Assembly (NCBI RefSeq): GCF_035989305.1
Contig: NZ_CP108514.1
Location: forward strand, 4,317,501-4,381,500
DNA: 64,000 nucleotides
Source: Streptomyces sp. NBC_01233
Lineage (GTDB): Bacteria; Actinomycetota; Actinomycetes; Streptomycetales; Streptomycetaceae
Direction of reading: 5' to 3'
Made by a program: the position numbers and the translations under genes
Notes under the pieces: generated by a model
Seen by the model: the letters and a program-made list of their open reading frames with translations, nothing else
Databases searched by the model: none
Told to the model about the DNA's origin: nothing
Shown: piece by piece, positions 1 to 64,000 of the stretch
Layout: every line of letters begins with the position of its first letter
Position numbering within the stretch: the first letter of the stretch is position 1

Positions 1-2
1 TG

Positions 3-308
3 GCGCCGCTGGTGGCCGACCTGGCTCCCGAGGGCTCGGTGGGCCAGTACAACTCAGCCTTCGCGCTGGTCAAGCAGATGGCGCTGGCGCTGGGGCCGCT
101 CGGGGTGCCGCTCGGCGCGGGCGTTCCGATGCTCTACATCGGCGTCTTCGTGCTCGTGTCGCTCGGGATCGCCGGTCTGGCGCTGCGGCTCGGCAGGCGG
201 CTGAGCCCGGCGCAGGACAACCCGTGGCTGGCGAGCCGGGTCGTGGCGCAGGGCGGTCCGGTCGTGGCGGCGAAGGCCGTCGCCTCCGCGGATCCCGTGA
301 GCGCGTAG
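3..308 (+). CDS. MFS transporter, C-terminal part (runs in from the left edge)
   Basis: The frame is open from the first bases of the window and stops at 306-308, so only the last ~100 residues are present. Two hydrophobic stretches are visible, one around the alanine/leucine/glycine-rich ALGPLGVPLGAG segment and one at MLYIGVFVLVSLGIAGLAL, followed by a basic, then alanine/valine-rich cytoplasmic tail. This pattern fits the last transmembrane helices of a 12- or 14-helix major facilitator. Substrate cannot be judged from this piece. A strong bidirectional hairpin follows about 50 bases downstream. Confidence 0.6.
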   Translation, partial: APLVADLAPEGSVGQYNSAFALVKQMALALGPLGVPLGAGVPMLYIGVFVLVSLGIAGLALRLGRRLSPAQDNPWLASRVVAQGGPVVAAKAVASADPVSA

Positions 309-357
309 GCACGTACGCGTGGACACGTATATACGTACGTGTGAGTGAACGAATGTG

Positions 358-393
358 CGGAAGGCCCCGGTCCTTGTGGACCGGGGCCTTCCG
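358..393. terminator. Bidirectional terminator between MFS and SpoIIE-type phosphatase
   Basis: A perfect 15-bp stem (359-373 with 378-392) encloses a TTGT tetraloop; one more C-G pair extends it. It lies between two convergent genes and can serve both. There is no long U-run, which is usual in Streptomyces. Confidence 0.8.
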
Positions 394-405
394 TGCGTTC
401 GGCTG

Positions 406-2253
406 CTACTTGTCCGGCAGGGCGAACTCGCACCAGACGGCCTTGCCGCCGCCCGGGGTCCGGCGCGAACCCCACGAGGAGGCGATGGTGGCGACGATCG
501 AGATGCCGCGGCCGGTCTCGTCGCCCGGTTCGGCGCGGCGGCGGCGCGGGAGGTGGTCGTCCCCGTCGGTGACCTCGATGATCAGGCGGCGGTCGGTGCG
601 CCGCAGGCGCAGGCGCATCGGCGGAGTGCCGTGCTGCAGGGAGTTCGCGACGAGCTCGCTGGCGGCCAGGACGCCGAGGTCGCACAGCTCGACCGGGAAG
701 CGCCAGGAGGCGAGGACCCCTTGGGCGAAGGCGCGGGCGCGCGGGGCCGCCTCGATGCCGCCGAGGAGTTCCAGGGCGGCGTTGTGGAAGAGCTCGGCGT
801 CCGCGCCGGTGCGGGCGGGCTGCTGGAGGACCATCACGGCGACGTCGTCGTCGTGATCGGCGTCCACGCCGAGGGCGCGCATCAGGCGGTCACAGATGAC
901 GGCCGGGGTGCCCTGGGCGCCGGAGAGGGCGCGTTCCAGGGCGGCGACGCCCTCGTCGATGTCCTCGCCGCGGCGTTCCACCAGGCCGTCGGTGTAGAGG
1001 ACGGCGGTGGAGCCGGGGCCGAGGGCGATGGTGCCGGAGGTGTGCAGCCAGCCGCCGGTGCCGAGCGGTGGGCCGGTGGGGTCGGCGGCTCTGCGTACGG
1101 TGCCGTCCTCGTCGCGGACCAGGATCGGGAGGTGGCCGGCGGAGGCGTACGCGAGGAGGCCCTCGTTGGGGTCGTGGACGGCGTACACGCAGGTGGCGAT
1201 CTGGCTGGCGTCGATCTCGGCGGCGAGGCCGTCGAGGAGCTGGAGCACCTCGTGCGGGGGCAGGTCGAGGCGCGCGTAGGCGCGGACGGCGGTGCGCAGC
1301 TGGCCCATGACGGCGGCGGCGCGGACTCCGCGGCCCATGACGTCGCCGATGACGAGGGCGGTGCGGCCGGCTCCGAGGGTGATGACGTCGTACCAGTCGC
1401 CGCCGACGGCGGCCTCGGTGCCGCCGGGCTGGTAGGTGGCGGCGATGCGGAGGTCGTCGGGCTGTTCCAGTTCCTGCGGGAGCAGGGAGCGCTGGAGGGT
1501 GACGGCGGCCTCGCGCTGGCGGCGTTCGCTGGCGCGCAGCCGCTCGACGGCCTCGGCGTGGTCGGTGACGTCGGCGAGGTGGATGAGGACGCCGGTGTGG
1601 TGGGCCTCCGCGCCGCTCCCGGCTTCGGCTTCCGTGTGGGCGTGGGTCTTGGCCTTCGGGAACTCCACCGGGGTGCAGGTGACGGTGTACGAGTGGGCGC
1701 CGCCGGGTGCGGTGCGGTTCTTGGCGGTACGGGACGTGCCGCTGCGCTGGACCTGGTCGAGGAGCGGGAGGAGGCCGAGCTCGCCGAGTTCGGGAAGGGC
1801 TTCATGGGCGGGGGCGCCGGGGGTGCGGGCGCCGAAGCCGGCGGTGTAGGCGTCGTTGACGTAGGCGACGCGGTGCTCGGGGCCGTGGACGAGGGCGACC
1901 AGGGCGGGGAGCCGGCCGAGGACCTCGCGTGCGGAGAGCTCGTCGAGGGAGGGCACGGCGGTGAGGACGCCGGTCCGCTGGGCCGTGGTCGTGCCGCCTG
2001 CGGGGCCGGTGCCCGCGCCGCTGCCCGATCCGCCGCCCGCGCCCGTGCCGGTTCCGGTTCCGGAGACCGTGGAGTCGGCGGGGTCGCCGTCGGAGGCGGG
2101 CGTGGGCCGCTCGGTTCCGGGGTCGGCGCGGACGCCGCGGGCTGCCGGGACCGCGCCTTCACCCCGCTTGGCCTGGGCGGCGGCGTGTTCGGTCCGGGCG
2201 GCGGCGCGGCGCTGCGTTCCGGGAAACCGGGCGCTCCAGCGCGTGAAGTTCAC
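406..2253 (-). CDS. PAS / SpoIIE-type PP2C phosphatase / HATPase regulator
   Basis: A three-module signalling protein of about 615 residues. A PAS-like domain occupies roughly residues 115-240. A PP2C/SpoIIE phosphatase domain follows (about 260-480), with the metal-binding segments GGDWYD and GDVMGRG and the late ASAGHLP and LYTDGL motifs. A C-terminal HATPase_c/RsbW-like domain carries ELVANSLQHG and ends at about residue 610. Proteins with this architecture combine anti-sigma kinase and anti-anti-sigma phosphatase activities in partner-switching pathways. The N-terminal ~110 residues are low-complexity Gly/Ala/Thr and probably disordered. I prefer the GTG at 2253, which has GAGG about 10 bases upstream, over the TTG at 2262. 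No partner gene is adjacent. Confidence 0.88.
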   Translation of the reverse strand: MNFTRWSARFPGTQRRAAARTEHAAAQAKRGEGAVPAARGVRADPGTERPTPASDGDPADSTVSGTGTGTGAGGGSGSGAGTGPAGGTTTAQRTGVLTAVPSLDELSAREVLGRLPALVALVHGPEHRVAYVNDAYTAGFGARTPGAPAHEALPELGELGLLPLLDQVQRSGTSRTAKNRTAPGGAHSYTVTCTPVEFPKAKTHAHTEAEAGSGAEAHHTGVLIHLADVTDHAEAVERLRASERRQREAAVTLQRSLLPQELEQPDDLRIAATYQPGGTEAAVGGDWYDVITLGAGRTALVIGDVMGRGVRAAAVMGQLRTAVRAYARLDLPPHEVLQLLDGLAAEIDASQIATCVYAVHDPNEGLLAYASAGHLPILVRDEDGTVRRAADPTGPPLGTGGWLHTSGTIALGPGSTAVLYTDGLVERRGEDIDEGVAALERALSGAQGTPAVICDRLMRALGVDADHDDDVAVMVLQQPARTGADAELFHNAALELLGGIEAAPRARAFAQGVLASWRFPVELCDLGVLAASELVANSLQHGTPPMRLRLRRTDRRLIIEVTDGDDHLPRRRRAEPGDETGRGISIVATIASSWGSRRTPGGGKAVWCEFALPDK

Positions 2254-2388
2254 TGCGTTCAAGCCTCGTGGTGTCGCGAGTGGTCGCTGTGTCGCTCGTG
2301 GGCGGTCGCTGACTGGACGATGTCACTCTGTGCAGGGGTGAGCCCACCTATGGTCACACGTCCAGTGTGGCCGACCGCACTGACAACG

Positions 2389-3807
2389 TCAGCTCTGGCC
2401 GTTCTTCGGGGGGTTGGGGGCGGGGGGCGGGGGAGGGTCCTTGGGGCCGCCACCTGCGGCCAGTTCGAATTCTGCCCTGGGGTGTTCGAGGGACCCCAGG
2501 GAGACGATCTCACGCTTGAAGAGGCCGGAGAGGGTCCATTCGGAGAGCACGCGCATTTTGCGGTTGAAGCTGGGGACGCGGCTGAGGTGGTAGGCGCGGT
2601 GCATGAACCAGGCCGGGTAGGCCTTGAGCTTGCGGCCGTAGATGTGGGCGACGCCCTTGTGGAGGCCGAGGGAGGCGACCGAACCGGCGTACTTGTGGGC
2701 GTACTCGGTCAGGACCTCGCCGCGCAGGGCGGCGAGGAGGTTGTCGGCGAGGACCTTGGCCTGGCGGACGGCGTGCTGCGCGTTGGGGGCGCATTCGCGG
2801 CCCTTCTCGGCCGCCGTGATGTCGGGGACGGCGGCGGCGTCCCCTGCGGACCAGGCGTGCTCGACCCCTTCGACGGTGAGGAAGGAGGTGCAGGCCAGGC
2901 GGCCGCGCTCGTTCTTGGGCAGGTCGGAGGCGGCCAGGATGGGGTGCGGTTTGACTCCGGCGGTCCACACGACGGTGCGGGTGGGGAAGCGGGCGCCGTC
3001 GCTGAGGACGGCGACGCGGTTCTCGCAGGAGTCGAGCCGGGTCTCCAGCCGGACGTCGATGTTGCGGCGGCGCAGTTCGCGGACCGTGTAGACGCCCATC
3101 TCGGGGCCGACCTCGGGGAGGATCCGGTCGCTCGCCTCGACGAGGACCCACTTCATGTCCTCGGGCTTGATGTTGTGGTAGTACCGCGCCGCGTAGCGGG
3201 CCATGTCCTCCAGCTCGCCCAGCGCTTCGACGCCCGCGAAGCCGCCGCCGACGAAGACGAAGGTGAGGGCGGCGTCGCGGAGGGCGGGATCGCGGGTGGA
3301 GGAGGCGATGTCCATCTGCTCGATGACGTGGTTGCGCAGGCCGATGGCCTCTTCCACGGTCTTGAACCCGATGCCGTAGTCGGCGAGTCCCGGGACGGGG
3401 AGGGTGCGGGAGATGGAGCCCGGGGCGAGGACGAGTTCGTCGTACTCCATCTCGACGGGGCCGGTGCCCTCGTCGGCGGTGGCGAGGGTCGCGACGGTCA
3501 CGGTCCGTTTGGAGTGGTCGATGCGCTGGGCCTCGCCGATGACGATGCGGCACTTGCCGAGGACGCGGCGCAGGGGGACCACGACGTGGCGGGGGGAGAT
3601 GGCGCCCGCGGCCGCTTCCGGGAGGAAGGGCTGGTACGTCATGTAGGGCTCGGCGGTGACCACCGTGACCTCGGCTTCGCCGGCTCTCAGCTTTCGCTGG
3701 AGCCGGAGCGCCGTATACATGCCGACGTAGCCGCCGCCGACGATCAGGATGCGCGTACGGGGCGGGGTACCGGGGGCCGTGCCCCGGGAGTTAGCAGCCT
3801 TCACCAT
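2389..3807 (-). CDS. ndh: Type II NADH dehydrogenase (FAD-dependent NADH:quinone oxidoreductase)
   Basis: A single-subunit, non-proton-pumping NADH dehydrogenase that feeds electrons to menaquinone at the inner face of the membrane. The N-terminal Rossmann FAD motif VGGGYVGMYTA is near residue 20, a second nucleotide motif VGGGFAGVEALGELEDM around residue 180 should bind NADH, and the WSAGDAAAVPD segment is the usual second FAD contact. The C-terminal region has amphipathic and aromatic residues suited to membrane attachment and ends in a proline-rich tail. The open frame extends 76 codons further upstream, but that part is unlike the family; the ATG at 3807 (MVKAANS) puts the FAD motif at the expected distance. 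It is divergent from the AtrA-like regulator gene. Confidence 0.9.
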   Translation of the reverse strand: MVKAANSRGTAPGTPPRTRILIVGGGYVGMYTALRLQRKLRAGEAEVTVVTAEPYMTYQPFLPEAAAGAISPRHVVVPLRRVLGKCRIVIGEAQRIDHSKRTVTVATLATADEGTGPVEMEYDELVLAPGSISRTLPVPGLADYGIGFKTVEEAIGLRNHVIEQMDIASSTRDPALRDAALTFVFVGGGFAGVEALGELEDMARYAARYYHNIKPEDMKWVLVEASDRILPEVGPEMGVYTVRELRRRNIDVRLETRLDSCENRVAVLSDGARFPTRTVVWTAGVKPHPILAASDLPKNERGRLACTSFLTVEGVEHAWSAGDAAAVPDITAAEKGRECAPNAQHAVRQAKVLADNLLAALRGEVLTEYAHKYAGSVASLGLHKGVAHIYGRKLKAYPAWFMHRAYHLSRVPSFNRKMRVLSEWTLSGLFKREIVSLGSLEHPRAEFELAAGGGPKDPPPPPAPNPPKNGQS

Positions 3808-4149
3808 CCCATGACGCAACGTGGCCGGGAGTTTGTCCACAGGCCCGACAAATTGTGTGACCGGAGGTGGTGGTGGGGCGGGGCGGAAGAGGACGTTCGG
3901 TGTGGGCGTAAATGTGCAGGTCAGGGCGTGCGGAACAGCAGATTCCGGGGGCATGTAACGGAAAAGTGGGGGTGAATGCTCCGATCGGGCGGTGGTCCGT
4001 CCGGGGCTGCCTCTTCTGAATTGACTCTGGCTCAACTATGTTCGTATCTCGTCGAGGAGTAGTACGACCGGGCCCGAGACCGCGGCCCCCTCGACGTGAA
4101 GGCGGGGAGTGTCTCCGGGGGGGAGACAAATGATTACCGGGGGAAACAT
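3808..4149. promoter_or_regulatory. Divergent ndh-atrA promoter region with a GGAA-N7-TTCC inverted repeat
   Basis: This 342-base region between the two divergent genes has no convincing gene. At 3932-3946 lies GGAACAGCAGATTCC, an inverted repeat with four-base arms. It resembles the GGAAT...ATTCC type of site that I recall for AtrA, so it may be an autoregulatory or ndh-controlling operator. The spacing differs by one base from my recollection of the consensus, so this is only a candidate. The atrA ribosome binding site (GGGGGAAA) is at its right edge. Confidence 0.35.
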
Positions 4150-4923
4150 ATGAACATTTCCGATTTCCATGGCTCCGCGACCGCGCTCTCGGTCGAGAGC
4201 AACGGTCGCGCGCTCGCGGGCGGCACCACGCACGGCGTAGGCCGGTCCACGCCGCTGCGCGTCGACGCCCAGCGCAACCTGGAACACGTGCTGCGGGCGG
4301 CCCGCGAGGTCTTCGGCGAGCTGGGCTACGGGGCTCCGATGGAGGACGTGGCGCGGCGCGCCCGGGTCGGTGTCGGCACCGTGTACCGGCGCTTCCCGAG
4401 CAAGGACGTCCTCGTCCGGCGGATAGCCGAGGAGGAGACCGCCCGGCTGACCGAGCAGGCCAGGACCGCGCTGGGCCAGGAGGAGGAGCCGTGGCAGGCG
4501 CTGTCGCGCTTCCTGCGCACCTCCGTGGCCTCGGGCGCCGGGCGGCTGCTGCCGCCGCAGGTGCTGCGGGTCCGTTCGGCGAGCGAGGACGGGGCCGAGG
4601 AAGCGGAGGCCGCGCGGGTTCCGCAGCAGCGCCAGGCCGTCGCGGCCACCGGTTCCCCCGAGCTGCGGGTCGTGGGCGCGCGCAGTGCGGCCGAGGACGA
4701 GCCCTCGGACGACGCGGGTGCGGGTGCACTGCTGGAGGTCGTCGGCCGGCTGGTGCACCGCGCGCGGGAGGCCGGTGAGCTGCGTGCCGACGTCACGGTG
4801 GCCGATGTACTGCTGGTGATAGCGACGGCGGCGCCCGCGCTGCCCGACCCGGCGCAGCAGGCGGCGGCTTCGACCCGGCTGCTCGACATCCTGCTCGAAG
4901 GGCTGCGGTCCCGGACGGCGTGA
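4150..4923 (+). CDS. atrA: TetR-family regulator, AtrA-like
   Basis: A 257-residue TetR-type DNA-binding protein. The helix-turn-helix lies at about residues 40-90 and includes the typical YGAPMEDVARRARVGVGTVY and FPSKDVLV elements; the all-helical ligand and dimer domain follows. The sequence and its divergent arrangement with the type II NADH dehydrogenase match what I remember of AtrA. AtrA activates the actinorhodin activator gene actII-ORF4 and the streptomycin activator strR, and links antibiotic production to N-acetylglucosamine uptake. I chose the ATG at 4150 because GGGGGAA lies just upstream; an earlier in-frame ATG at 4096 lacks this. The assignment to AtrA rests on memory of sequence and synteny, not on a search. 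Confidence 0.75.
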   Translation: MNISDFHGSATALSVESNGRALAGGTTHGVGRSTPLRVDAQRNLEHVLRAAREVFGELGYGAPMEDVARRARVGVGTVYRRFPSKDVLVRRIAEEETARLTEQARTALGQEEEPWQALSRFLRTSVASGAGRLLPPQVLRVRSASEDGAEEAEAARVPQQRQAVAATGSPELRVVGARSAAEDEPSDDAGAGALLEVVGRLVHRAREAGELRADVTVADVLLVIATAAPALPDPAQQAAASTRLLDILLEGLRSRTA

Positions 4924-5238
4924 CCTCCGCGGGCCGACATCGGCTCGGTGCCCCTTCGGCGCCGGGCGGATGCCGGGCCGGGGCCGGTCTGCGACGGGGC
5001 AGTACGGCCGGTGGGGGCGTTCGGGCGGGCTTCTCGAAGGGCGCGCTCTCGGACGTCGGGTCCTCTCATGGTCGGGCTCTTGAATCGTCGGGGCGTTCGC
5101 ACGTCGGGGCGACAGTAGGGCGATTCGCCGAGTCTTGCCCGGACGAGTGGATGACGCGCAGAGGACTTCGACGCGCGTCCGCCGTGTGACACGCTTGATC
5201 GGTGTACCGGTTGAGTGTGTCGTGCGAGGGCTTCCGCG
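4924..5238 (+). other. Intergenic region upstream of the ECF sigma gene
   Basis: 315 bases separate the AtrA-like gene from the sigma factor gene. I see no coding region, hairpin or tRNA that I can support. It should contain the sigma gene's promoter, but no clear -35/-10 pair stands out. Confidence 0.4.
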
Positions 5239-6135
5239 ATGAGCGTTGACGGGCCGGAAGAGCCACTCGGTGGCGCCGGCAGCGAGGTCGAGTCGGGCAG
5301 CCTGCCCGCACGGCAGGTGCCGGCCCAGCGAGAACCGGGCGGGCGCCACGCTCGCCTCTCGGGCTCTTCCGGACCCGGTGGCATCGGGAGTGAAGTCCCT
5401 CCGTCCGACGCCGACCTGATCGCCCGGATGCGGGGCGGAGACGACGGTGCGTACGAGCAGCTGTTCCGTCGCCACGCCGATGCCGTACGGCGCTACGCGC
5501 GGACCTGCTGCCGCGACGGGCACACCGCCGACGACCTGACCGCCGAGGTGTTCGCGCGGACCCTGCAGGCGGTACGGGGCGGCGCCGGGCCGGACCAGTC
5601 GGTGCGGGCCTACCTGCTGACGACCGTACGGAGGGTGGCCGCGGCCTGGGCCAAGACCGCCAAGCGGGAGCACCTCGTCGAGGACTTCGCCGTCTTCGCG
5701 GAGCGGGCGGCCACGGGCTCGGAGAGGGGAGCCGGGATCTCGGGGCTGTCCGGGGACGACACGCTCGAACTGGGTGCGGACGTACGGGCCATGCACGAGG
5801 CCGAGCAGTCGCTGGCCATGCAGGCCTTCCGCAGCCTGCCCGAGCGGTGGCAGGCCGTGCTGTGGCACACCACCGTCGAAGAGGCGTCGCCGAGCTCGAT
5901 CGCCCCGCTGTTCGGGCTCAGCGCCAACGCGACCGCGGTGCTGGCCAGTCGTGCCCGGGAAGGGCTCAAGCAGGCTTATCTGCAAGCCCACGTGAGTACG
6001 GCGCTGAGCCAGGGCGGCGACTGCGCGCGCTACTCGGACCGGCTGGGCGCCTACGCGCGGGGCGGGCTGCGGATGCGCGCCGAGCGTGGTCTGCGCAAGC
6101 ACCTGGAGGACAACACCGTTGCTTTAGCGCCGTGA
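5239..6135 (+). CDS. ECF RNA polymerase sigma factor, truncated by an insertion sequence
   Basis: The N-terminal ~55 residues are variable. Sigma region 2 follows at about 60-125 (DADLIARMRGGDDGAYEQLF ... DDLTAEVFARTLQAV) and sigma region 4 at about 185-250 (LPERWQAVLWHTTVEEASPS, then a helix-turn-helix ending LASRAREGLKQAYL). The frame enters the IS at 6111, adds DNTVALAP and stops. Joining 6110 to 7663 restores a 673-residue protein with a HLEECVKC zinc-binding motif (H-x3-C-x2-C), two hydrophobic segments, a Pro/Ser linker and an NPCBM-like domain. The present product keeps both DNA- and polymerase-binding regions but loses its presumed inhibitory membrane tail, so it could be constitutively active. 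The ATG at 5239 has GAGGG upstream. Confidence 0.85.
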   Translation: MSVDGPEEPLGGAGSEVESGSLPARQVPAQREPGGRHARLSGSSGPGGIGSEVPPSDADLIARMRGGDDGAYEQLFRRHADAVRRYARTCCRDGHTADDLTAEVFARTLQAVRGGAGPDQSVRAYLLTTVRRVAAAWAKTAKREHLVEDFAVFAERAATGSERGAGISGLSGDDTLELGADVRAMHEAEQSLAMQAFRSLPERWQAVLWHTTVEEASPSSIAPLFGLSANATAVLASRAREGLKQAYLQAHVSTALSQGGDCARYSDRLGAYARGGLRMRAERGLRKHLEDNTVALAP

Positions 6136-7533
6136 GCGGCTGTTGAGGCCGTGCTCGAAGAACGTGATAGTGGTCTGGATGCTGTAGTTCTGGCTGGTCA
6201 CGGGCTGTTGTCCGGCGTTCGGGCCGTACTTGCTGGTGGGGTTCTTGCGGGTGCGGGCTTTGATGCGTTGCCTGTGTTGGGACGGCAGCGGGGCTTCGAG
6301 GACGGCCTGACCGATCACGCCGACTCGGTCGACAGGGCCGAGTGGGGGCAGGATTCCGGTCGCGCTGATGACGGTGTCACCGGCGGTGCGGATCAGGACG
6401 GTGAAGCTGATCCGGCTCATGGTGAGGTCGGGGCGGGTCTCGATGCCGTCGGCGGCGGCGCGGAGGAGGGCCTGGTAGGTCGTGAGCAGGGCGTAGACCT
6501 CCTGGTCGAGGCCGGGCTGGGTGCGCGAGCGCAGGACGCGGCCCTCCAGGATGGTCGCCTTGATCGAGAAGTAGGTGGTTTCCACCTGCCACCTGCGGTG
6601 ATAGAGCTCGGCCACTTCATCGGCGGGGTAGCGGACGGGGTCGAGGAGGCTGGTGAGCAGGCGCCACTGCTCGTGGCGGACAGTGCCGTCGTCCAGGCGG
6701 ACTGTGAGGTGGGCCTCGATGACGCGGACGGTGATCAGGACGGGAATGACGCCGTAGCCGATCCGGGCCAGGTAGGAGCCGTCGGCCAGGTGCTCGGCGG
6801 GGGTGGGGATGCGTCGGGCGGAAGAGCGGATCAGGAATCGTGCCCCGCTGCCCTGGATGTCACGGAGGAATTCCACCGCATCGAAGCCGGCGTCGGCCAG
6901 CAGGAGCATCGTGTCGTCAAGAGCGCCCAACAGGCGGTTCGCGTAGGTGAGTTCACCGTCACTCTCGGGTCCGAAGGTGGCGGCGAGCAGGGCGCGGGTG
7001 CCACACTCGACCAGGACGACGAGCCGCAGCAGCGGGTAGCCGAACTCCAGCGTGTCACCGGCCCGTTTCGGGTACTTCCAGGTGAGCGTCTTCTCGTCCG
7101 GGACATGGAGGAGAGTGCCGTCGACGGCCACGCACCGCAGGCCCCGCCAGAACGTGCCCGACTGCCCGCGGACAGCGAGGGGCCCGGCCAGGATCTCGAA
7201 CAGCCGCCGTAGCGGGGCGGCCCCTATCCGCCGCCTCGCCCGCGACAGCGAGGAAGCCGCCGGGACGGCCAGGGCCAGACTCGTCAGCGAGGCGGTCAGT
7301 TTGCCCCACACCGCCCGGTAGGAGCAGTTCTCGAACAGTGCGAGCGCGAGGACGAAGTACACCACCACCCGCGAGGGCAGCAGCCGCAGTCGCCGCTCGA
7401 CCGTGCCGGTCTCCTCAAGCACCGCGTCCACCAGTTCGAAGTCCACCGTCTGCGTCAGCTCACCCAGCTGCCCCGGCGCGAACACACCCCCAGCGACCTC
7501 GATCGTGCGCGTGATGACAGACTTCTCCCGCAA
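6124..7533 (-). CDS. IS4-family DDE transposase (copy 1)
   Basis: 469 residues. The catalytic triad can be placed as D in CVAVDGTLL, D in LLADAGFDAV, and E in the IS4 signature YHRRWQVETTYFSIK, which fits Y-x2-R-x3-E-x6-K. The N-terminal domain (residues 1-100) is the usual IS4 N-terminal region. The start is TTG, five bases after an AGGAG ribosome binding site. Both lie in one arm of a long inverted repeat (see 7532-7596). The stop codon lies inside the terminal inverted repeat. The protein appears identical to that of copy 2, so both copies look intact and recent. Confidence 0.93.
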   Translation of the reverse strand: MREKSVITRTIEVAGGVFAPGQLGELTQTVDFELVDAVLEETGTVERRLRLLPSRVVVYFVLALALFENCSYRAVWGKLTASLTSLALAVPAASSLSRARRRIGAAPLRRLFEILAGPLAVRGQSGTFWRGLRCVAVDGTLLHVPDEKTLTWKYPKRAGDTLEFGYPLLRLVVLVECGTRALLAATFGPESDGELTYANRLLGALDDTMLLLADAGFDAVEFLRDIQGSGARFLIRSSARRIPTPAEHLADGSYLARIGYGVIPVLITVRVIEAHLTVRLDDGTVRHEQWRLLTSLLDPVRYPADEVAELYHRRWQVETTYFSIKATILEGRVLRSRTQPGLDQEVYALLTTYQALLRAAADGIETRPDLTMSRISFTVLIRTAGDTVISATGILPPLGPVDRVGVIGQAVLEAPLPSQHRQRIKARTRKNPTSKYGPNAGQQPVTSQNYSIQTTITFFEHGLNSRSRR

Positions 7534-7596
7534 CGGGACTCCTGGACTCGACGATCACCTTGCTTCAGCACAAGTTGATCTACCAGGAGTCCCGTT
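7532..7596 (-). promoter_or_regulatory. Hairpin covering the transposase ribosome binding site and start codon (copy 1)
   Basis: Two perfect 14-bp arms (AACGGGACTCCTGG and its complement) enclose a second imperfect 10-bp stem with an 8-base loop. The downstream arm contains AGGAG and the first two bases of the TTG start. A transcript entering from outside the element would fold and hide the start, whereas one beginning between the arms would not. IS10 and IS50 are known to limit read-through expression of transposase in this way. Confidence 0.65.
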
Positions 7597-7662
7597 CCTG
7601 CTACTCATGCGGGGGTTGCCAACGACTCAAGATCCCTAACGCAACGGTGTTGACCTGGAGGA

Positions 7663-8812
7663 GTGCGTGAAGTGCCGGCTGGCGGCCGGGGAGCTCAAGG
7701 ACGTCAATGCGGGGATCCCCGCGCTGCTTCCGGTGGCGGTCATCGGGTGGTTCGCCGCCGGGTACGCGGCCAAGACCGCCGGGGTGGTCGCGGGTGGAGC
7801 CGTTGCCGCGGGCGGGGCCGGGGCCGCGGCCGCCGCCTCCGGTGGGTCGACCGCAGGGGCCGGGGCGGCGGCCGGAGCCTCGGGCGGTGCCGCAGGTGGT
7901 GCCGCGGGCGCGGCGGGGGCCGGTGGCGGGGCCGCCGGGACGGGCGCCGGTGGCGGGGCCGGGGGTGTGCTGGCTTCCGAGGGGCTCGGGCTGCCGGCCA
8001 AGGCCGCCATCGCGGCAGGGATCGCGGTGGCCGCGGCCGCCGGGGTGGTGTTCGCCCTCGCCGGGGACGATCCCGAGCCGCAGGCCCGGGCGAAGCCCGC
8101 GCCGGGTGTGGCGGCGCCGGCGGTGCCGGAGGCTCCCTCCTCGCCTTCGGCGGAGCCGAGCCCGCCCGGGGAGGAGCCGCCGCGCGCGCGGGGCTCCGTA
8201 CGGCCGACGCAGGGACCGACGCCGACGCCTTCGGCTCCGGCCTCCGCTGCTCCTGCGGCCCCCTCGCCGTCCTCGTCCCCGTCGCCCTCGCCCTCGCCGA
8301 GCCGGGAGAAGCCTTCGCCCGGGCCGTCACCGAGCAGGACCTCCGCGAAGCCGACCCCGCCGCCGTCGAAGCCGCCGCAGGGGTTCCAGCTGGCCCGGCT
8401 CGAACACTCGGCCTACGGGGACCACAGCGGTCCCGAGCTGCAGACCTGGCGCAGCAGCTGGGTGTGGCAGCGCTGGGGGCTGGAGGTGGGCGGCCACCGG
8501 TTCGCCCAGGGCATCACCGTGAACTCGCGTTCCTCGGTGGAGATCGCCCTCAACCGGCAGTGCACGGGCTTCTCGGCGCAGGCCGGGGTGGACGGCCTGT
8601 CGATCTTCACCGACGGTTCGGTGCGGTTCTCCGTGTACGGCGACGGGCAGCGGCTGTGGCAGTCCGCCGCCCTCGGCCACGAGGACCCGCCGGTGGACGT
8701 GCAGGTGTCCCTCGCCGGGCACAAGACGCTGCGGCTGGTGGTGGAGAAGGCCAAGCCGGGCAGCCTGCCGACACTGGCGAGCTGGGCCGACGCCGTGATC
8801 AGTTGCCGGTGA
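7663..8812 (+). pseudogene. 3' part of the interrupted ECF sigma gene: zinc-binding, membrane and NPCBM-like region
   Basis: This is the displaced continuation of the sigma gene at 5239. It begins at the second half of the zinc motif (CVKC). Two hydrophobic segments follow (about PALLPVAVIGWFAAGYAAK and AAIAAGIAVAAAAGVVFALA) separated by a Gly/Ala linker, then a long Pro/Ser-rich stretch. A C-terminal domain of about 130 residues resembles the NPCBM carbohydrate-binding module (VGGHRFAQGITVNS, GVDGLS, VRFSVYGDG, LRLVVE). The duplicated target (GGAGGAG) sits five bases before an in-frame GTG at 7667, so this half could be translated on its own as a membrane protein. Its stop abuts the stop of the convergent regulator gene. 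Confidence 0.8.
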
Positions 8813-11800
8813 TCAGCTGCCGGTGAGCGTCGCGGCGAGTGCCGTGGCGAGTTCGGCCGGGGTGAGCGCGGCCCCGGCGGACTCCTCCCGTGCGTAGCGG
8901 GCCGGGCCGAGCAGGGCGCGGGTCCGTTCCGGGAGGCCGTCCACGGCGCTGCTCTCGGGGACCGAGCGCGGATGGCCCGCACGCCAGGCGGTGGCCGCCG
9001 AGAGGGCCCGTACGGCCTCGGCCGGCCTGCCGTCTTCGGCCAGCATCACGGCCGCGGCCTCGGCCATCCCGGCCAGGAAGCGCTCGGCGCACCGGGCTGC
9101 GACGGCGGCGGCGAGGGCGGGCCCGATCCTGGCCAGGCCGGCGGCCGGGCCCTGTTCATGGGCCGTGAGGACGGCGTCGACGGTGTCGAGTCCGGCGGTG
9201 AGTTGCGCGGGCACGGTGATCCGTTCCGCTTCGGCGCGGGCCCGCTCGCACTCCCTGCGGGCCGCTGCGGCGTCGCCGCGCTGGCGGGCGAGCAGGGCCG
9301 AGAGGAGCCGGGCGAAGCTGCTGACGTCGTACACCCCGCCGTAGCGGCCGGACTCCCTGTCGGCCTCCGCGAGGAGGTGTTCGGCTTCGTCGAAGTCGCC
9401 CGCGCAGTAGGCGGCCTCGGCGATCCGGGCGATGGCGAAGGGCGCCTCGATGTGAGCCCCGACCTCGCGGGCGAGGCGCAGGCACTCCTCGTACTCGGTG
9501 CGGGCCTCGGCGTACCGGCCGCGCGAGAGGGCGACCTCTCCGGCGGCGCCCGCCACCTGGGCGCGGGTCCATCGGTCGCCGACGCGTTGGGCGATCTCGT
9601 GGAGTTCGGCGAGGTCGGCGTCGACGGTGGGCAGGCCGCCGGTGACGTCGATGGCGACGTGGGTGCGGAGCATGAGGACGACGCCGAGTTCCCAGTCGTT
9701 TGCGTGGCGGCGGCAGTTGGCGACGGATTCTTCGAGGTCTGCGTGGAATTCGAGGGCGTCGCCGGTGAGGAAGGCGGTGGAGGGCCAGAGCATCCCGGGG
9801 AAGAGCGTCGTCTCCGGGGATCCCTGGCGGAAGGTCTTCCTGATGCGGACGGCGAGGGCGCGGTACTCGGGGGTGCGGAACTTCTCCGCGGAGTTGCTCT
9901 CCGCGAGGAGGAACATGCCGAGGACTTCCAGGCGCATGTGGCGCCAGTACGCGGGCGTGCCCTCGGGCGGTTCGACGGGGGTGAGGGCGAGGATGCGGGC
10001 GGTCCACTCGGCCCCCTCGGCACGGTAGTTGCGCAGCCACCAGAACCAGCCGAGGGCGAAGGCGAGGCGCTGGGCGGTCTGCGCGCCGGTCTCCGCCCCA
10101 GTACTGGTACTGGTACCGGTACCGGTGTCGGCGCCTTCGGCGACTGCGGTGTGGAGGGCGGTGCGGAGGTTGTCGAGCTCGGTCTCGACGCGCCGGATCC
10201 AGGGGAGCTGGGCGGCTGAGCGGATCAGGGGATCGGCCTCCTCCGCGAAGGCGAGGTAGTGGGCGGCCTGGCGGCGGGCGGTGGCCCCGGCGTCGGCCGG
10301 GTGGGCGGCGGCGCGCTCGGCGGCGTACTCGTGGATGGTTTCGAGCATGCGGTAGCGCATGCCGTGACCGTCGTCCGGTTCGGCCAGGACGAGGGACTTG
10401 TCGACGAGGGAGCCGAGGACGTCGGCGGTGTCGTAGGACGGGTCGGCGCAGACGGCCTCGGCGGCGGCGAGGTCGCAGCCGCCGGCGAAGACGGACAGAC
10501 GTCGCAGGACGGTGCGTTCGGGCTCGTCGAGGAGGTCCCAGGACCAGTCGACGACGGCACGCAGGGTCTGCTGCCGGGGCAGGACCGTACGGGCCCCGCT
10601 GGTCAGCAGCCGGAAACGGTCGTCGAGGCGGTCGGCGATCTGACGCGGGGTGAGCAGCCGCAACCGGGCCGCGGCCAGCTCGATGGCGAGCGGCAGACCG
10701 TCCAGGCGCCGGCAGATCTCGGCCGCCGCGGCCGGGTCGTCGTCGGTACGGAACCCCGGCCGGGCGGCGGCCCCGCGGTCACCGAGCAGCCGCAGCGCCA
10801 CCGGATCGGGCAGCGGCTCCACCGGGCGCAGCGACTCCCCCGGCACGCCCAGGGGTTCACGGCTCGTCGCCAGGATCTGCACACCCGGGCAGCGCGCCAA
10901 GAGCTCCTCCGCCAGCTCGGCGGCCGCCCCGATGACGTGCTCGCAGTTGTCGAGGACGAGGAGCAGACTGCGGTGCGCGCAGTGTTCGACGAGCTGGGTG
11001 GTGGGGTCGGCGGCGGCGGTGTTCTCGCGGGCGACGAGGGAGTTCTCGCGCAGGCCGAGCGCGCTGAGGACGGCGCCGGGGACGGCCGCGGGATGGTCGA
11101 GACGGGCGAGTTCGACGATCCAGCCGGCTTCGGGGTGGGCGGCGGCCGCGTGTTCGGCGAGACGGGTCTTCCCGGAACCGCCTGGGCCGGTGAGGGTGAC
11201 GAGGCGCAGCCGGGCCAGGTCCTCGCGAAGGGCGGCGAGTTCGGGCTCGCGACCGACGAAGGAGGTCAGCCGGGGCCGAAGGTTCCCACGGGGTGCCTCT
11301 GGAGGAGTCTGCGGGCGCGGCGCCTGCGGCTGCCCGAGCGCTGGCTGCGGGTGTGCGGGCGCGGGCTGCGCAGGCGCGGGCTGAGGGTACGCGGCTCCGG
11401 GCAGCCCAGGCTGCGGCGGTGCGAGCTCTGACTGCGCGGGCGCGGGCCCGGAATGCGGAAGCTGCGCGGGCTCGGACGCGGGGTGCACGGGCTCGGGGTG
11501 CACGGGCTCGGGCAGCGGGGGCCCGGGCGGCGTCGGCCCGGGCGGCGTCGGCCCGGGCGGCGTCGGCCGCGACAGGATCGAGCCGGACTGCACCTGGACC
11601 GGCCCAGAGTGCGCGGGCTGCGCAGGGTCGGACGCGGGGTGCACGGGCTGCGCAGGCGCGGACTGGGAGTGCACGGGCTCGGGCTGCGGGGGCTGCGCGG
11701 GGTTGAGGAGCTGGGTGTGGAGGGTGGTGAGTTCGGGGCCGGGGGTGGTGCCCAGGCCGTTGGCCAGGGTGCGGCGGGTGCGTTCGTATGCGGCCAGGGC

Positions 11801-12430
11801 GTCGGCGGGGCGGCCGGCGGCGCGTAGGGCGCGCAGTTGCTGGGCGCGCAGCGGTTCGTCGTACGGGGACGCGTGGATCAGCGCCTCGATCTCCGGCAGG
11901 AGTACGGCCGGGGCGGTGGCGCCGCTGCGCAGGTCCGCCTCGATGCGGTCGCGGAGGGCGGCGGAGCGGCGGGCCTCGGGCCCGGCGGCGTGACCCGGGC
12001 GGGCCGGTTCGGGGAGGTCTGCGAGGGCGGGCCCGCGCCAGAGGGAGAGGGCGGTGCGGAGGGTGCGGGCGGCGGCGGCCGGGTCGGTGGCCAGCTCCCG
12101 GCCGCCCCGGGCCGCCAGCCGGGTGAACCGGTGCAGGTCTATGTCGTCCGGGGCGGCGGCCAGGCGGTAGCCGCCGGCCGGGTCGGCGGTGATGGTGTCC
12201 CGGCCGCCGAGCGCGCGGCGCAGCCGGGCGACGAGGGCCTGGAGGGCGGCGGGCGCGTCCTGGGGCGGGTCGTCGCCCCAGACGTCGTCGACGAGTTCGG
12301 CGACGGAGCCCCGACGGCCCGCGCGCAGGGCGAGGGCGGCGAGGAGCGCGCGCAGTCGGGCGCCGCCCATCGGGAGGGGGGCGCCGGTCTCGTCGCGCGC
12401 CTCGGTGACGCCAAGGATGAGATACCGCAC
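8813..12430 (-). CDS. AfsR/SARP-type regulator with NB-ARC ATPase and TPR domains
   Basis: 1205 residues. An N-terminal OmpR-like winged helix and bacterial transcriptional activator domain (BTAD) span about 1-250. The linker at about 255-395 is extremely rich in Pro, Gln and Ala, with PTPPGP and HPEPVHP-like repeats. An NB-ARC/STAND ATPase follows, with Walker A GPGGSGKTRL near residue 415 and the Walker B-like LLLVLDNCEH. The remainder is TPR-like helical repeats. Such proteins are pathway or global activators of antibiotic production and development. The GTG start at 12430 gives the usual SARP N-terminus MRYLILG. The ligand or kinase input is unknown. No biosynthetic cluster adjoins it, which suggests a pleiotropic AfsR-like role. 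Confidence 0.88.
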   Translation of the reverse strand: MRYLILGVTEARDETGAPLPMGGARLRALLAALALRAGRRGSVAELVDDVWGDDPPQDAPAALQALVARLRRALGGRDTITADPAGGYRLAAAPDDIDLHRFTRLAARGGRELATDPAAAARTLRTALSLWRGPALADLPEPARPGHAAGPEARRSAALRDRIEADLRSGATAPAVLLPEIEALIHASPYDEPLRAQQLRALRAAGRPADALAAYERTRRTLANGLGTTPGPELTTLHTQLLNPAQPPQPEPVHSQSAPAQPVHPASDPAQPAHSGPVQVQSGSILSRPTPPGPTPPGPTPPGPPLPEPVHPEPVHPASEPAQLPHSGPAPAQSELAPPQPGLPGAAYPQPAPAQPAPAHPQPALGQPQAPRPQTPPEAPRGNLRPRLTSFVGREPELAALREDLARLRLVTLTGPGGSGKTRLAEHAAAAHPEAGWIVELARLDHPAAVPGAVLSALGLRENSLVARENTAAADPTTQLVEHCAHRSLLLVLDNCEHVIGAAAELAEELLARCPGVQILATSREPLGVPGESLRPVEPLPDPVALRLLGDRGAAARPGFRTDDDPAAAAEICRRLDGLPLAIELAAARLRLLTPRQIADRLDDRFRLLTSGARTVLPRQQTLRAVVDWSWDLLDEPERTVLRRLSVFAGGCDLAAAEAVCADPSYDTADVLGSLVDKSLVLAEPDDGHGMRYRMLETIHEYAAERAAAHPADAGATARRQAAHYLAFAEEADPLIRSAAQLPWIRRVETELDNLRTALHTAVAEGADTGTGTSTSTGAETGAQTAQRLAFALGWFWWLRNYRAEGAEWTARILALTPVEPPEGTPAYWRHMRLEVLGMFLLAESNSAEKFRTPEYRALAVRIRKTFRQGSPETTLFPGMLWPSTAFLTGDALEFHADLEESVANCRRHANDWELGVVLMLRTHVAIDVTGGLPTVDADLAELHEIAQRVGDRWTRAQVAGAAGEVALSRGRYAEARTEYEECLRLAREVGAHIEAPFAIARIAEAAYCAGDFDEAEHLLAEADRESGRYGGVYDVSSFARLLSALLARQRGDAAAARRECERARAEAERITVPAQLTAGLDTVDAVLTAHEQGPAAGLARIGPALAAAVAARCAERFLAGMAEAAAVMLAEDGRPAEAVRALSAATAWRAGHPRSVPESSAVDGLPERTRALLGPARYAREESAGAALTPAELATALAATLTGS

Positions 12431-12460
12431 CCGCCAATTCTGCCTGCCCCGCGGCCGGGC

Positions 12461-12967
12461 TCAGGTGATCGAAGTGTCTCCGTTCGCCTCCAGCAGGGTG
12501 CGCAGGGCCTCGGCGACCGTGGCGCACGTGGCGGGGTCGAGCGGGGCGAGCAGCTCGGCGTAGCGACTGAGGTGATCGGTGATCAGCGACTCGGTGAGCG
12601 CGAGGCTCTGCTCCGTGAGGCGGATGCGGACCGAGCGGCGGTCCTGTCCGTCCCGGACCCGCTCGACCAGGCCCTTGGCCTCCATGCGGTCGATGCGGTT
12701 GGTGATTGCCCCCGAGGTCACCATGGCGGCCGGGATGAGGGCGCCGGCGGTGAGCGCGTACGGGGGTCCGGACCGGCGGAGGGTGAAGAGGATGTCGAGC
12801 TCGCCCACCTCGAGGTCCCGTTCGGCCGCGAAGGCCTTGAGGTGCCGGTCGATGATCCGGTTCATCCGCTGGACGCGGGCCAGCACCTCGACGGGCCACA
12901 GGCCGGCCGCCAGCTCGGGGCGCTCGTCCGCCCACTGGCCGACGATCGCGTCCACTGCGTCACTCAT
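12461..12967 (-). CDS. MarR-family transcriptional regulator
   Basis: 168 residues with the MarR winged helix at about 50-120 (LDILFTLRRSGPPYALTAG, TSGAITNRIDRMEAKGLVER, DRRSVRIRLTE). It is divergent from an MFS exporter gene. The gap holds two perfect TCTCAACGTTGAGA palindromes and further half-sites, the expected arrangement for a MarR repressor controlling itself and a divergent efflux pump. The ligand is unknown. Confidence 0.92.
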   Translation of the reverse strand: MSDAVDAIVGQWADERPELAAGLWPVEVLARVQRMNRIIDRHLKAFAAERDLEVGELDILFTLRRSGPPYALTAGALIPAAMVTSGAITNRIDRMEAKGLVERVRDGQDRRSVRIRLTEQSLALTESLITDHLSRYAELLAPLDPATCATVAEALRTLLEANGDTSIT

Positions 12968-13024
12968 GTCGCGTCCTCATCCTCGTGCGTCTTCATTGCT
13001 CTGTTCACGCCCCCGAGAAGGATA

Positions 13025-13099
13025 TCTCAACGTTGAGACACTTGACGTTGAGAGGACTGCTCTGTTTTTATCTCAACGTTGAGATTCTGAACCTTGAGA
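13025..13099. promoter_or_regulatory. MarR operator array
   Basis: Two copies of the perfect palindrome TCTCAACGTTGAGA (13025-13038 and 13071-13084) are spaced 46 bp centre to centre. Single half-sites lie at 13046-13053 (CGTTGAGA) and 13092-13099 (CCTTGAGA). The array sits between marR and the MFS gene and is the obvious binding region for the adjacent regulator. Confidence 0.8.
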
Positions 13100-13120
13100 T
13101 GGATCGGAGTGGGCGTCCAC

Positions 13121-13204
13121 CACGACCACGACCACGACCACGACCACAAATACGAGTACGAGTACGAGTACGAGTACGAGTACGAGTACGAGTACGAGTA
13201 CGAC
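13121..13204 (+). repeat. Hexanucleotide microsatellites (CGACCA)n and (TACGAG)8
   Basis: About four and a half CGACCA units are followed, after AAA, by eight exact TACGAG units (13151-13198) and a variant. In the MFS frame they would encode Thr repeats then Thr-Ser repeats. Because the unit is six bases, copy-number change alters length but not reading frame. Confidence 0.9.
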
Positions 13205-13322
13205 CACCGCCGGCAGCGCCGCCGGCCGGCCCGGCCCCGGCCTGGTCCCCGTCCTCTGGCTGGCGCTGCTGGCCACGCCCGTCGCCGCCGCGGCCAACGC
13301 ACCCGTCCTGATCCTTCCCGAC

Positions 13323-14408
13323 ATGGCAGGCTCCCTCGGGGTGGGCACCTCGACCGCCGCCTGGCTCGTCGCCGCCTTCGCCTGGGCCATGGCCGTCTCC
13401 ATCCCCCTGCTGGCCGGCCTGCTGCGCCGCCGCGGCCTGGCGCCGGTGCTCCGGCTGTCCAGCTGCCTCCTCCTCGGCGGAACGCTCCTCGTCGCCGCGT
13501 CCCCCTGGCTTGCGCTGACCCTCCTCGGGCGGGCCGCGCAGGCCGCCGGCGGCGCCGGCCTGGTGGCGGCCGCGATGAGCCTGGCCGGCTCGGCCCGCCG
13601 CATGGGTGTGATCAGCGCGGGCTTCGGCATGCTCGGCGCGACCGGCCCGCTCCTCGGCGCCCAGCTCTCGCACGCCGTGTCGTGGCGGCTCTCCCTCTCG
13701 GTGTCCCTGGTCTCGCTGCTCGCCGTGCCCGCGGTGATCACGTACGCGAAGGCCCCGGCGGCCGCCCCGCAGGGCAGGTTCGACGCCCGCGGCGCCGTGC
13801 TGCTGACGGTGCTGGCCACGGCCCTGGTCCTGCTGCCCCACGCACCGGCCGTCGCCCTGGGCTCCGCTGCCCTCGCCGCGGTGCTGCTCGCGCTCCACAT
13901 ACGACGGCGCCCCGAGGGCTTCGTCCCGGCCGCGCTGATCCGCAGGCCCCTCTTCCTCGGCTCCGCGCTGCTGGCGCTCGCGCTGTCGACCTCGTACTTC
14001 ACGCTGCTGTTCGCCGTGCCCCGGCTGATCTCGGACCGCGCGGGCTGGGACACCGGCGCGGCCGGGGCCGGTCAGCTCGTGGCGCTGCTCACCGGCTCCG
14101 TGCTCTCCTGGCTGCTGGCGGCGGGCTCGGCGCGCATGGGGCGGGTGGCCGTACGCACGGTGCTGGTCGGGATCGGCACCCTGGCGGCGCTGATCGCGGT
14201 CTTCGCGAGCCACGGTCCCCTGCTGCTGCTCGCCACCCTGGGCGGTGTGTTCGGCGCGACCGGCGCCAACGCCGTGCTGTCGACGCACGCCGCGTCGAGC
14301 GTCCCCGACGCCCAGCGCCCCACGGCCATCGGCCTGTTCACCCTCTGCTACCAGCTCGGCGGCGCCTTCGGCCCGGCGATCGCGACCGCCCTGGTCCTCG
14401 GCTCCTGA
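13323..14408 (+). CDS. MFS drug-type exporter; first helix lies upstream of the first start codon
   Basis: 361 residues from the first in-frame ATG, with about 11 hydrophobic segments and the substrate-proton motif region WLVAAFAWAMAVSIPLLAG. The same frame stays open upstream to 13098 and encodes a Thr/Ser-repeat tail and then a clear first membrane helix (VPVLWLALLATPVAAAANAP). No ATG, GTG or TTG occurs in that frame before 13323, and a stop lies at 13095. An ATG at 13099 in another frame would reach this frame with a one-base change. Either a recent frameshift or assembly error has hidden the true start, or the gene is impaired. It is controlled by the divergent MarR. Confidence 0.7.
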   Translation: MAGSLGVGTSTAAWLVAAFAWAMAVSIPLLAGLLRRRGLAPVLRLSSCLLLGGTLLVAASPWLALTLLGRAAQAAGGAGLVAAAMSLAGSARRMGVISAGFGMLGATGPLLGAQLSHAVSWRLSLSVSLVSLLAVPAVITYAKAPAAAPQGRFDARGAVLLTVLATALVLLPHAPAVALGSAALAAVLLALHIRRRPEGFVPAALIRRPLFLGSALLALALSTSYFTLLFAVPRLISDRAGWDTGAAGAGQLVALLTGSVLSWLLAAGSARMGRVAVRTVLVGIGTLAALIAVFASHGPLLLLATLGGVFGATGANAVLSTHAASSVPDAQRPTAIGLFTLCYQLGGAFGPAIATALVLGS

Positions 14409-14445
14409 AGCACGGCGGCCGGGCCAGGACCTGAGGCCGGCAGCG

Positions 14446-16683
14446 TCACGACAGCGCCGGGCGGTGCACCGGGACCCCCTCCGGCACCGCCCGCCGTCGC
14501 GCCGTCGAGGTCCCCGTCCAGCAGGTGCCTCGGCGGGCCAGCAGCCGGCGGAGCCACAGCTCCATGGAGACGAGTTCCGCCAGCCCGTCCAGCGGGACCC
14601 GCCGGCCGTCCGCCGCGTCGAGCAGGGCCTGGCGCACCACCCGGGCCTCGATCAGGCCGGCGTCCGCGAGCAGCGGGGAGGCGAAGAGCGACAGCAGTTC
14701 GTCCAGGGCGGCGCGCAGCCCCAGCCGGGTCGCCGTCTCGTTCGGGGTGTGGGCCGTGGCGCCCCAGCCCGGCGGGAGCTCGCGCACTCCGGCCGAGGCC
14801 AGGACGCTGCGCAGGATCTCCGCCCGGGCCCCGGGCTGGACGCGCAGGGACTCGGGGAGGGCGCGGGCGGCCCGTACGACCTGGTTGTCCAGGAAGGGGG
14901 CGTGCAGGCGCTGGCTGCGGACCTCCACGGCCTGTTCGAACACCCGGTGGTCGGCGGCGTGCCGGGCCAGCAGCGAACGCGCTCGGGCCTCCCCGGGCCG
15001 CAGCGACAGCGGCGGCCGGCCGGCCGCGACCGTCAGCCGGATCGATACTTCCGCCAGGGCCTCGCCCGTGAGCCAGCCGGCCGCCGGGCCGGGCCGGGAC
15101 CAGGTCAGGGCGGCGAGGGAAGCGTCCACCGGCCCGGAGGCGCGCTCGGTGACCCCGCCCTCGCGGAGCCGGGCCGCGGCGGCTTCCATGCCCGCGCGGT
15201 ACGTCGTACGGGCGAGTCTGCGGGCCGCCGAGTACACGGTGAGCGGCACCAGCAGCGACTCCCCGGAAGCTCCGGAGGCGGATGCCGAACGGGCCAGCGC
15301 CGCCACCGGGCGCAGCAGGTGGCGCCGGCGGCGGTCCATCAGGAGGTCGGCCATGCGGGCCGGGTGGGCGTCGAGGACCTGGCGGGCGCCGTGGCCGGTG
15401 AAGTGGTCGGCCGAGCCGGCGGCCAGTCTTCGCCGCTCGCGGGCGGCGAAGACGAGGGAGGGGCCGGGTTCGTCGGTGAGCGGGCCGTCGAGTTCGGCGT
15501 ACGGGAGGGCTTCCCCGGCGGCGGCCACCACGACGTGGTGCAGGCGCGGGTCGGCGGCGATGGCCCGGGCCCGTTCGAGTTCGGCCTCGCGCCCCTGCGG
15601 GGTGGCCAGGTCGTTGAAGGTGACCGCCAGCAGCCGCGCCCCGGCGGGGCTCAGCAGGGTGCCCGGGGCCCCCGGCAGACCGGCCGCCAGCAGGGCGAGG
15701 GTCGCGGAGGCGCTGCCGCCGGAGAGGTCGGCGCCCACCCCGGGGGCCGGGGCGCCGCGGGCCGCGCGCCGGTCGGCGGGGCCCATTCCGGGCACGGGGC
15801 CGGGATCGTACGGCGGCAGTGTGTCGGGAGCATGGCGGGGCGCCGTGAGCCGGGCGCGCACCGCGTCCACCAATGCTTCCCGTACGCCCTCCACCGCGCG
15901 CTCGGGATCGGCCTCCGGGGCGGCCACCGCGAGCGAGGCGACCTGTTCGTAGCCGGTGATCTCGCGGGAGCCCTCGCGCAGGATGAGCGCGTGCCCGGGC
16001 GGGATGCGCCGCACCCCGGCGTACGGTGTGCCGTCGCCCAGTGCCTCCGGGCTGTCGGGGCAGGCCAGCAGGGCGGCGAGATGGCCGATGTCGAGCTGCG
16101 CCTCGATGAGGTCGGCGAGCGGGAGGGCGGCGGTGGCGTACGCCGTGCCGCTCGCCCAGGGGGTGTAGAAGACGGGGCGCGCGCCGGCGAGGTCGCCGAC
16201 GACGGTGATCCGGCGGCCGGCCTGCACGACGGCGGTGTAGCTGCCGGACCACTGGGTGAGGTGGCGCAGGGCTCCGCCGCGGGCGGCGTAGAGGGCCCTC
16301 CTCAGCTCGGCGTCGGTCGCGCCGCAGCAGCCGAGGACGGCGAGCCGGGTGAAGGGGTCGGCGGGGTCCGCGGTGACCATGCGGATCTCGTCGGGGCGCC
16401 AGTCGCCGACGGCCCAGAGGGGGTCGGGGTCGCCCCAGAGGAGCTGTGCGCCCACGGGGTGGACGGTGCGTTCGGCGTCCGCGCCGGGGTCGTCCGCGTG
16501 GGCCGCGTCCGCGAGGCCGCCGCGCAGCGGTGCGCCCGCGTCGCCGTAGCCGCCCGGGCCGTATCCGCCGTGACCGGAGCCGTAGCCGGCCTGGCCGGAG
16601 GCGTGCCCCGAGCCGTGGCCGGTGACCCGGCCGGCCGTGCCGAAGCTCGCGGCGATACTGCTCCAACCCACCAACCAGCGCAC
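14446..16683 (-). CDS. Asparagine-synthase-like protein lacking the glutaminase cysteine
   Basis: About 745 residues. The C-terminal half resembles the class B asparagine synthetase ATP-pyrophosphatase domain, with the PP-loop at DLSGGSASATLAL, where the usual SGGxDS Asp is replaced by Ala. The N-terminal half resembles the Ntn glutaminase fold, but the protein starts MRWLVGW, so the catalytic Cys at position 2 is missing and it cannot use glutamine as ammonia donor in the normal way. Lasso-peptide cyclases show the same loss, but no leader peptidase, RRE protein or precursor is nearby. I chose the GTG at 16683 because GGGGAGG precedes it by five to six bases. Function is unknown; amide or ester ligation is possible. 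Confidence 0.7.
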   Translation of the reverse strand: MRWLVGWSSIAASFGTAGRVTGHGSGHASGQAGYGSGHGGYGPGGYGDAGAPLRGGLADAAHADDPGADAERTVHPVGAQLLWGDPDPLWAVGDWRPDEIRMVTADPADPFTRLAVLGCCGATDAELRRALYAARGGALRHLTQWSGSYTAVVQAGRRITVVGDLAGARPVFYTPWASGTAYATAALPLADLIEAQLDIGHLAALLACPDSPEALGDGTPYAGVRRIPPGHALILREGSREITGYEQVASLAVAAPEADPERAVEGVREALVDAVRARLTAPRHAPDTLPPYDPGPVPGMGPADRRAARGAPAPGVGADLSGGSASATLALLAAGLPGAPGTLLSPAGARLLAVTFNDLATPQGREAELERARAIAADPRLHHVVVAAAGEALPYAELDGPLTDEPGPSLVFAARERRRLAAGSADHFTGHGARQVLDAHPARMADLLMDRRRRHLLRPVAALARSASASGASGESLLVPLTVYSAARRLARTTYRAGMEAAAARLREGGVTERASGPVDASLAALTWSRPGPAAGWLTGEALAEVSIRLTVAAGRPPLSLRPGEARARSLLARHAADHRVFEQAVEVRSQRLHAPFLDNQVVRAARALPESLRVQPGARAEILRSVLASAGVRELPPGWGATAHTPNETATRLGLRAALDELLSLFASPLLADAGLIEARVVRQALLDAADGRRVPLDGLAELVSMELWLRRLLARRGTCWTGTSTARRRAVPEGVPVHRPALS

Positions 16684-17312
16684 CGCCGCCTCCCCAGCCT
16701 GTGGGCACATGACCGGGGCACGGGCAGCACGGTCAGCGCTGAGGGCGCGGCCGGCGGGACCCCGGATGGCTCGGGTCCATGCTGCCACGGGACAGGCGTG
16801 CGAGAGTGGTTAAAGGGGGCGCACATGCAAACGAACACGCCCCGGCCACGCGGTATTTGGTGTTCCGTTCCCACCGCCCCATAGGTCGCTTTCAGCCATT
16901 CTTCGGCCGCTGGAGGAGCCGTTCCGGGCCGCCGGAGCCCGGCGCGCGGGCGCGGTCCGGGAGGCGGAATCCGCCCCCCGGACCGTTCCGCCACCCGCGG
17001 GGATTGAGGTAGCGGCATCCCCCGGCCCGCCCGATCCGCGCAGTGGGCCGACCCACGCACCGCACATCGAATCGCCGGGCCTCCCGACCGGCCAGAGCGC
17101 ACGGGCGGGCGCACGGCCACACGGACGGAGCACGCGATGACACGTGCGCCCCGACACCGGCCCCGGGCGGACTGTGCAAACGGACAACAATCCCGCCATA
17201 CGGAAGTAAGGGCCTTAACCCTTGGGAGGCGGGGAACTACGCTGGGTTTACGAAATGCCGGGCGCCTATGCCCCGGCGGCGTATGCGTTCCGCGTGTGAC
17301 GAGGGGTGGCGC
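16684..17312. other. Long divergent intergenic region
   Basis: 629 bases lie between the asparagine-synthase-like gene and the TPR regulator gene. It should hold both promoters. The only coding candidate I see is a 19-codon ORF at 16825 with a good ribosome binding site. A tRNA-like D-arm string near 16800 does not fold into a tRNA. Confidence 0.5.
16825..16884 (+). CDS. Possible 19-residue leader or small peptide
   Basis: A short frame, MQTNTPRPRGIWCSVPTAP, starts with ATG five bases after AGGGGG, an unusually good ribosome binding site for an otherwise empty region. I recognise no family. It could be a leader peptide, a small protein or chance. The next + strand gene starts more than 400 bases downstream. 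Confidence 0.2.
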   Translation: MQTNTPRPRGIWCSVPTAP

Positions 17313-18995
17313 ATGTCCAGGGAGCTCCGCGAGCCCAATGAGAAGCTCGGCGCCGTCCTCGCCCTCGCGGGCATCAGCAACGCCGGGCTGGCCCGGCGGG
17401 TCAACGACCTCGGCGCACAGCGCGGCCTGACGCTTCGGTACGACAAGACGTCGGTGGCCCGGTGGGTGTCGAAGGGGATGGTGCCGCAGGGCGCCGCCCC
17501 GCATCTGATCGCGGCCGCCATCGGCGCGAAGCTGGGGCGGCCGGTGCCGCTGCACGAGATCGGGCTGGCGGACGCGGACCCCGCGCCCGAGGTCGGCCTG
17601 GCCTTCCCGCGCGACGTGGGCGCGGCGGTGCGCTCGGCCACCGACCTCTACCGGCTCGACCTCGCCGGACGGCGCGGCGGCGGCGGGATCTGGCAGTCGC
17701 TCGCGGGCTCCTTCTCGGTGGCGGCGTACGCGACGCCCGCCTCGCGTTGGCTGATATCTCCCGCCGACGGCTCGGTGACGCGGGAACCGGCGGGTACGGG
17801 CCCCGGCCCGGCGGCCCACGGCCCCGGCGCGCACGGCCCGGCGTCCCACGGCCCCGCGGCGCAGAGCCCCTTAACCGCTGCCACCCTCTCGGCTCAAGAC
17901 GTGGCGGCGCACGAGATGCCGGCGCCGGCGCACGAGGCGTCGGCACCAGGTCCCAGGCCCTCCCCGGAAGGCCGCACGACCGGACCGGCGACAGGCCCGA
18001 TGGCAGGCCCGGCGTCGGGCCCGCCGTCCACCGTTGTGCCCGCGCAGCCCGGCGCCGAAACGCCGCGCGACCACGGGCAGCGCGTGGGCCACAGCGATGT
18101 GACGAAGCTGCGCGAGGCCGCCGAGGACGCGCGCCGCTGGGACTCCAAGTACGGCGGCGGGGACTGGCGTTCGTCGATGGTGCCCGAGTGCCTGCGGGTG
18201 GACGCGGCGCCGCTGCTGCTCGGCTCGTACACCGATGAGGTGGGCCGCGCCCTGTTCGGCGCGACCGCCGAACTGACGCGGCTGGCCGGGTGGATGGCCT
18301 TCGACACCGGTCAGCAGGAGGCCGCCCAGCGCTACTACATCCAGGCGCTGCGGCTCGCCCGCGCGGCCGCGGACGTACCGCTCGGCGGCTACGTGCTGGC
18401 CTCGATGTCCTTGCAGGCGACCTACCGGGACTTCCCGGACGAGGGCGTGGACCTCGCGCAGGCGGCCGTCGAGCGCAACCGCGGCCTGGCCACCGCCCGC
18501 ACCATGAGCTTCTTCCGGCTGGTCGAGGCGCGGGCGCACGCGAAGGCGGGCGATTCGGCGGCCGCCGGAGCGGCGCTGCGGGCGGCGGAGGGCTGGCTGG
18601 AGCGGGCGCGGGAGGGCGATCCGGATCCGACCTGGCTTGGTTTCTACTCGTACGACCGTTTCGCGGCGGATGCGGCAGAATGCTACCGGGACCTCAAACT
18701 CCCCCGTCAGGTACGGCGCTTCACCGAGCAGGCGCTGTCCCGGCCCACCGAGGAGTACGTACGCTCGCACGGGCTGCGGCTGGTGGTGAGCGCGGTCGCC
18801 GAACTGGAGTCGGGCAATCTCGACGCGGCGTGCGCGGCGGGCACCCGGGCGGTGGAGGTGGCGGGCAGGATCTCCTCGGCGCGGACGACCGAATACGTAC
18901 GGGACCTGCTGCACCGGCTGGAACCGTACGGGGACGAGCCGCGCGTCGCGGAGCTGCGCGAGCGGGCCCGGCCGCTGCTGGTGACGCCGGCGTAG
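17313..18995 (+). CDS. HTH/TPR regulator of the NsdA / ORF1590 type
   Basis: 560 residues. The first ~90 residues form a DNA-binding-like region ([36 protein letters not shown]). A variable Pro/Gly/Ala-rich linker runs from about 160 to 270, and helical TPR-like repeats follow from about 290 to the end ([40 protein letters not shown]). Streptomyces carry several paralogues of this family, including the antibiotic and sporulation repressor NsdA and the S. griseus sporulation protein ORF1590; I cannot tell which is closest. The ATG at 17313 has GAGGGG six bases upstream. The open frame extends further but lacks a better start. Confidence 0.72.
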
Positions 18996-19080
18996 GACCT
19001 GATCCGGAAGGCGGGCCCGGGACCCGCGTGGCCTCGTTGTCGGTGCCGGGGTGCAGTATGCAGGGGTGGGAGGTGTCAGC

Positions 19081-20289
19081 GTGGGCGGCGGCGTGGGCGT
19101 GGACTGCGATGTGCTGGTGATCGGCGGCGGGATCGTCGGCCTGTCGACGGCGCACGCCTTGTCGAGCCTGGCTCCGGGGACCAAGGTGGTCGTCCTGGAG
19201 AAGGAACCGGGCCCGGCCCGGCACCAGACCGGCCGCAACAGCGGCGTGATCCACAGCGGGATCTACTACCGCCCGGGATCGCTGAAGGCTCGCTTCGCGG
19301 TGAGCGGCGCCGCCGAGATGGTCAAGTTCTGTGCGGAGCACGGGATTCCGCACGAGGTGACGGGCAAGCTGATCGTCGCCACGGAGCGGGAGGAGCTGCC
19401 GCGGCTGCACGCCCTGGTCCAGCGCGGCCGGGAGAACGGCATCCCGGTGCGCGAGCTGGGCCCGGCGCAGATCACCGAGTACGAGCCGGAGGTCCGGGGC
19501 CTGGCCGCGATCCACGTCGGCAGCACCGGGATCGTCGACTACGGCCGGGTGAGCGCCCAGCTGGCGGAGTCCTCGGGCACGGAGATCGTCTACGGCGGCG
19601 CGGTCGACCTGATCTCCCGCCGCGCGTCGGCCGTCGCGGTCCGCACCACGTCGGGGCTGGTGGTCCGGGCGCGGGTGCTGGTGAACTGCGCGGGTCTGCA
19701 GTGCGACCGGATCGCCCGCCTGGCCGGGGACGATCCGGGCATGCGGATCATCCCCTTCCGGGGCGAGTACTACGACCTGGCCCGTCCGGACCTCGTCCGC
19801 GGGCTGGTCTACCCGGTGCCCGACCCTGCGTTCCCCTTCCTCGGGGTCCACCTCACCCGCGGCATCGGCGGCGGGGTCCACGTCGGGCCCAATGCCGTGC
19901 CCGCACTGGCCCGCGAGGGCTACGACTGGTCGACGGTGCGGCCCCGCGACATCGCGGACGAGCTCGCCTGGCCGGGATCCTGGCGGATGGCCGCACGGCA
20001 CTGGCGGTACGGCACGGGCGAGATCCATCGCTCGCTGTCGAAGCAGGCCTTCACCCGGGCGGTACGGCGCCTGCTGCCGGCCGTCACCGCGGCGGACCTC
20101 CGGCCGGCGGCGGCCGGGGTCCGGGCGCAGGCCGTCCTGCGGGACGGGACGCTGGTGGACGACTTCCTGATCCGCGACGCCCCGCGGACGGTCCACGTGC
20201 TGAACGCGCCCTCGCCCACGGCCACCGCTTCGCTGCCGATCGGCCGGGAGATCGCCTCCCGAGCCCTTCGAACCCTCGGCTCGACCTGA
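19081..20289 (+). CDS. lhgO: L-2-hydroxyglutarate oxidase
   Basis: An FAD-dependent DAO-superfamily oxidoreductase that oxidises L-2-hydroxyglutarate to 2-oxoglutarate, a metabolite-repair reaction. The FAD motif VIGGGIVGLSTAHALS lies near the N-terminus, followed by the family signature RHQTGRNSGVIHSGIYY. The substrate-pocket region FPFLGVHLTRGIGGGVHVGP and the C-terminal NAPSPTATASLPIG are also characteristic. The length (about 402 residues) is normal. The GTG at 19081 follows GGAGGT by six bases, a better start than the upstream ATG at 19051. Confidence 0.9.
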   Translation: MGGGVGVDCDVLVIGGGIVGLSTAHALSSLAPGTKVVVLEKEPGPARHQTGRNSGVIHSGIYYRPGSLKARFAVSGAAEMVKFCAEHGIPHEVTGKLIVATEREELPRLHALVQRGRENGIPVRELGPAQITEYEPEVRGLAAIHVGSTGIVDYGRVSAQLAESSGTEIVYGGAVDLISRRASAVAVRTTSGLVVRARVLVNCAGLQCDRIARLAGDDPGMRIIPFRGEYYDLARPDLVRGLVYPVPDPAFPFLGVHLTRGIGGGVHVGPNAVPALAREGYDWSTVRPRDIADELAWPGSWRMAARHWRYGTGEIHRSLSKQAFTRAVRRLLPAVTAADLRPAAAGVRAQAVLRDGTLVDDFLIRDAPRTVHVLNAPSPTATASLPIGREIASRALRTLGST

Positions 20290-20507
20290 GCGGTGCCGAA
20301 GCCCGGGCCGGCGGCTGCCAACGTCCCGCTGCGCGGAGCCCGTCCCCGCCCCGCCCCGCCCTTTCCCCGTTTCCCCGTTTCTCTGGGGCTCCGCCCCAGG
20401 ACCCCGTACGTGCGCTCCGCGCCCGTGCCCTCGAACGCCGGGCGGCCCGGATTGGCCCGGTGCTCGCGCGGCAGCGCATCGGGCCCCCGTCGTAGAATCA
20501 CGGAATT

Positions 20508-21320
20508 GTGTCTGAGTCCCTGAACCCCCAGCCGCCCAGCCTCCCGGACGCCGCGCCGGAGGCGAGTTCGTACGTACCGCCCAAGTGGCGGACCGAGCCC
20601 CGCTTCCCCGACGGGCCCTCGCCGGATCCGGCCGGCTCGCACCACGAGCGGCGGATCCGGAGCTTCCAGCCCCGGCGCAGCCGGGTCACCACCGGTCAGG
20701 GCGAGGCCCTGAAGCGCCTCTGGGGCACCTGGGGCCTGGACATCGACGGCCACGAGGTCATCGACCTGAAGGCGATGTTCGACGGCCTCCCCGTCGTCCT
20801 GGAGATCGGCTTCGGCATGGGCGAGGCCACCGCGCAGATGGCCGCCGAAGACCCCGGCACCGGGATCCTCGCCGCCGACGTGCACACCCCCGGGCAGGGC
20901 AACCTCCTCGCCCTCGCCGAGCGGGGCGGGCTCAGCAACGTCCGCGTGGCCAACGGCGACGCGATCATCCTGCTCCGCGAGATGCTGCCGCCCGACTCCC
21001 TCGACGGGATCCGCGTGTACTTCCCGGACCCCTGGCCCAAGGCGCGCCACCACAAGCGCCGGCTGATCCAGCCCGAGTTCCTCACGCTGGCCGCCACCCG
21101 CCTGGCCCCCGGGGCCGTGCTGCACTGCGCGACCGACTGGGAGCCGTACGCCGAGCAGATGCTCGAAGTCCTCAGCGCGCACCCGGACTTCGAGAACACG
21201 CAGGCCGACGGCGGCTACTCCCCGCGCCCCGCGTTCCGGCCGCTCACGCGCTTCGAGGGCCAGGGACTCGACAAGGGCCACGTCGTACACGACTTGCTCT
21301 TCCGTCGCAGGGAGAACTGA
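20508..21320 (+). CDS. trmB: tRNA (guanine-N7)-methyltransferase
   Basis: SAM-dependent enzyme that makes m7G46 in tRNA. It has the SAM-binding LEIGFGMGE near residue 100 and the family signature YFPDPWPKARHHKRRL. An N-terminal proline-rich extension of about 50 residues is common in actinomycetes. The start is GTG. It is followed 43 bases later by the PrsW-like gene, possibly co-transcribed. Confidence 0.95.
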   Translation: MSESLNPQPPSLPDAAPEASSYVPPKWRTEPRFPDGPSPDPAGSHHERRIRSFQPRRSRVTTGQGEALKRLWGTWGLDIDGHEVIDLKAMFDGLPVVLEIGFGMGEATAQMAAEDPGTGILAADVHTPGQGNLLALAERGGLSNVRVANGDAIILLREMLPPDSLDGIRVYFPDPWPKARHHKRRLIQPEFLTLAATRLAPGAVLHCATDWEPYAEQMLEVLSAHPDFENTQADGGYSPRPAFRPLTRFEGQGLDKGHVVHDLLFRRREN

Positions 21321-21363
21321 CAACGTCACCGCGCGTGTCAGAGCGGCTCGCTAGGGTCATGGT

Positions 21364-22731
21364 GTGTTCCGAGCGCTCCGCCCTGTGCTCACACGTCCGT
21401 CGGGCACGGTCCGCACGTGCGTGCTCCTCGCCCTGCTCGCCGTCACCGGCATCGCGATCCTCGAACTCGTGCGGGAGCAGACCGGCACCCCCGGCTTCCT
21501 CGTCGGTCTCGGCCTGGCCCTGTTACCGGTGCCGCCGCTCATGGCGGCCTTCCGGTGGCTCGGCCGGGCCGCGCCCGCGCCCTGGCCGCAGCTGCTGTTC
21601 TGTTTCGGCTGGGGTGCCTGCGCCGCGGCGCTGATCGCGATACTGGCCAACAACTTCGCCACCGAGTGGATAGCCGCGGCCACCGCCGACTCCTCCGACG
21701 CCGATCACCTGGGCTCGGTGGCCGTCGCCCCGGTGGTGGAGGAGAGCGCCAAGGCCGCCGCCCTGCTGCTGGTGTTCCTGTTCCGCAGACGCCATTTCAC
21801 CGGTCCCGCCGACGGTTTCGTCGTGGCCGGATTCACCGCCACCGGCTTCGCCTTCACCGAGAACATCCTCTACCTCGGCAACGCCTACGGTGAGGACCTC
21901 GCCGAGGGCTCCGGCGTGCTGGAGTCGGTGACGGCGGCGACCTTCTTCGTCCGGATAGTGCTGTCGCCGTTCGCGCACCCGCTGTTCACGGTGCTCACCG
22001 GGCTCGGTTTCGGCGCGGCCGCGCTCAGCGTGCGCCGTTCCCGCAGGATCTGTCTGCCGCTGCTCGGCCTGGCGCCGGCCATGGGCATGCACGCGCTGTG
22101 GAACGGCTCCTCGCGGTTCGGGGAGCACGGCTTCTACACGGTCTACGCCTTCGTGATGGTCCCTGCGTTCGGGCTGCTCGTGTGGCTGGCGGTGCGGATA
22201 CGGCGCGGCCGGCTGCAGGTCGTGTCCGGGGAGCTGGCGGTGTACGCGGCCGCCGGCTGGATCGGCCCCGCCGAGGTGCCGGCGCTGGCTTCGATGCCGG
22301 CCCGGTCACTGGCCCGCGCCCTGGCCCGGCGCGACGGGGGCCGGGCCGCCGGACGCGCGGTCGCCCGGTACGCGGCGGACGCGGCCGCCCTGGCCCTGCT
22401 GCGGAACCGGGCGCGCCGGGGCGGCCCGGTGTGGGAGCCGGACTTCGCCGGCCGGGAACGGGAGTTGCTGCACCGGCTCTGGCAGCGCCGTGCGGTGGCG
22501 GGCCCGGCGCTGGCCCGGGCGGCGGTCATGGAGGAGCTGCTTCCGCCGCGGTTCGACCCCGTGCGGGCCCCCTTGGCCGTCCCCGCCCCCGAGGCCGCGC
22601 TGTCCGCCGTGACCGTGCCGCGGCGGGCGGAGCCGGACCTCAGACGTTCAGGCCCTTGGACTCCAGCCACGCCAGCGGGTCCATCGTCGAACCGCCCTTG
22701 CGTACTTCCAGGTGGAGATGAGGTCCGGTGA
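21364..22731 (+). CDS. PrsW-family intramembrane metalloprotease
   Basis: 455 residues with about eight hydrophobic segments in the first 280. The PrsW motifs are present: VVEESAK (double Glu), FAFTENILYL, FAHPLFTVLTG and MGMHALWNGS. PrsW proteases cleave anti-sigma factors or other membrane substrates by site-1 proteolysis. A cytoplasmic, basic C-terminal region of about 170 residues follows the membrane domain. The last 92 bases overlap the convergent M23 peptidase gene, so the true stop could be earlier in other strains. Confidence 0.88.
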   Translation: MFRALRPVLTRPSGTVRTCVLLALLAVTGIAILELVREQTGTPGFLVGLGLALLPVPPLMAAFRWLGRAAPAPWPQLLFCFGWGACAAALIAILANNFATEWIAAATADSSDADHLGSVAVAPVVEESAKAAALLLVFLFRRRHFTGPADGFVVAGFTATGFAFTENILYLGNAYGEDLAEGSGVLESVTAATFFVRIVLSPFAHPLFTVLTGLGFGAAALSVRRSRRICLPLLGLAPAMGMHALWNGSSRFGEHGFYTVYAFVMVPAFGLLVWLAVRIRRGRLQVVSGELAVYAAAGWIGPAEVPALASMPARSLARALARRDGGRAAGRAVARYAADAAALALLRNRARRGGPVWEPDFAGRERELLHRLWQRRAVAGPALARAAVMEELLPPRFDPVRAPLAVPAPEAALSAVTVPRRAEPDLRRSGPWTPATPAGPSSNRPCVLPGGDEVR

Positions 22732-23677
22732 CGTTCCCGGTGGCGCCGACGCGGCCGATGGTCTCGCCGGCGCCGACCGTGCCCGAGGTCACGGACATCG
22801 AGGAGAGGTGGCAGTACCAGATCTCCGTGCCGTCCTCGAGCTGCAGCACGATCCGGTAGCCGTACGCGCCGGACCAGCCGGCCGAGGTGATCTTTCCGGC
22901 GGCCACCGCCTTGGCCGGGGTGCCGGTCGGGGCCGCGAAGTCGAGGCCGGTGTGGTAGCCGGAGGACCACATGGAGCCGGAGACCCCGTAGTGCGAGGTG
23001 AGGGTGTAGGCGGAGGTCGGCAGGGAGTAGCCGCCGGCCGCCTTGGCGCGTTCCTGCTCGGCCTGGGCCTCGGCCGCCTTCCTCGCGGCCTCGGCCTCTT
23101 CCGCGGCCTTCGCCTCGGCCTGCGCCTTCGCCTCCTCGGCCGCCCGACGGGCCTCCTCCAGACTGTCCTTGGCCTCCTGGGCGGCAGCCTCCTGCGCGGC
23201 GCGCTCGGCGTCCGCCCGGACCTTCGCCTCGGCGGCGTCCTTCTGGGACTCGGCCTGCTGGAGGATGCGGTTGCGCAGCACCTCGCCGGCGTCGGCCGTG
23301 CCGCGGTCGCTCTGCTGCGCGATGATCCCCGTCCGCGCGGCCGCCTGGGCCGCCGACCCGGAACCGCCGTCCGACTGCCGGGAGTCGCCGCCGGGCATGA
23401 GGTCGGGCAGATCAGGCAGATCGGGCATCGACGGCATGGATATCGCGACCTGGGGCCGGTCCTGCGCATGGGCGATGCCGCCGGCGCCGACCGCCGCGAT
23501 GACACCGACGCCGAGCACCGTGGAGCTGCGCGCAAGTCCCCCGCGCGGCTTGGCGACCCGGTGCTTGCCGCGGACCGGACGGACCGAGTCCTCGGTGGGG
23601 TTCCACTCGCCCCAGGCACCCGCGGTGGGCGGCTCCTGGATCTCGGTGCCTTCAGGAGCAGGCAAGTTGGAGGCCAC
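22640..23677 (-). CDS. Secreted M23-family peptidoglycan endopeptidase
   Basis: A LytM/M23 peptidase, about 345 residues. A basic N-terminal region is followed by a hydrophobic segment (SSTVLGVGVIAAVGAGGIAHA), serving as signal peptide or anchor. An Ala/Glu-rich coiled coil spans about 140-225, and the catalytic domain runs from about 235 to the end with YHTGLDFAAP (His and Asp zinc ligands) and GPHLHLEVR (HxH). It should cut peptide cross-bridges in the cell wall. I chose the GTG at 23677 after GAGGAG; the frame is open to 23710. I looked for a c-di-AMP (ydaO-type) riboswitch upstream, as seen before some Streptomyces wall hydrolases, and could not support one. Confidence 0.9.
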   Translation of the reverse strand: MASNLPAPEGTEIQEPPTAGAWGEWNPTEDSVRPVRGKHRVAKPRGGLARSSTVLGVGVIAAVGAGGIAHAQDRPQVAISMPSMPDLPDLPDLMPGGDSRQSDGGSGSAAQAAARTGIIAQQSDRGTADAGEVLRNRILQQAESQKDAAEAKVRADAERAAQEAAAQEAKDSLEEARRAAEEAKAQAEAKAAEEAEAARKAAEAQAEQERAKAAGGYSLPTSAYTLTSHYGVSGSMWSSGYHTGLDFAAPTGTPAKAVAAGKITSAGWSGAYGYRIVLQLEDGTEIWYCHLSSMSVTSGTVGAGETIGRVGATGNVTGPHLHLEVRKGGSTMDPLAWLESKGLNV

Positions 23678-23880
23678 CGGGGCACACTCCTCATTGACGC
23701 GCACGCACACGGCGCCGTCTCTTGCGACGGCTGGGACGACCGCGCTGCGTTATCGAAAGGTAATAGACGCAGGGGAGTGATTCCAAGCTGTTGCGCTTGA
23801 TCGTTCGCACCAATCAGATACGCAATGGCTGGCTCTCGCCAGGCCCTTTCACCACAGACGCTGACCAATTCGGGCAAAAA

Positions 23881-24500
23881 TCAAGTGACTACCTCACCTC
23901 TTCGGCCACGCCAGGAACGTGAGGCCTTGTCAATAAACTTGCGGAGAGCACCACTTCGAACACGCTGCGTCACACGTCGTCGCCCCGGCGTACCACCGGC
24001 ACGGTCGGCCGCCGCCCCCAGCCCCTTGCCCCGTACGTCGCCCACGGCCAGCCGCACTCCGTACGGGGTGTCCTGGACGGCGTACAGGTCCCCGCCGACG
24101 AAGGCGTCGGCCTGCGCGGCCTCGTACCAGGCGGATACGTGCAGCCCGCCGATGCGTTCGGCAGGCTTCGGCGGCACCGCCCGTTGCGCGGCCTCTGCTA
24201 TCCCGCGTGCGGAGGCGAGCTGCTCGCCGCTGCGCCGCACGACCCGGTTGACCAGGAGCGCCAGCCCGGACACGGTCACGACGGTGGCCGGCTCGGTCAG
24301 TGCCCCGACCTTCCGGCCGGTGCCGTTGGAGAGCTGCAGCAGGAACACCGCGAGCGAGGCCAGGAGGCCGGTCAGCACCGCGACCCGGAACGTGTACAGC
24401 GGGGCGGCGATCAGCGGGGCCGCGGAGAAGAAGGGGGATCCGGTGAAGCTGGGCGGGGTCAGGAAGTTGAAGACCAGTCCGAAAATGCCGCCGCCAGGTC
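23881..24500 (-). pseudogene. Remnant of a membrane PP2C/SpoIIE-type phosphatase
   Basis: The minus-strand frame encodes two hydrophobic segments and then the beginning of a SpoIIE phosphatase domain (SAWYEAAQADAFVGGDLYAV, LAVGDVRGKGLGA). After that the similarity ends, and no catalytic C-terminal half is found. The open frame upstream runs back into the tRNA gene and has no credible start. Both ends are therefore missing, and I read it as a decayed gene. It could still encode a short membrane protein, but I consider that unlikely. Confidence 0.6.
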
Positions 24501-24564
24501 GCCGTACGGCGACCTGGCGGCGGCCGTACGGGTGGCGACGCGCGAGACGCCGGACGGGAACACG

Positions 24565-24602
24565 ACGAAGGCCCGGCTCCCCAAGGGGAACCGGGCCTTC
24601 GT
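24565..24602. terminator. Terminator after the initiator tRNA
   Basis: A 12-bp stem (ACGAAGGCCCGG with its complement) is extended inward by CTCCCC/GGGGA. It lies directly downstream of the minus-strand tRNA. Confidence 0.75.
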
Positions 24603-24606
24603 ACTG

Positions 24607-24682
<76 letters not shown>

Positions 24683-25016
24683 TCGGTAAACACAACTCTA
24701 CGCCATCCGGGGGGAGCCCTCCGCCAATTAACGCCCAACCCCTCCTGGAATCGACATCACTGCAGGTCAGAGCCCTGAAACCGACCCAAGACCGGTCCGC
24801 GAACGGGCACGGACGGGCACGGACGGGCACCCCGCGAACGAAGATCATCTCTGTTGCGCGCCGGTGACACTTCGCGGATCGTTCCGGGATCGGGCACGGG
24901 CGATGATTCACCTGTCGCCAGGGCCAGGGGGAACAAGAACCGGCCGGGCGACGACCACCACACCCACCGGCTCGGCCCTCTGCCGATGCCCCTGTGATTC
25001 CCGGGGGGAGTCCACC
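24683..25016 (+). other. Intergenic region upstream of the LAxTG surface protein gene
   Basis: 334 bases without a gene. It contains three near-identical tandem 10-mers (GGACGGGCAC type, 24801-24830). The ribosome binding site GGGGGGAG for the next gene is at 25002-25009. No promoter can be assigned with confidence. Confidence 0.45.
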
Positions 25017-26288
25017 ATGTCCGTTCGCACCGCAGCCGCCATCGCAGTCGTCGCCGGCGTTGTCACCACTCTGCTGCCGTTCTCGGCCACCGCCGCGTCC
25101 GCCGCACCCGCCACCGACGACCACGCCGTGCTGCGTACGGAGATGGGCGCTCCCGTCCCGAGCGGCCCGCTGACCCGCGGCGGCGCCACCGAGTCCTTCG
25201 ACCTGACGGTGAAGAACCCGACCGGCAAGGCCGTCACGTACAACCCGTGGATGCTCGTGGACCCGACCGGCCCGAGCCGGCTGCAGGAGGGCGACGTCCT
25301 CTTCAAGGTCGAGGCGGTGGACGCCCCGGCGACCAAGTCCTCGATCGGCCGGCAGGACGGCGAGTGGCAGGGCACCTTCTTCCCCGCCTCCGGCGAGCCG
25401 GGCAGCGAGAAGGGCGGCTTCGACATCCCCGCCAACGGCAAGATGACCTGGAAGGTCACCATCGGCCTCGGCGCGAACTACCCGACCAACGACGGGGACT
25501 TCAGCCTCAGCGCCTCCAGCTACAACAACGCGGTGGCTCCCGGCGGCGCGGACTCCCACACCATCAAGGTCGACCCGCAGGTCAAGACCGGCGAGCTGAA
25601 GACCTGGTTCAAGCAGATCAGTTCCGGCAAGGACGGCCAGGAGCAGCGCGCGTACCTGGACCTGAACTACCAGGCCACCGGCGACGGCACCTTCGGCACC
25701 GCCCTCGCGACCAGCCTGAGCCTGTCCCACCCGGGCGAGCAGGAGGCCGACTTCCACGTGCAGGCCCTGTTCGACGGCCGCTGGCAGGATCTGAAGGTCG
25801 AGGACAGCCGCTACGAGCTGCCGCAGATCCCCAAGGGCTTCGGCGCCGCCGACGGCGTCCGCACCCTGCCGCTGCGGGTCAGCCTGGGCAACCACACCAA
25901 GCTGACGAAGAAGACCACGATCACGATGGAGGCCGAGGTCCGCCAGGCCGTGGGCAACTCCTACGCGCTCAAGACCAGCTCCGTGCAGTTCCCGCTCGTC
26001 CCGTTCGCGGAGACGGCGCCCACCGACACCCCGTCGACCACCCCGTCCACCACCCCGTCCACCGCCCCGTCCACCGTTCCCTCGGTGCAGCCGGCCGTCG
26101 CCACCTCCACCGGCAAGACCAACGTGACGACCACGGGCACGACCACAGCCACGGCCACGGCCACCGGCTCCCTCGCCAACACCGGCGCCGGCTCCTCCAC
26201 CGGCCTGTACGCCGGCCTCGCCGCCGCCCTGGTCGTGCTCGGCACGGCCGCCGCCTGGCTCGGTCGCCGCCGCGGCCTCTCCGCCTGA
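25017..26288 (+). CDS. Secreted surface protein with LAxTG-type sortase signal
   Basis: 423 residues. A signal peptide occupies residues 1-30 (MSVRTAAAIAVVAGVV ... ASAAPA). A beta-rich extracellular domain runs to about 340 and has no Cys. A Thr/Ser/Pro stalk (TPSTTPSTTPST repeats, then TTTATATAT) follows. The C-terminus carries LANTG, a hydrophobic helix and an RRR tail, the arrangement recognised by Streptomyces class E sortases for attachment to the wall. The ATG at 25017 follows GGGGGGAG. The binding function of the N-terminal domain is unknown. A strong terminator follows immediately. Confidence 0.88.
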   Translation: MSVRTAAAIAVVAGVVTTLLPFSATAASAAPATDDHAVLRTEMGAPVPSGPLTRGGATESFDLTVKNPTGKAVTYNPWMLVDPTGPSRLQEGDVLFKVEAVDAPATKSSIGRQDGEWQGTFFPASGEPGSEKGGFDIPANGKMTWKVTIGLGANYPTNDGDFSLSASSYNNAVAPGGADSHTIKVDPQVKTGELKTWFKQISSGKDGQEQRAYLDLNYQATGDGTFGTALATSLSLSHPGEQEADFHVQALFDGRWQDLKVEDSRYELPQIPKGFGAADGVRTLPLRVSLGNHTKLTKKTTITMEAEVRQAVGNSYALKTSSVQFPLVPFAETAPTDTPSTTPSTTPSTAPSTVPSVQPAVATSTGKTNVTTTGTTTATATATGSLANTGAGSSTGLYAGLAAALVVLGTAAAWLGRRRGLSA

Positions 26289-26306
26289 TCCACACCCCGT
26301 ACGCAC

Positions 26307-26341
26307 AAGCGCCCCGCCCGGTCCGACCGGGCGGGGCGCTT
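26307..26341. terminator. Terminator after the surface protein gene
   Basis: A perfect 16-bp GC-rich stem (26307-26322 with 26326-26341) with a three-base loop lies between convergent genes. Confidence 0.85.
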
Positions 26342-26371
26342 CGCGTTGGGGGCGGCGGCGGGGGCGGGCGG

Positions 26372-26887
26372 TCAGCCGTCGGCCGGCGTGCGCCGGCGGG
26401 TCAGCACGTGGGTGGTGGAGCCGTCGTCCTCCCGGACGTCCCGGACGTGCGTGAAGCCGATGCGGTTCAGCAGGCTCAGGGAGGCCGTGTTGGCGGCGGC
26501 CACGGTGGCGTGCACCTCGGCCAGACCGAGGGTGGCGAAGGCGTAGGCGACGATCGCCTCCGCGATCTCGGTGCCGAGGCCCGCTCCCCAGGCCGCCGGG
26601 GCCAGGGCGTAGATGATCTCGTGGCCGTCGACCTCGTCGGTCCGCTTGATCTCGGCGTGCCCGATCAGCTCGCCACCGCGCCGCACGGCCCAGACGTCGA
26701 AGAGGTCCTCGGCGTAGACCTTCGTGAAGACCCGCCCGAACAGGGCCCGGTCCTCGGCCTCCGTGCCGGGGCCGTCCCCCATCCACCGGGACACCCGGGT
26801 GTCCTGGAAGAGGGCCACGAAGCCTTCCTCGTCCTCGGGAACGTACGGGTCGAGGAGCAGGCGTCCGGTGCGCAGAACTGGAGTCAC
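26372..26887 (-). CDS. GNAT acetyltransferase, RimJ/RimL type
   Basis: 171 residues with the fold of the RimJ/RimL acetyltransferase group: TGRLLLDPYVPEDEEGF at the N-terminus, the acetyl-CoA loop APAAWGAGLGTEIAEAIVAY and the C-terminal SLSLLNRIGFTHV. It would transfer acetyl from acetyl-CoA to an amine, either a protein N-terminus or a small molecule; the substrate is unknown. It is the last core-like gene before the tRNA-Lys island. Confidence 0.88.
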   Translation of the reverse strand: MTPVLRTGRLLLDPYVPEDEEGFVALFQDTRVSRWMGDGPGTEAEDRALFGRVFTKVYAEDLFDVWAVRRGGELIGHAEIKRTDEVDGHEIIYALAPAAWGAGLGTEIAEAIVAYAFATLGLAEVHATVAAANTASLSLLNRIGFTHVRDVREDDGSTTHVLTRRRTPADG

Positions 26888-26987
26888 GCGCGGCGACGCT
26901 ACCCGCTCGGACCGGGAGGTTCACCTGGTTATCCGGCCCGCCCCGGGAATGACGGACCGTCCGTTCGCGCAGGCCCCCGGAAACAAC

Positions 26988-27025
26988 CGAGCGCCCCCTC
27001 CCGTCGGAACGGTAAGGGGCGCTCG
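26988..27025 (-). terminator. Terminator beside the leftmost tRNA-Lys remnant
   Basis: The stem CGAGCGCCCC pairs with its complement at 27016-27025. It occupies the same position relative to the tRNA 3' fragment as the GCGCCCC-type terminators at 36674 and 48792, so all three descend from the tRNA-Lys downstream region. Confidence 0.65.
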
Positions 27026-27054
27026 GCGCCGGACAGGAGGCTTCGCCCCCCACC

Positions 27055-27089
27055 CGCGAGCGGTAGGCCATGTCGGACTCGAACCGACA
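27055..27089 (-). repeat. Displaced 3' fragment of tRNA-Lys (outermost attachment-site remnant)
   Basis: 35 bases are identical to the first 35 bases of the 53-bp repeats at 36741 and 48857, covering the T arm and acceptor end of tRNA-Lys. After GAACCGACA the sequence diverges. This is what remains of an original chromosomal or earlier element end after integration into the tRNA gene. Confidence 0.8.
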
Positions 27090-27118
27090 CGATCAGCACG
27101 TGGGCGCTGCCCCTCAGC

Positions 27119-28240
27119 TCAGCGGCGGGACATGTAAAGGCCGAGGGCCCTGTGGAGGAGTCTGTTGAGCGGGAAGTCCCACTCGCCGAGGTATTCGGCG
27201 GCCTGGCCGCCGGTGCCGACCTTGAACCGGAGCAGGCCGAGCAGGTGGTTGGACTGATCCAGGGTGTCGGTGATGCCGCGCAGGTCGTAGACGCTCGCGC
27301 CCAGTCCGTGGGCGTCGGACATCATCCGCCACTGGATGGCGTTGTTCGGCTGGACGTCCCGCTTGCGGCTGGTGGAGGCCCCGTAGGAGTACCAGACGTG
27401 CTCACCAACGGTCAGCATCGTGGCCGCGGCCAGCACCTCGCCCTCGTGATGGGCCAGATACAGCCGCATCCGGTCGGCGTCTTCGGCCCGGAGCGCGGTC
27501 CACATGCGCTGAAAGTAGGCCAGCGGCCTGGGGATGAACCGGTCGCGTTCCGCGGTCTCCTTGTAGATCTCGTAGAAGGCGGGCAGGTCCTCGTAGCCGC
27601 CCTGGACGACCTCGAGGCCGGCCTTCTCGGCCTTCTTGACGTTGCGGCGCCACTGCTGGTTGAACCCGCGCTGAACCTCGTCCAACGACCGTCCCGCAAG
27701 CGGGACCTGGAAGACGTAGCGCGGCTGCCCCGCGCTGAACCCGTCCTCACCACCCACCTCGCCCTGCTGCCACCCCAAGCGGCGCAGCCGGTCGGCGACA
27801 TCGAAGGCCCGCGGCTCGCACGAGCTGGCCTCGACATCACGCAACCGTCCTGCCCGCGGGTCTGCAATGGCGTCCTTGACCGTTCCCGCATCCCAGCGGC
27901 GCACGATCACAGGCGGACCCATCTTCACCGAGAACGCGCCGCGGGTCTTGAGATGCGCCAGCATCGGCTCGAGCCACCGTTCAAGATCCGGGGCGTACCA
28001 GTCGATGACCGGGCCTTCGGGAAGGTAGGCGAGGTACCGCTTGAGCTTCGGCAGCGGCCGGAAGAGCACGAGCGCCGCCCCGACGATCCGGCCGGTCTCA
28101 TCGATCCATCCGAGGCTCTCCGCCCGCCAGTCCGGCTTCACATCCCCCCACGAGGGCACCTGCATGTGACTCGCGGAGGGCCGGCCCTTGATGAAGGCCA
28201 GATGCTCGTCACGGCTGATCGCTCTCAAGCGGAAGGTCAT
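27119..28240 (-). CDS. FemX/FemAB-type aminoacyltransferase (peptidoglycan bridge)
   Basis: 373 residues of the FemABX family, which adds the first amino acid (glycine in Streptomyces) of the interpeptide bridge to lipid II from aminoacyl-tRNA. Visible family segments are PSASHMQVPSWGDVK, YLAYLPEGPVIDW, FNQQWRRNVKKAEKAGLEV, and the C-terminal DLRGITDTLDQSNHLLGL with VGTGGQAAEYLGEWDFPLN. The ATG at 28240 has GAGGAG eight bases upstream. As I recall, the housekeeping Streptomyces femX lies elsewhere, so this may be an acquired paralogue that could change bridge composition or glycopeptide response. It ends 30 bases from the tRNA-Lys remnant. Confidence 0.85.
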   Translation of the reverse strand: MTFRLRAISRDEHLAFIKGRPSASHMQVPSWGDVKPDWRAESLGWIDETGRIVGAALVLFRPLPKLKRYLAYLPEGPVIDWYAPDLERWLEPMLAHLKTRGAFSVKMGPPVIVRRWDAGTVKDAIADPRAGRLRDVEASSCEPRAFDVADRLRRLGWQQGEVGGEDGFSAGQPRYVFQVPLAGRSLDEVQRGFNQQWRRNVKKAEKAGLEVVQGGYEDLPAFYEIYKETAERDRFIPRPLAYFQRMWTALRAEDADRMRLYLAHHEGEVLAAATMLTVGEHVWYSYGASTSRKRDVQPNNAIQWRMMSDAHGLGASVYDLRGITDTLDQSNHLLGLLRFKVGTGGQAAEYLGEWDFPLNRLLHRALGLYMSRR

Positions 28241-28427
28241 GCGAAGTGCTCCTCTGTCCGACGCGCCAGCCTACTTCGCAGACTTCACGCCCCGCCTCGC
28301 CGTGTGCACGCTGTCGTCGCATACGAGCCGGCACGAACCTTCCCGGCAAGATCATCAATCCTGTTCGACCTCAACACCGTTGCGTTAGGGATCTTGAGTC
28401 GTTGGCAACCCCCGCATGAGTAGCAGG

Positions 28428-28492
28428 AACGGGACTCCTGGTAGATCAACTTGTGCTGAAGCAAGGTGATCGTCGAGTCCAGGAGTCCCGTT
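28428..28492 (+). promoter_or_regulatory. Hairpin covering the transposase ribosome binding site and start codon (copy 2)
   Basis: Left arm 28428-28441 and right arm 28479-28492 are perfect 14-bp complements. An inner stem, 28444-28453 with 28462-28471, has one mismatch. AGGAG (28481-28485) and the TTG start (28491) lie in the right arm. It is identical to the structure in copy 1. Confidence 0.65.
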
Positions 28493-29900
28493 GCGGGAGA
28501 AGTCTGTCATCACGCGCACGATCGAGGTCGCTGGGGGTGTGTTCGCGCCGGGGCAGCTGGGTGAGCTGACGCAGACGGTGGACTTCGAACTGGTGGACGC
28601 GGTGCTTGAGGAGACCGGCACGGTCGAGCGGCGACTGCGGCTGCTGCCCTCGCGGGTGGTGGTGTACTTCGTCCTCGCGCTCGCACTGTTCGAGAACTGC
28701 TCCTACCGGGCGGTGTGGGGCAAACTGACCGCCTCGCTGACGAGTCTGGCCCTGGCCGTCCCGGCGGCTTCCTCGCTGTCGCGGGCGAGGCGGCGGATAG
28801 GGGCCGCCCCGCTACGGCGGCTGTTCGAGATCCTGGCCGGGCCCCTCGCTGTCCGCGGGCAGTCGGGCACGTTCTGGCGGGGCCTGCGGTGCGTGGCCGT
28901 CGACGGCACTCTCCTCCATGTCCCGGACGAGAAGACGCTCACCTGGAAGTACCCGAAACGGGCCGGTGACACGCTGGAGTTCGGCTACCCGCTGCTGCGG
29001 CTCGTCGTCCTGGTCGAGTGTGGCACCCGCGCCCTGCTCGCCGCCACCTTCGGACCCGAGAGTGACGGTGAACTCACCTACGCGAACCGCCTGTTGGGCG
29101 CTCTTGACGACACGATGCTCCTGCTGGCCGACGCCGGCTTCGATGCGGTGGAATTCCTCCGTGACATCCAGGGCAGCGGGGCACGATTCCTGATCCGCTC
29201 TTCCGCCCGACGCATCCCCACCCCCGCCGAGCACCTGGCCGACGGCTCCTACCTGGCCCGGATCGGCTACGGCGTCATTCCCGTCCTGATCACCGTCCGC
29301 GTCATCGAGGCCCACCTCACAGTCCGCCTGGACGACGGCACTGTCCGCCACGAGCAGTGGCGCCTGCTCACCAGCCTCCTCGACCCCGTCCGCTACCCCG
29401 CCGATGAAGTGGCCGAGCTCTATCACCGCAGGTGGCAGGTGGAAACCACCTACTTCTCGATCAAGGCGACCATCCTGGAGGGCCGCGTCCTGCGCTCGCG
29501 CACCCAGCCCGGCCTCGACCAGGAGGTCTACGCCCTGCTCACGACCTACCAGGCCCTCCTCCGCGCCGCCGCCGACGGCATCGAGACCCGCCCCGACCTC
29601 ACCATGAGCCGGATCAGCTTCACCGTCCTGATCCGCACCGCCGGTGACACCGTCATCAGCGCGACCGGAATCCTGCCCCCACTCGGCCCTGTCGACCGAG
29701 TCGGCGTGATCGGTCAGGCCGTCCTCGAAGCCCCGCTGCCGTCCCAACACAGGCAACGCATCAAAGCCCGCACCCGCAAGAACCCCACCAGCAAGTACGG
29801 CCCGAACGCCGGACAACAGCCCGTGACCAGCCAGAACTACAGCATCCAGACCACTATCACGTTCTTCGAGCACGGCCTCAACAGCCGCTCACGGCGCTAA
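28491..29900 (+). CDS. IS4-family DDE transposase (copy 2)
   Basis: 469 residues, with no difference from copy 1 that I can see. The catalytic positions are D in CVAVDGTLL, D in LLADAGFDAV and E in YHRRWQVETTYFSIK. It has a TTG start. Two intact identical copies imply recent activity in this genome. Confidence 0.93.
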   Translation: MREKSVITRTIEVAGGVFAPGQLGELTQTVDFELVDAVLEETGTVERRLRLLPSRVVVYFVLALALFENCSYRAVWGKLTASLTSLALAVPAASSLSRARRRIGAAPLRRLFEILAGPLAVRGQSGTFWRGLRCVAVDGTLLHVPDEKTLTWKYPKRAGDTLEFGYPLLRLVVLVECGTRALLAATFGPESDGELTYANRLLGALDDTMLLLADAGFDAVEFLRDIQGSGARFLIRSSARRIPTPAEHLADGSYLARIGYGVIPVLITVRVIEAHLTVRLDDGTVRHEQWRLLTSLLDPVRYPADEVAELYHRRWQVETTYFSIKATILEGRVLRSRTQPGLDQEVYALLTTYQALLRAAADGIETRPDLTMSRISFTVLIRTAGDTVISATGILPPLGPVDRVGVIGQAVLEAPLPSQHRQRIKARTRKNPTSKYGPNAGQQPVTSQNYSIQTTITFFEHGLNSRSRR

Positions 29901-30095
29901 AGCAACGGTGTTGTGTTCGACCTGAACGGCGCGAACCCCGCCTCAGCTGGGGCGTCAGTACATCCAGACCAACGCCGACCAGGAAATGGGGAGCGACCGT
30001 CTCCCGGTGTCAGAAGCGCAGGTGAACCCGCACTAACGGGAGACGGCCGCCGTTCACGGGGCGTGGCCGCGTAGGGCCCGCGCCGTGCGCGCCGC

Positions 30096-30431
30096 CTAGC
30101 TGTGGCGTGAGGCGCGCAGGTCGGCCAGCAGTTCGGCCTGACCTTCCAGGACGCCTGAGAGGATGCCGCGGGCGACCCGCAACAGTTCGGCGATCTGGGG
30201 GTGGGTGAGCTTGTAGTACACGTTGGAGCCTTCGCGGCGGGTGACGACCAGGTTGGCCTTGCGCAAGACGGCCAGCTGCTGGGAGAGGCTTGCGGCCTCC
30301 ACTCCGACCTCGGGCAGCATCTCGGCGACCGCGTGTTCGCGCTCGGCCAGGAGTTCCAGGACGCGGATGCGGACCGGATGCCCGAGCGTTTTGAAGAACT
30401 CCGCCTTGAGCTGGTACAGCGGTGTGCTCAC
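30096..30431 (-). CDS. ArsR-family regulator 1, cysteine-free
   Basis: About 111 residues. The winged helix is clear (FFKTLGHPVRIRVLELLAE, AASLSQQLAVLRKANLVVTR, GSNVYYKLTHPQIAELL). It has no cysteine, so it is unlikely to sense a thiol-bound metal as classic ArsR does. The GTG at 30431 follows AGGGG and aligns the N-terminus with the paralogue at 33906 (TPLYQLKAEFF against VPLYQAKAEFF); an ATG at 30467 is the alternative. A TTGCA-N6-TGCAA operator lies about 100 bases upstream, suggesting autoregulation. Confidence 0.88.
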   Translation of the reverse strand: MSTPLYQLKAEFFKTLGHPVRIRVLELLAEREHAVAEMLPEVGVEAASLSQQLAVLRKANLVVTRREGSNVYYKLTHPQIAELLRVARGILSGVLEGQAELLADLRASRHS

Positions 30432-30528
30432 CTGAGTACCCCTGCCTTGACTGCCCATCTCATCCACCCGGAACCATTCGCCGAAGGGGCATCCTTGCGC
30501 CTCTCTTCACACCTTGTGACCTCCACAA

Positions 30529-30544
30529 TTGCAGATCCCTGCAA
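30529..30544. promoter_or_regulatory. ArsR-type operator 1 (TTGCA-N6-TGCAA)
   Basis: TTGCAGATCCCTGCAA lies upstream of arsR 1. The arms are perfect 5-bp inverted repeats. The same spacing and arms recur at 34345 and 35381, all next to genes of this block. Confidence 0.75.
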
Positions 30545-30629
30545 CTCCTGAGACCCGGCGGCCCGTCTTTGTGACGTTCGGAACGCACGGGGCGGGCCGA
30601 ACGCCCCCGGCCGTAACCGGCCCAGTGGG

Positions 30630-30851
30630 TCACGCCTTCTTCAGGAACTCGGTCCTCAGGACCAGCCCCTTGACCTTCTTCGTGTTGCACTCGACCTCGT
30701 CCGTCTTGGAGGTGAGACGGATGTTCTTGACCAGGGTTCCGCGCTTGAGGGTCTCGGAGGTCCCCTTGACCTTGAGGTCCTTGATCAGGGTGACCGAGTC
30801 TCCGTCGGCGAGCTGGGTGCCGTTGGAGTCCTTGACGATGATGTCGCTCAT
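30630..30851 (-). CDS. Small PhnA/YjdM C-terminal-type protein
   Basis: 73 residues resembling the C-terminal PhnA domain: IIVKDSNGTQLADGDSVTLI, then KDLKVKG, GTLVKNIRL, and KGLVLRTEFLKK. The full-length relatives have an N-terminal zinc ribbon that is absent here. The biochemical role is not established; the family name comes from an early misassociation with phosphonate use. It is the last gene of the minus-strand series that begins with arsR 2. Confidence 0.8.
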   Translation of the reverse strand: MSDIIVKDSNGTQLADGDSVTLIKDLKVKGTSETLKRGTLVKNIRLTSKTDEVECNTKKVKGLVLRTEFLKKA

Positions 30852-30904
30852 GGTGCCGGTGTCCTTGCCGTTCTCGTAGATCGTGCTGCTGCTGGTGTGG
30901 AGAT

Positions 30905-31315
30905 TCAGGTGAGGGCGGGAGCCGTGGGGTGTCGCGGGTCGGGCCAGTCGTCGGTGCTCCACTGCCGGATCTCGTCCTGTGCACCGTGCGCGGCGAGCGC
31001 GGCGGCGAGGTCGCAGTGGACGGTGACGGTCGGGCAGGTGGCGTCCGGGACGAGGGAGCCGTCCGCGGGGATCGCGGCGAGCTCCAGGCTCCGGCCGTGG
31101 CCGGCGAGGCGGCGGGCGGCCTGGGCGACGGCGATCTGTCCGCCTGCCGACCAGCCCAGCAGACCGGTCAGATCGAGGATGACCGGGCCAGTGCCCCGGG
31201 CGAGCGCCCACCCGATGGCGCCGGTGAACCGGTCCACGGCGTCCGCGCCGAGATACCCGGCCAGGGACAGCACGCCCAGGTCCTCGCGGGTCGTGTACCG
31301 CCATTCGATCGTCAT
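30905..31315 (-). CDS. STAS-domain anti-anti-sigma-like protein
   Basis: 136 residues. The STAS fold is suggested by LGVLSLAGYLGADAVDRFTG and GPVILDLTGLLGWSAGG. The Ser in LLGWSAGG is at the site phosphorylated in SpoIIAA/RsbV proteins. The next gene upstream is an HATPase kinase-like protein, its natural partner. The ATG at 31315 follows GAGGA by seven bases. Confidence 0.82.
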   Translation of the reverse strand: MTIEWRYTTREDLGVLSLAGYLGADAVDRFTGAIGWALARGTGPVILDLTGLLGWSAGGQIAVAQAARRLAGHGRSLELAAIPADGSLVPDATCPTVTVHCDLAAALAAHGAQDEIRQWSTDDWPDPRHPTAPALT

Positions 31316-31337
31316 CGTCCGTTCCTCGGTTCGCTCG

Positions 31338-31763
31338 TCACAGGGGGAGGGTGATCCAGATGGCCTTGCCGCGCCCATCCGCGTCCGGCCTCACAGCGGC
31401 GGTGCCGCCCAGCTCCATCGCCAGTTCGACCACCATGGCCAGGCCGCTGCCCGGGGCAGTGGCGAGCGCACCGAACAGGGCCGGCTGGTAGGGGTGGCGG
31501 TCGTGTACGGCGAACGCGAAGGCACCGGGCCCGTGCGCATAGGTGACCGTGATCGTCGGCGAGGACGCGGCGGCATGGCGGACGGCGTTGGTGACCAACT
31601 CGGCCAGGATCAGCAGCGCCGGGCCCGCGCTCGGATGCCGAAGGCCGACCCCACACTCCACCAGGACCAGCTCGGTGGTCTCGCGGGCGATACGGACGGC
31701 CGAGCCCGCGGCCGGTACGTCCAACACATGCCGGTAGGGCATCGTCTCGGCCCGGACACTCAC
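31338..31763 (-). CDS. HATPase / RsbW-like anti-sigma kinase 1
   Basis: 141 residues of the GHKL fold found in RsbW and SpoIIAB. The N-box ILAELVTNAVRHA and the G-boxes around PGSGLAMVVELA and GKAIWITLPL are visible. It could bind a sigma factor and phosphorylate the adjacent STAS protein. The start overlaps the end of the upstream flavin-barrel gene by four bases, so the two are translationally coupled. Confidence 0.87.
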   Translation of the reverse strand: MSVRAETMPYRHVLDVPAAGSAVRIARETTELVLVECGVGLRHPSAGPALLILAELVTNAVRHAAASSPTITVTYAHGPGAFAFAVHDRHPYQPALFGALATAPGSGLAMVVELAMELGGTAAVRPDADGRGKAIWITLPL

Positions 31764-32182
31764 CGGCCCGCCCCCGTCACGGTGCGGGCAAGGCGGAACC
31801 CGGACACCTGCTGCGGGTGCAGGCGCAGCAGGGTGTCGTGCGGGCCGTGGGCCCAGCCGGGCAGGGTGCGCCGGTAGTGGGCTGCCTCGTCGGGGTTGGT
31901 GATGACCTCCGCCGGGCCGTGGGCGCTGACGGTCCAGCCGGTGCCGGCCGGGGTGCGGATCTCATCGACCTGGTAGGTCAACAAGGCACGGCCGGGAATG
32001 GTGGCGGCCTGTACGGGGGCCCGGACGACCAGGCGGCCGTACTCCATCACGTGCGCGGCGGGGCGGACTACGGCCAGCTCGCGCTGGACGTAGACGAGGC
32101 GCCCTTGGGCGGAGCCTTCGAGGAGCCACAGGGCCTCGGTTCCGGAGACCTCGATCATGCGGCGGTCGGCGGGAGATGTCAT
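31760..32182 (-). CDS. Pyridoxamine 5'-phosphate oxidase-like split-barrel flavoprotein
   Basis: 140 residues resembling the PPOX/FMN- or F420-binding split barrel family (EALWLLEGSAQGRLVYV, VRAPVQAATIPGRALLTYQVDEI, GWTVSAHGPAEVI). Streptomyces have many such proteins near stress genes. The cofactor cannot be decided from the sequence. It overlaps the SulP gene upstream and the HATPase gene downstream by four bases each. Confidence 0.82.
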   Translation of the reverse strand: MTSPADRRMIEVSGTEALWLLEGSAQGRLVYVQRELAVVRPAAHVMEYGRLVVRAPVQAATIPGRALLTYQVDEIRTPAGTGWTVSAHGPAEVITNPDEAAHYRRTLPGWAHGPHDTLLRLHPQQVSGFRLARTVTGAGR

Positions 32183-33909
32183 CGTGTGGCCTTCCGGGTG
32201 CGGTGCGGTCGGTGCCTCCCGGGCAGCAGCCCTGCCTGCTCCAGGTGTTTGCGGGCCCCGGCGATCGCCTCCGGGGTGGTGGTGTACTCGCGTCCCTCGT
32301 GCCGGAGCAGGTCCAGGGCACCCACCGCGTCCAGGGCCTGGCGCTGCCCGGGCCGGATACCGGACGCCATGACGGCGATGCCCCGCCTGTTCAGCTTCTC
32401 CACGGCGTCTTTGAGGACGAGGGCACCGGTGGCGTCCATCGCCGTGATCCTCGACATGCGCAGGATCACCACCTTCACGTCGGCGACCTCGGACAGCTCC
32501 AGGAGGAAGCGGTGCGCGCCGGCGAAGAAGACCGGGCCGTCGATGCGGTACGCGACGATGTGCTCGGCCAGCAGCGCGTGCTCCTCATCGCTGTGCTCAC
32601 CGGGCAGGTCCGGGCGGAAATCGACCTGATCCATCCGTGCCTGGCTCGCGACCGCTTTCAGGGCAAGGGCTCCGGCGACGACGAGGCCGATGACGACGGC
32701 GTAGACGAGGTCGAGGACCAGAGTGGCGGCGGCGGTCAGGACCAGCACGACCGCGTCCGAGCGGGTCGCCTTCGCCATCGCCCGCAGCGAGCCGACCTCC
32801 ACCATCCGGATCGCCGTCGCCAACAGAACACCGGCCAAGGCAGCGAGGGGGATCTTCGAGACGAGGGGCGCGGCGGCGAACACGACCACCGCGAGCACCG
32901 CGGCGTGCGTGAGCGCAGCCAGGCGGGAGGAGGCGCCGGTTCGGACGTTCACCGCCGTACGGGCGATCGCGGCGGTGGCCGGGACGCCGCCGAACAGAGG
33001 GGCGGCCAGGTTGGCGATGCCCTGCCCGAACAGTTCCTTGTCCGGATCGTGCTTCTGCCCCACCGTCATCCCGTCCGCCACGGTGGCCGACAGCAGCGAC
33101 TCCAGCGCGGCGAGCGCCGCGACCGCAACCGCCGGGGCCAGCAGCGAGCCGAACGCCGACGCGTCCAGGAAGGCGAGGGAAGGCGCGGGAAGCCCGGAAG
33201 GCAGGTCACCGATCGGGGCCGCCGCCTCGAGATGGAAGAGCTGACCGATCACGGTCGCGGCGATCACCGCGACGATCGAGAACGGAATCGCCGGCTTCCA
33301 CCGAGCCCCGACCAGCATCACCGCGGCGACACCCACCGAGAGGCCGATCGCCGTCCAGTTCGGGAAGGCCACGAACTCCACGAGCGTATGCCAGGCAACG
33401 ATCAGGACCTTCTCGCCCTCGGGCTTGTCGACCCCAAGCGCGTTGGGTATCTGCTGGAGGCCGATCACGCACGCGATACCGAGGGTGAAGCCCTCCACCA
33501 CCGGCGCTGGCACGTACCGCATGTACTGCCCGGCCCGCAGCAGGGCGAGGCCGATCAGCAGAACCCCCGCCATCAGCCCCACCGTAAGGACGCCGCCGGG
33601 CCCGTACTGGGCGACGATCGGCACCAGGACCACCGTCATCGCACCCGTCGGACCGGACACCTGAAGGTTCGACCCGCCGAACACGGCCGCAAGGGCACCC
33701 GCCACAACCGCGGTGGCGAGGCCCGCCTCGGCACCCAGCCCGGAGGAGACGCCGAACCCGAGCGCCAGCGGCAGAGCCACGATCGCGACGGTCAGACCGG
33801 CCAGCAGGTCCCGGCGGGGGTTGCGGCCCATGACCGCGAAGTCGGCCCGGGCCGGCAGCAAGGGGCGGATCCGGCCGAGTACGGGCGCCAGGAAGGTGTT
33901 CACGGTCAC
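32179..33909 (-). CDS. SulP-family anion transporter with C-terminal STAS domain
   Basis: 576 residues. About 11-12 membrane segments span roughly 30-420, including the SulP signature LQVSGPTGAMTVVLVPIV, and a cytoplasmic STAS domain lies at about 440-550. SulP proteins move sulfate, bicarbonate or other anions with Na+ or H+. The nearby carbonic anhydrase makes bicarbonate a reasonable candidate substrate, by analogy with BicA and SulP-CA fusions, but sulfate cannot be excluded. It overlaps the upstream arsR 2 and downstream PPOX genes by four bases each. Confidence 0.92.
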   Translation of the reverse strand: MTVNTFLAPVLGRIRPLLPARADFAVMGRNPRRDLLAGLTVAIVALPLALGFGVSSGLGAEAGLATAVVAGALAAVFGGSNLQVSGPTGAMTVVLVPIVAQYGPGGVLTVGLMAGVLLIGLALLRAGQYMRYVPAPVVEGFTLGIACVIGLQQIPNALGVDKPEGEKVLIVAWHTLVEFVAFPNWTAIGLSVGVAAVMLVGARWKPAIPFSIVAVIAATVIGQLFHLEAAAPIGDLPSGLPAPSLAFLDASAFGSLLAPAVAVAALAALESLLSATVADGMTVGQKHDPDKELFGQGIANLAAPLFGGVPATAAIARTAVNVRTGASSRLAALTHAAVLAVVVFAAAPLVSKIPLAALAGVLLATAIRMVEVGSLRAMAKATRSDAVVLVLTAAATLVLDLVYAVVIGLVVAGALALKAVASQARMDQVDFRPDLPGEHSDEEHALLAEHIVAYRIDGPVFFAGAHRFLLELSEVADVKVVILRMSRITAMDATGALVLKDAVEKLNRRGIAVMASGIRPGQRQALDAVGALDLLRHEGREYTTTPEAIAGARKHLEQAGLLPGRHRPHRTRKATR

Positions 33910-34247
33910 GGCGCCGGGACCTCGGACTCGCGCAGTTCCTCAAGGAGCTCGCTCTGCCCGGTCAGCACCTCGTTCAGGATCCGCCGCGCCGCCCGCATCA
34001 GCTGTGCGACGTCACCGCCAGCCAGCTCGTACACCACGGTCGAGCCGTCACGCACCGAGGTGACGATCCCCGAGCGGCGCAGCACCGCGAGCTGCTGGGA
34101 CAAGGCGGAAGGCTCGACCTCGATCGCGGCCAGCAGGTCCCGCACCGGCATCGGACCGTCCTGCAACAGCTCCAGAACCCGTATCCGCACCGGGTGCCCG
34201 AGCATCCGGAAGAACTCGGCCTTGGCCTGATACAGCGGAACCGGCAC
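33906..34247 (-). CDS. ArsR-family regulator 2, cysteine-free, first gene of the SulP operon
   Basis: 113 residues, closely similar to the regulator at 30096 (shared AEFF-x-x-LGHPVRIRVLELL and ALSQQLAVLR). It has no cysteine. The GTG at 34247 follows GAAGGG. It is followed by sulP with a four-base overlap, so its level is tied to the operon. A perfect 8-bp-arm inverted repeat around TTGCA-N6-TGCAA lies about 100 bases upstream. Confidence 0.9.
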   Translation of the reverse strand: MPVPLYQAKAEFFRMLGHPVRIRVLELLQDGPMPVRDLLAAIEVEPSALSQQLAVLRRSGIVTSVRDGSTVVYELAGGDVAQLMRAARRILNEVLTGQSELLEELRESEVPAP

Positions 34248-34344
34248 GATCGCGCACCCTTCTCATCGCCCCGGGCGCCGGGGCGAACGGCTGGTGCTGT
34301 GCCTGCGGCTACCTACGGACACAGCCCTCACAGCATCTATGAAA

Positions 34345-34360
34345 TTGCAGACTTTTGCAA
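34345..34360. promoter_or_regulatory. ArsR-type operator 2 (strongest copy)
   Basis: TTGCAGACTTTTGCAA, extended to 8-bp arms (AAATTGCA at 34342-34349 and TGCAATTT at 34356-34363). It lies in the 420-base gap between arsR 2 (minus strand) and the carbonic anhydrase gene (plus strand), so it may control both directions. The rest of the gap holds a hairpin at 34412 and no gene. Confidence 0.8.
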
Positions 34361-34411
34361 TTTGTGGATTCTGCGACCGTTCTCCGATCGCGGACTGTAG
34401 CGTCAGAACGT

Positions 34412-34443
34412 GGGCCCCGCCGCATCCCCCGTCGGCGGGGCCC
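34412..34443. terminator. GC-rich hairpin between operator 2 and the carbonic anhydrase gene
   Basis: GGGCCCCGCCG pairs with its complement at 34433-34443 (11 bp). It could end transcripts that leave operator 2 on the plus strand, so the carbonic anhydrase may need its own promoter. Confidence 0.5.
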
Positions 34444-34667
34444 CCTTCGTGTCGACCGAAGACTGCTCCCGCCGCGGATGCCGGCACGATCGACCCCATC
34501 GGCCGATCACCCCGTGAAGCCGCGCCTTCCCGTGGTGCGCCGTCCACGGGTACGTCCGACTGTTGCTCAAGACTTCCCCAAGGCCGCGCCGCGCCTGAAG
34601 CGGCATGCGCCACCCCGCGCCGGGATGCGCCTGGTCTGTCCCCGCATGACCGTCGATACCGAACGTC

Positions 34668-35338
34668 ATGGCCCCCCTGGGGCGGCGCCGGTTCATCCGG
34701 GCCGCGCTGACCGGAGCGGCGGCCTTGGGCGTCGGGCCGGCAGCCGGTTCCCCCACGGCCACACCCGAGTCCGCCCTGCGGGAACCGGCGGCGGGGAATC
34801 GGCGCTGGCGGACGTCCCGCGAGCGCCATCCCGACCAGACGCCGGCCATGCGGCAGACCTTGGTCTCCGGCCGGCATCCCTTCGCCGTCGTCCTGGGCTG
34901 CGTCGATTCCCGCGTTCCCCCGGAACTGGTCTTCGATCAGGGCCCGGGTGATCTGCTGACGGTGCGCTCAGCGGGCGCGGTCCCGGACGAGGCGGTGCTC
35001 GCGAGCATCGCCTACGGGGTCCTGGAGTTGGGCATCCCGCTGGTCGTGGTCCTGGGGCACCAGTCGTGCGGGGCCGTTGCCGCCGTCGTCCATGCCGGCG
35101 AGGGCGGCGCGCAGCTGCCCGGTCACATGCAGTACCTGGCCGATCAGATCCGCCCGGCGACCGACCGCACGCTGAAGGGGTGGCGCGCGTGGACGCGGCA
35201 ATCACCGCGAACGTGCGGCCGGTGCGGTCGCGGCCGGCCGCGGAACCCGACCCGGCCACCAGGGTCAGGCACACGGAACTCGCTGTCATCGGAGCCCGGT
35301 ACGAGCTCACCGGTCAACAAGTGCACCCAATCCACTGA
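34668..35338 (+). pseudogene. Tat-exported beta-carbonic anhydrase, frameshifted near the C-terminus
   Basis: The N-terminus has a twin-arginine signal (RRRFIRAALTGAAALG). The beta-CA zinc and active-site motifs are present: LGCVDSRVPPE (Cys, Asp, Arg) and GHQSCGAVAAVV (His, Cys). After TLKG at about 35176 the open frame turns to nonsense. The expected C-terminus (DAAITANVRPV ... ELAVIGARYELTGQQV) continues in another frame to a stop at 35336-35338. One missing base in the G-run 35177-35180 explains this. Without the shift the enzyme would be about 223 residues and act outside the membrane converting CO2 and bicarbonate. A sequencing error is possible. Confidence 0.7.
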
Positions 35339-35380
35339 TGGCCCACTGCACGGCCTCCGGCAAGCCCCCAGGAGCTAAAC

Positions 35381-35396
35381 TTGCAGAGTTATGCAA
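35381..35396. promoter_or_regulatory. ArsR-type operator 3 (TTGCA-N6-TGCAA)
   Basis: TTGCAGAGTTATGCAA is followed by TTT. It lies just upstream of a plus-strand operon of four small genes. Confidence 0.75.
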
Positions 35397-35433
35397 TTTA
35401 CTAGTTCTGTATTCTTTGGACGGGGGTTGCGGT

Positions 35434-35622
35434 GTGGCCGGATTCGCGGAAGCGGCGCTGGAACGGGTCCGGGTGGCGCGGGCTCGTCTTGCGGCTGCGC
35501 GGGAGGCTGACGATGCCGTCGAGGAGGCGCAGGCCGCCGACGAGCTGGAGGACGCGCTTCGGGTGGCCCGCGATCACGGCGTGGCCACCAACGACGACGG
35601 GAACGGCCGGTGCGCCGAATGA
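35434..35622 (+). CDS. Small helical, coiled-coil-like protein
   Basis: 62 residues, rich in Ala, Glu and Arg (LERVRVARARLAAAREADDAVEEAQ), predicted to be one long helix or helical hairpin. I recognise similar short conserved proteins in Streptomyces but no function. The GTG at 35434 is preceded by GGGGG. It is the first gene after operator 3. Confidence 0.6.
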   Translation: MAGFAEAALERVRVARARLAAAREADDAVEEAQAADELEDALRVARDHGVATNDDGNGRCAE

Positions 35623-35650
35623 CGGCGCCCTCTCGGCCGGGTGCACGGTA

Positions 35651-36100
35651 GTGGGCCGGCATCCCAGCAGGCAGCCCGCAGCGCCGCAGGCGCGCAAGGA
35701 CGCGTGGACGGTGCCATTGGTGCCGGGTTCGGTGCGGGCCGTGCGGGAGCGTACGGAGCGGTCGCTGACGCTGTTCGGCCTGGAGAGCGCCTCTTCCCTC
35801 TTCGGGGCCGCGCTTCTGGTCGTCAGCGAGCTCGTCGCCAACGCCGTGCGGCACGCCGAACAGTCACCGGACGCCGAGGTCACCCTCCACATGACCGACC
35901 ACATGCTGGTGGTCGGCGTCGGAGACCTCGACCCTCGCCCCATGACTCTGGCCGACGCCGACCGGGCATCGGGGCAGGGGCTGCGCACGGTGGCCGACCT
36001 GGCGCGCTCCTTCGGTGGCGACGTCCGCGTCGAGCCCGCCGCCGGGGGACGCGGCAAGACGGTCGTGGTCCGCTTCATCCTGCCGGAAGGAACACCGTGA
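35651..36100 (+). CDS. HATPase / RsbW-like anti-sigma kinase 2
   Basis: About 149 residues with GHKL ATPase motifs: LLVVSELVANAVRHAEQS (N-box), VVGVGDLDPRP, GQGLRTVADLARSFG and GRGKTVVVRF. It is related in fold to the HATPase at 31338, so the block carries two candidate anti-sigma kinases. The GTG at 35651 is a plausible start; the frame stays open further upstream. It is coupled to the next gene by a GTGA overlap. Confidence 0.83.
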   Translation: MGRHPSRQPAAPQARKDAWTVPLVPGSVRAVRERTERSLTLFGLESASSLFGAALLVVSELVANAVRHAEQSPDAEVTLHMTDHMLVVGVGDLDPRPMTLADADRASGQGLRTVADLARSFGGDVRVEPAAGGRGKTVVVRFILPEGTP

Positions 36101-36303
36101 CCAGCAGTGACAGACAGGACGCTCAGCTGTACCAGGTCATGTACCTCGGTACGGGCGCCGAGCCCGAAACCCGCACGGTGGTGGCCGAGGAGGTCGCGGC
36201 CGTCATCGAACAGGCAGGTCGTCACGGCATGAAGGTCCTCGTCCGCCCGTGCGTGCACCCCCAGGATGAACCCGGCCCGAGAAAGGGAGTCCAGCTGTCA
36301 TGA
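36097..36303 (+). CDS. Small hypothetical protein in the HATPase operon
   Basis: 68 residues. GTG at 36097 overlaps the preceding stop (GTGA), with GGAAGGA upstream. The sequence has a short beta/alpha pattern (YQVMYLGTGAEPETRTVVAE, HGMKVLVRPC) and no known motif that I recognise. Its stop overlaps the next start (ATGA). Confidence 0.6.
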   Translation: MTSSDRQDAQLYQVMYLGTGAEPETRTVVAEEVAAVIEQAGRHGMKVLVRPCVHPQDEPGPRKGVQLS

Positions 36304-36461
36304 CGGACGACAAGCCCGAGAAGACCTCTTCGGCGGCGGATCACGAGAGGTGGCTGGGGAGGGGCGTCGCGCTACGCGCCTTCTTCTACATCTTCGGCAC
36401 GCACTTGTTCGCAGGGTTCGTGTGGCTGCTGTTCTACCTGGGCCAGCACGCCCAGAAGTGA
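36300..36461 (+). CDS. Small single-helix membrane protein (DUF6126-like)
   Basis: 53 residues, with a charged N-terminal half and one hydrophobic segment (AFFYIFGTHLFAGFVWLLFY). The FATHLFAGF-type core reminds me of the DUF6126 family of Streptomyces. The ATG at 36300 overlaps the previous stop. It could anchor or signal for the HATPase operon; no function is known. Confidence 0.65.
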   Translation: MTDDKPEKTSSAADHERWLGRGVALRAFFYIFGTHLFAGFVWLLFYLGQHAQK

Positions 36462-36515
36462 GATCAGCGAGCAGGTCGGCGGCCGGCCTTCATCGCCCGG
36501 ACCGGCTCGCTCGCC

Positions 36516-36617
36516 GCCCCCTTGGACACCCACACGAGCCTGCTCCCCGAGGTCGGCCAGGCAGCCGCAGAAGCGGCGGCCCAGCTGGTACCTCGTGCCC
36601 GTTCGTCCGCCTCCTGA
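36516..36617 (+). pseudogene. C-terminal remnant of a tyrosine recombinase
   Basis: The frame encodes LDTHTSLLPEVGQAAAEAAA, then QLVPRARSSAS and a stop. This matches the end of the integrase at 47230 (SDTYTSVLPEVARKAAEAAV, then RLVPRQ), with the active-site Tyr region as DTHT in place of DTYT. Nothing upstream resembles the rest of an integrase. It lies next to the tRNA-Lys fragment at 36741, exactly where the integrase of the older element should be. Confidence 0.7.
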
Positions 36618-36673
36618 CCAGGGGATGACGGGCCGTCCGCTCACGCATCGCTCACGCACGGGCCCGGAAACGA

Positions 36674-36713
36674 CTTAGCGCCCCACCTGGCTGAAACCAG
36701 TTGGGGCGCTAAG
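36674..36713 (-). terminator. Terminator beside the middle tRNA-Lys fragment
   Basis: The stem CTTAGCGCCCC with its complement is extended by CCTGG/CCAG. It is homologous in position and sequence to those at 26988 and 48792. Confidence 0.75.
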
Positions 36714-36740
36714 TGCCAGGTCAGAGGGTTTCCCTCCGCC

Positions 36741-36793
36741 CGCGAGCGGTAGGCCATGTCGGACTCGAACCGACAACCAACGGATTAAAAGTC
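36741..36793 (-). repeat. Attachment site, left end of the integrated element (53-bp direct repeat)
   Basis: It is identical over 53 bp to 48857-48909. It covers the 3' half of tRNA-Lys from the anticodon loop to the acceptor end plus flanking bases. The remaining 5' half of the tRNA is absent here. Confidence 0.9.
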
Positions 36794-36802
36794 GAGGAGC
36801 CC

Positions 36803-36895
36803 GAGTGATATCGGCTGGGGCCCCGTTTCTGTCCATGCCGTTCCGGCTGGTCAGAACGGGGGCCCCGGCCACCCGACCACCGGCCCGTATCACTC
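36803..36895. repeat. Long imperfect inverted repeat next to the attachment site
   Basis: GAGTGATA (36803-36810) pairs with TATCACTC (36888-36895), and GGGGCCCCGTTTCTG pairs with CAGAACGGGGGCCCC (about 36817-36866) with one bulge. It lies just inside the element and could be a terminator, a recombinase arm site or an RNA hairpin. Confidence 0.55.
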
Positions 36896-37131
36896 CGTCC
36901 GCAGGCGTCCGGGCTCACAGCGGGCTCACGTCGTACACCCTCTGACCTGCCCGTCTGGCTGCTGCCGCTGGTGCCCGTGACGACTTCTACGCAGCCTCGG
37001 GTACCGGCTGTGCCGCATTCGTGTGAGGTGCAGGAGAACACTGCGCCGGTTGCTCCGATCGGGCCTAGGGTGGGCCGCGATTCGGCCGAGGCTGCTGCGC
37101 CCGGTCTGGCACAGCTCGGCCCGGAGGACGC

Positions 37132-38391
37132 ATGGAACACCTGCGGCTGCTGCGACGGCGGCCCGTACTGGTGCTGTGGCTCGCACAGAGCCTCTCGGTC
37201 CTCGGGGACCGCCTCTATGCCCTCGCGGTCATGTGGGTCGTCTACGCCGCGACGGGCTCGGCGTCACTCATGGGCCTCGTCGCGGTGGCCGAGTCGCTGC
37301 CGTACATCGTCCTCGGCACCGTGGGCCGGCGTCTCGTCTCCCGCTTCTCCTCGTACCGGGCACTCGCATGGGTCGACGGGGCGCGGGCAGCGGTCGCGGT
37401 CGCGCTGCCGTTCCTGTGGTCGCCCGACGCGCGAGGCATCGCTCTGCTGCTCGCCGGTGTGCTGCTCCTCGGCACGCTCGGGGCACTCTTCGATCCCAAC
37501 CTCGGCGCCCTCGTGCCCGATCTCGTCGAGCCCGAGCGAGTGCAGCAGATCACTGGTCTCCTCGACCTCACGGGCCGCATCGCCCGTATCGCCGGTCCGG
37601 CCAGCATCGGCCTACTACTGCTCTTCGTCTCCGAGGTGCAGCTCTTCGCCCTGAATGGCGCGACGTTCGCCGTGTCCGCCGTGGCGCTGCGCTGGCTGGC
37701 TCGCCGCTACGCGACCTCGGCCGGCGAAGCTGCCGAGCGCCCTGCGAGCAGGGCGCGGTCCTCCGTCCCGGCGGGGCCGGTGCTGCGTGAGCACCCGCGG
37801 GTCGGATTGGCGATCGGCCTGCACGGAGTAGCCCTGTTCTGCTCGGCCGTGACTGCCATCGGTATGCCTGCCCTGCTCGCCACCCGGTACGGGGCGGGTG
37901 CCGCGGTGTACGGACTCGTCACGGCGGCCGTGGGCGTCGGGGCGCTGCTCGGTAACCCTCTCGCGAGCAACCGGCGCTCGGGCGGCTGGCTGACCGTCTA
38001 CTGCGGTGCGTGGGCTCTACAGGGAGCGGCGACCGCCTGCATGGGCCTGGTGCTCGATCTGCCTGCACTGCTCCTGCTCGCCCTGCTGACTGGCATCGTC
38101 ACCCCGGCTACGAGCGTCACTCTGCGCGCGCACCTCGGCGCATTCGCCCCGGCGGAACGGCTGCGCCTGATGTCCGTCGATCAGACGATCATTAGGACCG
38201 GCGGCACCGCCGGAATGCTCGTGTTGCCGTTCCTCGTGGATGCCTCGCCGCGCAATGCGTTCGTCGCGGGCGGGCTCACGGTGGCCTGCTCAGCGCTCGC
38301 CTCGCTGATTGCCTCCTCGCGGCTGCTTCGTCCCGATGTAGCTCCTGCGGTGCCCACCGCGGTAGGAGATCGAACCATGGCATCTGAATAG
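37132..38391 (+). CDS. MFS transporter (cargo)
   Basis: 419 residues with 12 predicted membrane segments. The N-terminus (VLVLWLAQSLSVLGDRLYAL) and the GRIARIAGPASIGLLL segment fit the MFS_3/enterobactin-exporter-like group common in Streptomyces. The substrate is unknown. It is the first gene inside the left end of the element. Confidence 0.88.
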   Translation: MEHLRLLRRRPVLVLWLAQSLSVLGDRLYALAVMWVVYAATGSASLMGLVAVAESLPYIVLGTVGRRLVSRFSSYRALAWVDGARAAVAVALPFLWSPDARGIALLLAGVLLLGTLGALFDPNLGALVPDLVEPERVQQITGLLDLTGRIARIAGPASIGLLLLFVSEVQLFALNGATFAVSAVALRWLARRYATSAGEAAERPASRARSSVPAGPVLREHPRVGLAIGLHGVALFCSAVTAIGMPALLATRYGAGAAVYGLVTAAVGVGALLGNPLASNRRSGGWLTVYCGAWALQGAATACMGLVLDLPALLLLALLTGIVTPATSVTLRAHLGAFAPAERLRLMSVDQTIIRTGGTAGMLVLPFLVDASPRNAFVAGGLTVACSALASLIASSRLLRPDVAPAVPTAVGDRTMASE

Positions 38392-38444
38392 CCAGAGCGC
38401 CCCAGGATCGTTGGGCTCTTGCTGGCACAAGTGGGCTCTGGCAT

Positions 38445-38987
38445 GTGAAGAGGCACCGATTGTTTCAACTTCTCAAGTTTCTTGGGTCATCCGCGCTTTG
38501 CGGGGCCGTACTTGGCAGCTTCGTTGCCGCTACTCAGGGCAGTGACGAGGACGACGGGGCAACCTGGGGGCTGATCCTCGGTGCGGCCGTGGGGTTGCTT
38601 GTAACTGCGTGGATGGCTCCCACGTGGCGCACGGCCAGGGCAATGGGGCGCGGTGACGCTGCCGCCGTCTTGGCGTGGGCAGCACTTCGAGGAGCGATGC
38701 GGCCCGTGCCCACCCGTCTGTCCGGCCCATGTGGGCACGGCAGCGATGAGGTAGCCGTTTCCGTCGCCCTACTAACCGAGATGCACGATGAGGACCTTGC
38801 TATTCAATCCCGGCGCTTGGAAGCCTTACTGCGAGACGCAGCTGCCGCGAGCAGAGCCGACAGCGGGTTCCTTAACGCCACGACGGGAACCTTCGTTTCT
38901 CCGGGCTCCTCGGTTGCGGCCACGCTTCGAGTTGCCCGATGGGAGAGCGGCGACTGGCCGGGGGTTCTGATCGGCCACGACCTTTAG
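38445..38987 (+). CDS. Membrane-associated hypothetical protein
   Basis: 180 residues with a GTG start. The N-terminus is basic, followed by two hydrophobic segments (about residues 10-30 and 40-60) and a soluble C-terminal region. It contains no motif that I recognise. It ends shortly before a strong terminator. Confidence 0.55.
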   Translation: MKRHRLFQLLKFLGSSALCGAVLGSFVAATQGSDEDDGATWGLILGAAVGLLVTAWMAPTWRTARAMGRGDAAAVLAWAALRGAMRPVPTRLSGPCGHGSDEVAVSVALLTEMHDEDLAIQSRRLEALLRDAAAASRADSGFLNATTGTFVSPGSSVAATLRVARWESGDWPGVLIGHDL

Positions 38988-39005
38988 CCGAGCGCTACAG
39001 GCTGT

Positions 39006-39050
39006 GGCCCCAGTCCTCTGGCGCTGGGACTGCGCCAGAGGACCGGGGCC
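39006..39050. terminator. Terminator between convergent cargo genes
   Basis: The stem of about 19 pairs, GGCCCCAGTCCTCTGGCGC with GCGCCAGAGGACCGGGGCC, has one mismatch, and TTT follows on the plus strand. Confidence 0.85.
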
Positions 39051-39064
39051 TTTCAGAGACCCGC

Positions 39065-39517
39065 CTACGCCGCGGGCGCTTCCGGCTTCCACTCGGCCGC
39101 GTCGAGCGCGAGCCAGTGCTCGACGGTCACGTTCTCGAACGGCACGCCGATCTCCTGGTAGATGCGGGTGTGCATGGCGCCGAACCAGGCGCCCCGACGG
39201 TCGTCGAAGAACGCACGGTCGTACCAGGCGACGCCCAGCAGGACCGTGCCGCCGCCGTTCTCGTTGTCCGGGTCGGCCTCGAAGTACGTGCACTCCCAGT
39301 CCCAGAGCATCTGCTCGTCGGGGCGGGAGCGCAGCCGCTCGTCGCTGGCGCGCAGGTGCTCGATGCACCGCTCGACCGTCGCGGTGTCGGGGCAGTAGTA
39401 CCGGCAGTCGCTGAACGCCACGACGCTCTTGCTGCCGCGCCGGGCGGGGTCGACGTCCTCGCCGGTGAGCACCCGGACGCGGGTGATCGGCGGAGCGCTG
39501 GTTTCGAGGATGGTCAC
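39065..39517 (-). CDS. Hypothetical protein next to a PhyH-like dioxygenase
   Basis: 150 residues from the GTG at 39517, which follows GAGAGGAG. It is rich in aromatic and acidic residues (FSDCRYYCPDTATVERCIEH, WDWECTYFEADPDNENGG), with a mixed alpha/beta pattern and no signal peptide. I recognise no family. It lies 48 bases downstream of the dioxygenase gene on the same strand and may act with it. Confidence 0.65.
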   Translation of the reverse strand: MTILETSAPPITRVRVLTGEDVDPARRGSKSVVAFSDCRYYCPDTATVERCIEHLRASDERLRSRPDEQMLWDWECTYFEADPDNENGGGTVLLGVAWYDRAFFDDRRGAWFGAMHTRIYQEIGVPFENVTVEHWLALDAAEWKPEAPAA

Positions 39518-39564
39518 GGTGGTTCTCCTCTCGTTACCGATGGTGCGTTGCAGGTGGTGCATGA

Positions 39565-40272
39565 TCACCAGCACGACCCGGTCAACGGGTACAGGCTGGG
39601 GCTGTGGGCGCCGCTCGACCGGATGGCACCGGGAGCGACGTAGCGGATGTTCAGGCGGATCCGGGCGCCGGCGGTCGTGTTGCTGTCCGAGCGGTGCAGG
39701 AGCCGGACGTCCATCAGGCACGCCTGCCCGGAGTCGAGCGGCAGCCATAGGCCGTGGTCGTGCGGTCCGTTGGGCATGCCCTGCACTCCGAGGGCGCCTC
39801 GGCGGGCGCTGCTGGTCTCGCGGTCGTTGCCGAGGTAGCCGCGGGCGTGTGAGCCGGGGATGACCTGCAAGCAGCCGTTGGCGGTGGTCGCGTCGGTGAT
39901 GGCGAGCCAGGCCGCGACCGAGCGGGCGGGGTCGAGCTGCATCCGGCGGTTGGTGCCGTCCTGGTGCCAGGCCACGCGGAACTCACGGCCGGGCCACTTG
40001 ATCATCAGAAAGGTGTTCTCGACGGCGACCGCCTCGCCGATCGTCTCCTGCACGGCGGCGAGCAGTCCGGGGGCGCGTACCGCGTGCGCGGCCCACTCGA
40101 AGCGCAGGTGCGCGTCGAGCACGACCTCGGTCCGCTCGGCGCGGTGCTCGGCGATGACCTCGGTGGCTCGGGCGCGGGCTCGGCTGTTGGTGTTCCATTC
40201 CAGCCCGGTCCGGTATCCGTCCTCGCCGAGCGGACTCGGTCCCGTGTAGCTGATGGTGAGGGGCGCGCTCAT
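39565..40272 (-). CDS. Phytanoyl-CoA dioxygenase (PhyH)-like Fe(II)/2-oxoglutarate enzyme
   Basis: 235 residues. The iron-binding facial triad can be placed as H and D in VAWHQDGTNRR and a distal H in RLLHRSDSN, with R in RIRLNIRYV for 2-oxoglutarate. The family hydroxylates or halogenates small molecules; the substrate here is unknown. The ATG at 40272 overlaps the stop of the small upstream gene (TGATG), so the two are translationally coupled. Confidence 0.85.
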   Translation of the reverse strand: MSAPLTISYTGPSPLGEDGYRTGLEWNTNSRARARATEVIAEHRAERTEVVLDAHLRFEWAAHAVRAPGLLAAVQETIGEAVAVENTFLMIKWPGREFRVAWHQDGTNRRMQLDPARSVAAWLAITDATTANGCLQVIPGSHARGYLGNDRETSSARRGALGVQGMPNGPHDHGLWLPLDSGQACLMDVRLLHRSDSNTTAGARIRLNIRYVAPGAIRSSGAHSPSLYPLTGSCW

Positions 40273-40439
40273 CAGGCTTCGCCCTTCGGCCGGCACCGGG
40301 TGCACTGGCAGGGCGGGAAGGCGAGCGAGTTCATGGGCGGGCTGTCCCGGACCCCGGGCCCGACGACCACCTCGGCACGCTCGTGGACGACCTGTCCCGT
40401 CTGGCCGTTGACGTCGTACACACGAATGGTCATGGGCAT
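40272..40439 (-). CDS. Small protein with a C-terminal CxCxxC motif
   Basis: 55 residues starting MPMTIRVYDVNGQTGQ and ending in PPCQCTRCRPKGEA. GGGAG lies five bases before the ATG at 40439. The stop overlaps the dioxygenase start. The three cysteines could bind zinc or iron. It is divergent from the TPR regulator gene. I know of no assigned function. Confidence 0.6.
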   Translation of the reverse strand: MPMTIRVYDVNGQTGQVVHERAEVVVGPGVRDSPPMNSLAFPPCQCTRCRPKGEA

Positions 40440-40610
40440 GCGCACTCCCGCTGCTCAGGGGCGTTGTGGTTCGGTGTGTCACCAGTGCACCGCTTGAGAG
40501 GGCGTCATGGGCGAGCGTGCACCGGACGTTTGGGCGGACGTTTCCGCGCCCGAGTCCGGGGCCAGATCACTACGGTGGGCGCACGGCCCGTAGCTGCGAG
40601 GGGGAAACGC

Positions 40611-41873
40611 ATGACGGTGCAGGAGTCGGGCGGGCTGGCACGGTTACGGCGGGCTGCCGGCCACACGCAGGAGACGTTCGTCAAGGCGTTCCGGCAGGAG
40701 TCCGCCCGCCTCGGCATCGCCGCCGCGGTCAGTGTCCGCCAACTGCGACGGTGGGAGGGCGAGACGCCCCCGCCCCTGCCGCACCCGGGCCAGCAAGCCG
40801 TACTTGAAGTCATGTTCGGCATGCCCCTCGCCGAGATGGGGTTCGACGTCCCCGGTCATCGCGTGACGGTTGCGGCACCGATCAGCGACGCTGGAGAGGT
40901 GAAGAGGAGAACGTTCGTCGCAGACGCAGGCGCCCTCGCTGCCGCTGCCCTGCTGCCCGCCGCGCCGGGCCCACGCATCGGCACGGCCGATCTCGGGCGG
41001 CTGAGAGAGCGCCTCGACGGGCTCTACCAGACAGACCACACCGCGGGCAGCGTGCCGGCGAGCACGCAGGCCGAGCGCATCGAGGCGGAGATCACGCGAG
41101 CCCTGAGCAGCGCCTCGTACACCTCTGGCGTGGGCCGTGAGCTACAGACGATGCTCGCCGAGCTGCACGGGCACCGGGCCTGGTACGGCTACGACGGCGG
41201 ACGCATCGCGGAGGGCCGCGCCGCCTGCATGGAAGCCCTCGCCGCGGCGCAGCTCGTCGACAACCCGCTGCTACAGGTCTCCGTGCTGGAGACGCTCGTA
41301 CTCCTCGCGGTCAAGGCCGGCCGGTCCTGGGAGGCTGCGAGTGCCGTCGAGAACGCCTACCGCCTCGCAACCCAAGTAGGGGCGGGTGCGACGGTGCACC
41401 TCGTGATCGCGCTGCGCGATGCCAACGTCGCCACGCACGCCGGGGACCTGTCGGGCGCACGCCGCGCCCTGTCCCGCGCCGTCAGCTACCAGGGCCGCGC
41501 GGACGCGGATACAGACGTGCCCAACTGGGCGAAGTTCGTAGGGCCGTTCGAGGTCGACTACGCCACGGCAGACATGTACGTACGAGCAGATCAGCCCAAG
41601 CGCGCCGTGCCGTTCCTCCGGGCGGCCGTGCGCGGCATTGGCGGTGGGCTCGCCCGGAACAGCGCCTCGTACCGCGTCAAGCTCGCCGGTGTTCTCCTCG
41701 CTGCGGGGGAGGTCGACGAGGCGTGCGCCGAGGTGGGCGGCGTGCTGGATACCTGGGGAGGCATCGCCTCTCCCCGGCTGCTGGGCAAGGTGCACGATTT
41801 CCAGCGGGCGGCCGGGGTAGTCGACAGCCCAACCGCCCGCGAATGCGTGGCGCGTATCCGCGAAACCGTGTGA
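40611..41873 (+). CDS. HTH/TPR regulatory protein
   Basis: 420 residues. The N-terminal helix-turn-helix (GLARLRRAAGHTQETFVKAF, SVRQLRRWEG) is followed by TPR-like helices from about 130 onward (RELQTMLAELHGHRAWYGYD, LETLVLLAVKAGRSWEAASA, LSGARRALSRAVSY). Streptomyces have many such XRE-TPR proteins, some responding to peptides or metabolites. The ATG at 40611 follows GAGGGGG. It is divergent from the dioxygenase genes and a likely regulator of them. Confidence 0.8.
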   Translation: MTVQESGGLARLRRAAGHTQETFVKAFRQESARLGIAAAVSVRQLRRWEGETPPPLPHPGQQAVLEVMFGMPLAEMGFDVPGHRVTVAAPISDAGEVKRRTFVADAGALAAAALLPAAPGPRIGTADLGRLRERLDGLYQTDHTAGSVPASTQAERIEAEITRALSSASYTSGVGRELQTMLAELHGHRAWYGYDGGRIAEGRAACMEALAAAQLVDNPLLQVSVLETLVLLAVKAGRSWEAASAVENAYRLATQVGAGATVHLVIALRDANVATHAGDLSGARRALSRAVSYQGRADADTDVPNWAKFVGPFEVDYATADMYVRADQPKRAVPFLRAAVRGIGGGLARNSASYRVKLAGVLLAAGEVDEACAEVGGVLDTWGGIASPRLLGKVHDFQRAAGVVDSPTARECVARIRETV

Positions 41874-41885
41874 GAGGGCCGCCGG

Positions 41886-42458
41886 ATGAGTCAGCCAGCA
41901 CAGGTCAGCGTCGAGCAGTTCGACGGGCCGGCCGCCGCCAGGGCCGAGGCAGGGTTCCGCCTGGTCTACGCCGAGGCGTTCGCCGAGCCGCCCTACGACG
42001 AGACCGAGACCGACGTCGCAGCCGCGTTCCGCCGCTTCCGGTCCCAGACCCGCAAGGCCACCTTCCGCGGCGCCCTGGCGAGCGCCTCGGACGGCGAGCC
42101 CGTCGGCATGGCGTACGGCTACCCCCTCGGGCCGCAGACGGGCTGGTGGGACCAACTGACCGTGCCCGTGCCAGACGAGATGCGGCGCGAGGACGGCCGC
42201 CGGACGTTCGGCCTGATGGAACTCGCCGTGCGTGCCGCATGGCGCAGGCAGGGCATCGCCCGCCGCCTGCACGATGCCGTCCTCTATGGCACCGAGGCCG
42301 AGCGGGTCTTGCTCAACGTCCACCCGGACAGCAAGGCGGCCATGGCCGCGTACCGAGCATGGGGATACCGGAAGGTCGGCGACGCTCGCCCCTGGGCCGG
42401 CGCCGACCTGCACAACGTGATGTTGCTCAGCCTTGAACCGACCGCGACGACACGGTGA
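41886..42458 (+). CDS. GNAT acetyltransferase
   Basis: 190 residues. The acetyl-CoA site is indicated by LMELAVRAAWRRQGIARRLHD, followed by VHPDSKAAMAAYRAWGYRKVG. It starts 12 bases after the TPR regulator and is probably co-transcribed. The substrate is unknown. Confidence 0.87.
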   Translation: MSQPAQVSVEQFDGPAAARAEAGFRLVYAEAFAEPPYDETETDVAAAFRRFRSQTRKATFRGALASASDGEPVGMAYGYPLGPQTGWWDQLTVPVPDEMRREDGRRTFGLMELAVRAAWRRQGIARRLHDAVLYGTEAERVLLNVHPDSKAAMAAYRAWGYRKVGDARPWAGADLHNVMLLSLEPTATTR

Positions 42459-42493
42459 TGCCAACGCCCTCTCTTGCCCTGCCTGTGAGCGAA

Positions 42494-42970
42494 TCAGTTG
42501 GTCACGACCCCGGCCTGCCTCAGTTCACCCCAGGTGCATTTGTGGTCGCCTGAGACCGGGTGACCCAACCGATGTGGGCGAGGCGCTCCAGAGTCCCAGC
42601 AGTACCAGAACTGCTGAACATCATCGTCACGACGTTCGTTCTCACGAAGCCACACCTTTGCCCTGGTGACTTGCTTCTCTTCGAAGCATGACGCATGCGC
42701 TGCAATCACAGTGTTGCGTGCAGCGCTGGCGGCCATGTAGGCCCTAACTCGGCCCACGTGTTCATCCGCGGACCGTTGTAGGTCTGCGAAGTTGCCAGGA
42801 TCAGGGGGCTCGACGGGCGAGGTGTCTATCTTTCCTGCCGCCTTTGCATCTGCTCGGATGGGCGCACACTGTGCTTCATGCCGTTCCTGCTTGTCGTACC
42901 ACCAGGCAGCACCGGCTGCGAGGGTTGCGCATGCCGTCGCGATGATCGCGAGATCCTTGAGTCTGGACAT
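42494..42970 (-). CDS. Membrane-anchored hypothetical protein
   Basis: 158 residues with one N-terminal hydrophobic helix (LAIIATACATLAAGAAWWYD) and a hydrophilic domain with four cysteines (CAPI, SCFEE, YCWD, KCTW). It is probably exposed outside, where the cysteines could form two disulfides. No family is recognised. Confidence 0.6.
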   Translation of the reverse strand: MSRLKDLAIIATACATLAAGAAWWYDKQERHEAQCAPIRADAKAAGKIDTSPVEPPDPGNFADLQRSADEHVGRVRAYMAASAARNTVIAAHASCFEEKQVTRAKVWLRENERRDDDVQQFWYCWDSGAPRPHRLGHPVSGDHKCTWGELRQAGVVTN

Positions 42971-43464
42971 CGTGATTCCCCTCCCGTGAGCGCCCGGATC
43001 GTAGCAGCGGCAGCGAGGCCGAACGGGTTACCTCCCGCGCGCGGAGGGCGCATCGACCGGTCGCGAGCCTGAGTCAGCCCCCATGCGCGCGAGACAGGGG
43101 GGAACCGGTTCCATGCGGGTTCGAGACGTTGTCAGTGCCCTGCGGTATTCGCGCGCGCCCGCGCACAAGGCGCGACCGGTCGCGGTGCAGGCATTGCCCT
43201 GCTGCCGGGAGACGGCGGGGACGCGGGGGACGCTGTTGGCGCGCTTCTCTCCACTTCTCTCCTCCTTCTGTGAGTGAGACAGAGGAGTAAGGGGGCGGAG
43301 TAGTCCCCCGCGTCCCCTATGGACCGCGAGGTGCCCCTCCTGCCAGGTATTAGGGGGACGACCAGCAGGTGAGGACGCGTCCCCATCGACCCCTGTGCGT
43401 CCCCCCGCAGATGGAAGCGCCCCGGACGGCTGTTGCCGTTCCGGGGCGCGTGTCGGGTGCGGGG
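42971..43464. other. Gene-free gap with octamer repeats; candidate replication origin
   Basis: 494 bases downstream of the replication genes hold no supported gene. GCGTCCCC occurs at 43311, 43378 and 43398, and its complement GGGGACGC at 43217 and 43226. Repeats of this kind beside a rep gene can be initiator binding sites. A terminator for the rep operon is at the right edge. Confidence 0.4.
43417..43449 (-). terminator. Terminator of the replication operon
   Basis: GCGCCCCGGACGGC pairs with GCCGTTCCGGGGCGC across a TGTT loop with one bulge, 16 bases after the ATPase gene stop. Confidence 0.75.
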
Positions 43465-45033
43465 TCATGAGACGGGACGGTGGGTGACGGCGTAGACCTT
43501 GCCGTGCTTGTTGCTGCCCGAGGTGCGCGCTACGTGGATGCCGCGGGCGCGGAGTGCCGGGGCCACCTGTCGGATGCGGGCACTCAGCACGGCAGGGGTC
43601 TTGGGCCAGCCATCGGCAAAGCCTCGGCCGTCGCTGCTGAGCTGCCGGTGCAGCTCGCCCATGGTTCCCTGCCATCCGGCGAGCGGGAAGGCAGGAGAGG
43701 CTGTCCAGTCGCGCAGCGCGCCGGCTACCGGATGACCGTCGAGGACGGCGTCGTTCAAGGCGTCCTGCGCCCCGTTGAACGCATCGAGGCTGCGCCAGCC
43801 GGTGACCCTGTCGAGTGCGTGCAGCAGCTCGGCGAAATCGGCGAGCCGAGGCCGTTCGGTGAGGTCGGCAGCGGCGTGCGGGAGGTCGGCCCACACCGCG
43901 GCGGCGAGGTCGAGCAGGGCGCCGAGGATGCGAGGGTGCGCCTGCTCGTACGCGGCCCACAGGGCGCCCGCAGTGCGGCGCTGGTCTCGGCGGATGGGCT
44001 GGAGTTCGAGCGGCATCATGCGTTCGGCGAGGTCGTTGCGGAGCGCGCCGAGGTCGATGCCGGTCAGCAGTACGGGCCGCTGGTAGGTGAGCACGTTCAC
44101 GTCGTCGTCGGTGTAGAGAGCGCGGGTCACCTGCGCGTCGCCGGTGACGATGCGGCACAGGGCATCGGACAACCAGCCGGGCAGCCCCGAAAGGTTGTCG
44201 AGGGCGAGCACCCATCCGGCGGCCGTGGTCGGGCCGAGGTCGCGCAGGTTCTCGGGCGCCTGCCGCAGGGGCGCGCGGGCGCCTTCGATGATCCCGGTGA
44301 GCATCTGGCCCGAGGTGCTCTTGCCCGTCCCCTGCTCGCCGGTCAGGTACGCGATGGGGCGCGGCATCCCCGGGCGCAGCGCAGCCAGGAGCCAGCCGAT
44401 CGCGAGCGGCAGCGTCTCAGGGGTGAAGGGCAGCAGGGCGGAGAGCTCGCCGATGCCCTCGCGCCAGCCGCCGGCCGGGCGGTCGGGGCGGGGCAGTGGC
44501 CGAACCAGCTTGGTGCGGCGCCAGACCGGACCCGCCTCGGGGTCCGGGCACGTCAAGGTCCACCCGTCCGGGGCGATACGGACCGACTCCCCGTCGGGGC
44601 GGCCGAGGTCGAGCCAAGACACCGCCGTGTCCTCGGGATCTGCACCGACGCGCAGGTGCAGCTCGGTCTCGGGCACGCGCATGGCGAGGGCGTCGAGCGT
44701 GGCAACGGCATCCGCGAGTGCGGTCTGCGAGGGCGTGCGGTCGTACTCGGTGACGTAGATACGGGTGAGGTGCTGCCGCAGGCTGCCGGTTCCGGTGTGC
44801 GCTGCTGCGCGCAACGGCACGGCGACAGCCGGACCGTCGTACGGGACTGCGTACGGGGCGCCGTTGTGGTGCAGGTACCGGAAGCGGTTCTGCCCGAGGA
44901 CCCGCAGTACCTCGGCCTGCGGGGGCTGCTTCCCCTGCTTCGCGCTGCGCGGCTGCTCCCCGCCCTGTTCCGCCCGCGGAAAGGGGACGACGGAGCGGGC
45001 GGCGGCGATCGGGTCAAAGGCCGGAGGGATCAT
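43465..45033 (-). CDS. Replication ATPase/helicase-like protein of the integrative element
   Basis: 522 residues. A P-loop LTGEQGTGKSTSGQ lies near residue 250, with downstream AAA-like elements (GWVLALDNLSGLPGW, QRPVLLTGIDLGA) and a C-terminal winged-helix-like region (MGELHRQLSSDGRGF ... RIRQVAPALRARG). Together with the Prim-Pol just upstream it looks like the initiator/helicase half of a two-gene replication module. The start overlaps the stop of the Prim-Pol gene by four bases (ATGA). Confidence 0.78.
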   Translation of the reverse strand: MIPPAFDPIAAARSVVPFPRAEQGGEQPRSAKQGKQPPQAEVLRVLGQNRFRYLHHNGAPYAVPYDGPAVAVPLRAAAHTGTGSLRQHLTRIYVTEYDRTPSQTALADAVATLDALAMRVPETELHLRVGADPEDTAVSWLDLGRPDGESVRIAPDGWTLTCPDPEAGPVWRRTKLVRPLPRPDRPAGGWREGIGELSALLPFTPETLPLAIGWLLAALRPGMPRPIAYLTGEQGTGKSTSGQMLTGIIEGARAPLRQAPENLRDLGPTTAAGWVLALDNLSGLPGWLSDALCRIVTGDAQVTRALYTDDDVNVLTYQRPVLLTGIDLGALRNDLAERMMPLELQPIRRDQRRTAGALWAAYEQAHPRILGALLDLAAAVWADLPHAAADLTERPRLADFAELLHALDRVTGWRSLDAFNGAQDALNDAVLDGHPVAGALRDWTASPAFPLAGWQGTMGELHRQLSSDGRGFADGWPKTPAVLSARIRQVAPALRARGIHVARTSGSNKHGKVYAVTHRPVS

Positions 45034-46076
45034 GCGGCGGCCCCGGTGTGCGTGCGCGGGTTCCGCTCACCTGCGGTGAGGCCGGAGCGAATCGCAGCCT
45101 CGGCCTCGCGGTCGGACAGCCCACCGTGCCGGGCCGCGTCGAGCAGTACGTCGACGAGTTGCCCGCGGTCGAGTCGGCCGGCCGCGCAGAGGGTGCCGAG
45201 GTTGAAGGAGGCTCGGTTGAGCGTGGCGTTCCGAGTGCCGGGCTGTGCCTCGGCGACAGTCCGCAGCTCGGCCTCGACGGCAGCCGCGGCGTACCCGTTG
45301 CCCATGGGGCGGGAGCGCCAAGGCAGCACGGTACGGGGCCGCTCGGGGCGTGCACGGTGCCCGGTGCGGTCGAGGTCGCGCGCCAGCCAGACGGGCAAAT
45401 CGGCGACCGCGCGGCAGTCACCGAGCGCGGTGTACGTGCCAGCGCGGGTGACCGTGCCCGGGGCCACGGCGTACGAGGCGCCGGCGCGCACGTCGAGCTG
45501 CCAGCCCAGTGCTCCGGCAAGCGGGCGCCATGTCGTACCGGCCGGGGCACGGAACCAGTAGTGCAGTCCGCCGGAAGGGGTGAGCACGGTCAGTGTCTGC
45601 GGACCGCAGCCGGGCAGCGTCGCACGTCGCGCCTCGACGAGCAGTGCGAGGGTGTCGCGGCCGTCGGCGATGCTGCCGGGGGCGACGTCCTCGGGCAGGT
45701 CGACGCCCGGGAGCAGCTCGGACTGCTCCTCGGGAGGCTGTCCGCCGTGGCAGTCCACATCGAGTATCACCAGGCCGGATGGACCCGCGGCGACGCCGAC
45801 ACCGGCGGACGGCATCCGGGCCCACCATGCGGCGATTCGCTCGGGGTCGGTGGTCGCGGCGAGTACGCCGTGACAGGGGCGGCCGGCGGCGATGCACTCG
45901 CAGCCGTGCCCATCGTGCGGGGCGTGGTGAGGGTTGGGACGCTCCTTGGTCCCGGCTGCACAGCGGTCGCAGCCGCGCACGGGCAGCTTGGCACCCGGGG
46001 CAAGCGGGTGCACCGCGTAGCCCTGAGCGGCCAGCCACAGGGCTACGCGGAGCGGGTCAGGGGTCGGGGTCGTCAA
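45030..46076 (-). CDS. Bifunctional DNA primase/polymerase (Prim-Pol)
   Basis: About 348 residues. The N-terminal Prim-Pol domain is supported by GYAVHPLAPGAKLPV, the acidic metal site GLVILDVDCHG, the later GGLHYWFRAPAG and the WQLDVRAGASYAVAPG region. Prim-Pols start DNA synthesis on integrative elements and plasmids of actinomycetes. A Cys cluster (CDRCAAG ... CECIAAGRPCHG) may bind zinc. I chose TTG at 46076 because the upstream gene ends at 46081; a GTG or ATG is not available nearby. Confidence 0.82.
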   Translation of the reverse strand: MTTPTPDPLRVALWLAAQGYAVHPLAPGAKLPVRGCDRCAAGTKERPNPHHAPHDGHGCECIAAGRPCHGVLAATTDPERIAAWWARMPSAGVGVAAGPSGLVILDVDCHGGQPPEEQSELLPGVDLPEDVAPGSIADGRDTLALLVEARRATLPGCGPQTLTVLTPSGGLHYWFRAPAGTTWRPLAGALGWQLDVRAGASYAVAPGTVTRAGTYTALGDCRAVADLPVWLARDLDRTGHRARPERPRTVLPWRSRPMGNGYAAAAVEAELRTVAEAQPGTRNATLNRASFNLGTLCAAGRLDRGQLVDVLLDAARHGGLSDREAEAAIRSGLTAGERNPRTHTGAAA

Positions 46077-46080
46077 ACCG

Positions 46081-46383
46081 TCACCGCCCCAGCAGTGCGG
46101 CGAGGGTGGCCACGACAGCAGCGAGCCCGTCCGGGTCGGTGCCGTGCACCTGATACCCCGCGCTGCGAGCCAGTACGGCGGCGAGTGTCCGGGCGGTGTA
46201 CTCGTCGATGTCGCGTGCACCCCCGATGAAGAGGCGCGCACGGAACCCGTTGGGTGTCGGGGTCAGTCCGCCCAACTCCCGGGTGGCGTCAGGAAGCACC
46301 GCCCACCCGTGCGAAACGGGCAGGCGGTAGCTCATCGTCGGCAGGGCTGCCGAGCGGCGAGGAGTGATGACCGGGCTACTCAC
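46081..46383 (-). CDS. Small hypothetical protein of the replication operon
   Basis: 100 residues with no transmembrane segment. The C-terminal half has an alpha-helical Ala/Leu pattern (TARTLAAVLARSAGYQVH). The start overlaps the stop of the excisionase-like gene by four bases. No known function. Confidence 0.6.
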   Translation of the reverse strand: MSSPVITPRRSAALPTMSYRLPVSHGWAVLPDATRELGGLTPTPNGFRARLFIGGARDIDEYTARTLAAVLARSAGYQVHGTDPDGLAAVVATLAALLGR

Positions 46384-46676
46384 GCGGCACCCGCCTCGGT
46401 CTGCTCCTGGCTCTGAAAGCCGAGAAAGCGCAGCAGGTCGTACCGAGTGACGCGGTACTGCCGCCCAAGGCGCAGGACCCGCACCGGGTACTCGCCGTTC
46501 TTGGCCAGGGCGTACCCGGTCGTTCGGCCAAGGGCCAAGGCTCGGTTCGCCGTGTCGAGGTCGAAGCTGACGGGCAGGGCCATCAACTCGGCCGCCGCCA
46601 TCCCCTTCACGTTCTGATCTTCGAGCGAGCGCAAATCATCCTCCAGAGGGTTGGGTGCATCATTCCCCCTGAGCAT
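46380..46676 (-). CDS. Excisionase-like helix-turn-helix protein
   Basis: 98 residues with a MerR/Xis-type winged HTH (DTANRALALGRTTGYALAKN, then GEYPVRVLRLGRQYRVTRYDLLRFLG). Proteins of this type direct integrase towards excision, or act as small activators. It heads the replication operon and is divergent from the XRE-integrase pair across only 53 bases. An internal Met (residue 26) is an alternative start. Confidence 0.75.
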   Translation of the reverse strand: MLRGNDAPNPLEDDLRSLEDQNVKGMAAAELMALPVSFDLDTANRALALGRTTGYALAKNGEYPVRVLRLGRQYRVTRYDLLRFLGFQSQEQTEAGAA

Positions 46677-46729
46677 GATCCCCTGGATCGGCTGGCGTCA
46701 ACCCCACCCAGGGTGTAGCGTCCATTCCC

Positions 46730-47233
46730 GTGGAGAATGAAGAGGGCCGGCAGGCAGACACCATGTGGGGCTACGGCTACGAGCCCGAGAAAGCGCTAGG
46801 CGAAGCCCTGCGCTCACTCCGCACGGCACGCGGCATGTCGCAGGAAGACGTGGCGACGATGATGAGCCGGAGCGGTTTCTCCTGGCGTCAGACAACGGTC
46901 GCGAAGACGGAGGGCGGTTCACGCCCCGTCCGCGTCAACGAGGCTGCCGCTCTGGCCCTGTGCTTCGGCGTCTCCGTTAACGAGCTGCTCGGCAACCAGG
47001 CGGACAGCCCGGAACAGTCGCTGATCGAATCGACGTACCGGGTGTCGTTCTCGCTCTACCTGAGCACTCGACTCCGCACCGAGGAAGCGCTCCGGCGGAA
47101 GCAAGCCGCAGAACGCGAGTACGAGGAGTCCCTCGCTCAGCTCCGCGAGACGAAGCAGTCCTACGAAGAGGCAAGCCGGGCATTCGAGGAGGCATTCCTC
47201 GAACCGTCCGGCGAGGGGGAGGAGAAGGATTGA
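46730..47233 (+). CDS. XRE-family regulator preceding integrase
   Basis: 167 residues. An N-terminal XRE helix-turn-helix (LGEALRSLRTARGMSQEDVA ... WRQTTVAKTEGG) is followed by a long charged helix, probably a coiled coil (RKQAAEREYEESLAQLRETK). The GTG at 46730 is the likely start. Its stop overlaps the integrase TTG start. It probably controls the divergent xis-rep operon and integrase. Confidence 0.83.
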   Translation: MENEEGRQADTMWGYGYEPEKALGEALRSLRTARGMSQEDVATMMSRSGFSWRQTTVAKTEGGSRPVRVNEAAALALCFGVSVNELLGNQADSPEQSLIESTYRVSFSLYLSTRLRTEEALRRKQAAEREYEESLAQLRETKQSYEEASRAFEEAFLEPSGEGEEKD

Positions 47234-48927
47234 CCGGCTCGACCTTCAAACGGTGCGCCTGCCGCAACCCGGAGACGGGCAAGCAGTACGGGCAGTCGTG
47301 CCCCAAGCTCACACAGAAGCGCCACGGCCTGTGGAACGTCCGCCAAGAGCTGCCGAACGACAAGGACGGCAAGCGCCGCACCTTCCGCCGCTCGGGCTAC
47401 GCCACGAAGAACGAGGCACAGGGCGACCTCGACCGGCTGCGCGCACTGCTCGGCATCCCAGGTGACGACGACCCCGACGGCCGCCTGCTCATCGGTGACC
47501 TGCTCGAAACGGTCGCCTCCAAGAAGGAGGCCGTACCCGACTACGAGGAGACGCAGCGTCGGTTCCGCACCGGCCAGTCCCTCACCGCCCGGCTGACCGT
47601 CGGCGACTGGCTCGACCAGTGGCTCGCTGGCAAGCGGCGCCGCGACTCCACCCTCGACGGATACGAGTCGCACATCCGCGTCCACTTGAAGCCGCACATC
47701 GGGCAGCACCGCCTCGACCGGCTGAACGTGGGCCACCTGGTTGAGTTGTTCGACGCGATCGAGGAGCACAACGAGGAGATCCTCGTCGAGAACGCCAACC
47801 GCCGGGCGCAGGTCGCGCTGAGCAAGCCGACCACACCGGGGCGACCGCTCCCCGCCGAGCGAGAGCGGATCGCCGCAGAGCGCGCAAAGCTCGCCGAGAT
47901 GAAGCCGTTCCGGAAGGTCACCGGGCCCGCGACCCGACAGCGCGTTCGGGCGACCTTGCGTGCGGCCCTGAACGATGCCATCGCGCAGCAGCTCATCACC
48001 TTCAACCCGGCATCACATGTCGAACTGGAGACCGGTAAGCGGCCCAAGGCACTCGTCTGGACCGAGGAGCGCATCGCCCAGTGGAAGCGGACGGGAGACA
48101 AGCCGTCGCCCGTCATGGTCTGGACGCCCGAGCAGACGGGCGCGTTCCTCGACCGCGCGGCGAAGCACCGCCTCTACGCGCTGTACCACCTGATCGCCTT
48201 CCGTGGCCTGCGCCGAGGCGAGGCATGCGGCCAGCAGTGGACCGAGACCGACCTCGGGGCGGGGCTGCTCACCGTCGCCACTCAGCTCGTACAGCGCGGC
48301 TGGAAGGTCGAGGAGTCCGCGCCCAAGACGGACAGCGGCGAGCGCGTGGTCGCCCTCGACTCCGAGACGGTGAAGGTGCTCGCGAAGCACCGCAAGCGGC
48401 AGATGCGGGAGCGCCTCGCGTGGGGCGAGGCGTACGTCGACACCGGCCGCGTGTTCACGCAGGAAAACGGCGAGTGGCTCCACCCGGCATGGGTGACCGA
48501 GCAGTTCCGGCGGCTGGCTGCCGAGGCTGGTCTGCCCCCGATCCGGCTGCACGACCTGCGCCACGGCGCGGCAACCCTCGCCCTCGCGGCCGGCGCCGAG
48601 ATGAAGGTCGTACAGGAGATGCTCGGCCACTCCTCGATCACGATCACGTCGGACACGTACACCAGCGTCCTGCCCGAGGTCGCGCGAAAGGCTGCCGAGG
48701 CCGCGGTAAGGCTGGTCCCGCGGCAGGCCGTTCGTACCGCCGGGCTCACCTCGGGCTCACATCAGGTCACCGGACGCCCCGGGCAAGGCAAAGCGCCCCA
48801 CCCGAAGAAGTCGGATGGGGCGCTAAGGCGCAGGTCAGAGGAAGGTTCCTCCGCCTCGCGAGCGGTAGGCCATGTCGGACTCGAACCGACAACCAACGGA
48901 TTAAAAGTCCGCTGCTCTGCCAATTGA
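47230..48927 (+). CDS. int: Tyrosine recombinase (integrase) for the tRNA-Lys site
   Basis: 565 residues. An N-terminal arm-binding region with cysteines (CACRNPETGKQYGQSCP) is followed by a core-binding domain (VGDWLDQWLAGKRRRDSTLD) and a catalytic domain with R in FRGLRRGEACG, HxLR in LHDLRHGAATLA, H in LGHSS and the nucleophile Y in SDTYTSVLP. An unusual insert of about 60 residues sits between the core-binding and catalytic parts. The last ~25 codons lie in the tRNA-Lys gene and its flank, so integration restores both. The start is TTG, overlapping the XRE gene. Confidence 0.92.
   Translation: MTGSTFKRCACRNPETGKQYGQSCPKLTQKRHGLWNVRQELPNDKDGKRRTFRRSGYATKNEAQGDLDRLRALLGIPGDDDPDGRLLIGDLLETVASKKEAVPDYEETQRRFRTGQSLTARLTVGDWLDQWLAGKRRRDSTLDGYESHIRVHLKPHIGQHRLDRLNVGHLVELFDAIEEHNEEILVENANRRAQVALSKPTTPGRPLPAERERIAAERAKLAEMKPFRKVTGPATRQRVRATLRAALNDAIAQQLITFNPASHVELETGKRPKALVWTEERIAQWKRTGDKPSPVMVWTPEQTGAFLDRAAKHRLYALYHLIAFRGLRRGEACGQQWTETDLGAGLLTVATQLVQRGWKVEESAPKTDSGERVVALDSETVKVLAKHRKRQMRERLAWGEAYVDTGRVFTQENGEWLHPAWVTEQFRRLAAEAGLPPIRLHDLRHGAATLALAAGAEMKVVQEMLGHSSITITSDTYTSVLPEVARKAAEAAVRLVPRQAVRTAGLTSGSHQVTGRPGQGKAPHPKKSDGALRRRSEEGSSASRAVGHVGLEPTTNGLKVRCSAN
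48792..48824 (-). terminator. Terminator after tRNA-Lys
   Basis: AGCGCCCCACCCGA pairs with TCGGATGGGGCGCT with one mismatch. It lies inside the integrase reading frame downstream of the tRNA on the minus strand. Confidence 0.75.
48857..48909 (-). repeat. Attachment site, right end of the integrated element (53-bp direct repeat)
   Basis: A perfect copy of 36741-36793 that forms the 3' half of the intact tRNA-Lys gene. Confidence 0.9.
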
Positions 48928-48938
48928 GCTAATGGCCC
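48866..48938 (-). tRNA. tRNA-Lys (TTT)
   Basis: A complete 73-base cloverleaf with anticodon loop CTTTTAA. The 3' half is supplied by the integrated element. CCA is not encoded. It is a typical tyrosine-recombinase target. Confidence 0.95.
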
Positions 48939-49228
48939 TCCAGGTGCTCACCCCAGAGCATAGCCGGACAGCGCCGGTCAGCCGATCGGGTATCGACCGA
49001 CCGGCCTGTCGCCGTCAGTTCAACGGCCTCGGCCGGGGGTTCCCGGGCCGTCGGGCCGGTGAAGGTGAGCGGGCCCGAGTGCTGAACGCGACGGCCTGGC
49101 CGTCGACCGGCACGGCGGCGGCCGGACGCCATGTCACGGATCGTCAGCTACCGGGACGCGGCGGGCTCGAACGGCCACCACGGCCCGTCCACGGCTGCTT
49201 CGCCACCGTCTTGAGCCCCCTCCGAAAC
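48939..49228. other. Intergenic region between tRNA-Lys and the DEAD-box helicase gene
   Basis: About 290 bases without a gene; it should contain the tRNA-Lys promoter. The helicase terminator begins at 49229. Confidence 0.45.
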
Positions 49229-49274
49229 GAGAAGGGCCCGTACGACACCCGGCGGTGTCGTACGGGCCCTTCTC
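49229..49274. terminator. Terminator of the DEAD-box helicase gene
   Basis: A perfect 21-bp stem (49229-49249 with 49254-49274) with a CGGC loop, one of the strongest hairpins in the window. Confidence 0.9.
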
Positions 49275-49295
49275 AGGGGTTCAGCTCAGCTGCGG

Positions 49296-51665
49296 TCAGC
49301 CGTTGCGCTTCCAGCGCGGCTTGTCGTCGCGGCGGCCGCCGAAGCCACCGGTGGAACCGGAACCGGAGCCGGACGGGCGGTGGTCGTCGCGGCGGCCGTA
49401 CGGACGGTCGCCGGCGCCGGCGCCGGAGCGGAAGCCGCCGGAGGGACGGTCGTCACGACGGTCGCGGTTGAACGGACGGTCGCCACCGGAGCGGAAGCCG
49501 CCGGAGGGGCGGTCGTCACGGTTGTACGTGCCGTTGCCCGTGGCCGGACGGTCGCCACCGGAGCGGAAGCCACCCGACGGACGGTCGTCACGGCGGAAGC
49601 CGCCACGCTCGCCACCACGGTCATCGCGGTTGAAGCCACCGGACGGACGGTCGTCACGACGGAAGCCACCACCGGCCGGACGGTCGCCACCGGAGCGGAA
49701 GCCACCCGACGGACGGTCGTCACGGCGGAAGCCGCCACGCTCGCCACCACGGTCATCGCGGTTGAAGCCACCGGACGGACGGTCGTCACGACGGAAGCCA
49801 CCACCGGCCGGACGGTCGCCACCGGAGCGGAAGCCACCCGACGGACGGTCGTCACGGCGGAAGCCGCCACGCTCGCCACCACGGTCGTCACGGTTGAAGC
49901 CACCGGACGGACGGCCGCCGCGGTCACCGCGGTCGCCACCACGGAAGCCGCCACGGTCGCCACCGCGGTTGTCGCGACGCTCGAAGTTGCCACGGTCGTC
50001 GCGCTGGGCGCGCTGCTCCTCGCGGCGCTCCTGCGCGGCCAGCTCGGCGGCAGCGGCGGCGGCAGCAGCCGCGACCTCGGCCTCGGCAGCCTCGGCCACC
50101 TCGGCGACAGCGGCCTCCGGGTCCTCGCCGCGCTCACGGGCGGAGCGGGCGACCAGGCGGTCGGCCTCCTCGCGGAGCTCGACGGCACGGCGCGACAGGC
50201 GCTCCAGCTGCTTGGTGAGCTCGGCGACCTCGCGCTCGGCCTGCTTCGCGGCGTTGTTCGCGGAGTCGGCCTGGACCTCGGTCAGCGAACGGGCACCGGT
50301 GATCTCGGCGACCTCCGGCTCGAAGGCGCCGGCGCCCTGGACGATGTGACGCGAGGCGTCGACGCCCGCGTCCTCCATCAGGCGGAAGATCTGGCGGCGC
50401 TGGTGCGGCAGGGCGAGGGAGACCACGACACCCGACTTGCCGGCACGGGCGGTACGGCCCGAGCGGTGCAGGTAGTCCTTGTGGTCGCCGGCCGGGTCCA
50501 CGTTCAGGACCAGGTCGATGCCGTCGACGTGGATGCCGCGGGCGGCGACGTCGGTGGCGACGAGCGCGTTGACGTAGCCGTCCTTGAAGTCGGCGAGGAC
50601 GCGGGTACGGGCACCCTGCGTCATGCCGCCGTGCAGCGCGTCGGCCTTCACGCCGGCCTCGACGAGCTGCTCGGCGATGCGGTCGGCGCCCAGCTGGGTG
50701 CGGACGAAGATGATGGTGCGGCCCTTGCGGGCGGCGATGGCGGCCGTGACCGGCGCCTTGTCCTTCGGCTTCACGACGAGGACGTGGTGCGTCATGGTCG
50801 TGACGTTGCCCTGGGCGCTGTCGACCTCGTGCGTGACGGGGTTGGACAGGTAGCGCTTGACCAGGGTGCCGATCTCGTTCTCCATGGTGGCGGAGAAGAG
50901 CATGCGCTGGCCGCCGCCGGGGATCTGGTCGAGCAGCTCGGTGACCTCGGGCAGGAAGCCCAGGTCGGCCATCTGGTCGGCCTCGTCGAGGACCGCGACC
51001 TGGACGTTCTCCAGGGAGCAGGCGCCACGGTTGATGATGTCGCGCAGACGGCCCGGGGTGGCGACGAGGACGTCGACACCGCGCTCCAGAGCGTAGATCT
51101 GGTTGCTCATGGAGGTGCCGCCGCAGACGACCTTCATCTTCAGGCCGAGCACGTCGCCGTAGGGCTGGAGGGCGTCCGCGACCTGCATCGCGAGCTCACG
51201 GGTCGGCGTGAGGATGATCGCGCGGGGCTTCTTCTTCTCGGTGTGACCGCCGGCCAGGGAGGCCAGGGTCGGCAGACCGAAGGAGAGGGTCTTGCCGGAG
51301 CCGGTGCGGCCACGGCCGAGGATGTCCTTGCCGGCCAGGGCGTCCGGGATGGTCGCGGCCTGGATCGGGAAGGGGGCGGTGACGCCGTTCTGGGCGAGCT
51401 TGCGCACGATGCCGTCGGGCAGACCGAGGTCTCCGAAGGTGATCGAGGGCTCGGCGTCGGCGTCGTCGTCACCGTCGAAGTCGGTGTCGGAGTCGATGGA
51501 GTCCTCGACGGACTCACCGTTCGTCACGTCGGCCTCAAGGGCCTCGATGATCTCGTCGGCCTCTGCGGCCTCGATGGCCTCGGTGACCACAAGGGCCTCG
51601 GCGTCGACGATCTCGTTGGAGTCGTTCTCGGGCATGACGGAACGGTCAGAACTGGAAATGGACAT
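49296..51665 (-). CDS. DEAD-box ATP-dependent RNA helicase with a repeat-rich RGG-like tail
   Basis: 789 residues. An acidic N-terminal extension (about 1-80) precedes the Q-motif and motif I (GRGRTGSGKT), motif II DEAD (VAVLDEADQMADLG), motif III SAT, and the second RecA domain with RGIHVDG and HRSGRTARAG. A charged helical linker (about 480-580) leads to a C-terminal tail of Gly/Arg/Asp/Phe repeats such as GGFRRDDRPSGGFRSGG. Such tails bind RNA without sequence preference and can promote condensates. It probably unwinds structured mRNA or rRNA precursors. I keep the ATG at 51665; Met11 has no ribosome binding site. Confidence 0.93.
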   Translation of the reverse strand: MSISSSDRSVMPENDSNEIVDAEALVVTEAIEAAEADEIIEALEADVTNGESVEDSIDSDTDFDGDDDADAEPSITFGDLGLPDGIVRKLAQNGVTAPFPIQAATIPDALAGKDILGRGRTGSGKTLSFGLPTLASLAGGHTEKKKPRAIILTPTRELAMQVADALQPYGDVLGLKMKVVCGGTSMSNQIYALERGVDVLVATPGRLRDIINRGACSLENVQVAVLDEADQMADLGFLPEVTELLDQIPGGGQRMLFSATMENEIGTLVKRYLSNPVTHEVDSAQGNVTTMTHHVLVVKPKDKAPVTAAIAARKGRTIIFVRTQLGADRIAEQLVEAGVKADALHGGMTQGARTRVLADFKDGYVNALVATDVAARGIHVDGIDLVLNVDPAGDHKDYLHRSGRTARAGKSGVVVSLALPHQRRQIFRLMEDAGVDASRHIVQGAGAFEPEVAEITGARSLTEVQADSANNAAKQAEREVAELTKQLERLSRRAVELREEADRLVARSARERGEDPEAAVAEVAEAAEAEVAAAAAAAAAELAAQERREEQRAQRDDRGNFERRDNRGGDRGGFRGGDRGDRGGRPSGGFNRDDRGGERGGFRRDDRPSGGFRSGGDRPAGGGFRRDDRPSGGFNRDDRGGERGGFRRDDRPSGGFRSGGDRPAGGGFRRDDRPSGGFNRDDRGGERGGFRRDDRPSGGFRSGGDRPATGNGTYNRDDRPSGGFRSGGDRPFNRDRRDDRPSGGFRSGAGAGDRPYGRRDDHRPSGSGSGSTGGFGGRRDDKPRWKRNG
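49549..49912 (-). repeat. 132-bp tandem repeats in the helicase tail
   Basis: Units begin at 49549, 49681 and 49813. The first two are identical over 132 bp as far as I can read, and the third agrees for about the first 75 bp with later changes. Each unit encodes 44 residues. Identity at the DNA level suggests recent duplication or gene conversion. Confidence 0.85.
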
Positions 51666-51932
51666 GCGAAATGCGAAACCTTCCGGAGTCTCGGCACGCG
51701 CCCAAACTCCGTGAATCGCAAATCGACCGCCTCAATGCGGTCAGCCACGGCTAGGGAGAGTACGCGCCACACGGCGCTCTTCGGATTCGGCGCCGGGCAA
51801 TGGGATCAAACGATCTATAACCATACGCACCCTCCCCGGGGTCTGGCAAGTCAATCCGACCGAAACACCTCTGACCTGCGAAGACGTCTCGTCCCGGCGC
51901 AGCCCGCCAGACCCCGGAGCCCGCGACGGGCC

Positions 51933-52499
51933 CTACGGCAGCGGCACCGGCTGGGTCGTGGGCTCGGGCTGCGGACTCGGCGGCTCCGGCGTGGGTTCCG
52001 TCACAGGGGGAGTCGTCGCCGGCGGCTCCGGGGTCGGGCTGGCCGGCTGCTGCCCACCCGCGGAGCCGCCCGATCCGCCAGAGCCGCCGGAGGCCCCGGA
52101 GCCGCCGGATCCGGCGGCTCCGCCCGGACCGCCCCCCGGGGGTTCCTGCGGACCCTGCCCGCCCGCTCCGCCGCCCGGCCCCGCCGACGGCGCGGGGACG
52201 CCCGGCTGGCCGCTCGGCGCGCCCGGGCTGGGCGAGGCCCCGGTAGCGCCGGACGCCTTGCCGTCCTCCTTGGGCTTGCCGGCCTGGCTCCCCGTGCCGT
52301 CCTTCGTGCCGTGCCCGTTGCCGTGCACCCCGGAGCCCCGCCCGGAGACGGACCCGCCCGCCTCGGCGCCGCCCCGGCGGTCCGCCGCGGAGGAGGGGCC
52401 GGGCTGCGCCGCGTCCTCGCCGACACTCATGCAGCCGGCCGTCGCCGCGACCGCGAGCGCGGTGACGGCCAGTCGGAGGGAAGCGGACAACTGGCGCAC
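51933..52499 (-). CDS. Lipoprotein with a disordered Gly/Pro/Ser-rich body
   Basis: 188 residues. A signal peptide with lipobox ends LAVAATAGC near residue 22. The rest is low complexity (SGGSGASGGSGGSGGS, then PTPEPPATTPPVTEPTPEPP) without a folded domain. The GTG at 52499 follows GGAGGT by six bases. It is probably exported and attached to the outer face of the membrane. Function unknown. Confidence 0.7.
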   Translation of the reverse strand: MRQLSASLRLAVTALAVAATAGCMSVGEDAAQPGPSSAADRRGGAEAGGSVSGRGSGVHGNGHGTKDGTGSQAGKPKEDGKASGATGASPSPGAPSGQPGVPAPSAGPGGGAGGQGPQEPPGGGPGGAAGSGGSGASGGSGGSGGSAGGQQPASPTPEPPATTPPVTEPTPEPPSPQPEPTTQPVPLP

Positions 52500-52584
52500 G
52501 GGGGCACCTCCGGAGCCTGAGGGTGAGAGTCCGCATGAGCGGGTCAATGTGCCCAACTCCCTTTGACCCGCAAGGGACACGCCC

Positions 52585-52959
52585 TCAGCCGAACAGTTGC
52601 TCCGCCACCTGCGACCCGAGGCGCAGCGCGCCCAGCCCGACCAGCACCGACATCACCACGTTCGCCGCCGCCAGTAACCCCCAGCCGCGCTCGGCCAGCC
52701 GCAGCGTCTCGTACGAGAACGTCGAGTACGTGCTCAGCGCCCCGCACAGCCCGGTCCCCAGCAGCAGCTGCAGCCGCGAGGAGGGGGCCCCCGCCAGCAG
52801 TGCGCCGGTCAGGAACCCGAGCAGCAGGCAGGCGGCCGCGTTGACCGCGAAGGTGCCCCACGGGAAGACGGAATCGTGCCGCGCCTGCACCGCACGGTCC
52901 GTCAGATAGCGCAGCGGCGCCCCGACGACCGCGCCCGCCACCACGAGCAGCCAGTTCAC
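52585..52959 (-). CDS. crcB: Fluoride channel subunit (CrcB/Fluc), second of a pair
   Basis: 124 residues with four membrane helices and Fluc motifs [28 protein letters not shown] and [17 protein letters not shown]. Two different subunits assemble into a dual-topology F- channel when genes are paired, as here. The GTG at 52959 overlaps the stop of the first crcB by four bases. Confidence 0.92.
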
Positions 52960-53462
52960 CGGGCGGACCGGCCGGCCCTGCCGGTCCGCCGGCCGCCGTC
53001 CCGGACCGCGAGCCGGGTCGCCGAGGCCGCCGCCCACACCGCGCCCAGCGCCGCCGCCACCGTGAGCCCGGCGTAGGCCAGCGCGGTGCCCGCCCTCCCC
53101 TCGTCGAGGAGCCGCGAGACGTCCACCGCGTAGGTGGAGAAGGTGGTGAAGCCGCCCAGCACGCCGACCCCGGCGAAGGGGCGCAGCATCGGATGGGGTG
53201 AGGTCCGGCCGCCCTCGCTGATCAGCACCATCAGTACGCCGATCAGCGCGCACCCGGACGTGTTGATCCAGAAGGTCGCCCACGGGAAGGCCCCGGTCCC
53301 CGCCGGCCACAGCAGGGCGATCCCGTACCGGGCCGTGGCCCCCACGGCCCCGCCCGCCGCCACCGCCACGAGCACTCGGCCCTGCGGTTCGCCGCGCTGT
53401 GCGGGGACGTGCAGGTCGACGTCCGGGTCGATCGCCTCGGGCCCGGGGACCGGCCGGGTCAC
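52956..53462 (-). CDS. crcB: Fluoride channel subunit (CrcB/Fluc), first of a pair
   Basis: 168 residues. An N-terminal extension of about 30 residues precedes the Fluc core ([47 protein letters not shown]). Its start overlaps the stop of the upstream metalloprotease gene (53459-53462). Confidence 0.9.
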
Positions 53463-53809
53463 CCGTACCCCAGCGCGTGCAGCCGGTCGTCGTCGATCCC
53501 GAAGTGGTGGGCGATCTCGTGCACCACGGTGACCTCCGTCTCCACGACCACGCTCTCCCGGTCCTCACACATCCGCAGCGTGGGGTTCCGGTAGATGGTG
53601 ATCCGGTCCGGCAGCACCCCGGCGTACCACTCGCCGCGGTCCGTCAGCGGAGTCCCCTCGTACAGCCCCAGCAGCTCGGGGTCGTCGGCGGGCGGTTCGT
53701 CCTCGACGAACACCGCCACGTTGTCCATCAGCCGCGTCAGCTCCGGCGGGATCCGGTCCAGCGCCTCTGCGACGAGCTCTTCGAACTCCTCGCGCGTCAT
53801 CTCCAGCAC
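53459..53809 (-). CDS. MMP-type small zinc metallopeptidase
   Basis: About 116 residues from the GTG at 53809 (or the ATG at 53800). It contains the zincin motif [19 protein letters not shown], matching HExxHxxGxxxxH/D of the short MetallopeptidaseMMP family, preceded by [10 protein letters not shown]. Substrates are unknown. It shares a transcript with the two crcB genes by overlap. Confidence 0.85.
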
Positions 53810-53937
53810 CCGGTCATTGTCCCTCCGGTGGGGGCGCCCCCCGCTTGCGGGGGAGAAACCGTTTTGGCGATAGCTCCCCGGATCCCATATGCTTCTCACG
53901 TCCCCGACGCGCTGAAGAAGTGCCCGGCGGGCCTTTA

Positions 53938-54010
53938 GCCCTCATCGTCTAGTGGCCCAGGACGCCGCCCTTTCAAGGCGGTAGCACGGGTTCGAATCCC
54001 GTTGGGGGTA
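53938..54010 (+). tRNA. tRNA-Glu (TTC)
   Basis: A 73-base cloverleaf; anticodon loop CTTTCAA in the stem CCGCC...GGCGG; T arm GGGTTCGAATCCC. CCA is not encoded. Confidence 0.95.
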
Positions 54011-54049
54011 CGCATTACCGTGTGCAAGACTTGGTCTCGCACACTGCAA

Positions 54050-54123
54050 GGTCCTGTGGAGCAGTTGGTTAGCTCGCCACCCTGTCAAGGTGGAGGTCGC
54101 GGGTTCAAGTCCCGTCAGGATCG
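54050..54123 (+). tRNA. tRNA-Asp (GTC), copy 1
   Basis: A 74-base cloverleaf; anticodon loop CTGTCAA in the stem CCACC...GGTGG. It differs from the copy at 60473 only in the acceptor stem (GGTCCTG against GGACCTG, with compensating 3' changes). Confidence 0.95.
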
Positions 54124-54145
54124 CTGAAGCCGGAAACGGTTTCGT

Positions 54146-54219
54146 GGCTGGGTAGCTCAGTTGGTACGAGCGATCGCCTGAAAAGCGATAGGTCGCCGGT
54201 TCGACCCCGGCCCCAGCCA
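54146..54219 (+). tRNA. tRNA-Phe (GAA)
   Basis: A 74-base cloverleaf; anticodon loop CTGAAAA in the stem ATCGC...GCGAT. The following bases spell CCA (54220-54222), so CCA may be encoded. Confidence 0.95.
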
Positions 54220-54225
54220 CCATCA

Positions 54226-54256
54226 AGAAGGCCCCGTCCATCGGACGGGGCCTTCT
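54226..54256. terminator. Bidirectional terminator after the tRNA cluster
   Basis: AGAAGGCCCCGTCC pairs perfectly with its complement (54243-54256) over an ATC loop. It serves the tRNAs and the convergent ccdA-like gene. Confidence 0.85.
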
Positions 54257-54260
54257 GTGG

Positions 54261-55100
54261 TTACTCCCCCTCGGCCTCCGCCGTCCGCGCCCTGCGGCGC
54301 CACTGCACCAGGCCGACGGCCGACGCGCCCGCCGCGACCAGCCCGAGCAGCGCCCAGTCCGGAACCGCGTCCGCCACGGAGCCGACCCACTGCTCCACGG
54401 CGAACGAGTCGTCCACGTCCAGCAGCCCCGGCAGCGCGCTCGCCCCGTCGTAGACGAGGAACAGCGCGCCCAGGGTGATGAAGAACAGCCCGGACAGGAG
54501 CGAGGTGGTGTGCAGCTCGAAGCGGCCCACCGAGAAGGCCCGCCCGCGCAGCCAGCGCCGCCTGCCCAGCTCGAACCGCTCCCACAGCAGGGCCAGCAGG
54601 AAGAGGGGCACGGCCATCCCCAGTGCGTAGACCGCCAGCAGCAGGCCGCCGTAGACGGGGCTGCCGCTGACCGCCGCGACCGTCAGGACGCTGCCCAGGA
54701 TCGGGCCGGCGCAGAAGCCGGCCAGCCCGTAGACCGCGCCGAGCGCGTACACCGACAGGGCGGTGGTCGGCCGGATCCGGCCCGACAGCTCCGAGATCCG
54801 CTGCGAGGCGAAGCCCAGGCCCAGGATCTGCGCGAGCCCGAGCGCGATGATCAGCCAGCCGCCGGCGAGGACGAGCTGGTCGCGGTTGCCGTGGAAGAAC
54901 CGCCCGGCGTACGAGCCGGCCGCCCCCAGCGGTACGAGCGTGCTCGCGAGGCCGGCGTAGAAGATCCCGGTGCGTGCCAGCAGCCGGGAGGTGGAGTCGA
55001 TCGAGTACGCGAAGAAGGCCGGCAGGAGCAGTGCGCTGCACGGGCTGAGCAGCGCGAGCAGGCCGCCCATCAGGGCGGCCAGGTATCCGACGTCGGTCAC
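54261..55100 (-). CDS. CcdA/DsbD-type membrane electron carrier
   Basis: 279 residues with seven or so membrane segments. The family cysteines are in LLSPCSALLLPAF (helix 1) and GLAGFCAGPILGS (helix 4). It passes reducing equivalents from cytoplasmic thioredoxin to extracytoplasmic thiol proteins. The GTG at 55100 overlaps the stop of the DsbA-like gene (GTGA), a clear functional pair. Confidence 0.88.
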   Translation of the reverse strand: MTDVGYLAALMGGLLALLSPCSALLLPAFFAYSIDSTSRLLARTGIFYAGLASTLVPLGAAGSYAGRFFHGNRDQLVLAGGWLIIALGLAQILGLGFASQRISELSGRIRPTTALSVYALGAVYGLAGFCAGPILGSVLTVAAVSGSPVYGGLLLAVYALGMAVPLFLLALLWERFELGRRRWLRGRAFSVGRFELHTTSLLSGLFFITLGALFLVYDGASALPGLLDVDDSFAVEQWVGSVADAVPDWALLGLVAAGASAVGLVQWRRRARTAEAEGE

Positions 55101-55828
55101 TGCTTCGCCGCCGCGGCCTTGGCCTCGGCGATGGCGGCCGTGAAGGCGCCGAGGGGCTGGGCGCCCGCGATCGGCTTGCCGTTGACCAGGAAGGACGGGG
55201 TGGAGGTGACGCCGATGCGGTAGCCCTCCTCCTGGTCCTTCCTCAGGGCCGCCGCGGCCTCCTCGCCGGCCATGTCCGCCTTGAAGCGCTCCAGGTCGGG
55301 GACCCCGGCCTCGCGGGCCAGCTCCTCGAGCCGCGGCCCGTCGAAGCCCTTCTCCTTCGCGCCGTCGGCGTACGCGGCCGCGTGGAAGGCTGCGAACCGG
55401 TCCTGCCGGCCGGCCGCCCAGGCGGCCTTGGCGGCGGCCTCGGAGTCGGCGCCGAAGATCGGGAAGTTGCGCCACTCGATGCGCAGGGTGCCGTCCGCCA
55501 CGTACTTCTTCACCAGTTCGGGTTCGGTGTCGCGGGCGAACTTGCCGCAGTAGCCGCACTTGAAGTCGGAGTACTCGATGAGCACGACGGGCGCGTCGGC
55601 GCGGCCGACGGCGAGCTTGTCGCCGGCCTCGCGGCGGGCCAGCGCCCTGAGTTCGGCGGCCGGGTCGGTCCGGGGCGCGGCCGTGGCGGAGGAGCCGGCG
55701 GAGCTCTTCTCGGCGGGGGCGGTGGCCTGCCAGGAGACGAGGCCGAGGGTGATCGCGGCGACGGCGACCCCGGCGGCGTACAGGAGGGGCTTGCGGGAGG
55801 AGGAACGGGAGGAGGAGGAAGAGGACAT
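55097..55828 (-). CDS. DsbA-family thioredoxin-fold protein, membrane-anchored
   Basis: 243 residues. A Ser-rich N-terminus and one hydrophobic anchor (LLYAAGVAVAAITLGLVSW) precede the thioredoxin fold with CGYC in EYSDFKCGYCGKFA and the cis-Pro loop GVTSTPSFLVNG. It is an extracytoplasmic thiol-disulfide oxidoreductase, and the CcdA-like partner downstream would keep it reduced. Confidence 0.92.
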   Translation of the reverse strand: MSSSSSSRSSSRKPLLYAAGVAVAAITLGLVSWQATAPAEKSSAGSSATAAPRTDPAAELRALARREAGDKLAVGRADAPVVLIEYSDFKCGYCGKFARDTEPELVKKYVADGTLRIEWRNFPIFGADSEAAAKAAWAAGRQDRFAAFHAAAYADGAKEKGFDGPRLEELAREAGVPDLERFKADMAGEEAAAALRKDQEEGYRIGVTSTPSFLVNGKPIAGAQPLGAFTAAIAEAKAAAAKQ

Positions 55829-55882
55829 GCGGGTGCTCCAGTGCTGCGGGTGGTGAGGCGGACCGGTGGGGGAGCGGCCCTC

Positions 55883-56356
55883 CTAGACCCGCATCACGGA
55901 CAGCTCCACCGGGCCGGGCGCCGGCCGGTCGGGACCGCGTACGAGGACCCGTACGGGCAGCGCCACGTGCGCCCGCGCCCCCTCGGGCACCGGCCGCGCC
56001 GGCGGTACGTGCGCGTGCTCGCCGCCGGCCCGGGCCGACACGGCGGGGAGCCCACCGTGATCGGCAGCCCCGGGGGCACAGGCCGGGCCACCGCCGCCGG
56101 AGAAGGCGGCCGGGGCCGGGCCCGGGTCCCCGGGCCCGACGGGCCCGGGGACGGAGGCCGGGGCCGATGCGGAAGCCGGGGCCGATGCCGGGGCCCGTGG
56201 CACGGCCTTCACGGAGACGGCGGCCTCCGGGCCCGCCGCCGCCGGGCCGGCCGGGGCGGGAGCGGCCGCAGCCGGGAGCACCACCGCGAGAACGGCCACC
56301 ACCAGGCCGGCCCACACCGTCAGAGCGGCGCATGCCAATCGGTGCGGGCGGGACAA
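55883..56356 (-). CDS. Secreted Ala/Pro-rich hypothetical protein
   Basis: About 157 residues from a TTG at 56356 preceded by GAGAGG. The signal-peptide-like segment LACAALTVWAGLVVAVLAVVLPAAAAP is followed by Ala/Pro/Gly repeats (APASAPASASAPASV). No folded domain is recognisable. It precedes the DsbA-CcdA pair and could share their promoter. Confidence 0.5.
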   Translation of the reverse strand: MSRPHRLACAALTVWAGLVVAVLAVVLPAAAAPAPAGPAAAGPEAAVSVKAVPRAPASAPASASAPASVPGPVGPGDPGPAPAAFSGGGGPACAPGAADHGGLPAVSARAGGEHAHVPPARPVPEGARAHVALPVRVLVRGPDRPAPGPVELSVMRV

Positions 56357-56467
56357 GGTGGGCTGCCTCTCATGGTTACGGCTGACTGAGTCGCCCCGAA
56401 ATGGTACGGGTCCACCCGACAAATGCGTTCGCCACCCGGAGGGCCCAGGTGACATCCTCGATCAGGT

Positions 56468-59400
56468 ATGTCTACTTCCTTCGCCGCCCTGCAGACGCTT
56501 CTCGGTGAGATCTCTCTCCGTGACGCGCACCGCCTCGGCCGCCGCCTCGAAGGCGCCCGCCGTATCCGCAAGCCCGAGGCCAAGCAGGCCGTGCTCGACG
56601 AGATCGCCGCGGAGGCCGCGAAGGCCGCCGCGCGACTGGCCGGCCGCGCCTCGCGGATGCCGGAGGTCACGTATCCCGAGAACCTGCCCGTCAGCCAGAA
56701 GAAGGACGAGATCGCCGAGGCGATACGCGACCACCAGGTCGTGATCGTCGCCGGTGAGACCGGTTCCGGCAAGACCACGCAGATCCCCAAGATCTGCATG
56801 GAGCTGGGCCGCGGCGTCCGGGGCATGATCGGGCACACCCAGCCCCGCCGGATCGCGGCGCGCACCGTCGCGGAGCGGATCGCCGAGGAGCTGAAGTCCG
56901 AGATCGGCCGGACCGTCGGCTGGAAGGTCCGGTTCACCGACCAGGTGGACCAGGACGCGACCTTCGTGAAGCTGATGACGGACGGCATCCTGCTCGCCGA
57001 GATCCAGACGGACCGCGAGCTGCGCGCCTACGACACGATCATCATCGACGAGGCCCACGAGCGGTCGCTCAACATCGACTTCCTGCTCGGCTACCTGGCC
57101 ACGCTGCTGCCGAAGCGCCCCGACCTGAAGGTCGTCATCACCTCGGCGACCATCGACCCCGAGCGCTTCTCCCGGCACTTCGGCGAAGCGCCCATCGTCG
57201 AGGTCAGCGGGCGGACGTACCCGGTGGAGGTCCGCTACCGGCCCCTCCTGGAGGAGGACTCCGAGGATTCCGACCGCGACCAGATCACCGCGATCTGCGA
57301 GGCCGTGGACGAGCTCCAGTCCGAGGGCGCGGGCGACATCCTGGTCTTCCTCTCCGGCGAGCGCGAGATCCGCGACACGGCGGACGCGCTCAACAAACGG
57401 AACCTTCGCTTCACTGAAGTGCTCCCCCTCTATGCGCGCCTCTCGCACGCCGAGCAGCACCGGGTCTTCCAGCAGCACACGGGCCGAAGGATCGTTCTCG
57501 CGACCAACGTCGCCGAGACCTCCCTGACCGTCCCGGGCATCAAGTACGTGGTCGACCCGGGCACCGCCCGCATCTCCCGCTACAGCCACCGCACCAAGGT
57601 CCAGCGCCTGCCGATCGAGCGGATCTCGCAGGCCAGCGCCAACCAGCGCAAGGGCCGCTGCGGACGTACCTCCGACGGCATCTGCATCCGGCTGTACTCC
57701 GAGGACGACTTCAACGCCCGCCCGGAGTTCACCGACGCCGAGATCCTGCGCACGAACCTGGCCTCCGTCATCCTCCAGATGACCGCCGCCGGCCTCGGCG
57801 AGATCGAGAAGTTCCCCTTCATCGACCCGCCGGACCACCGCAACATCCGCGACGGCGTGCAGCTCCTCCAGGAGCTCGGGGCGCTCGACCCGGCGGAGAA
57901 GGATCCGTCGAGGCGGCTCACGCAGATGGGCCGCCAGCTGTCCCAGCTCCCGGTGGACCCCCGCCTCGCCCGCATGGTCATCGAGGCCGACAAGAACAAC
58001 TGCGTCCGCGAGGTCATGGTCATCGCGGCGGCCCTGTCCATCCAGGACCCGCGCGAGCGGCCCTCGGACAAGCAGACCCAGGCCGACCAGAACCACGCCC
58101 GCTTCAAGGACGAGACCAGCGACTTCCTCTCGTACCTGAACATGTGGCGCTACGTCCGCGAGCAGCAGAAGGAGCGCGGCTCCTCCTCCTTCCGCCGGAT
58201 GTGCAAGCAGGAGTACCTGAACTTCCTGCGGATCCGCGAGTGGCAGGACATCTACTCGCAGCTGCGCACGGTCGCCAAGACCATGGGCATCCACGTCAAC
58301 GAGGCCGATGCCCCCGAGCAGGTCATCCACGTCTCGCTGCTGGCCGGCCTGCTGTCCCACATCGGGCTCAAGGACACCGACAAGAACGAGTACCTGGGGG
58401 CCCGGTCGGCGAAGTTCGCGGTCTTCCCGGGCTCCTCGCTCTTCAAGAAGCAGCCGAAGTTCGTGATGTCGGCCGAGCTGGTGGAGACCTCGCGGCTGTG
58501 GGCCCGGGTGAACGCCAAGGTGGAGCCCGAGTGGGTGGAGCCGCTGGCCCAGCACCTGATCAAGCGCACCTACAGCGAGCCGCACTGGGAGAAGGACCAG
58601 GCGGCCGTGATGGCGTACGAGAAGGTCACCCTGTACGGCGTCCCGATCGTCGCCCAGCGGAAGATCAACTACGGCCGGATCGACCCCGAGGTCTCGCGGG
58701 AGCTGTTCATCCGCAACGCGCTGGTCGAGGGCGACTGGCGCACGCACCACAAGTTCTACGCCGACAACCGCAAGCTCCTCACCGAGGTGGAGGAGCTGGA
58801 GAACCGGGCCCGGCGCCGCGACATCGTGGTGGACGACGAGAGCCTCTTCGACTTCTACGACCAGAAGATCCCGCCGCACGTGGTCTCCGGGGCGCACTTC
58901 GACTCCTGGTGGAAGCACAAGAAGCGCGAGGAGCCCGAACTCCTCGACTTCGAGCGGGAGATGCTGCTCACCGAGAAGGCGGCCGGGGTCACCAAGGCCG
59001 ACTACCCGGACTCCTGGCGGCAGGGGCAGCTGAAGTTCCGGGTGACCTACCAGTTCGAGCCGGGCGCGGACGCGGACGGCGTGACCGTCCACATCCCGCT
59101 CCACGTGCTCAACCAGGTCACCGACGAGGGCTTCGACTGGCAGATCCCGGGCCTGCGCGAGGAGGTCGTCACCGAGCTGATCCGCTCGCTGCCGAAGCCG
59201 ATCCGCCGGCACTACGTGCCCGCGCCCAACTTCGCGACCCGCTTCCTGGACACGGCGGTGCCCCTGCAGGAGCCGCTGCCCGTCACGCTGGCGCGCGAGC
59301 TCCAGCGGATGGTCGGGGTCCCGGTCTCGGCAGAGGACTTCGACCTCGGCCGGATCCCGGACCACCTGAAGATCACCTTCCGGATCATCGACGAGCGGCG

Positions 59401-60391
59401 CAAGAACCTCGCCGAGGACAAGGATCTGGAGGCACTGCGGCTGAAGCTGAAGCCGAAGGCCCGCCAGGCCCTCTCCAAGGCCGCCGCGGCCACCGCCGAG
59501 CGGGCGGGCGGGGAGTCGGTGGAGCGGACCGGGCTGACCGACTGGACGATCGGCACGCTGAGCAAGGTCTTCGAGACCCGGCGGGCCGGCCAGCCGGTGA
59601 AGGCCTACCCGGCGCTGGTGGACGAGGGCGCGACCGTCTCCGTACGGCTCTTCGACACCGAGGCCGAGCAGCAGCAGGCGATGTGGCTGGGCACCCGGCG
59701 CCTCATCCTGCTGAACATCCCGGTGAACCCGGCGAAGTTCGCCTCGGACCACCTGAGCAACCAGCAGAAGCTGGCCCTGTCCAGGAACCCGCACGGCTCC
59801 ATCCAGGCGCTGTTCGACGACTGCGCGACCGCGGCGACGGACAAGCTGATCGCGGACCACGGCGGTCCCGCGTGGGACGAGGCGGGCTTCCGCAGGCTCT
59901 ACGAGGCGGTCCGCGCCGACCTCGTGGACACGACCGTGCGGACGGTGGGCCAGGTCCAGCAGGTGCTGGCCGCCTGGCAGGCCTGTGAGCGCCGCCTGAA
60001 GGCCACGGGCAGCCTCGCCCTGGTCGCCAACATCCAGGACGTCAAGGCGCAGCTGGCGGCCCTCGTGCCGGCCGGGTTCGTCACGCTCACCGGGCTGCGC
60101 AGGCTGCCGGACCTGATGCGCTACCTGGTGGCGGCGGACCGGCGGCTCCAGCAGATGCCCACGGGCGTCCAGCGCGACACCACGCGCATGGAGAAGGTCC
60201 ACGAGATGCAGGACGAGTACGCGTGGCTCCTGGAGCAGCTGCCGAAGGGACGGCCGGTGCCGGCGACGGTCACGGACATCCGCTGGATGATCGAGGAGCT
60301 GCGGGTCAGTTACTTCGCGCACGCCCTCGGGACGGCGTATCCGATCTCCGACAAGCGGATCGTGAAGGCGGTGGACGCGGCGGCCCCGTGA
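56468..60391 (+). CDS. hrpA: ATP-dependent RNA helicase HrpA
   Basis: 1307 residues, the normal length of HrpA. DEAH-box motifs: GETGSGKTTQIPK (I), DEAHERSLNIDFLLGYL (II), SATID (III), and the second RecA domain with LATNVAETSLTVPGI and QRKGRCGR. The HA2, OB-fold and long HrpA C-terminal domains follow. In other bacteria HrpA resolves stalled ribosomes or processes mRNA. The ATG at 56468 begins MSTSFAALQTLLGEIS. Confidence 0.95.
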   Translation: MSTSFAALQTLLGEISLRDAHRLGRRLEGARRIRKPEAKQAVLDEIAAEAAKAAARLAGRASRMPEVTYPENLPVSQKKDEIAEAIRDHQVVIVAGETGSGKTTQIPKICMELGRGVRGMIGHTQPRRIAARTVAERIAEELKSEIGRTVGWKVRFTDQVDQDATFVKLMTDGILLAEIQTDRELRAYDTIIIDEAHERSLNIDFLLGYLATLLPKRPDLKVVITSATIDPERFSRHFGEAPIVEVSGRTYPVEVRYRPLLEEDSEDSDRDQITAICEAVDELQSEGAGDILVFLSGEREIRDTADALNKRNLRFTEVLPLYARLSHAEQHRVFQQHTGRRIVLATNVAETSLTVPGIKYVVDPGTARISRYSHRTKVQRLPIERISQASANQRKGRCGRTSDGICIRLYSEDDFNARPEFTDAEILRTNLASVILQMTAAGLGEIEKFPFIDPPDHRNIRDGVQLLQELGALDPAEKDPSRRLTQMGRQLSQLPVDPRLARMVIEADKNNCVREVMVIAAALSIQDPRERPSDKQTQADQNHARFKDETSDFLSYLNMWRYVREQQKERGSSSFRRMCKQEYLNFLRIREWQDIYSQLRTVAKTMGIHVNEADAPEQVIHVSLLAGLLSHIGLKDTDKNEYLGARSAKFAVFPGSSLFKKQPKFVMSAELVETSRLWARVNAKVEPEWVEPLAQHLIKRTYSEPHWEKDQAAVMAYEKVTLYGVPIVAQRKINYGRIDPEVSRELFIRNALVEGDWRTHHKFYADNRKLLTEVEELENRARRRDIVVDDESLFDFYDQKIPPHVVSGAHFDSWWKHKKREEPELLDFEREMLLTEKAAGVTKADYPDSWRQGQLKFRVTYQFEPGADADGVTVHIPLHVLNQVTDEGFDWQIPGLREEVVTELIRSLPKPIRRHYVPAPNFATRFLDTAVPLQEPLPVTLARELQRMVGVPVSAEDFDLGRIPDHLKITFRIIDERRKNLAEDKDLEALRLKLKPKARQALSKAAAATAERAGGESVERTGLTDWTIGTLSKVFETRRAGQPVKAYPALVDEGATVSVRLFDTEAEQQQAMWLGTRRLILLNIPVNPAKFASDHLSNQQKLALSRNPHGSIQALFDDCATAATDKLIADHGGPAWDEAGFRRLYEAVRADLVDTTVRTVGQVQQVLAAWQACERRLKATGSLALVANIQDVKAQLAALVPAGFVTLTGLRRLPDLMRYLVAADRRLQQMPTGVQRDTTRMEKVHEMQDEYAWLLEQLPKGRPVPATVTDIRWMIEELRVSYFAHALGTAYPISDKRIVKAVDAAAP

Positions 60392-60472
60392 CCGGCCAGG
60401 TGCTCCGGTTCGACTGCACCCCCTGAGCTGCGGTACAGTCTGATTCGCAGCCGCCGAGCGGCCGCAAATCAA

Positions 60473-60546
60473 GGACCTGTGGAGCAGTTGGTTAGCTCGC
60501 CACCCTGTCAAGGTGGAGGTCGCGGGTTCAAGTCCCGTCAGGTTCG
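60473..60546 (+). tRNA. tRNA-Asp (GTC), copy 2
   Basis: A 74-base cloverleaf, identical to the copy at 54050 except for compensated acceptor-stem changes. Confidence 0.95.
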
Positions 60547-60552
60547 CAGAAA

Positions 60553-60592
60553 CGTCAGGGCCCGTATCCCCCAGGGGATGCGGGCCCTGACG
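60553..60592. terminator. Terminator after tRNA-Asp copy 2
   Basis: CGTCAGGGCCCG pairs with CGGGCCCTGACG, with an inner TCCCC/GGGGA extension. Confidence 0.85.
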
Positions 60593-61215
60593 CGTTGGCG
60601 GGCCAACACCCGGCCGCCCGGGGGCGTTGGGGCCCGCCCGAGGGCCTACGAGGCCCGCCTGAGCCCGTCCGAGGGCGGTACGAGGCCCGTGGGCCGCCCG
60701 CTTCACCCGCCGGTCCCGCCCGGGTCACAGTGGCCCGTCCCCGATACCCGTCCCCGACACCCACCCGCGATGCCCGACCGCGACGCCTCCGGACCTCCGT
60801 CGGGCGTCCCGTGGAATGCGCCCGGCCGCCGCCGGTGCGGCGGCCGCACAGAATCCCCCGTTCGCATGATGCGCTCCGCACGGCACGTCCCCTTTACGGG
60901 GTGCATTACCGGATATACAAGAGTGATCATCTGTGACGGGTGTCACCGCACGAGTTTTTGAGACTCCTACTTTTATCGCATCCCTACGCCCGCTCGATTT
61001 AATATGTGCAATGGCACCCGTCTCGCAGGGGCCCGCGCGGCCGTCCGGCACCGCCCTGACCTGGGCATAAAAAAGATCGCGCTGGACCCGGCGGAGTCCA
61101 GCGCGATCAGACGAGCAGAACCTGTTGGGGCAGGCTCCGTCGCATGAAGCTATGTGGGTTTCATCGGATTGGGGGACCCGATATAGACCCGTTAAAGCGG
61201 GGTGTTTACGCGACC
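60593..61215. other. Gene-free gap between tRNA-Asp and bldC
   Basis: 623 bases. I see no supported gene; the open frames here are short, arginine/proline-rich and without ribosome binding sites. The part near 60900-61010 is less GC-rich than its surroundings. The bldC terminator is at 61069-61108. Confidence 0.5.
61069..61108 (-). terminator. Rho-independent terminator of bldC
   Basis: On the minus strand GATCGCGCTGGAC pairs perfectly with GTCCAGCGCGATC and is followed by TTTTTT, a rare classical terminator for this genome. It lies about 110 bases after the bldC stop. Confidence 0.85.
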
Positions 61216-61422
61216 TCAGGCCTCGCTGCGCTGCTGCGGAATTCCCGCGAGCAGTGCGCGAACCTCGGCCTCGCGGTATCGGCGGTGTCCACCCAGGGTG
61301 CGGATGGACGTGAGCTTGCCAGCCTTGGCCCAGCGGGTGACCGTCTTCGGGTCCACGCGGAACATCGTGGCAACCTCAGCCGGGGTCAGCAGCGGCTCGG
61401 CATCAGGGGTGCGAGCGGTCAT
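61216..61422 (-). CDS. bldC: Developmental regulator BldC
   Basis: 68 residues, a single MerR-like winged helix (LLTPAEVATMFRVDPKTVTR, WAKAGKLTSIRTLGGHRRY). BldC binds head-to-tail on direct repeats and holds back entry into sporulation while controlling many developmental genes. The ATG at 61422 follows GAGGAGG. An extended reading frame upstream is non-coding in character. Position between hrpA and the vdh region fits the known Streptomyces gene order as I recall it. Confidence 0.96.
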   Translation of the reverse strand: MTARTPDAEPLLTPAEVATMFRVDPKTVTRWAKAGKLTSIRTLGGHRRYREAEVRALLAGIPQQRSEA

Positions 61423-61989
61423 GAGCGGCCTCCTCGGGAGAACCGAACCATCTCGGTTCTTTCCTCTAAATTCTGCACCTTGGCCCGCGTTGCCCGAAAT
61501 GGACATACGCGGGCCGAGTCGGTTATAGGACGAACGGCTTGTCCTCGGCACTACAACTACACCATCCGTCCAGCCTCGACGGCCAAACCGACGGAATTGC
61601 CCTCCGAGGTGTTCATCAGCGGCGGAAGCCGATGGACCGTCCCATAGCGGACAGTCACCCCACTGTGACGATCAGTCACAGAGCGATCAGGAGCCGTCAG
61701 ACCCCCCATAGAGCGCAATGCCGAGCATTCCGCCCTTAGTTGGGCGGAAGGAACCCTCCCCGGACTCCTTGTCCTATTTTGGCACGAGGGTAGGGGAAGG
61801 GCGCAAGGGTGTAGTTAGTGCGGTCCGTCACGCTTGGGCCAATGGCCCGTATCGGGACGTAGGTCCTGGTACTACGTCCCAAATCTTACGATCAGGGCCC
61901 TGATCAGCCAGTATTGGCTGATCGACCGATACGCCACAGTACGTACGCGGCCCTCGGAGGCGAAAAGAGCCACACAGGCCACTTTCGGC
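61423..61989. promoter_or_regulatory. bldC upstream region with two palindromes
   Basis: 567 bases. A perfect 14-bp palindrome ATCAGGGCCCTGAT lies at 61891-61904, overlapping a hairpin GATCAGCCA-GTAT-TGGCTGATC at 61902-61923. These may be regulator sites for bldC or a 3' structure of the upstream hypothetical gene. The region is less GC-rich than coding DNA nearby. No gene is seen. Confidence 0.45.
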
Positions 61990-62844
61990 CTAATTCGCGA
62001 AAAGTCGCTCCCGGACCGCCCGCCACCGCTCCGCCAGCTCCCCGTACGCCTCGGAAGCCCCCTCCATGTCGCCGGCCCGCAGGGCCGCGATCCCCGCCGC
62101 CAGATCCCCGGCCGACCGGTCGACCGCCAGCCGGTCCGCCGGCAGCGCGTGCAGCAGCCCCCCGTAGTCCAGTTCGACCATCGACCTCGGGTGGAACTCC
62201 TCCAGCCAGCTCCCGACCTCCACCAGCCCCTCGGCGAGCATCCCGTACCCCTCCGCGTCGCGCAGGGTCCGCAGGGCCCGGGCCAGCCGCCGCCGGGCCT
62301 GCACCATCGGCGTCCGGTAGCGCAGCCGCTCGCCCGGGACGTACTCCCGCTCCTCGTCGGCCACCAGTACGAACCAGCGCAGCGGAATCTGCCACACGCC
62401 CGTCCGGATCCAGGGGCGCGCCTCCGGGTTCCGCTCGCGCCAGCGCTCGTACTCCTCGGCCGCCCGCCGGCGGGTCCCCGGCGGGAGCGCCGCGTCCAGC
62501 ACGGGAAGCGGGAAGGACGCGACCAGTTCCTCGAGCGCCAGCCAGCCGCGGAGCCGGGTGCGCCACGGGCAGACCAGCAGCACCCCGTCCACCTCGGCCG
62601 TGAAGGCGTCCGCGCTCTCGTGCGCCGGCACCCCCACCACGGGGACCCGCACCAAGTCGGCGAGCGACTTGCGCAGTTCGTCCTGGGCGGTCGGGGTCAC
62701 CCCGCGCCGGGCGTAGGCGGCCCAGTGGGTGCGCTCCGGCTCCGCGAAGGCGGCCAGGGGCTCGTAGACGCGCAGGTAGGAGGCGTACGGGACGGTCGGC
62801 GTCGAGCGCGCGGACGGCAGCAGGGGATCGGGGGATTCGCTCAC
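61990..62844 (-). CDS. Conserved hypothetical protein between bldC and vdh
   Basis: 284 residues with a GTG start, soluble, rich in Arg, Leu and Glu. Notable segments are [40 protein letters not shown] and [15 protein letters not shown]. It is conserved next to bldC in streptomycetes as far as I remember, but no function is known to me. It is divergent from vdh with about 200 bases between. Confidence 0.75.
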
Positions 62845-63050
62845 GCTCTCGTACTCCCCTCTTTGAGGGTCCGGTTCACCTCCGGGGCGCTCCCGGCCCC
62901 GCTCGGGGGGCTTCGCACTCCGAGTCTGTTCCGATCCCCGGACAGGACGCCTACGCGGGGCCCGCAGGTCTTACGCTGCTCCCAGCACGCCCTCCCCCAC
63001 CCGCAGGGCGGGCGTCTTTCCGCCGCATCTCTTCCATGGGAGTCACCACC

Positions 63051-64000
63051 GTGACCGAAATGACCGACGGCGTCCTGCACACCCTGTTCCGTACGGAACA
63101 GGGCGGCCACGAGCAAGTCGTGCTGTGCCAGGACCGAGCCTCCGGCCTGAAGGCCGTCATCGCGATCCACTCCACCGCCCTGGGCCCGGCCCTCGGCGGT
63201 ACGCGCTTCCACGCGTACGCCTCGGACGAGGAGGCCGTCCTCGACGCGCTGAACCTCTCGCGCGGCATGTCGTACAAGAACGCCCTCGCCGGTCTCGACC
63301 TCGGCGGCGGCAAGGCCGTCATCATCGGCGACCCGGACGTCATCAAGAGCGAGGAACTGCTCCAGGCCTACGGCCGGTTCGTGGAGTCCCTCGGCGGTCG
63401 CTACGTGACCGCCTGCGACGTCGGCACCTATGTGGCCGACATGGACGTCGTGGCCCGCGAGACCCGCTGGGCGACCGGCCGCTCCCCCGAGAACGGCGGC
63501 GCGGGCGACTCCTCGGTCCTCACCGCCTTCGGCGTCTTCCAGGGCATGCGCGCCAGCGCCCAGCACCAGTGGGGCGACCCGACCCTGCGCGACCGCAAGG
63601 TCGCCGTGGCCGGCGTCGGCAAGGTCGGCCACTACCTGGTCGAGCACCTGCTGGAGGACGGCGCCGAGGTCGTGATCACGGACGTGCGCGAGGAGTCGGT
63701 GCGCCGGATCCTCGACAAGCACCCGGGCAAGGTCACCGCGGTCGCCGACACGGCCGCGCTCATCCGCGTCGAGGGCCTGGACATCTACGCCCCCTGCGCG
63801 CTCGGCGGCGCCCTGAACGACGAGACGGTCCCCGCCCTCACGGCCAAGGTCGTCTGCGGTGCGGCGAACAACCAGCTCGCGCACCCGGGCATCGAGAAGG
63901 ACCTCGCGGACCGCGGCATCCTCTACGCGCCCGACTACGTGGTCAACGCCGGCGGCGTCATCCAGGTCGCCGACGAGCTGCACGGCTTCGACTTCGACCG
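63051..64000 (+). CDS. vdh: Valine (branched-chain amino acid) dehydrogenase, 5' part
   Basis: The frame is open to the window end, giving about 316 of an expected ~360 residues. It catalyses NAD-dependent oxidative deamination of valine and other branched-chain amino acids, feeding acyl-CoA precursors for polyketides and fatty acids. The Glu/Leu/Phe/Val dehydrogenase signature [15 protein letters not shown] holds the catalytic Lys. [13 protein letters not shown] and the NAD-binding [17 protein letters not shown] follow. I prefer the GTG at 63051 (GGGAG eight bases upstream) over the ATG at 63036. Confidence 0.93.

Follow-up and report, generated by a model that had tools for sequence, protein, structure and literature searches.

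The inverted repeat TTGCA-N6-TGCAA, which stands before three operons of a gene cluster in Streptomyces sp. NBC_01233, is the predicted operator of a subfamily of ArsR proteins free of cysteine; among solved structures, Rv0081 is its nearest relative. Comparison of related loci makes it fairly likely that these sites are Rv0081-like ArsR operators, that they place three operons under shared control by two regulators, ArsR1 and ArsR2, and that the set constitutes cargo of a mobile island. The window, i.e., the whole analyzed stretch of 64,000 nucleotides, contains the exact motif at positions 30529, 34345 and 35381, just as a preliminary description had reported, against an expectation of 0.01 in shuffled sequence, and three sites occurred in 0 of 100 shuffles. 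The 20-bp operators, listed without strand, are AATTGCAGATCCCTGCAACT (30527..30546) before arsR1, AATTGCAGACTTTTGCAATT (34343..34362) before arsR2-sulP, with a divergent carbonic anhydrase gene on its opposite side, and ACTTGCAGAGTTATGCAATT (35379..35398) before a third operon that lacks an arsR of its own. With start codons of our choice, they lie 95 bp from arsR1 (GTG 30431), 95 bp from arsR2 (GTG 34247) and 35 bp from the small gene that opens the third operon (GTG 35434). A promoter scan revealed no sigma-70-like promoter at the three operators. The earlier remark that the sites always begin with TTGCAGA on the plus strand holds for all three, but carries little meaning because the downstream genes point both ways.

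When the 10.3-Mb genome was scanned for the extended pattern AATTGC-N8-GCAATT and up to one mismatch was allowed, the three window sites alone matched, and the many equal sites elsewhere that had been named as possible counter-evidence are thus absent. Two mismatches added 26 further places, compared with 12 for a reversed control allowed up to two mismatches. The core motif occurs at six places genome-wide vs. two for the reversed control pattern; the other core sites (C1:566028, 570538 and 7318122) were rejected as operators as they are devoid of the AATT flanks, and we regard them as background because the reversed control likewise yields two. By eye, two of these off-window sites lie near an apparent group II intron and a recombinase.

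Between arsR1 (30096..30431, minus strand) and arsR2 (33906..34247, minus), the minus strand encodes a phnA/yjdM domain protein of 73 aa (30630..30851; PF03831, no zinc-ribbon match), a STAS-like protein (30905..31318; match just under the Pfam cut-off, start codon approximate), an anti-sigma-like kinase termed HATPase a (31338..31763), a pyridoxamine-phosphate-oxidase-like (PPOX) protein (31760..32182; PF12900) and a SulP anion transporter with STAS domain (32179..33909; PF00916, PF01740). The carbonic anhydrase gene previously assigned to the second site is present as a beta-type reading frame (34668..35378, plus), which in this genome is broken after approximately residue 171. The third operon, on the plus strand, comprises genes for a small 62-aa protein without Pfam match (35434..35622), HATPase b (35651..36100; profile match on the longer frame 35432-36100), a 68-aa protein, p68, seen in the window's clade (36097..36303), and a 53-aa DUF6126 protein (36300..36461; PF19621, 69.6 bits, cut-off 25). 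In the window, the block of carbonic anhydrase gene and third operon follows on the far side of arsR2; in locus L193, it precedes arsR1. A simple circular permutation of the cluster was rejected; since the FemAB gene is out of place in a circular order, only rearrangement is claimed.

The predicted operator was readable well beyond this cluster. At a score of at least 10, a site was present upstream of 212 of 238 related arsR genes, compared with 2/238 shuffles and 1/236 downstream stretches. With a threshold of at least 10.2 within 330 bp, all 169 scored genes of the ArsR2/3 type and 43 of 69 of the ArsR1 type carried an upstream operator, while 26 of the latter had no site. Loci fetched after the motif had been defined gave 60/60 and 18/34, respectively, and six of six arsR genes outside the name pattern had a site scoring at least 11.8, three further ones with too little upstream DNA being left out of scoring. 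ArsR2/3 operators are followed at a fixed offset by a TAGATG-like box (A in 96% and T in 93% of 169), ArsR1-type operators by GAGGTC instead. Among ArsR2/3 proteins, residue 48 of the recognition helix (ArsR2 numbering) is mostly A, S or G with TTGC-type sites and N or S with TTGA-type sites: N in 2/97 vs. 30/65, A in 43/97 vs. 2/65 and S in 27 vs. 33 cases. As a code for half-site choice, this residue provides no more than a lead. It was rejected as a rule since N48 occurs together with TTGC half-sites in L218 (score 10.4), in L219 (12.2) and, with a site below the threshold, in L242 (9.4), and since in a tree calculated without the helix one of six independent pairs fell on starred branches (p 1 in a sign test).

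ArsR1 and ArsR2 share 54% identity over 98 residues and had been described as close paralogues, a wording that our comparison does not support: in a quick tree based on few (111) columns, ArsR1 falls into two starred sets (30 and 41 rows) that include the NuoB-linked rows, and ArsR2 into a separate starred set. Judged from their sequences, the two are not recent duplicates. Elsewhere, members of the ArsR1 set stand before NuoB/hydrogenlyase-like genes, while the ArsR2 set is linked to SulP. Furthermore, the picture of two ArsR proteins is correct for the window but incomplete for the genome, which contains a third paralogue elsewhere with a different operator, the TTGAA site of ArsR3 at C1:9916632. 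ArsR1 and ArsR2 could be conceived as insulated from each other, with ArsR1 acting on site 1 only, ArsR2 on site 2 and ArsR2 alone on site 3, the likeness of the sites reflecting common operator descent and not shared control. Different recognition helices (AASLSQQL in ArsR1, PSALSQQL in ArsR2) agree with such a separation, and so do the half-sites outside the window's clade, where ArsR1 operators mostly have TTGCTAA (44/62) and ArsR2 operators TTGCGAA (26/62) or TTGCAAA (23/62). Within the clade, on the other hand, ArsR1 half-sites are TTGCAGA (9/18) or TTGCAGG (7/18), and TTGCAGA is also the commonest ArsR2 half-site (12/18), which renders insulation unlikely in our view. The gain in similarity is small, with a mean ArsR1-ArsR2 operator difference of 3.4 of 16 positions in the clade (9 loci) vs. 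4.3 elsewhere (31 loci); p was 0.03, for rows that are not independent of each other.

The most telling of the three sites is that of the third operon. In many relatives this operon includes an arsR gene, and the type of operator tracks its presence or absence: all 13 third operons without their own arsR have a TTGCA-type operator, while among the 22 that possess one, 19 sites are TTGA-type, three are hybrid and none is TTGC-type. This correlation favors control in trans by ArsR1/ArsR2 and suggests acquisition of the shared site by the third promoter where it was without a repressor of its own; it reflects few events, with three changes on a weak tree, one of them forced by starred branches. 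The cross-regulation by both repressors proposed at the outset is thereby backed, by comparison of loci. Site 3 might also be the relic of a lost arsR that no longer functions, and both the arsR genes in the third operons of relatives and the broken carbonic anhydrase frame nearby, which indicates that parts of the locus decay, would fit such a scenario. A relic, however, would be expected to retain the TTGAA half-site, and the 20-bp site is identical in eight of ten loci of the window's clade, so that we consider decay very improbable.

Both regulators belong to the ArsR/SmtB family (PF01022, 36 and 46.9 bits, cut-off 22, the ArsR1 Pfam match being on a longer frame) and exceed the HTH_metalloreg cut-off (NF033788, 82.4 and 79.9 bits, cut-off 55), while both fall far below the cut-offs of equivalog models for named metal sensors. 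As stated originally, neither contains cysteine, a residue present in just 2 of 228 distinct ArsR sequences examined, and neither a cysteine-based alpha3 nor a histidine-pair alpha5 site was found. ArsR2 has His18 only; ArsR1 has histidines 18, 33, 77 and 110. A single ArsR2 chain thus cannot form a thiol site or a site with two histidines, while for ArsR1, with its four histidines, the case against a histidine site is less firm; in both proteins the lack of cysteine excludes a thiol metal site, in line with the earlier proposal that the signal is probably not a thiol-bound metal. A classical metal-sensor regulon, with histidines and acidic residues as the metal ligands of the ArsR proteins and a linked oxyanion as the substrate of SulP, might draw on the HTH_metalloreg scores and the histidines of ArsR1, but is the least credible alternative given the missing cysteines, the single histidine of ArsR2 and the equivalog scores.

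The cluster is acquired and resides in a tRNA-Lys island, as had been surmised. It is flanked by two of three att copies, all on the minus strand: a fragment of the tRNA-Lys 3' end (27056..27089) and a tRNA-Lys 3' part (36747..36793); the third copy (48863..48909) lies within the intact tRNA-Lys gene (48864-48938). Cis-mobilisable elements (CIMEs) consist of cargo between att copies common to a neighboring integrative element and lack an integrase of their own. This is the arrangement observed here, as the adjoining element carries the tyrosine integrase (47230..48927, plus), the only one among the ORFs examined. AICEs combine a tyrosine integrase with a replication protein and an FtsK-like transfer protein; in the neighboring element PF00589 and Prim-Pol PF09250 were detected, and no FtsK domain was found among the 11 called ORFs tested (36.8-48.9 kb).

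According to the favored model of shared control, ArsR dimers would cover the core promoter by binding the inverted repeat and cause repression until a non-thiol signal releases them; by analogy with Rv0081, redox or low oxygen would be the likeliest such signal. In the window's clade, the ArsR1 and ArsR2 operators both have TTGCAG-type half-sites, and the third operon, lacking arsR, would be held in trans by the two proteins, so that three operons should open together: arsR1; arsR2-sulP-PPOX-HATPase-STAS-phnA; and small protein-HATPase-p68-DUF6126. The gene set presumably arrived as cargo of the tRNA-Lys island. The arsR-bearing third operons of relatives use TTGAA-type sites, and the hybrid sites resemble an intermediate, although the direction is inferred. 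We tentatively propose, as a possibility somewhat short of probable, that a promoter changed masters by operator conversion: a TTGAA site turned into a TTGAA/TTGCA hybrid with the repressor still there and then into a TTGCA site read by two neighboring paralogues, after which the dedicated repressor was gone. If true, the Rv0081-like ArsR subfamily would hold a natural stepwise record of rewiring, on mobile islands and linear plasmids. The regulator is of a known kind, and its proposed rewiring unusual and testable: with an operator readable in 212 of 238 promoters and natural hybrids between its two half-site types, specificity and rewiring lend themselves to tests with short DNA probes in harmless Streptomyces. 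The likely targets, namely sulP, PPOX and anti-sigma-like genes and the hydrogenase-like ones of some relatives, also offer a handle on what cysteine-free ArsR proteins sense.

SmtB/CzrA-type sensors share the ArsR family and solved relatives with the window proteins; their operators are TGAA-N6-TTCA-like. They differ in that no metal-ligand set was found in ArsR2 and that neither window ArsR has cysteine. Rv0081 of M. tuberculosis (PDB 6jmi) is the best solved match for ArsR2 (1.8e-26) and ArsR1 (1e-32), and it has no cysteine in the aligned part. Its locus is also similar, since the ArsR1 relatives L020 and L077 are followed in order by PF01058, PF00361 and PF00146 proteins, which we take to be NuoB-, antiporter- and HycD-like. 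The order Rv0081, two oxidoreductases, hycD appears in a table of PMC4564863. In the window, on the other hand, an IS4-type transposase gene (28491..29900, plus) occupies the arsR1 side where some relatives have such genes, no NuoB- or antiporter-like gene was matched, formate-hydrogenlyase-like genes after ArsR1, a trait of the Rv0081 subfamily, were not found, and two ArsR proteins and the SulP operon form one set, unlike the Rv0081-Rv0088 locus. In PMC6177252, Rv0081 is said to have no defined metal site and to repress its own promoter via an inverted repeat, an arrangement likewise predicted for the window ArsR proteins. The reported Rv0081 sites themselves do not resemble TTGCA-N6-TGCAA: they are a palindrome of 22 bp with a different sequence plus 10 bp at Rv3334 (PMC6177252) and, from gel shifts, several dissimilar short sites that include GATGCAACGTGCAT (PMC4757040). 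The Rv0081-like genes L220-L222 are preceded by TGA-type sites. PMC10509353 places Rv2034 in SSN cluster 2 and Rv0081 in SSN cluster 3, a group called largely uncharacterized there. Rv2034, according to PMC3338718 a hypoxia-linked ArsR regulator with autorepression via a palindrome, has the repeat CCGTAAGT-N4, unlike the window motif. A search for NolR yielded nothing, a term search of the OsdR paper gave no mention of ArsR or Rv0081, and among the papers listed for ArsR with SulP and Streptomyces there was no study of such a locus. The annotated plasmid cluster of Streptomyces nojiriensis (NZ_CP107888.1, L268) has the same gene set, arsR-sulP-PPOX-ATPase-STAS-phnA-arsR, a DUF6126 operon without arsR and, at each of the three corresponding positions, a TTGC-type operator. 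It differs in that its carbonic anhydrase gene is open and annotated, its third operon is not found beyond arsR2 but converges with arsR1, and its surroundings contain two additional arsR genes and a fourth operator.

The three TTGCA-N6-TGCAA sites of the preliminary description were recovered at 30529 (operator 1, before arsR1), 34345 (operator 2, before arsR2-sulP) and 35381 (operator 3, before the third operon), with 0.01 expected upon shuffling. In the 10.3-Mb genome, of which the window covers 64 kb, this core occurs at 6 places vs. 2 for a reversed control pattern. Phylogenetic footprinting revealed a longer form, AATTGC-N8-GCAATT, and in a whole-genome scan with at most one mismatch only the window's three sites match it; the many equal sites elsewhere that had been named as contrary to a compact regulon were therefore not found. 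With two mismatches, 26 more places appear (reversed control with up to two: 12).

On the minus strand, arsR2-sulP-PPOX-HATPase, with overlapping frames, are followed by STAS, phnA and then arsR1; the plus strand carries a carbonic anhydrase frame and the third operon, in which the gene for a 62-aa protein precedes those for a HATPase, a protein of 68 aa and the 53-aa DUF6126 protein. The carbonic anhydrase frame is disrupted beyond about residue 171, its profile match being confined to positions 1-100 of 156. Frames are also broken in the related loci L018 and L199, those of L192-L195 are open as far as the family's usual end, and the gene on the Streptomyces nojiriensis plasmid (NZ_CP107888.1) comprises 245 codons. 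The phnA/yjdM product (30630-30851) has 73 aa without a zinc ribbon, the L033 copy 117 aa with one. In L192 and L193, a second TTGC-type operator lies beside arsR2 shortly past operator 2, in L192 before PhnA.

Conservation was assessed in the 330 bp upstream of 238 distinct arsR genes, chosen by N-terminal pattern, with duplicates by protein plus upstream dropped, from 79 loci (best 80 matches, genome-contig scan), 29 further loci, 79 fetched stretches (L132-L210), own-genome loci and the window. An operator score of at least 10 was reached by 212 of them vs. 2/238 shuffles and 1/236 downstream stretches, and one of at least 10.2 by all 169 ArsR2/3-type (SulP-linked ArsR2 and third paralogue) and 43 of 69 ArsR1-type genes. 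As the score was derived from the first loci, the later split L132-L210 matters: here the operator precedes 60/60 ArsR2/3-type and 18/34 ArsR1-type genes, some genomes being shared with the first set and only identical gene-plus-promoter copies excluded. A tblastn recount (290 places, duplicates still in) added six arsR genes outside the N-terminal pattern, all with a site of at least 11.8, and three left unscored with less than 330 bp upstream.

ArsR2/3 operators are TTGC/TTGC (97), TTGA/TTGA (65) or hybrid (7), those of ArsR1 TTGC/TTGC in 40 of 43. ArsR1 half-sites read TTGCAGA or TTGCAGG in the window's clade (16/18) and mostly TTGCTAA outside it (44/62). The genome's third paralogue (C1:9916785 on the genome contig, 81% identical to ArsR2) has the single genomic TTGAARN4YTTCAA site in its own promoter. 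ArsR2/3 operators have a TAGATG-like box behind them at fixed distance, its TAG sharing a single offset in 82/169, which may represent an adjoining -10 element. After the operator, ArsR1 promoters (L018-L210) conserve a GAGGTC-like box (A in 100% of 43) where ArsR2/3 operators have TAGATG.

Third operons were compared in a set of 35 distinct ones, each with a recognizable 62-aa gene and downstream partner, a rule by which other places were dropped. The 22 with an arsR of their own have 19 TTGA-type, 3 hybrid and no TTGC-type sites, and all 13 without arsR have a TTGC-type site (Fisher 7e-10, on related rows). On a small tree, this label requires three changes, of which starred branches force one; a weakly supported group (88) unites the hybrids L025, L202 and L269 with L152, three rows of TTGA type and the clade of the window. 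The TTGC-type sites of arsR-less third operons and the TTGCAGA or TTGCAGG half-sites of ArsR1 in this clade together lend support, short of proof, to the proposed control of the three promoters by both resident ArsRs. Judged by sequence, the operator family is real and conserved, and its kind, putative ArsR autorepression, is ordinary; unusual is a third-operon promoter with a site predicted to match the neighbors' repressors in every sampled case lacking its own arsR. ArsR-bearing third-type operons lie near antiporter- or HycD-like genes in L139 and L092, in L139 also near a roadblock-like gene, a hint that the shared regulon may be wider.

An integration island at tRNA-Lys, about 24 kb long (24683-48863), comprises at least two att-flanked units; the 3' end of tRNA-Lys is present in three copies (27056-27089, 36747-36793, 48863-48909). 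The tRNA-Lys to tRNA-Met spacing is 24 kb here, 4 kb in the relative G015 and about 250 bp in G005, where both genes stand side by side; the fetched stretch of the other four genomes looked at contains no tRNA-Met. The stretch from copy 1 to copy 2 carries the cluster together with a FemAB gene and an IS4 transposase, and the ORFs tested there include no integrase; the integrase gene sits between copies 2 and 3. The FemAB-type block (27091-28302) is 93% identical to L193:11317-12524, beside the same ArsR cluster in both, the homology beginning immediately past att copy 1. Close relatives have the cluster at other places (e.g., 0.19 Mb in G074, 0.40 Mb in G012), and related arsR genes occur on 29 of 72,556 plasmid records, seven from Streptomyces; the two inspected are linear. 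An att origin is shown for the window's genome only, since the exact att core is absent from all other clade members' loci searched.

In a poorly resolved 98-row tree (111 columns), an ArsR2/3 set of 57 rows (starred, 98) stands apart from the rows that include ArsR1, which itself falls inside two starred sets (30 and 41 rows). Protein clustering of 79 loci among the matches listed placed a NuoB-like gene after the ArsR1-type gene in nine, in some followed by antiporter-like and HycD-like genes; in L046, the tenth locus with a NuoB-like gene, no ArsR1 was recognized. Phylum-wide, 49 of 396 sampled genomes gave a match at 1e-18; of 44 loci from this sample, a SulP match is present in 16 and a NuoB- or antiporter-like match in 14. 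The weaker of the antiporter matches may be ordinary complex I genes. Rv0081 of Mycobacterium tuberculosis, the closest solved relative of both ArsRs, is described as autorepressed and also controlled by DevR and MprA (PMC5484546) and as having no defined metal site (PMC6177252). The sites reported for Rv0081 at other genes differ from the window motif, an argument against simply extending this motif to Rv0081; we infer that the ArsR family may sense redox or oxygen in Streptomyces.
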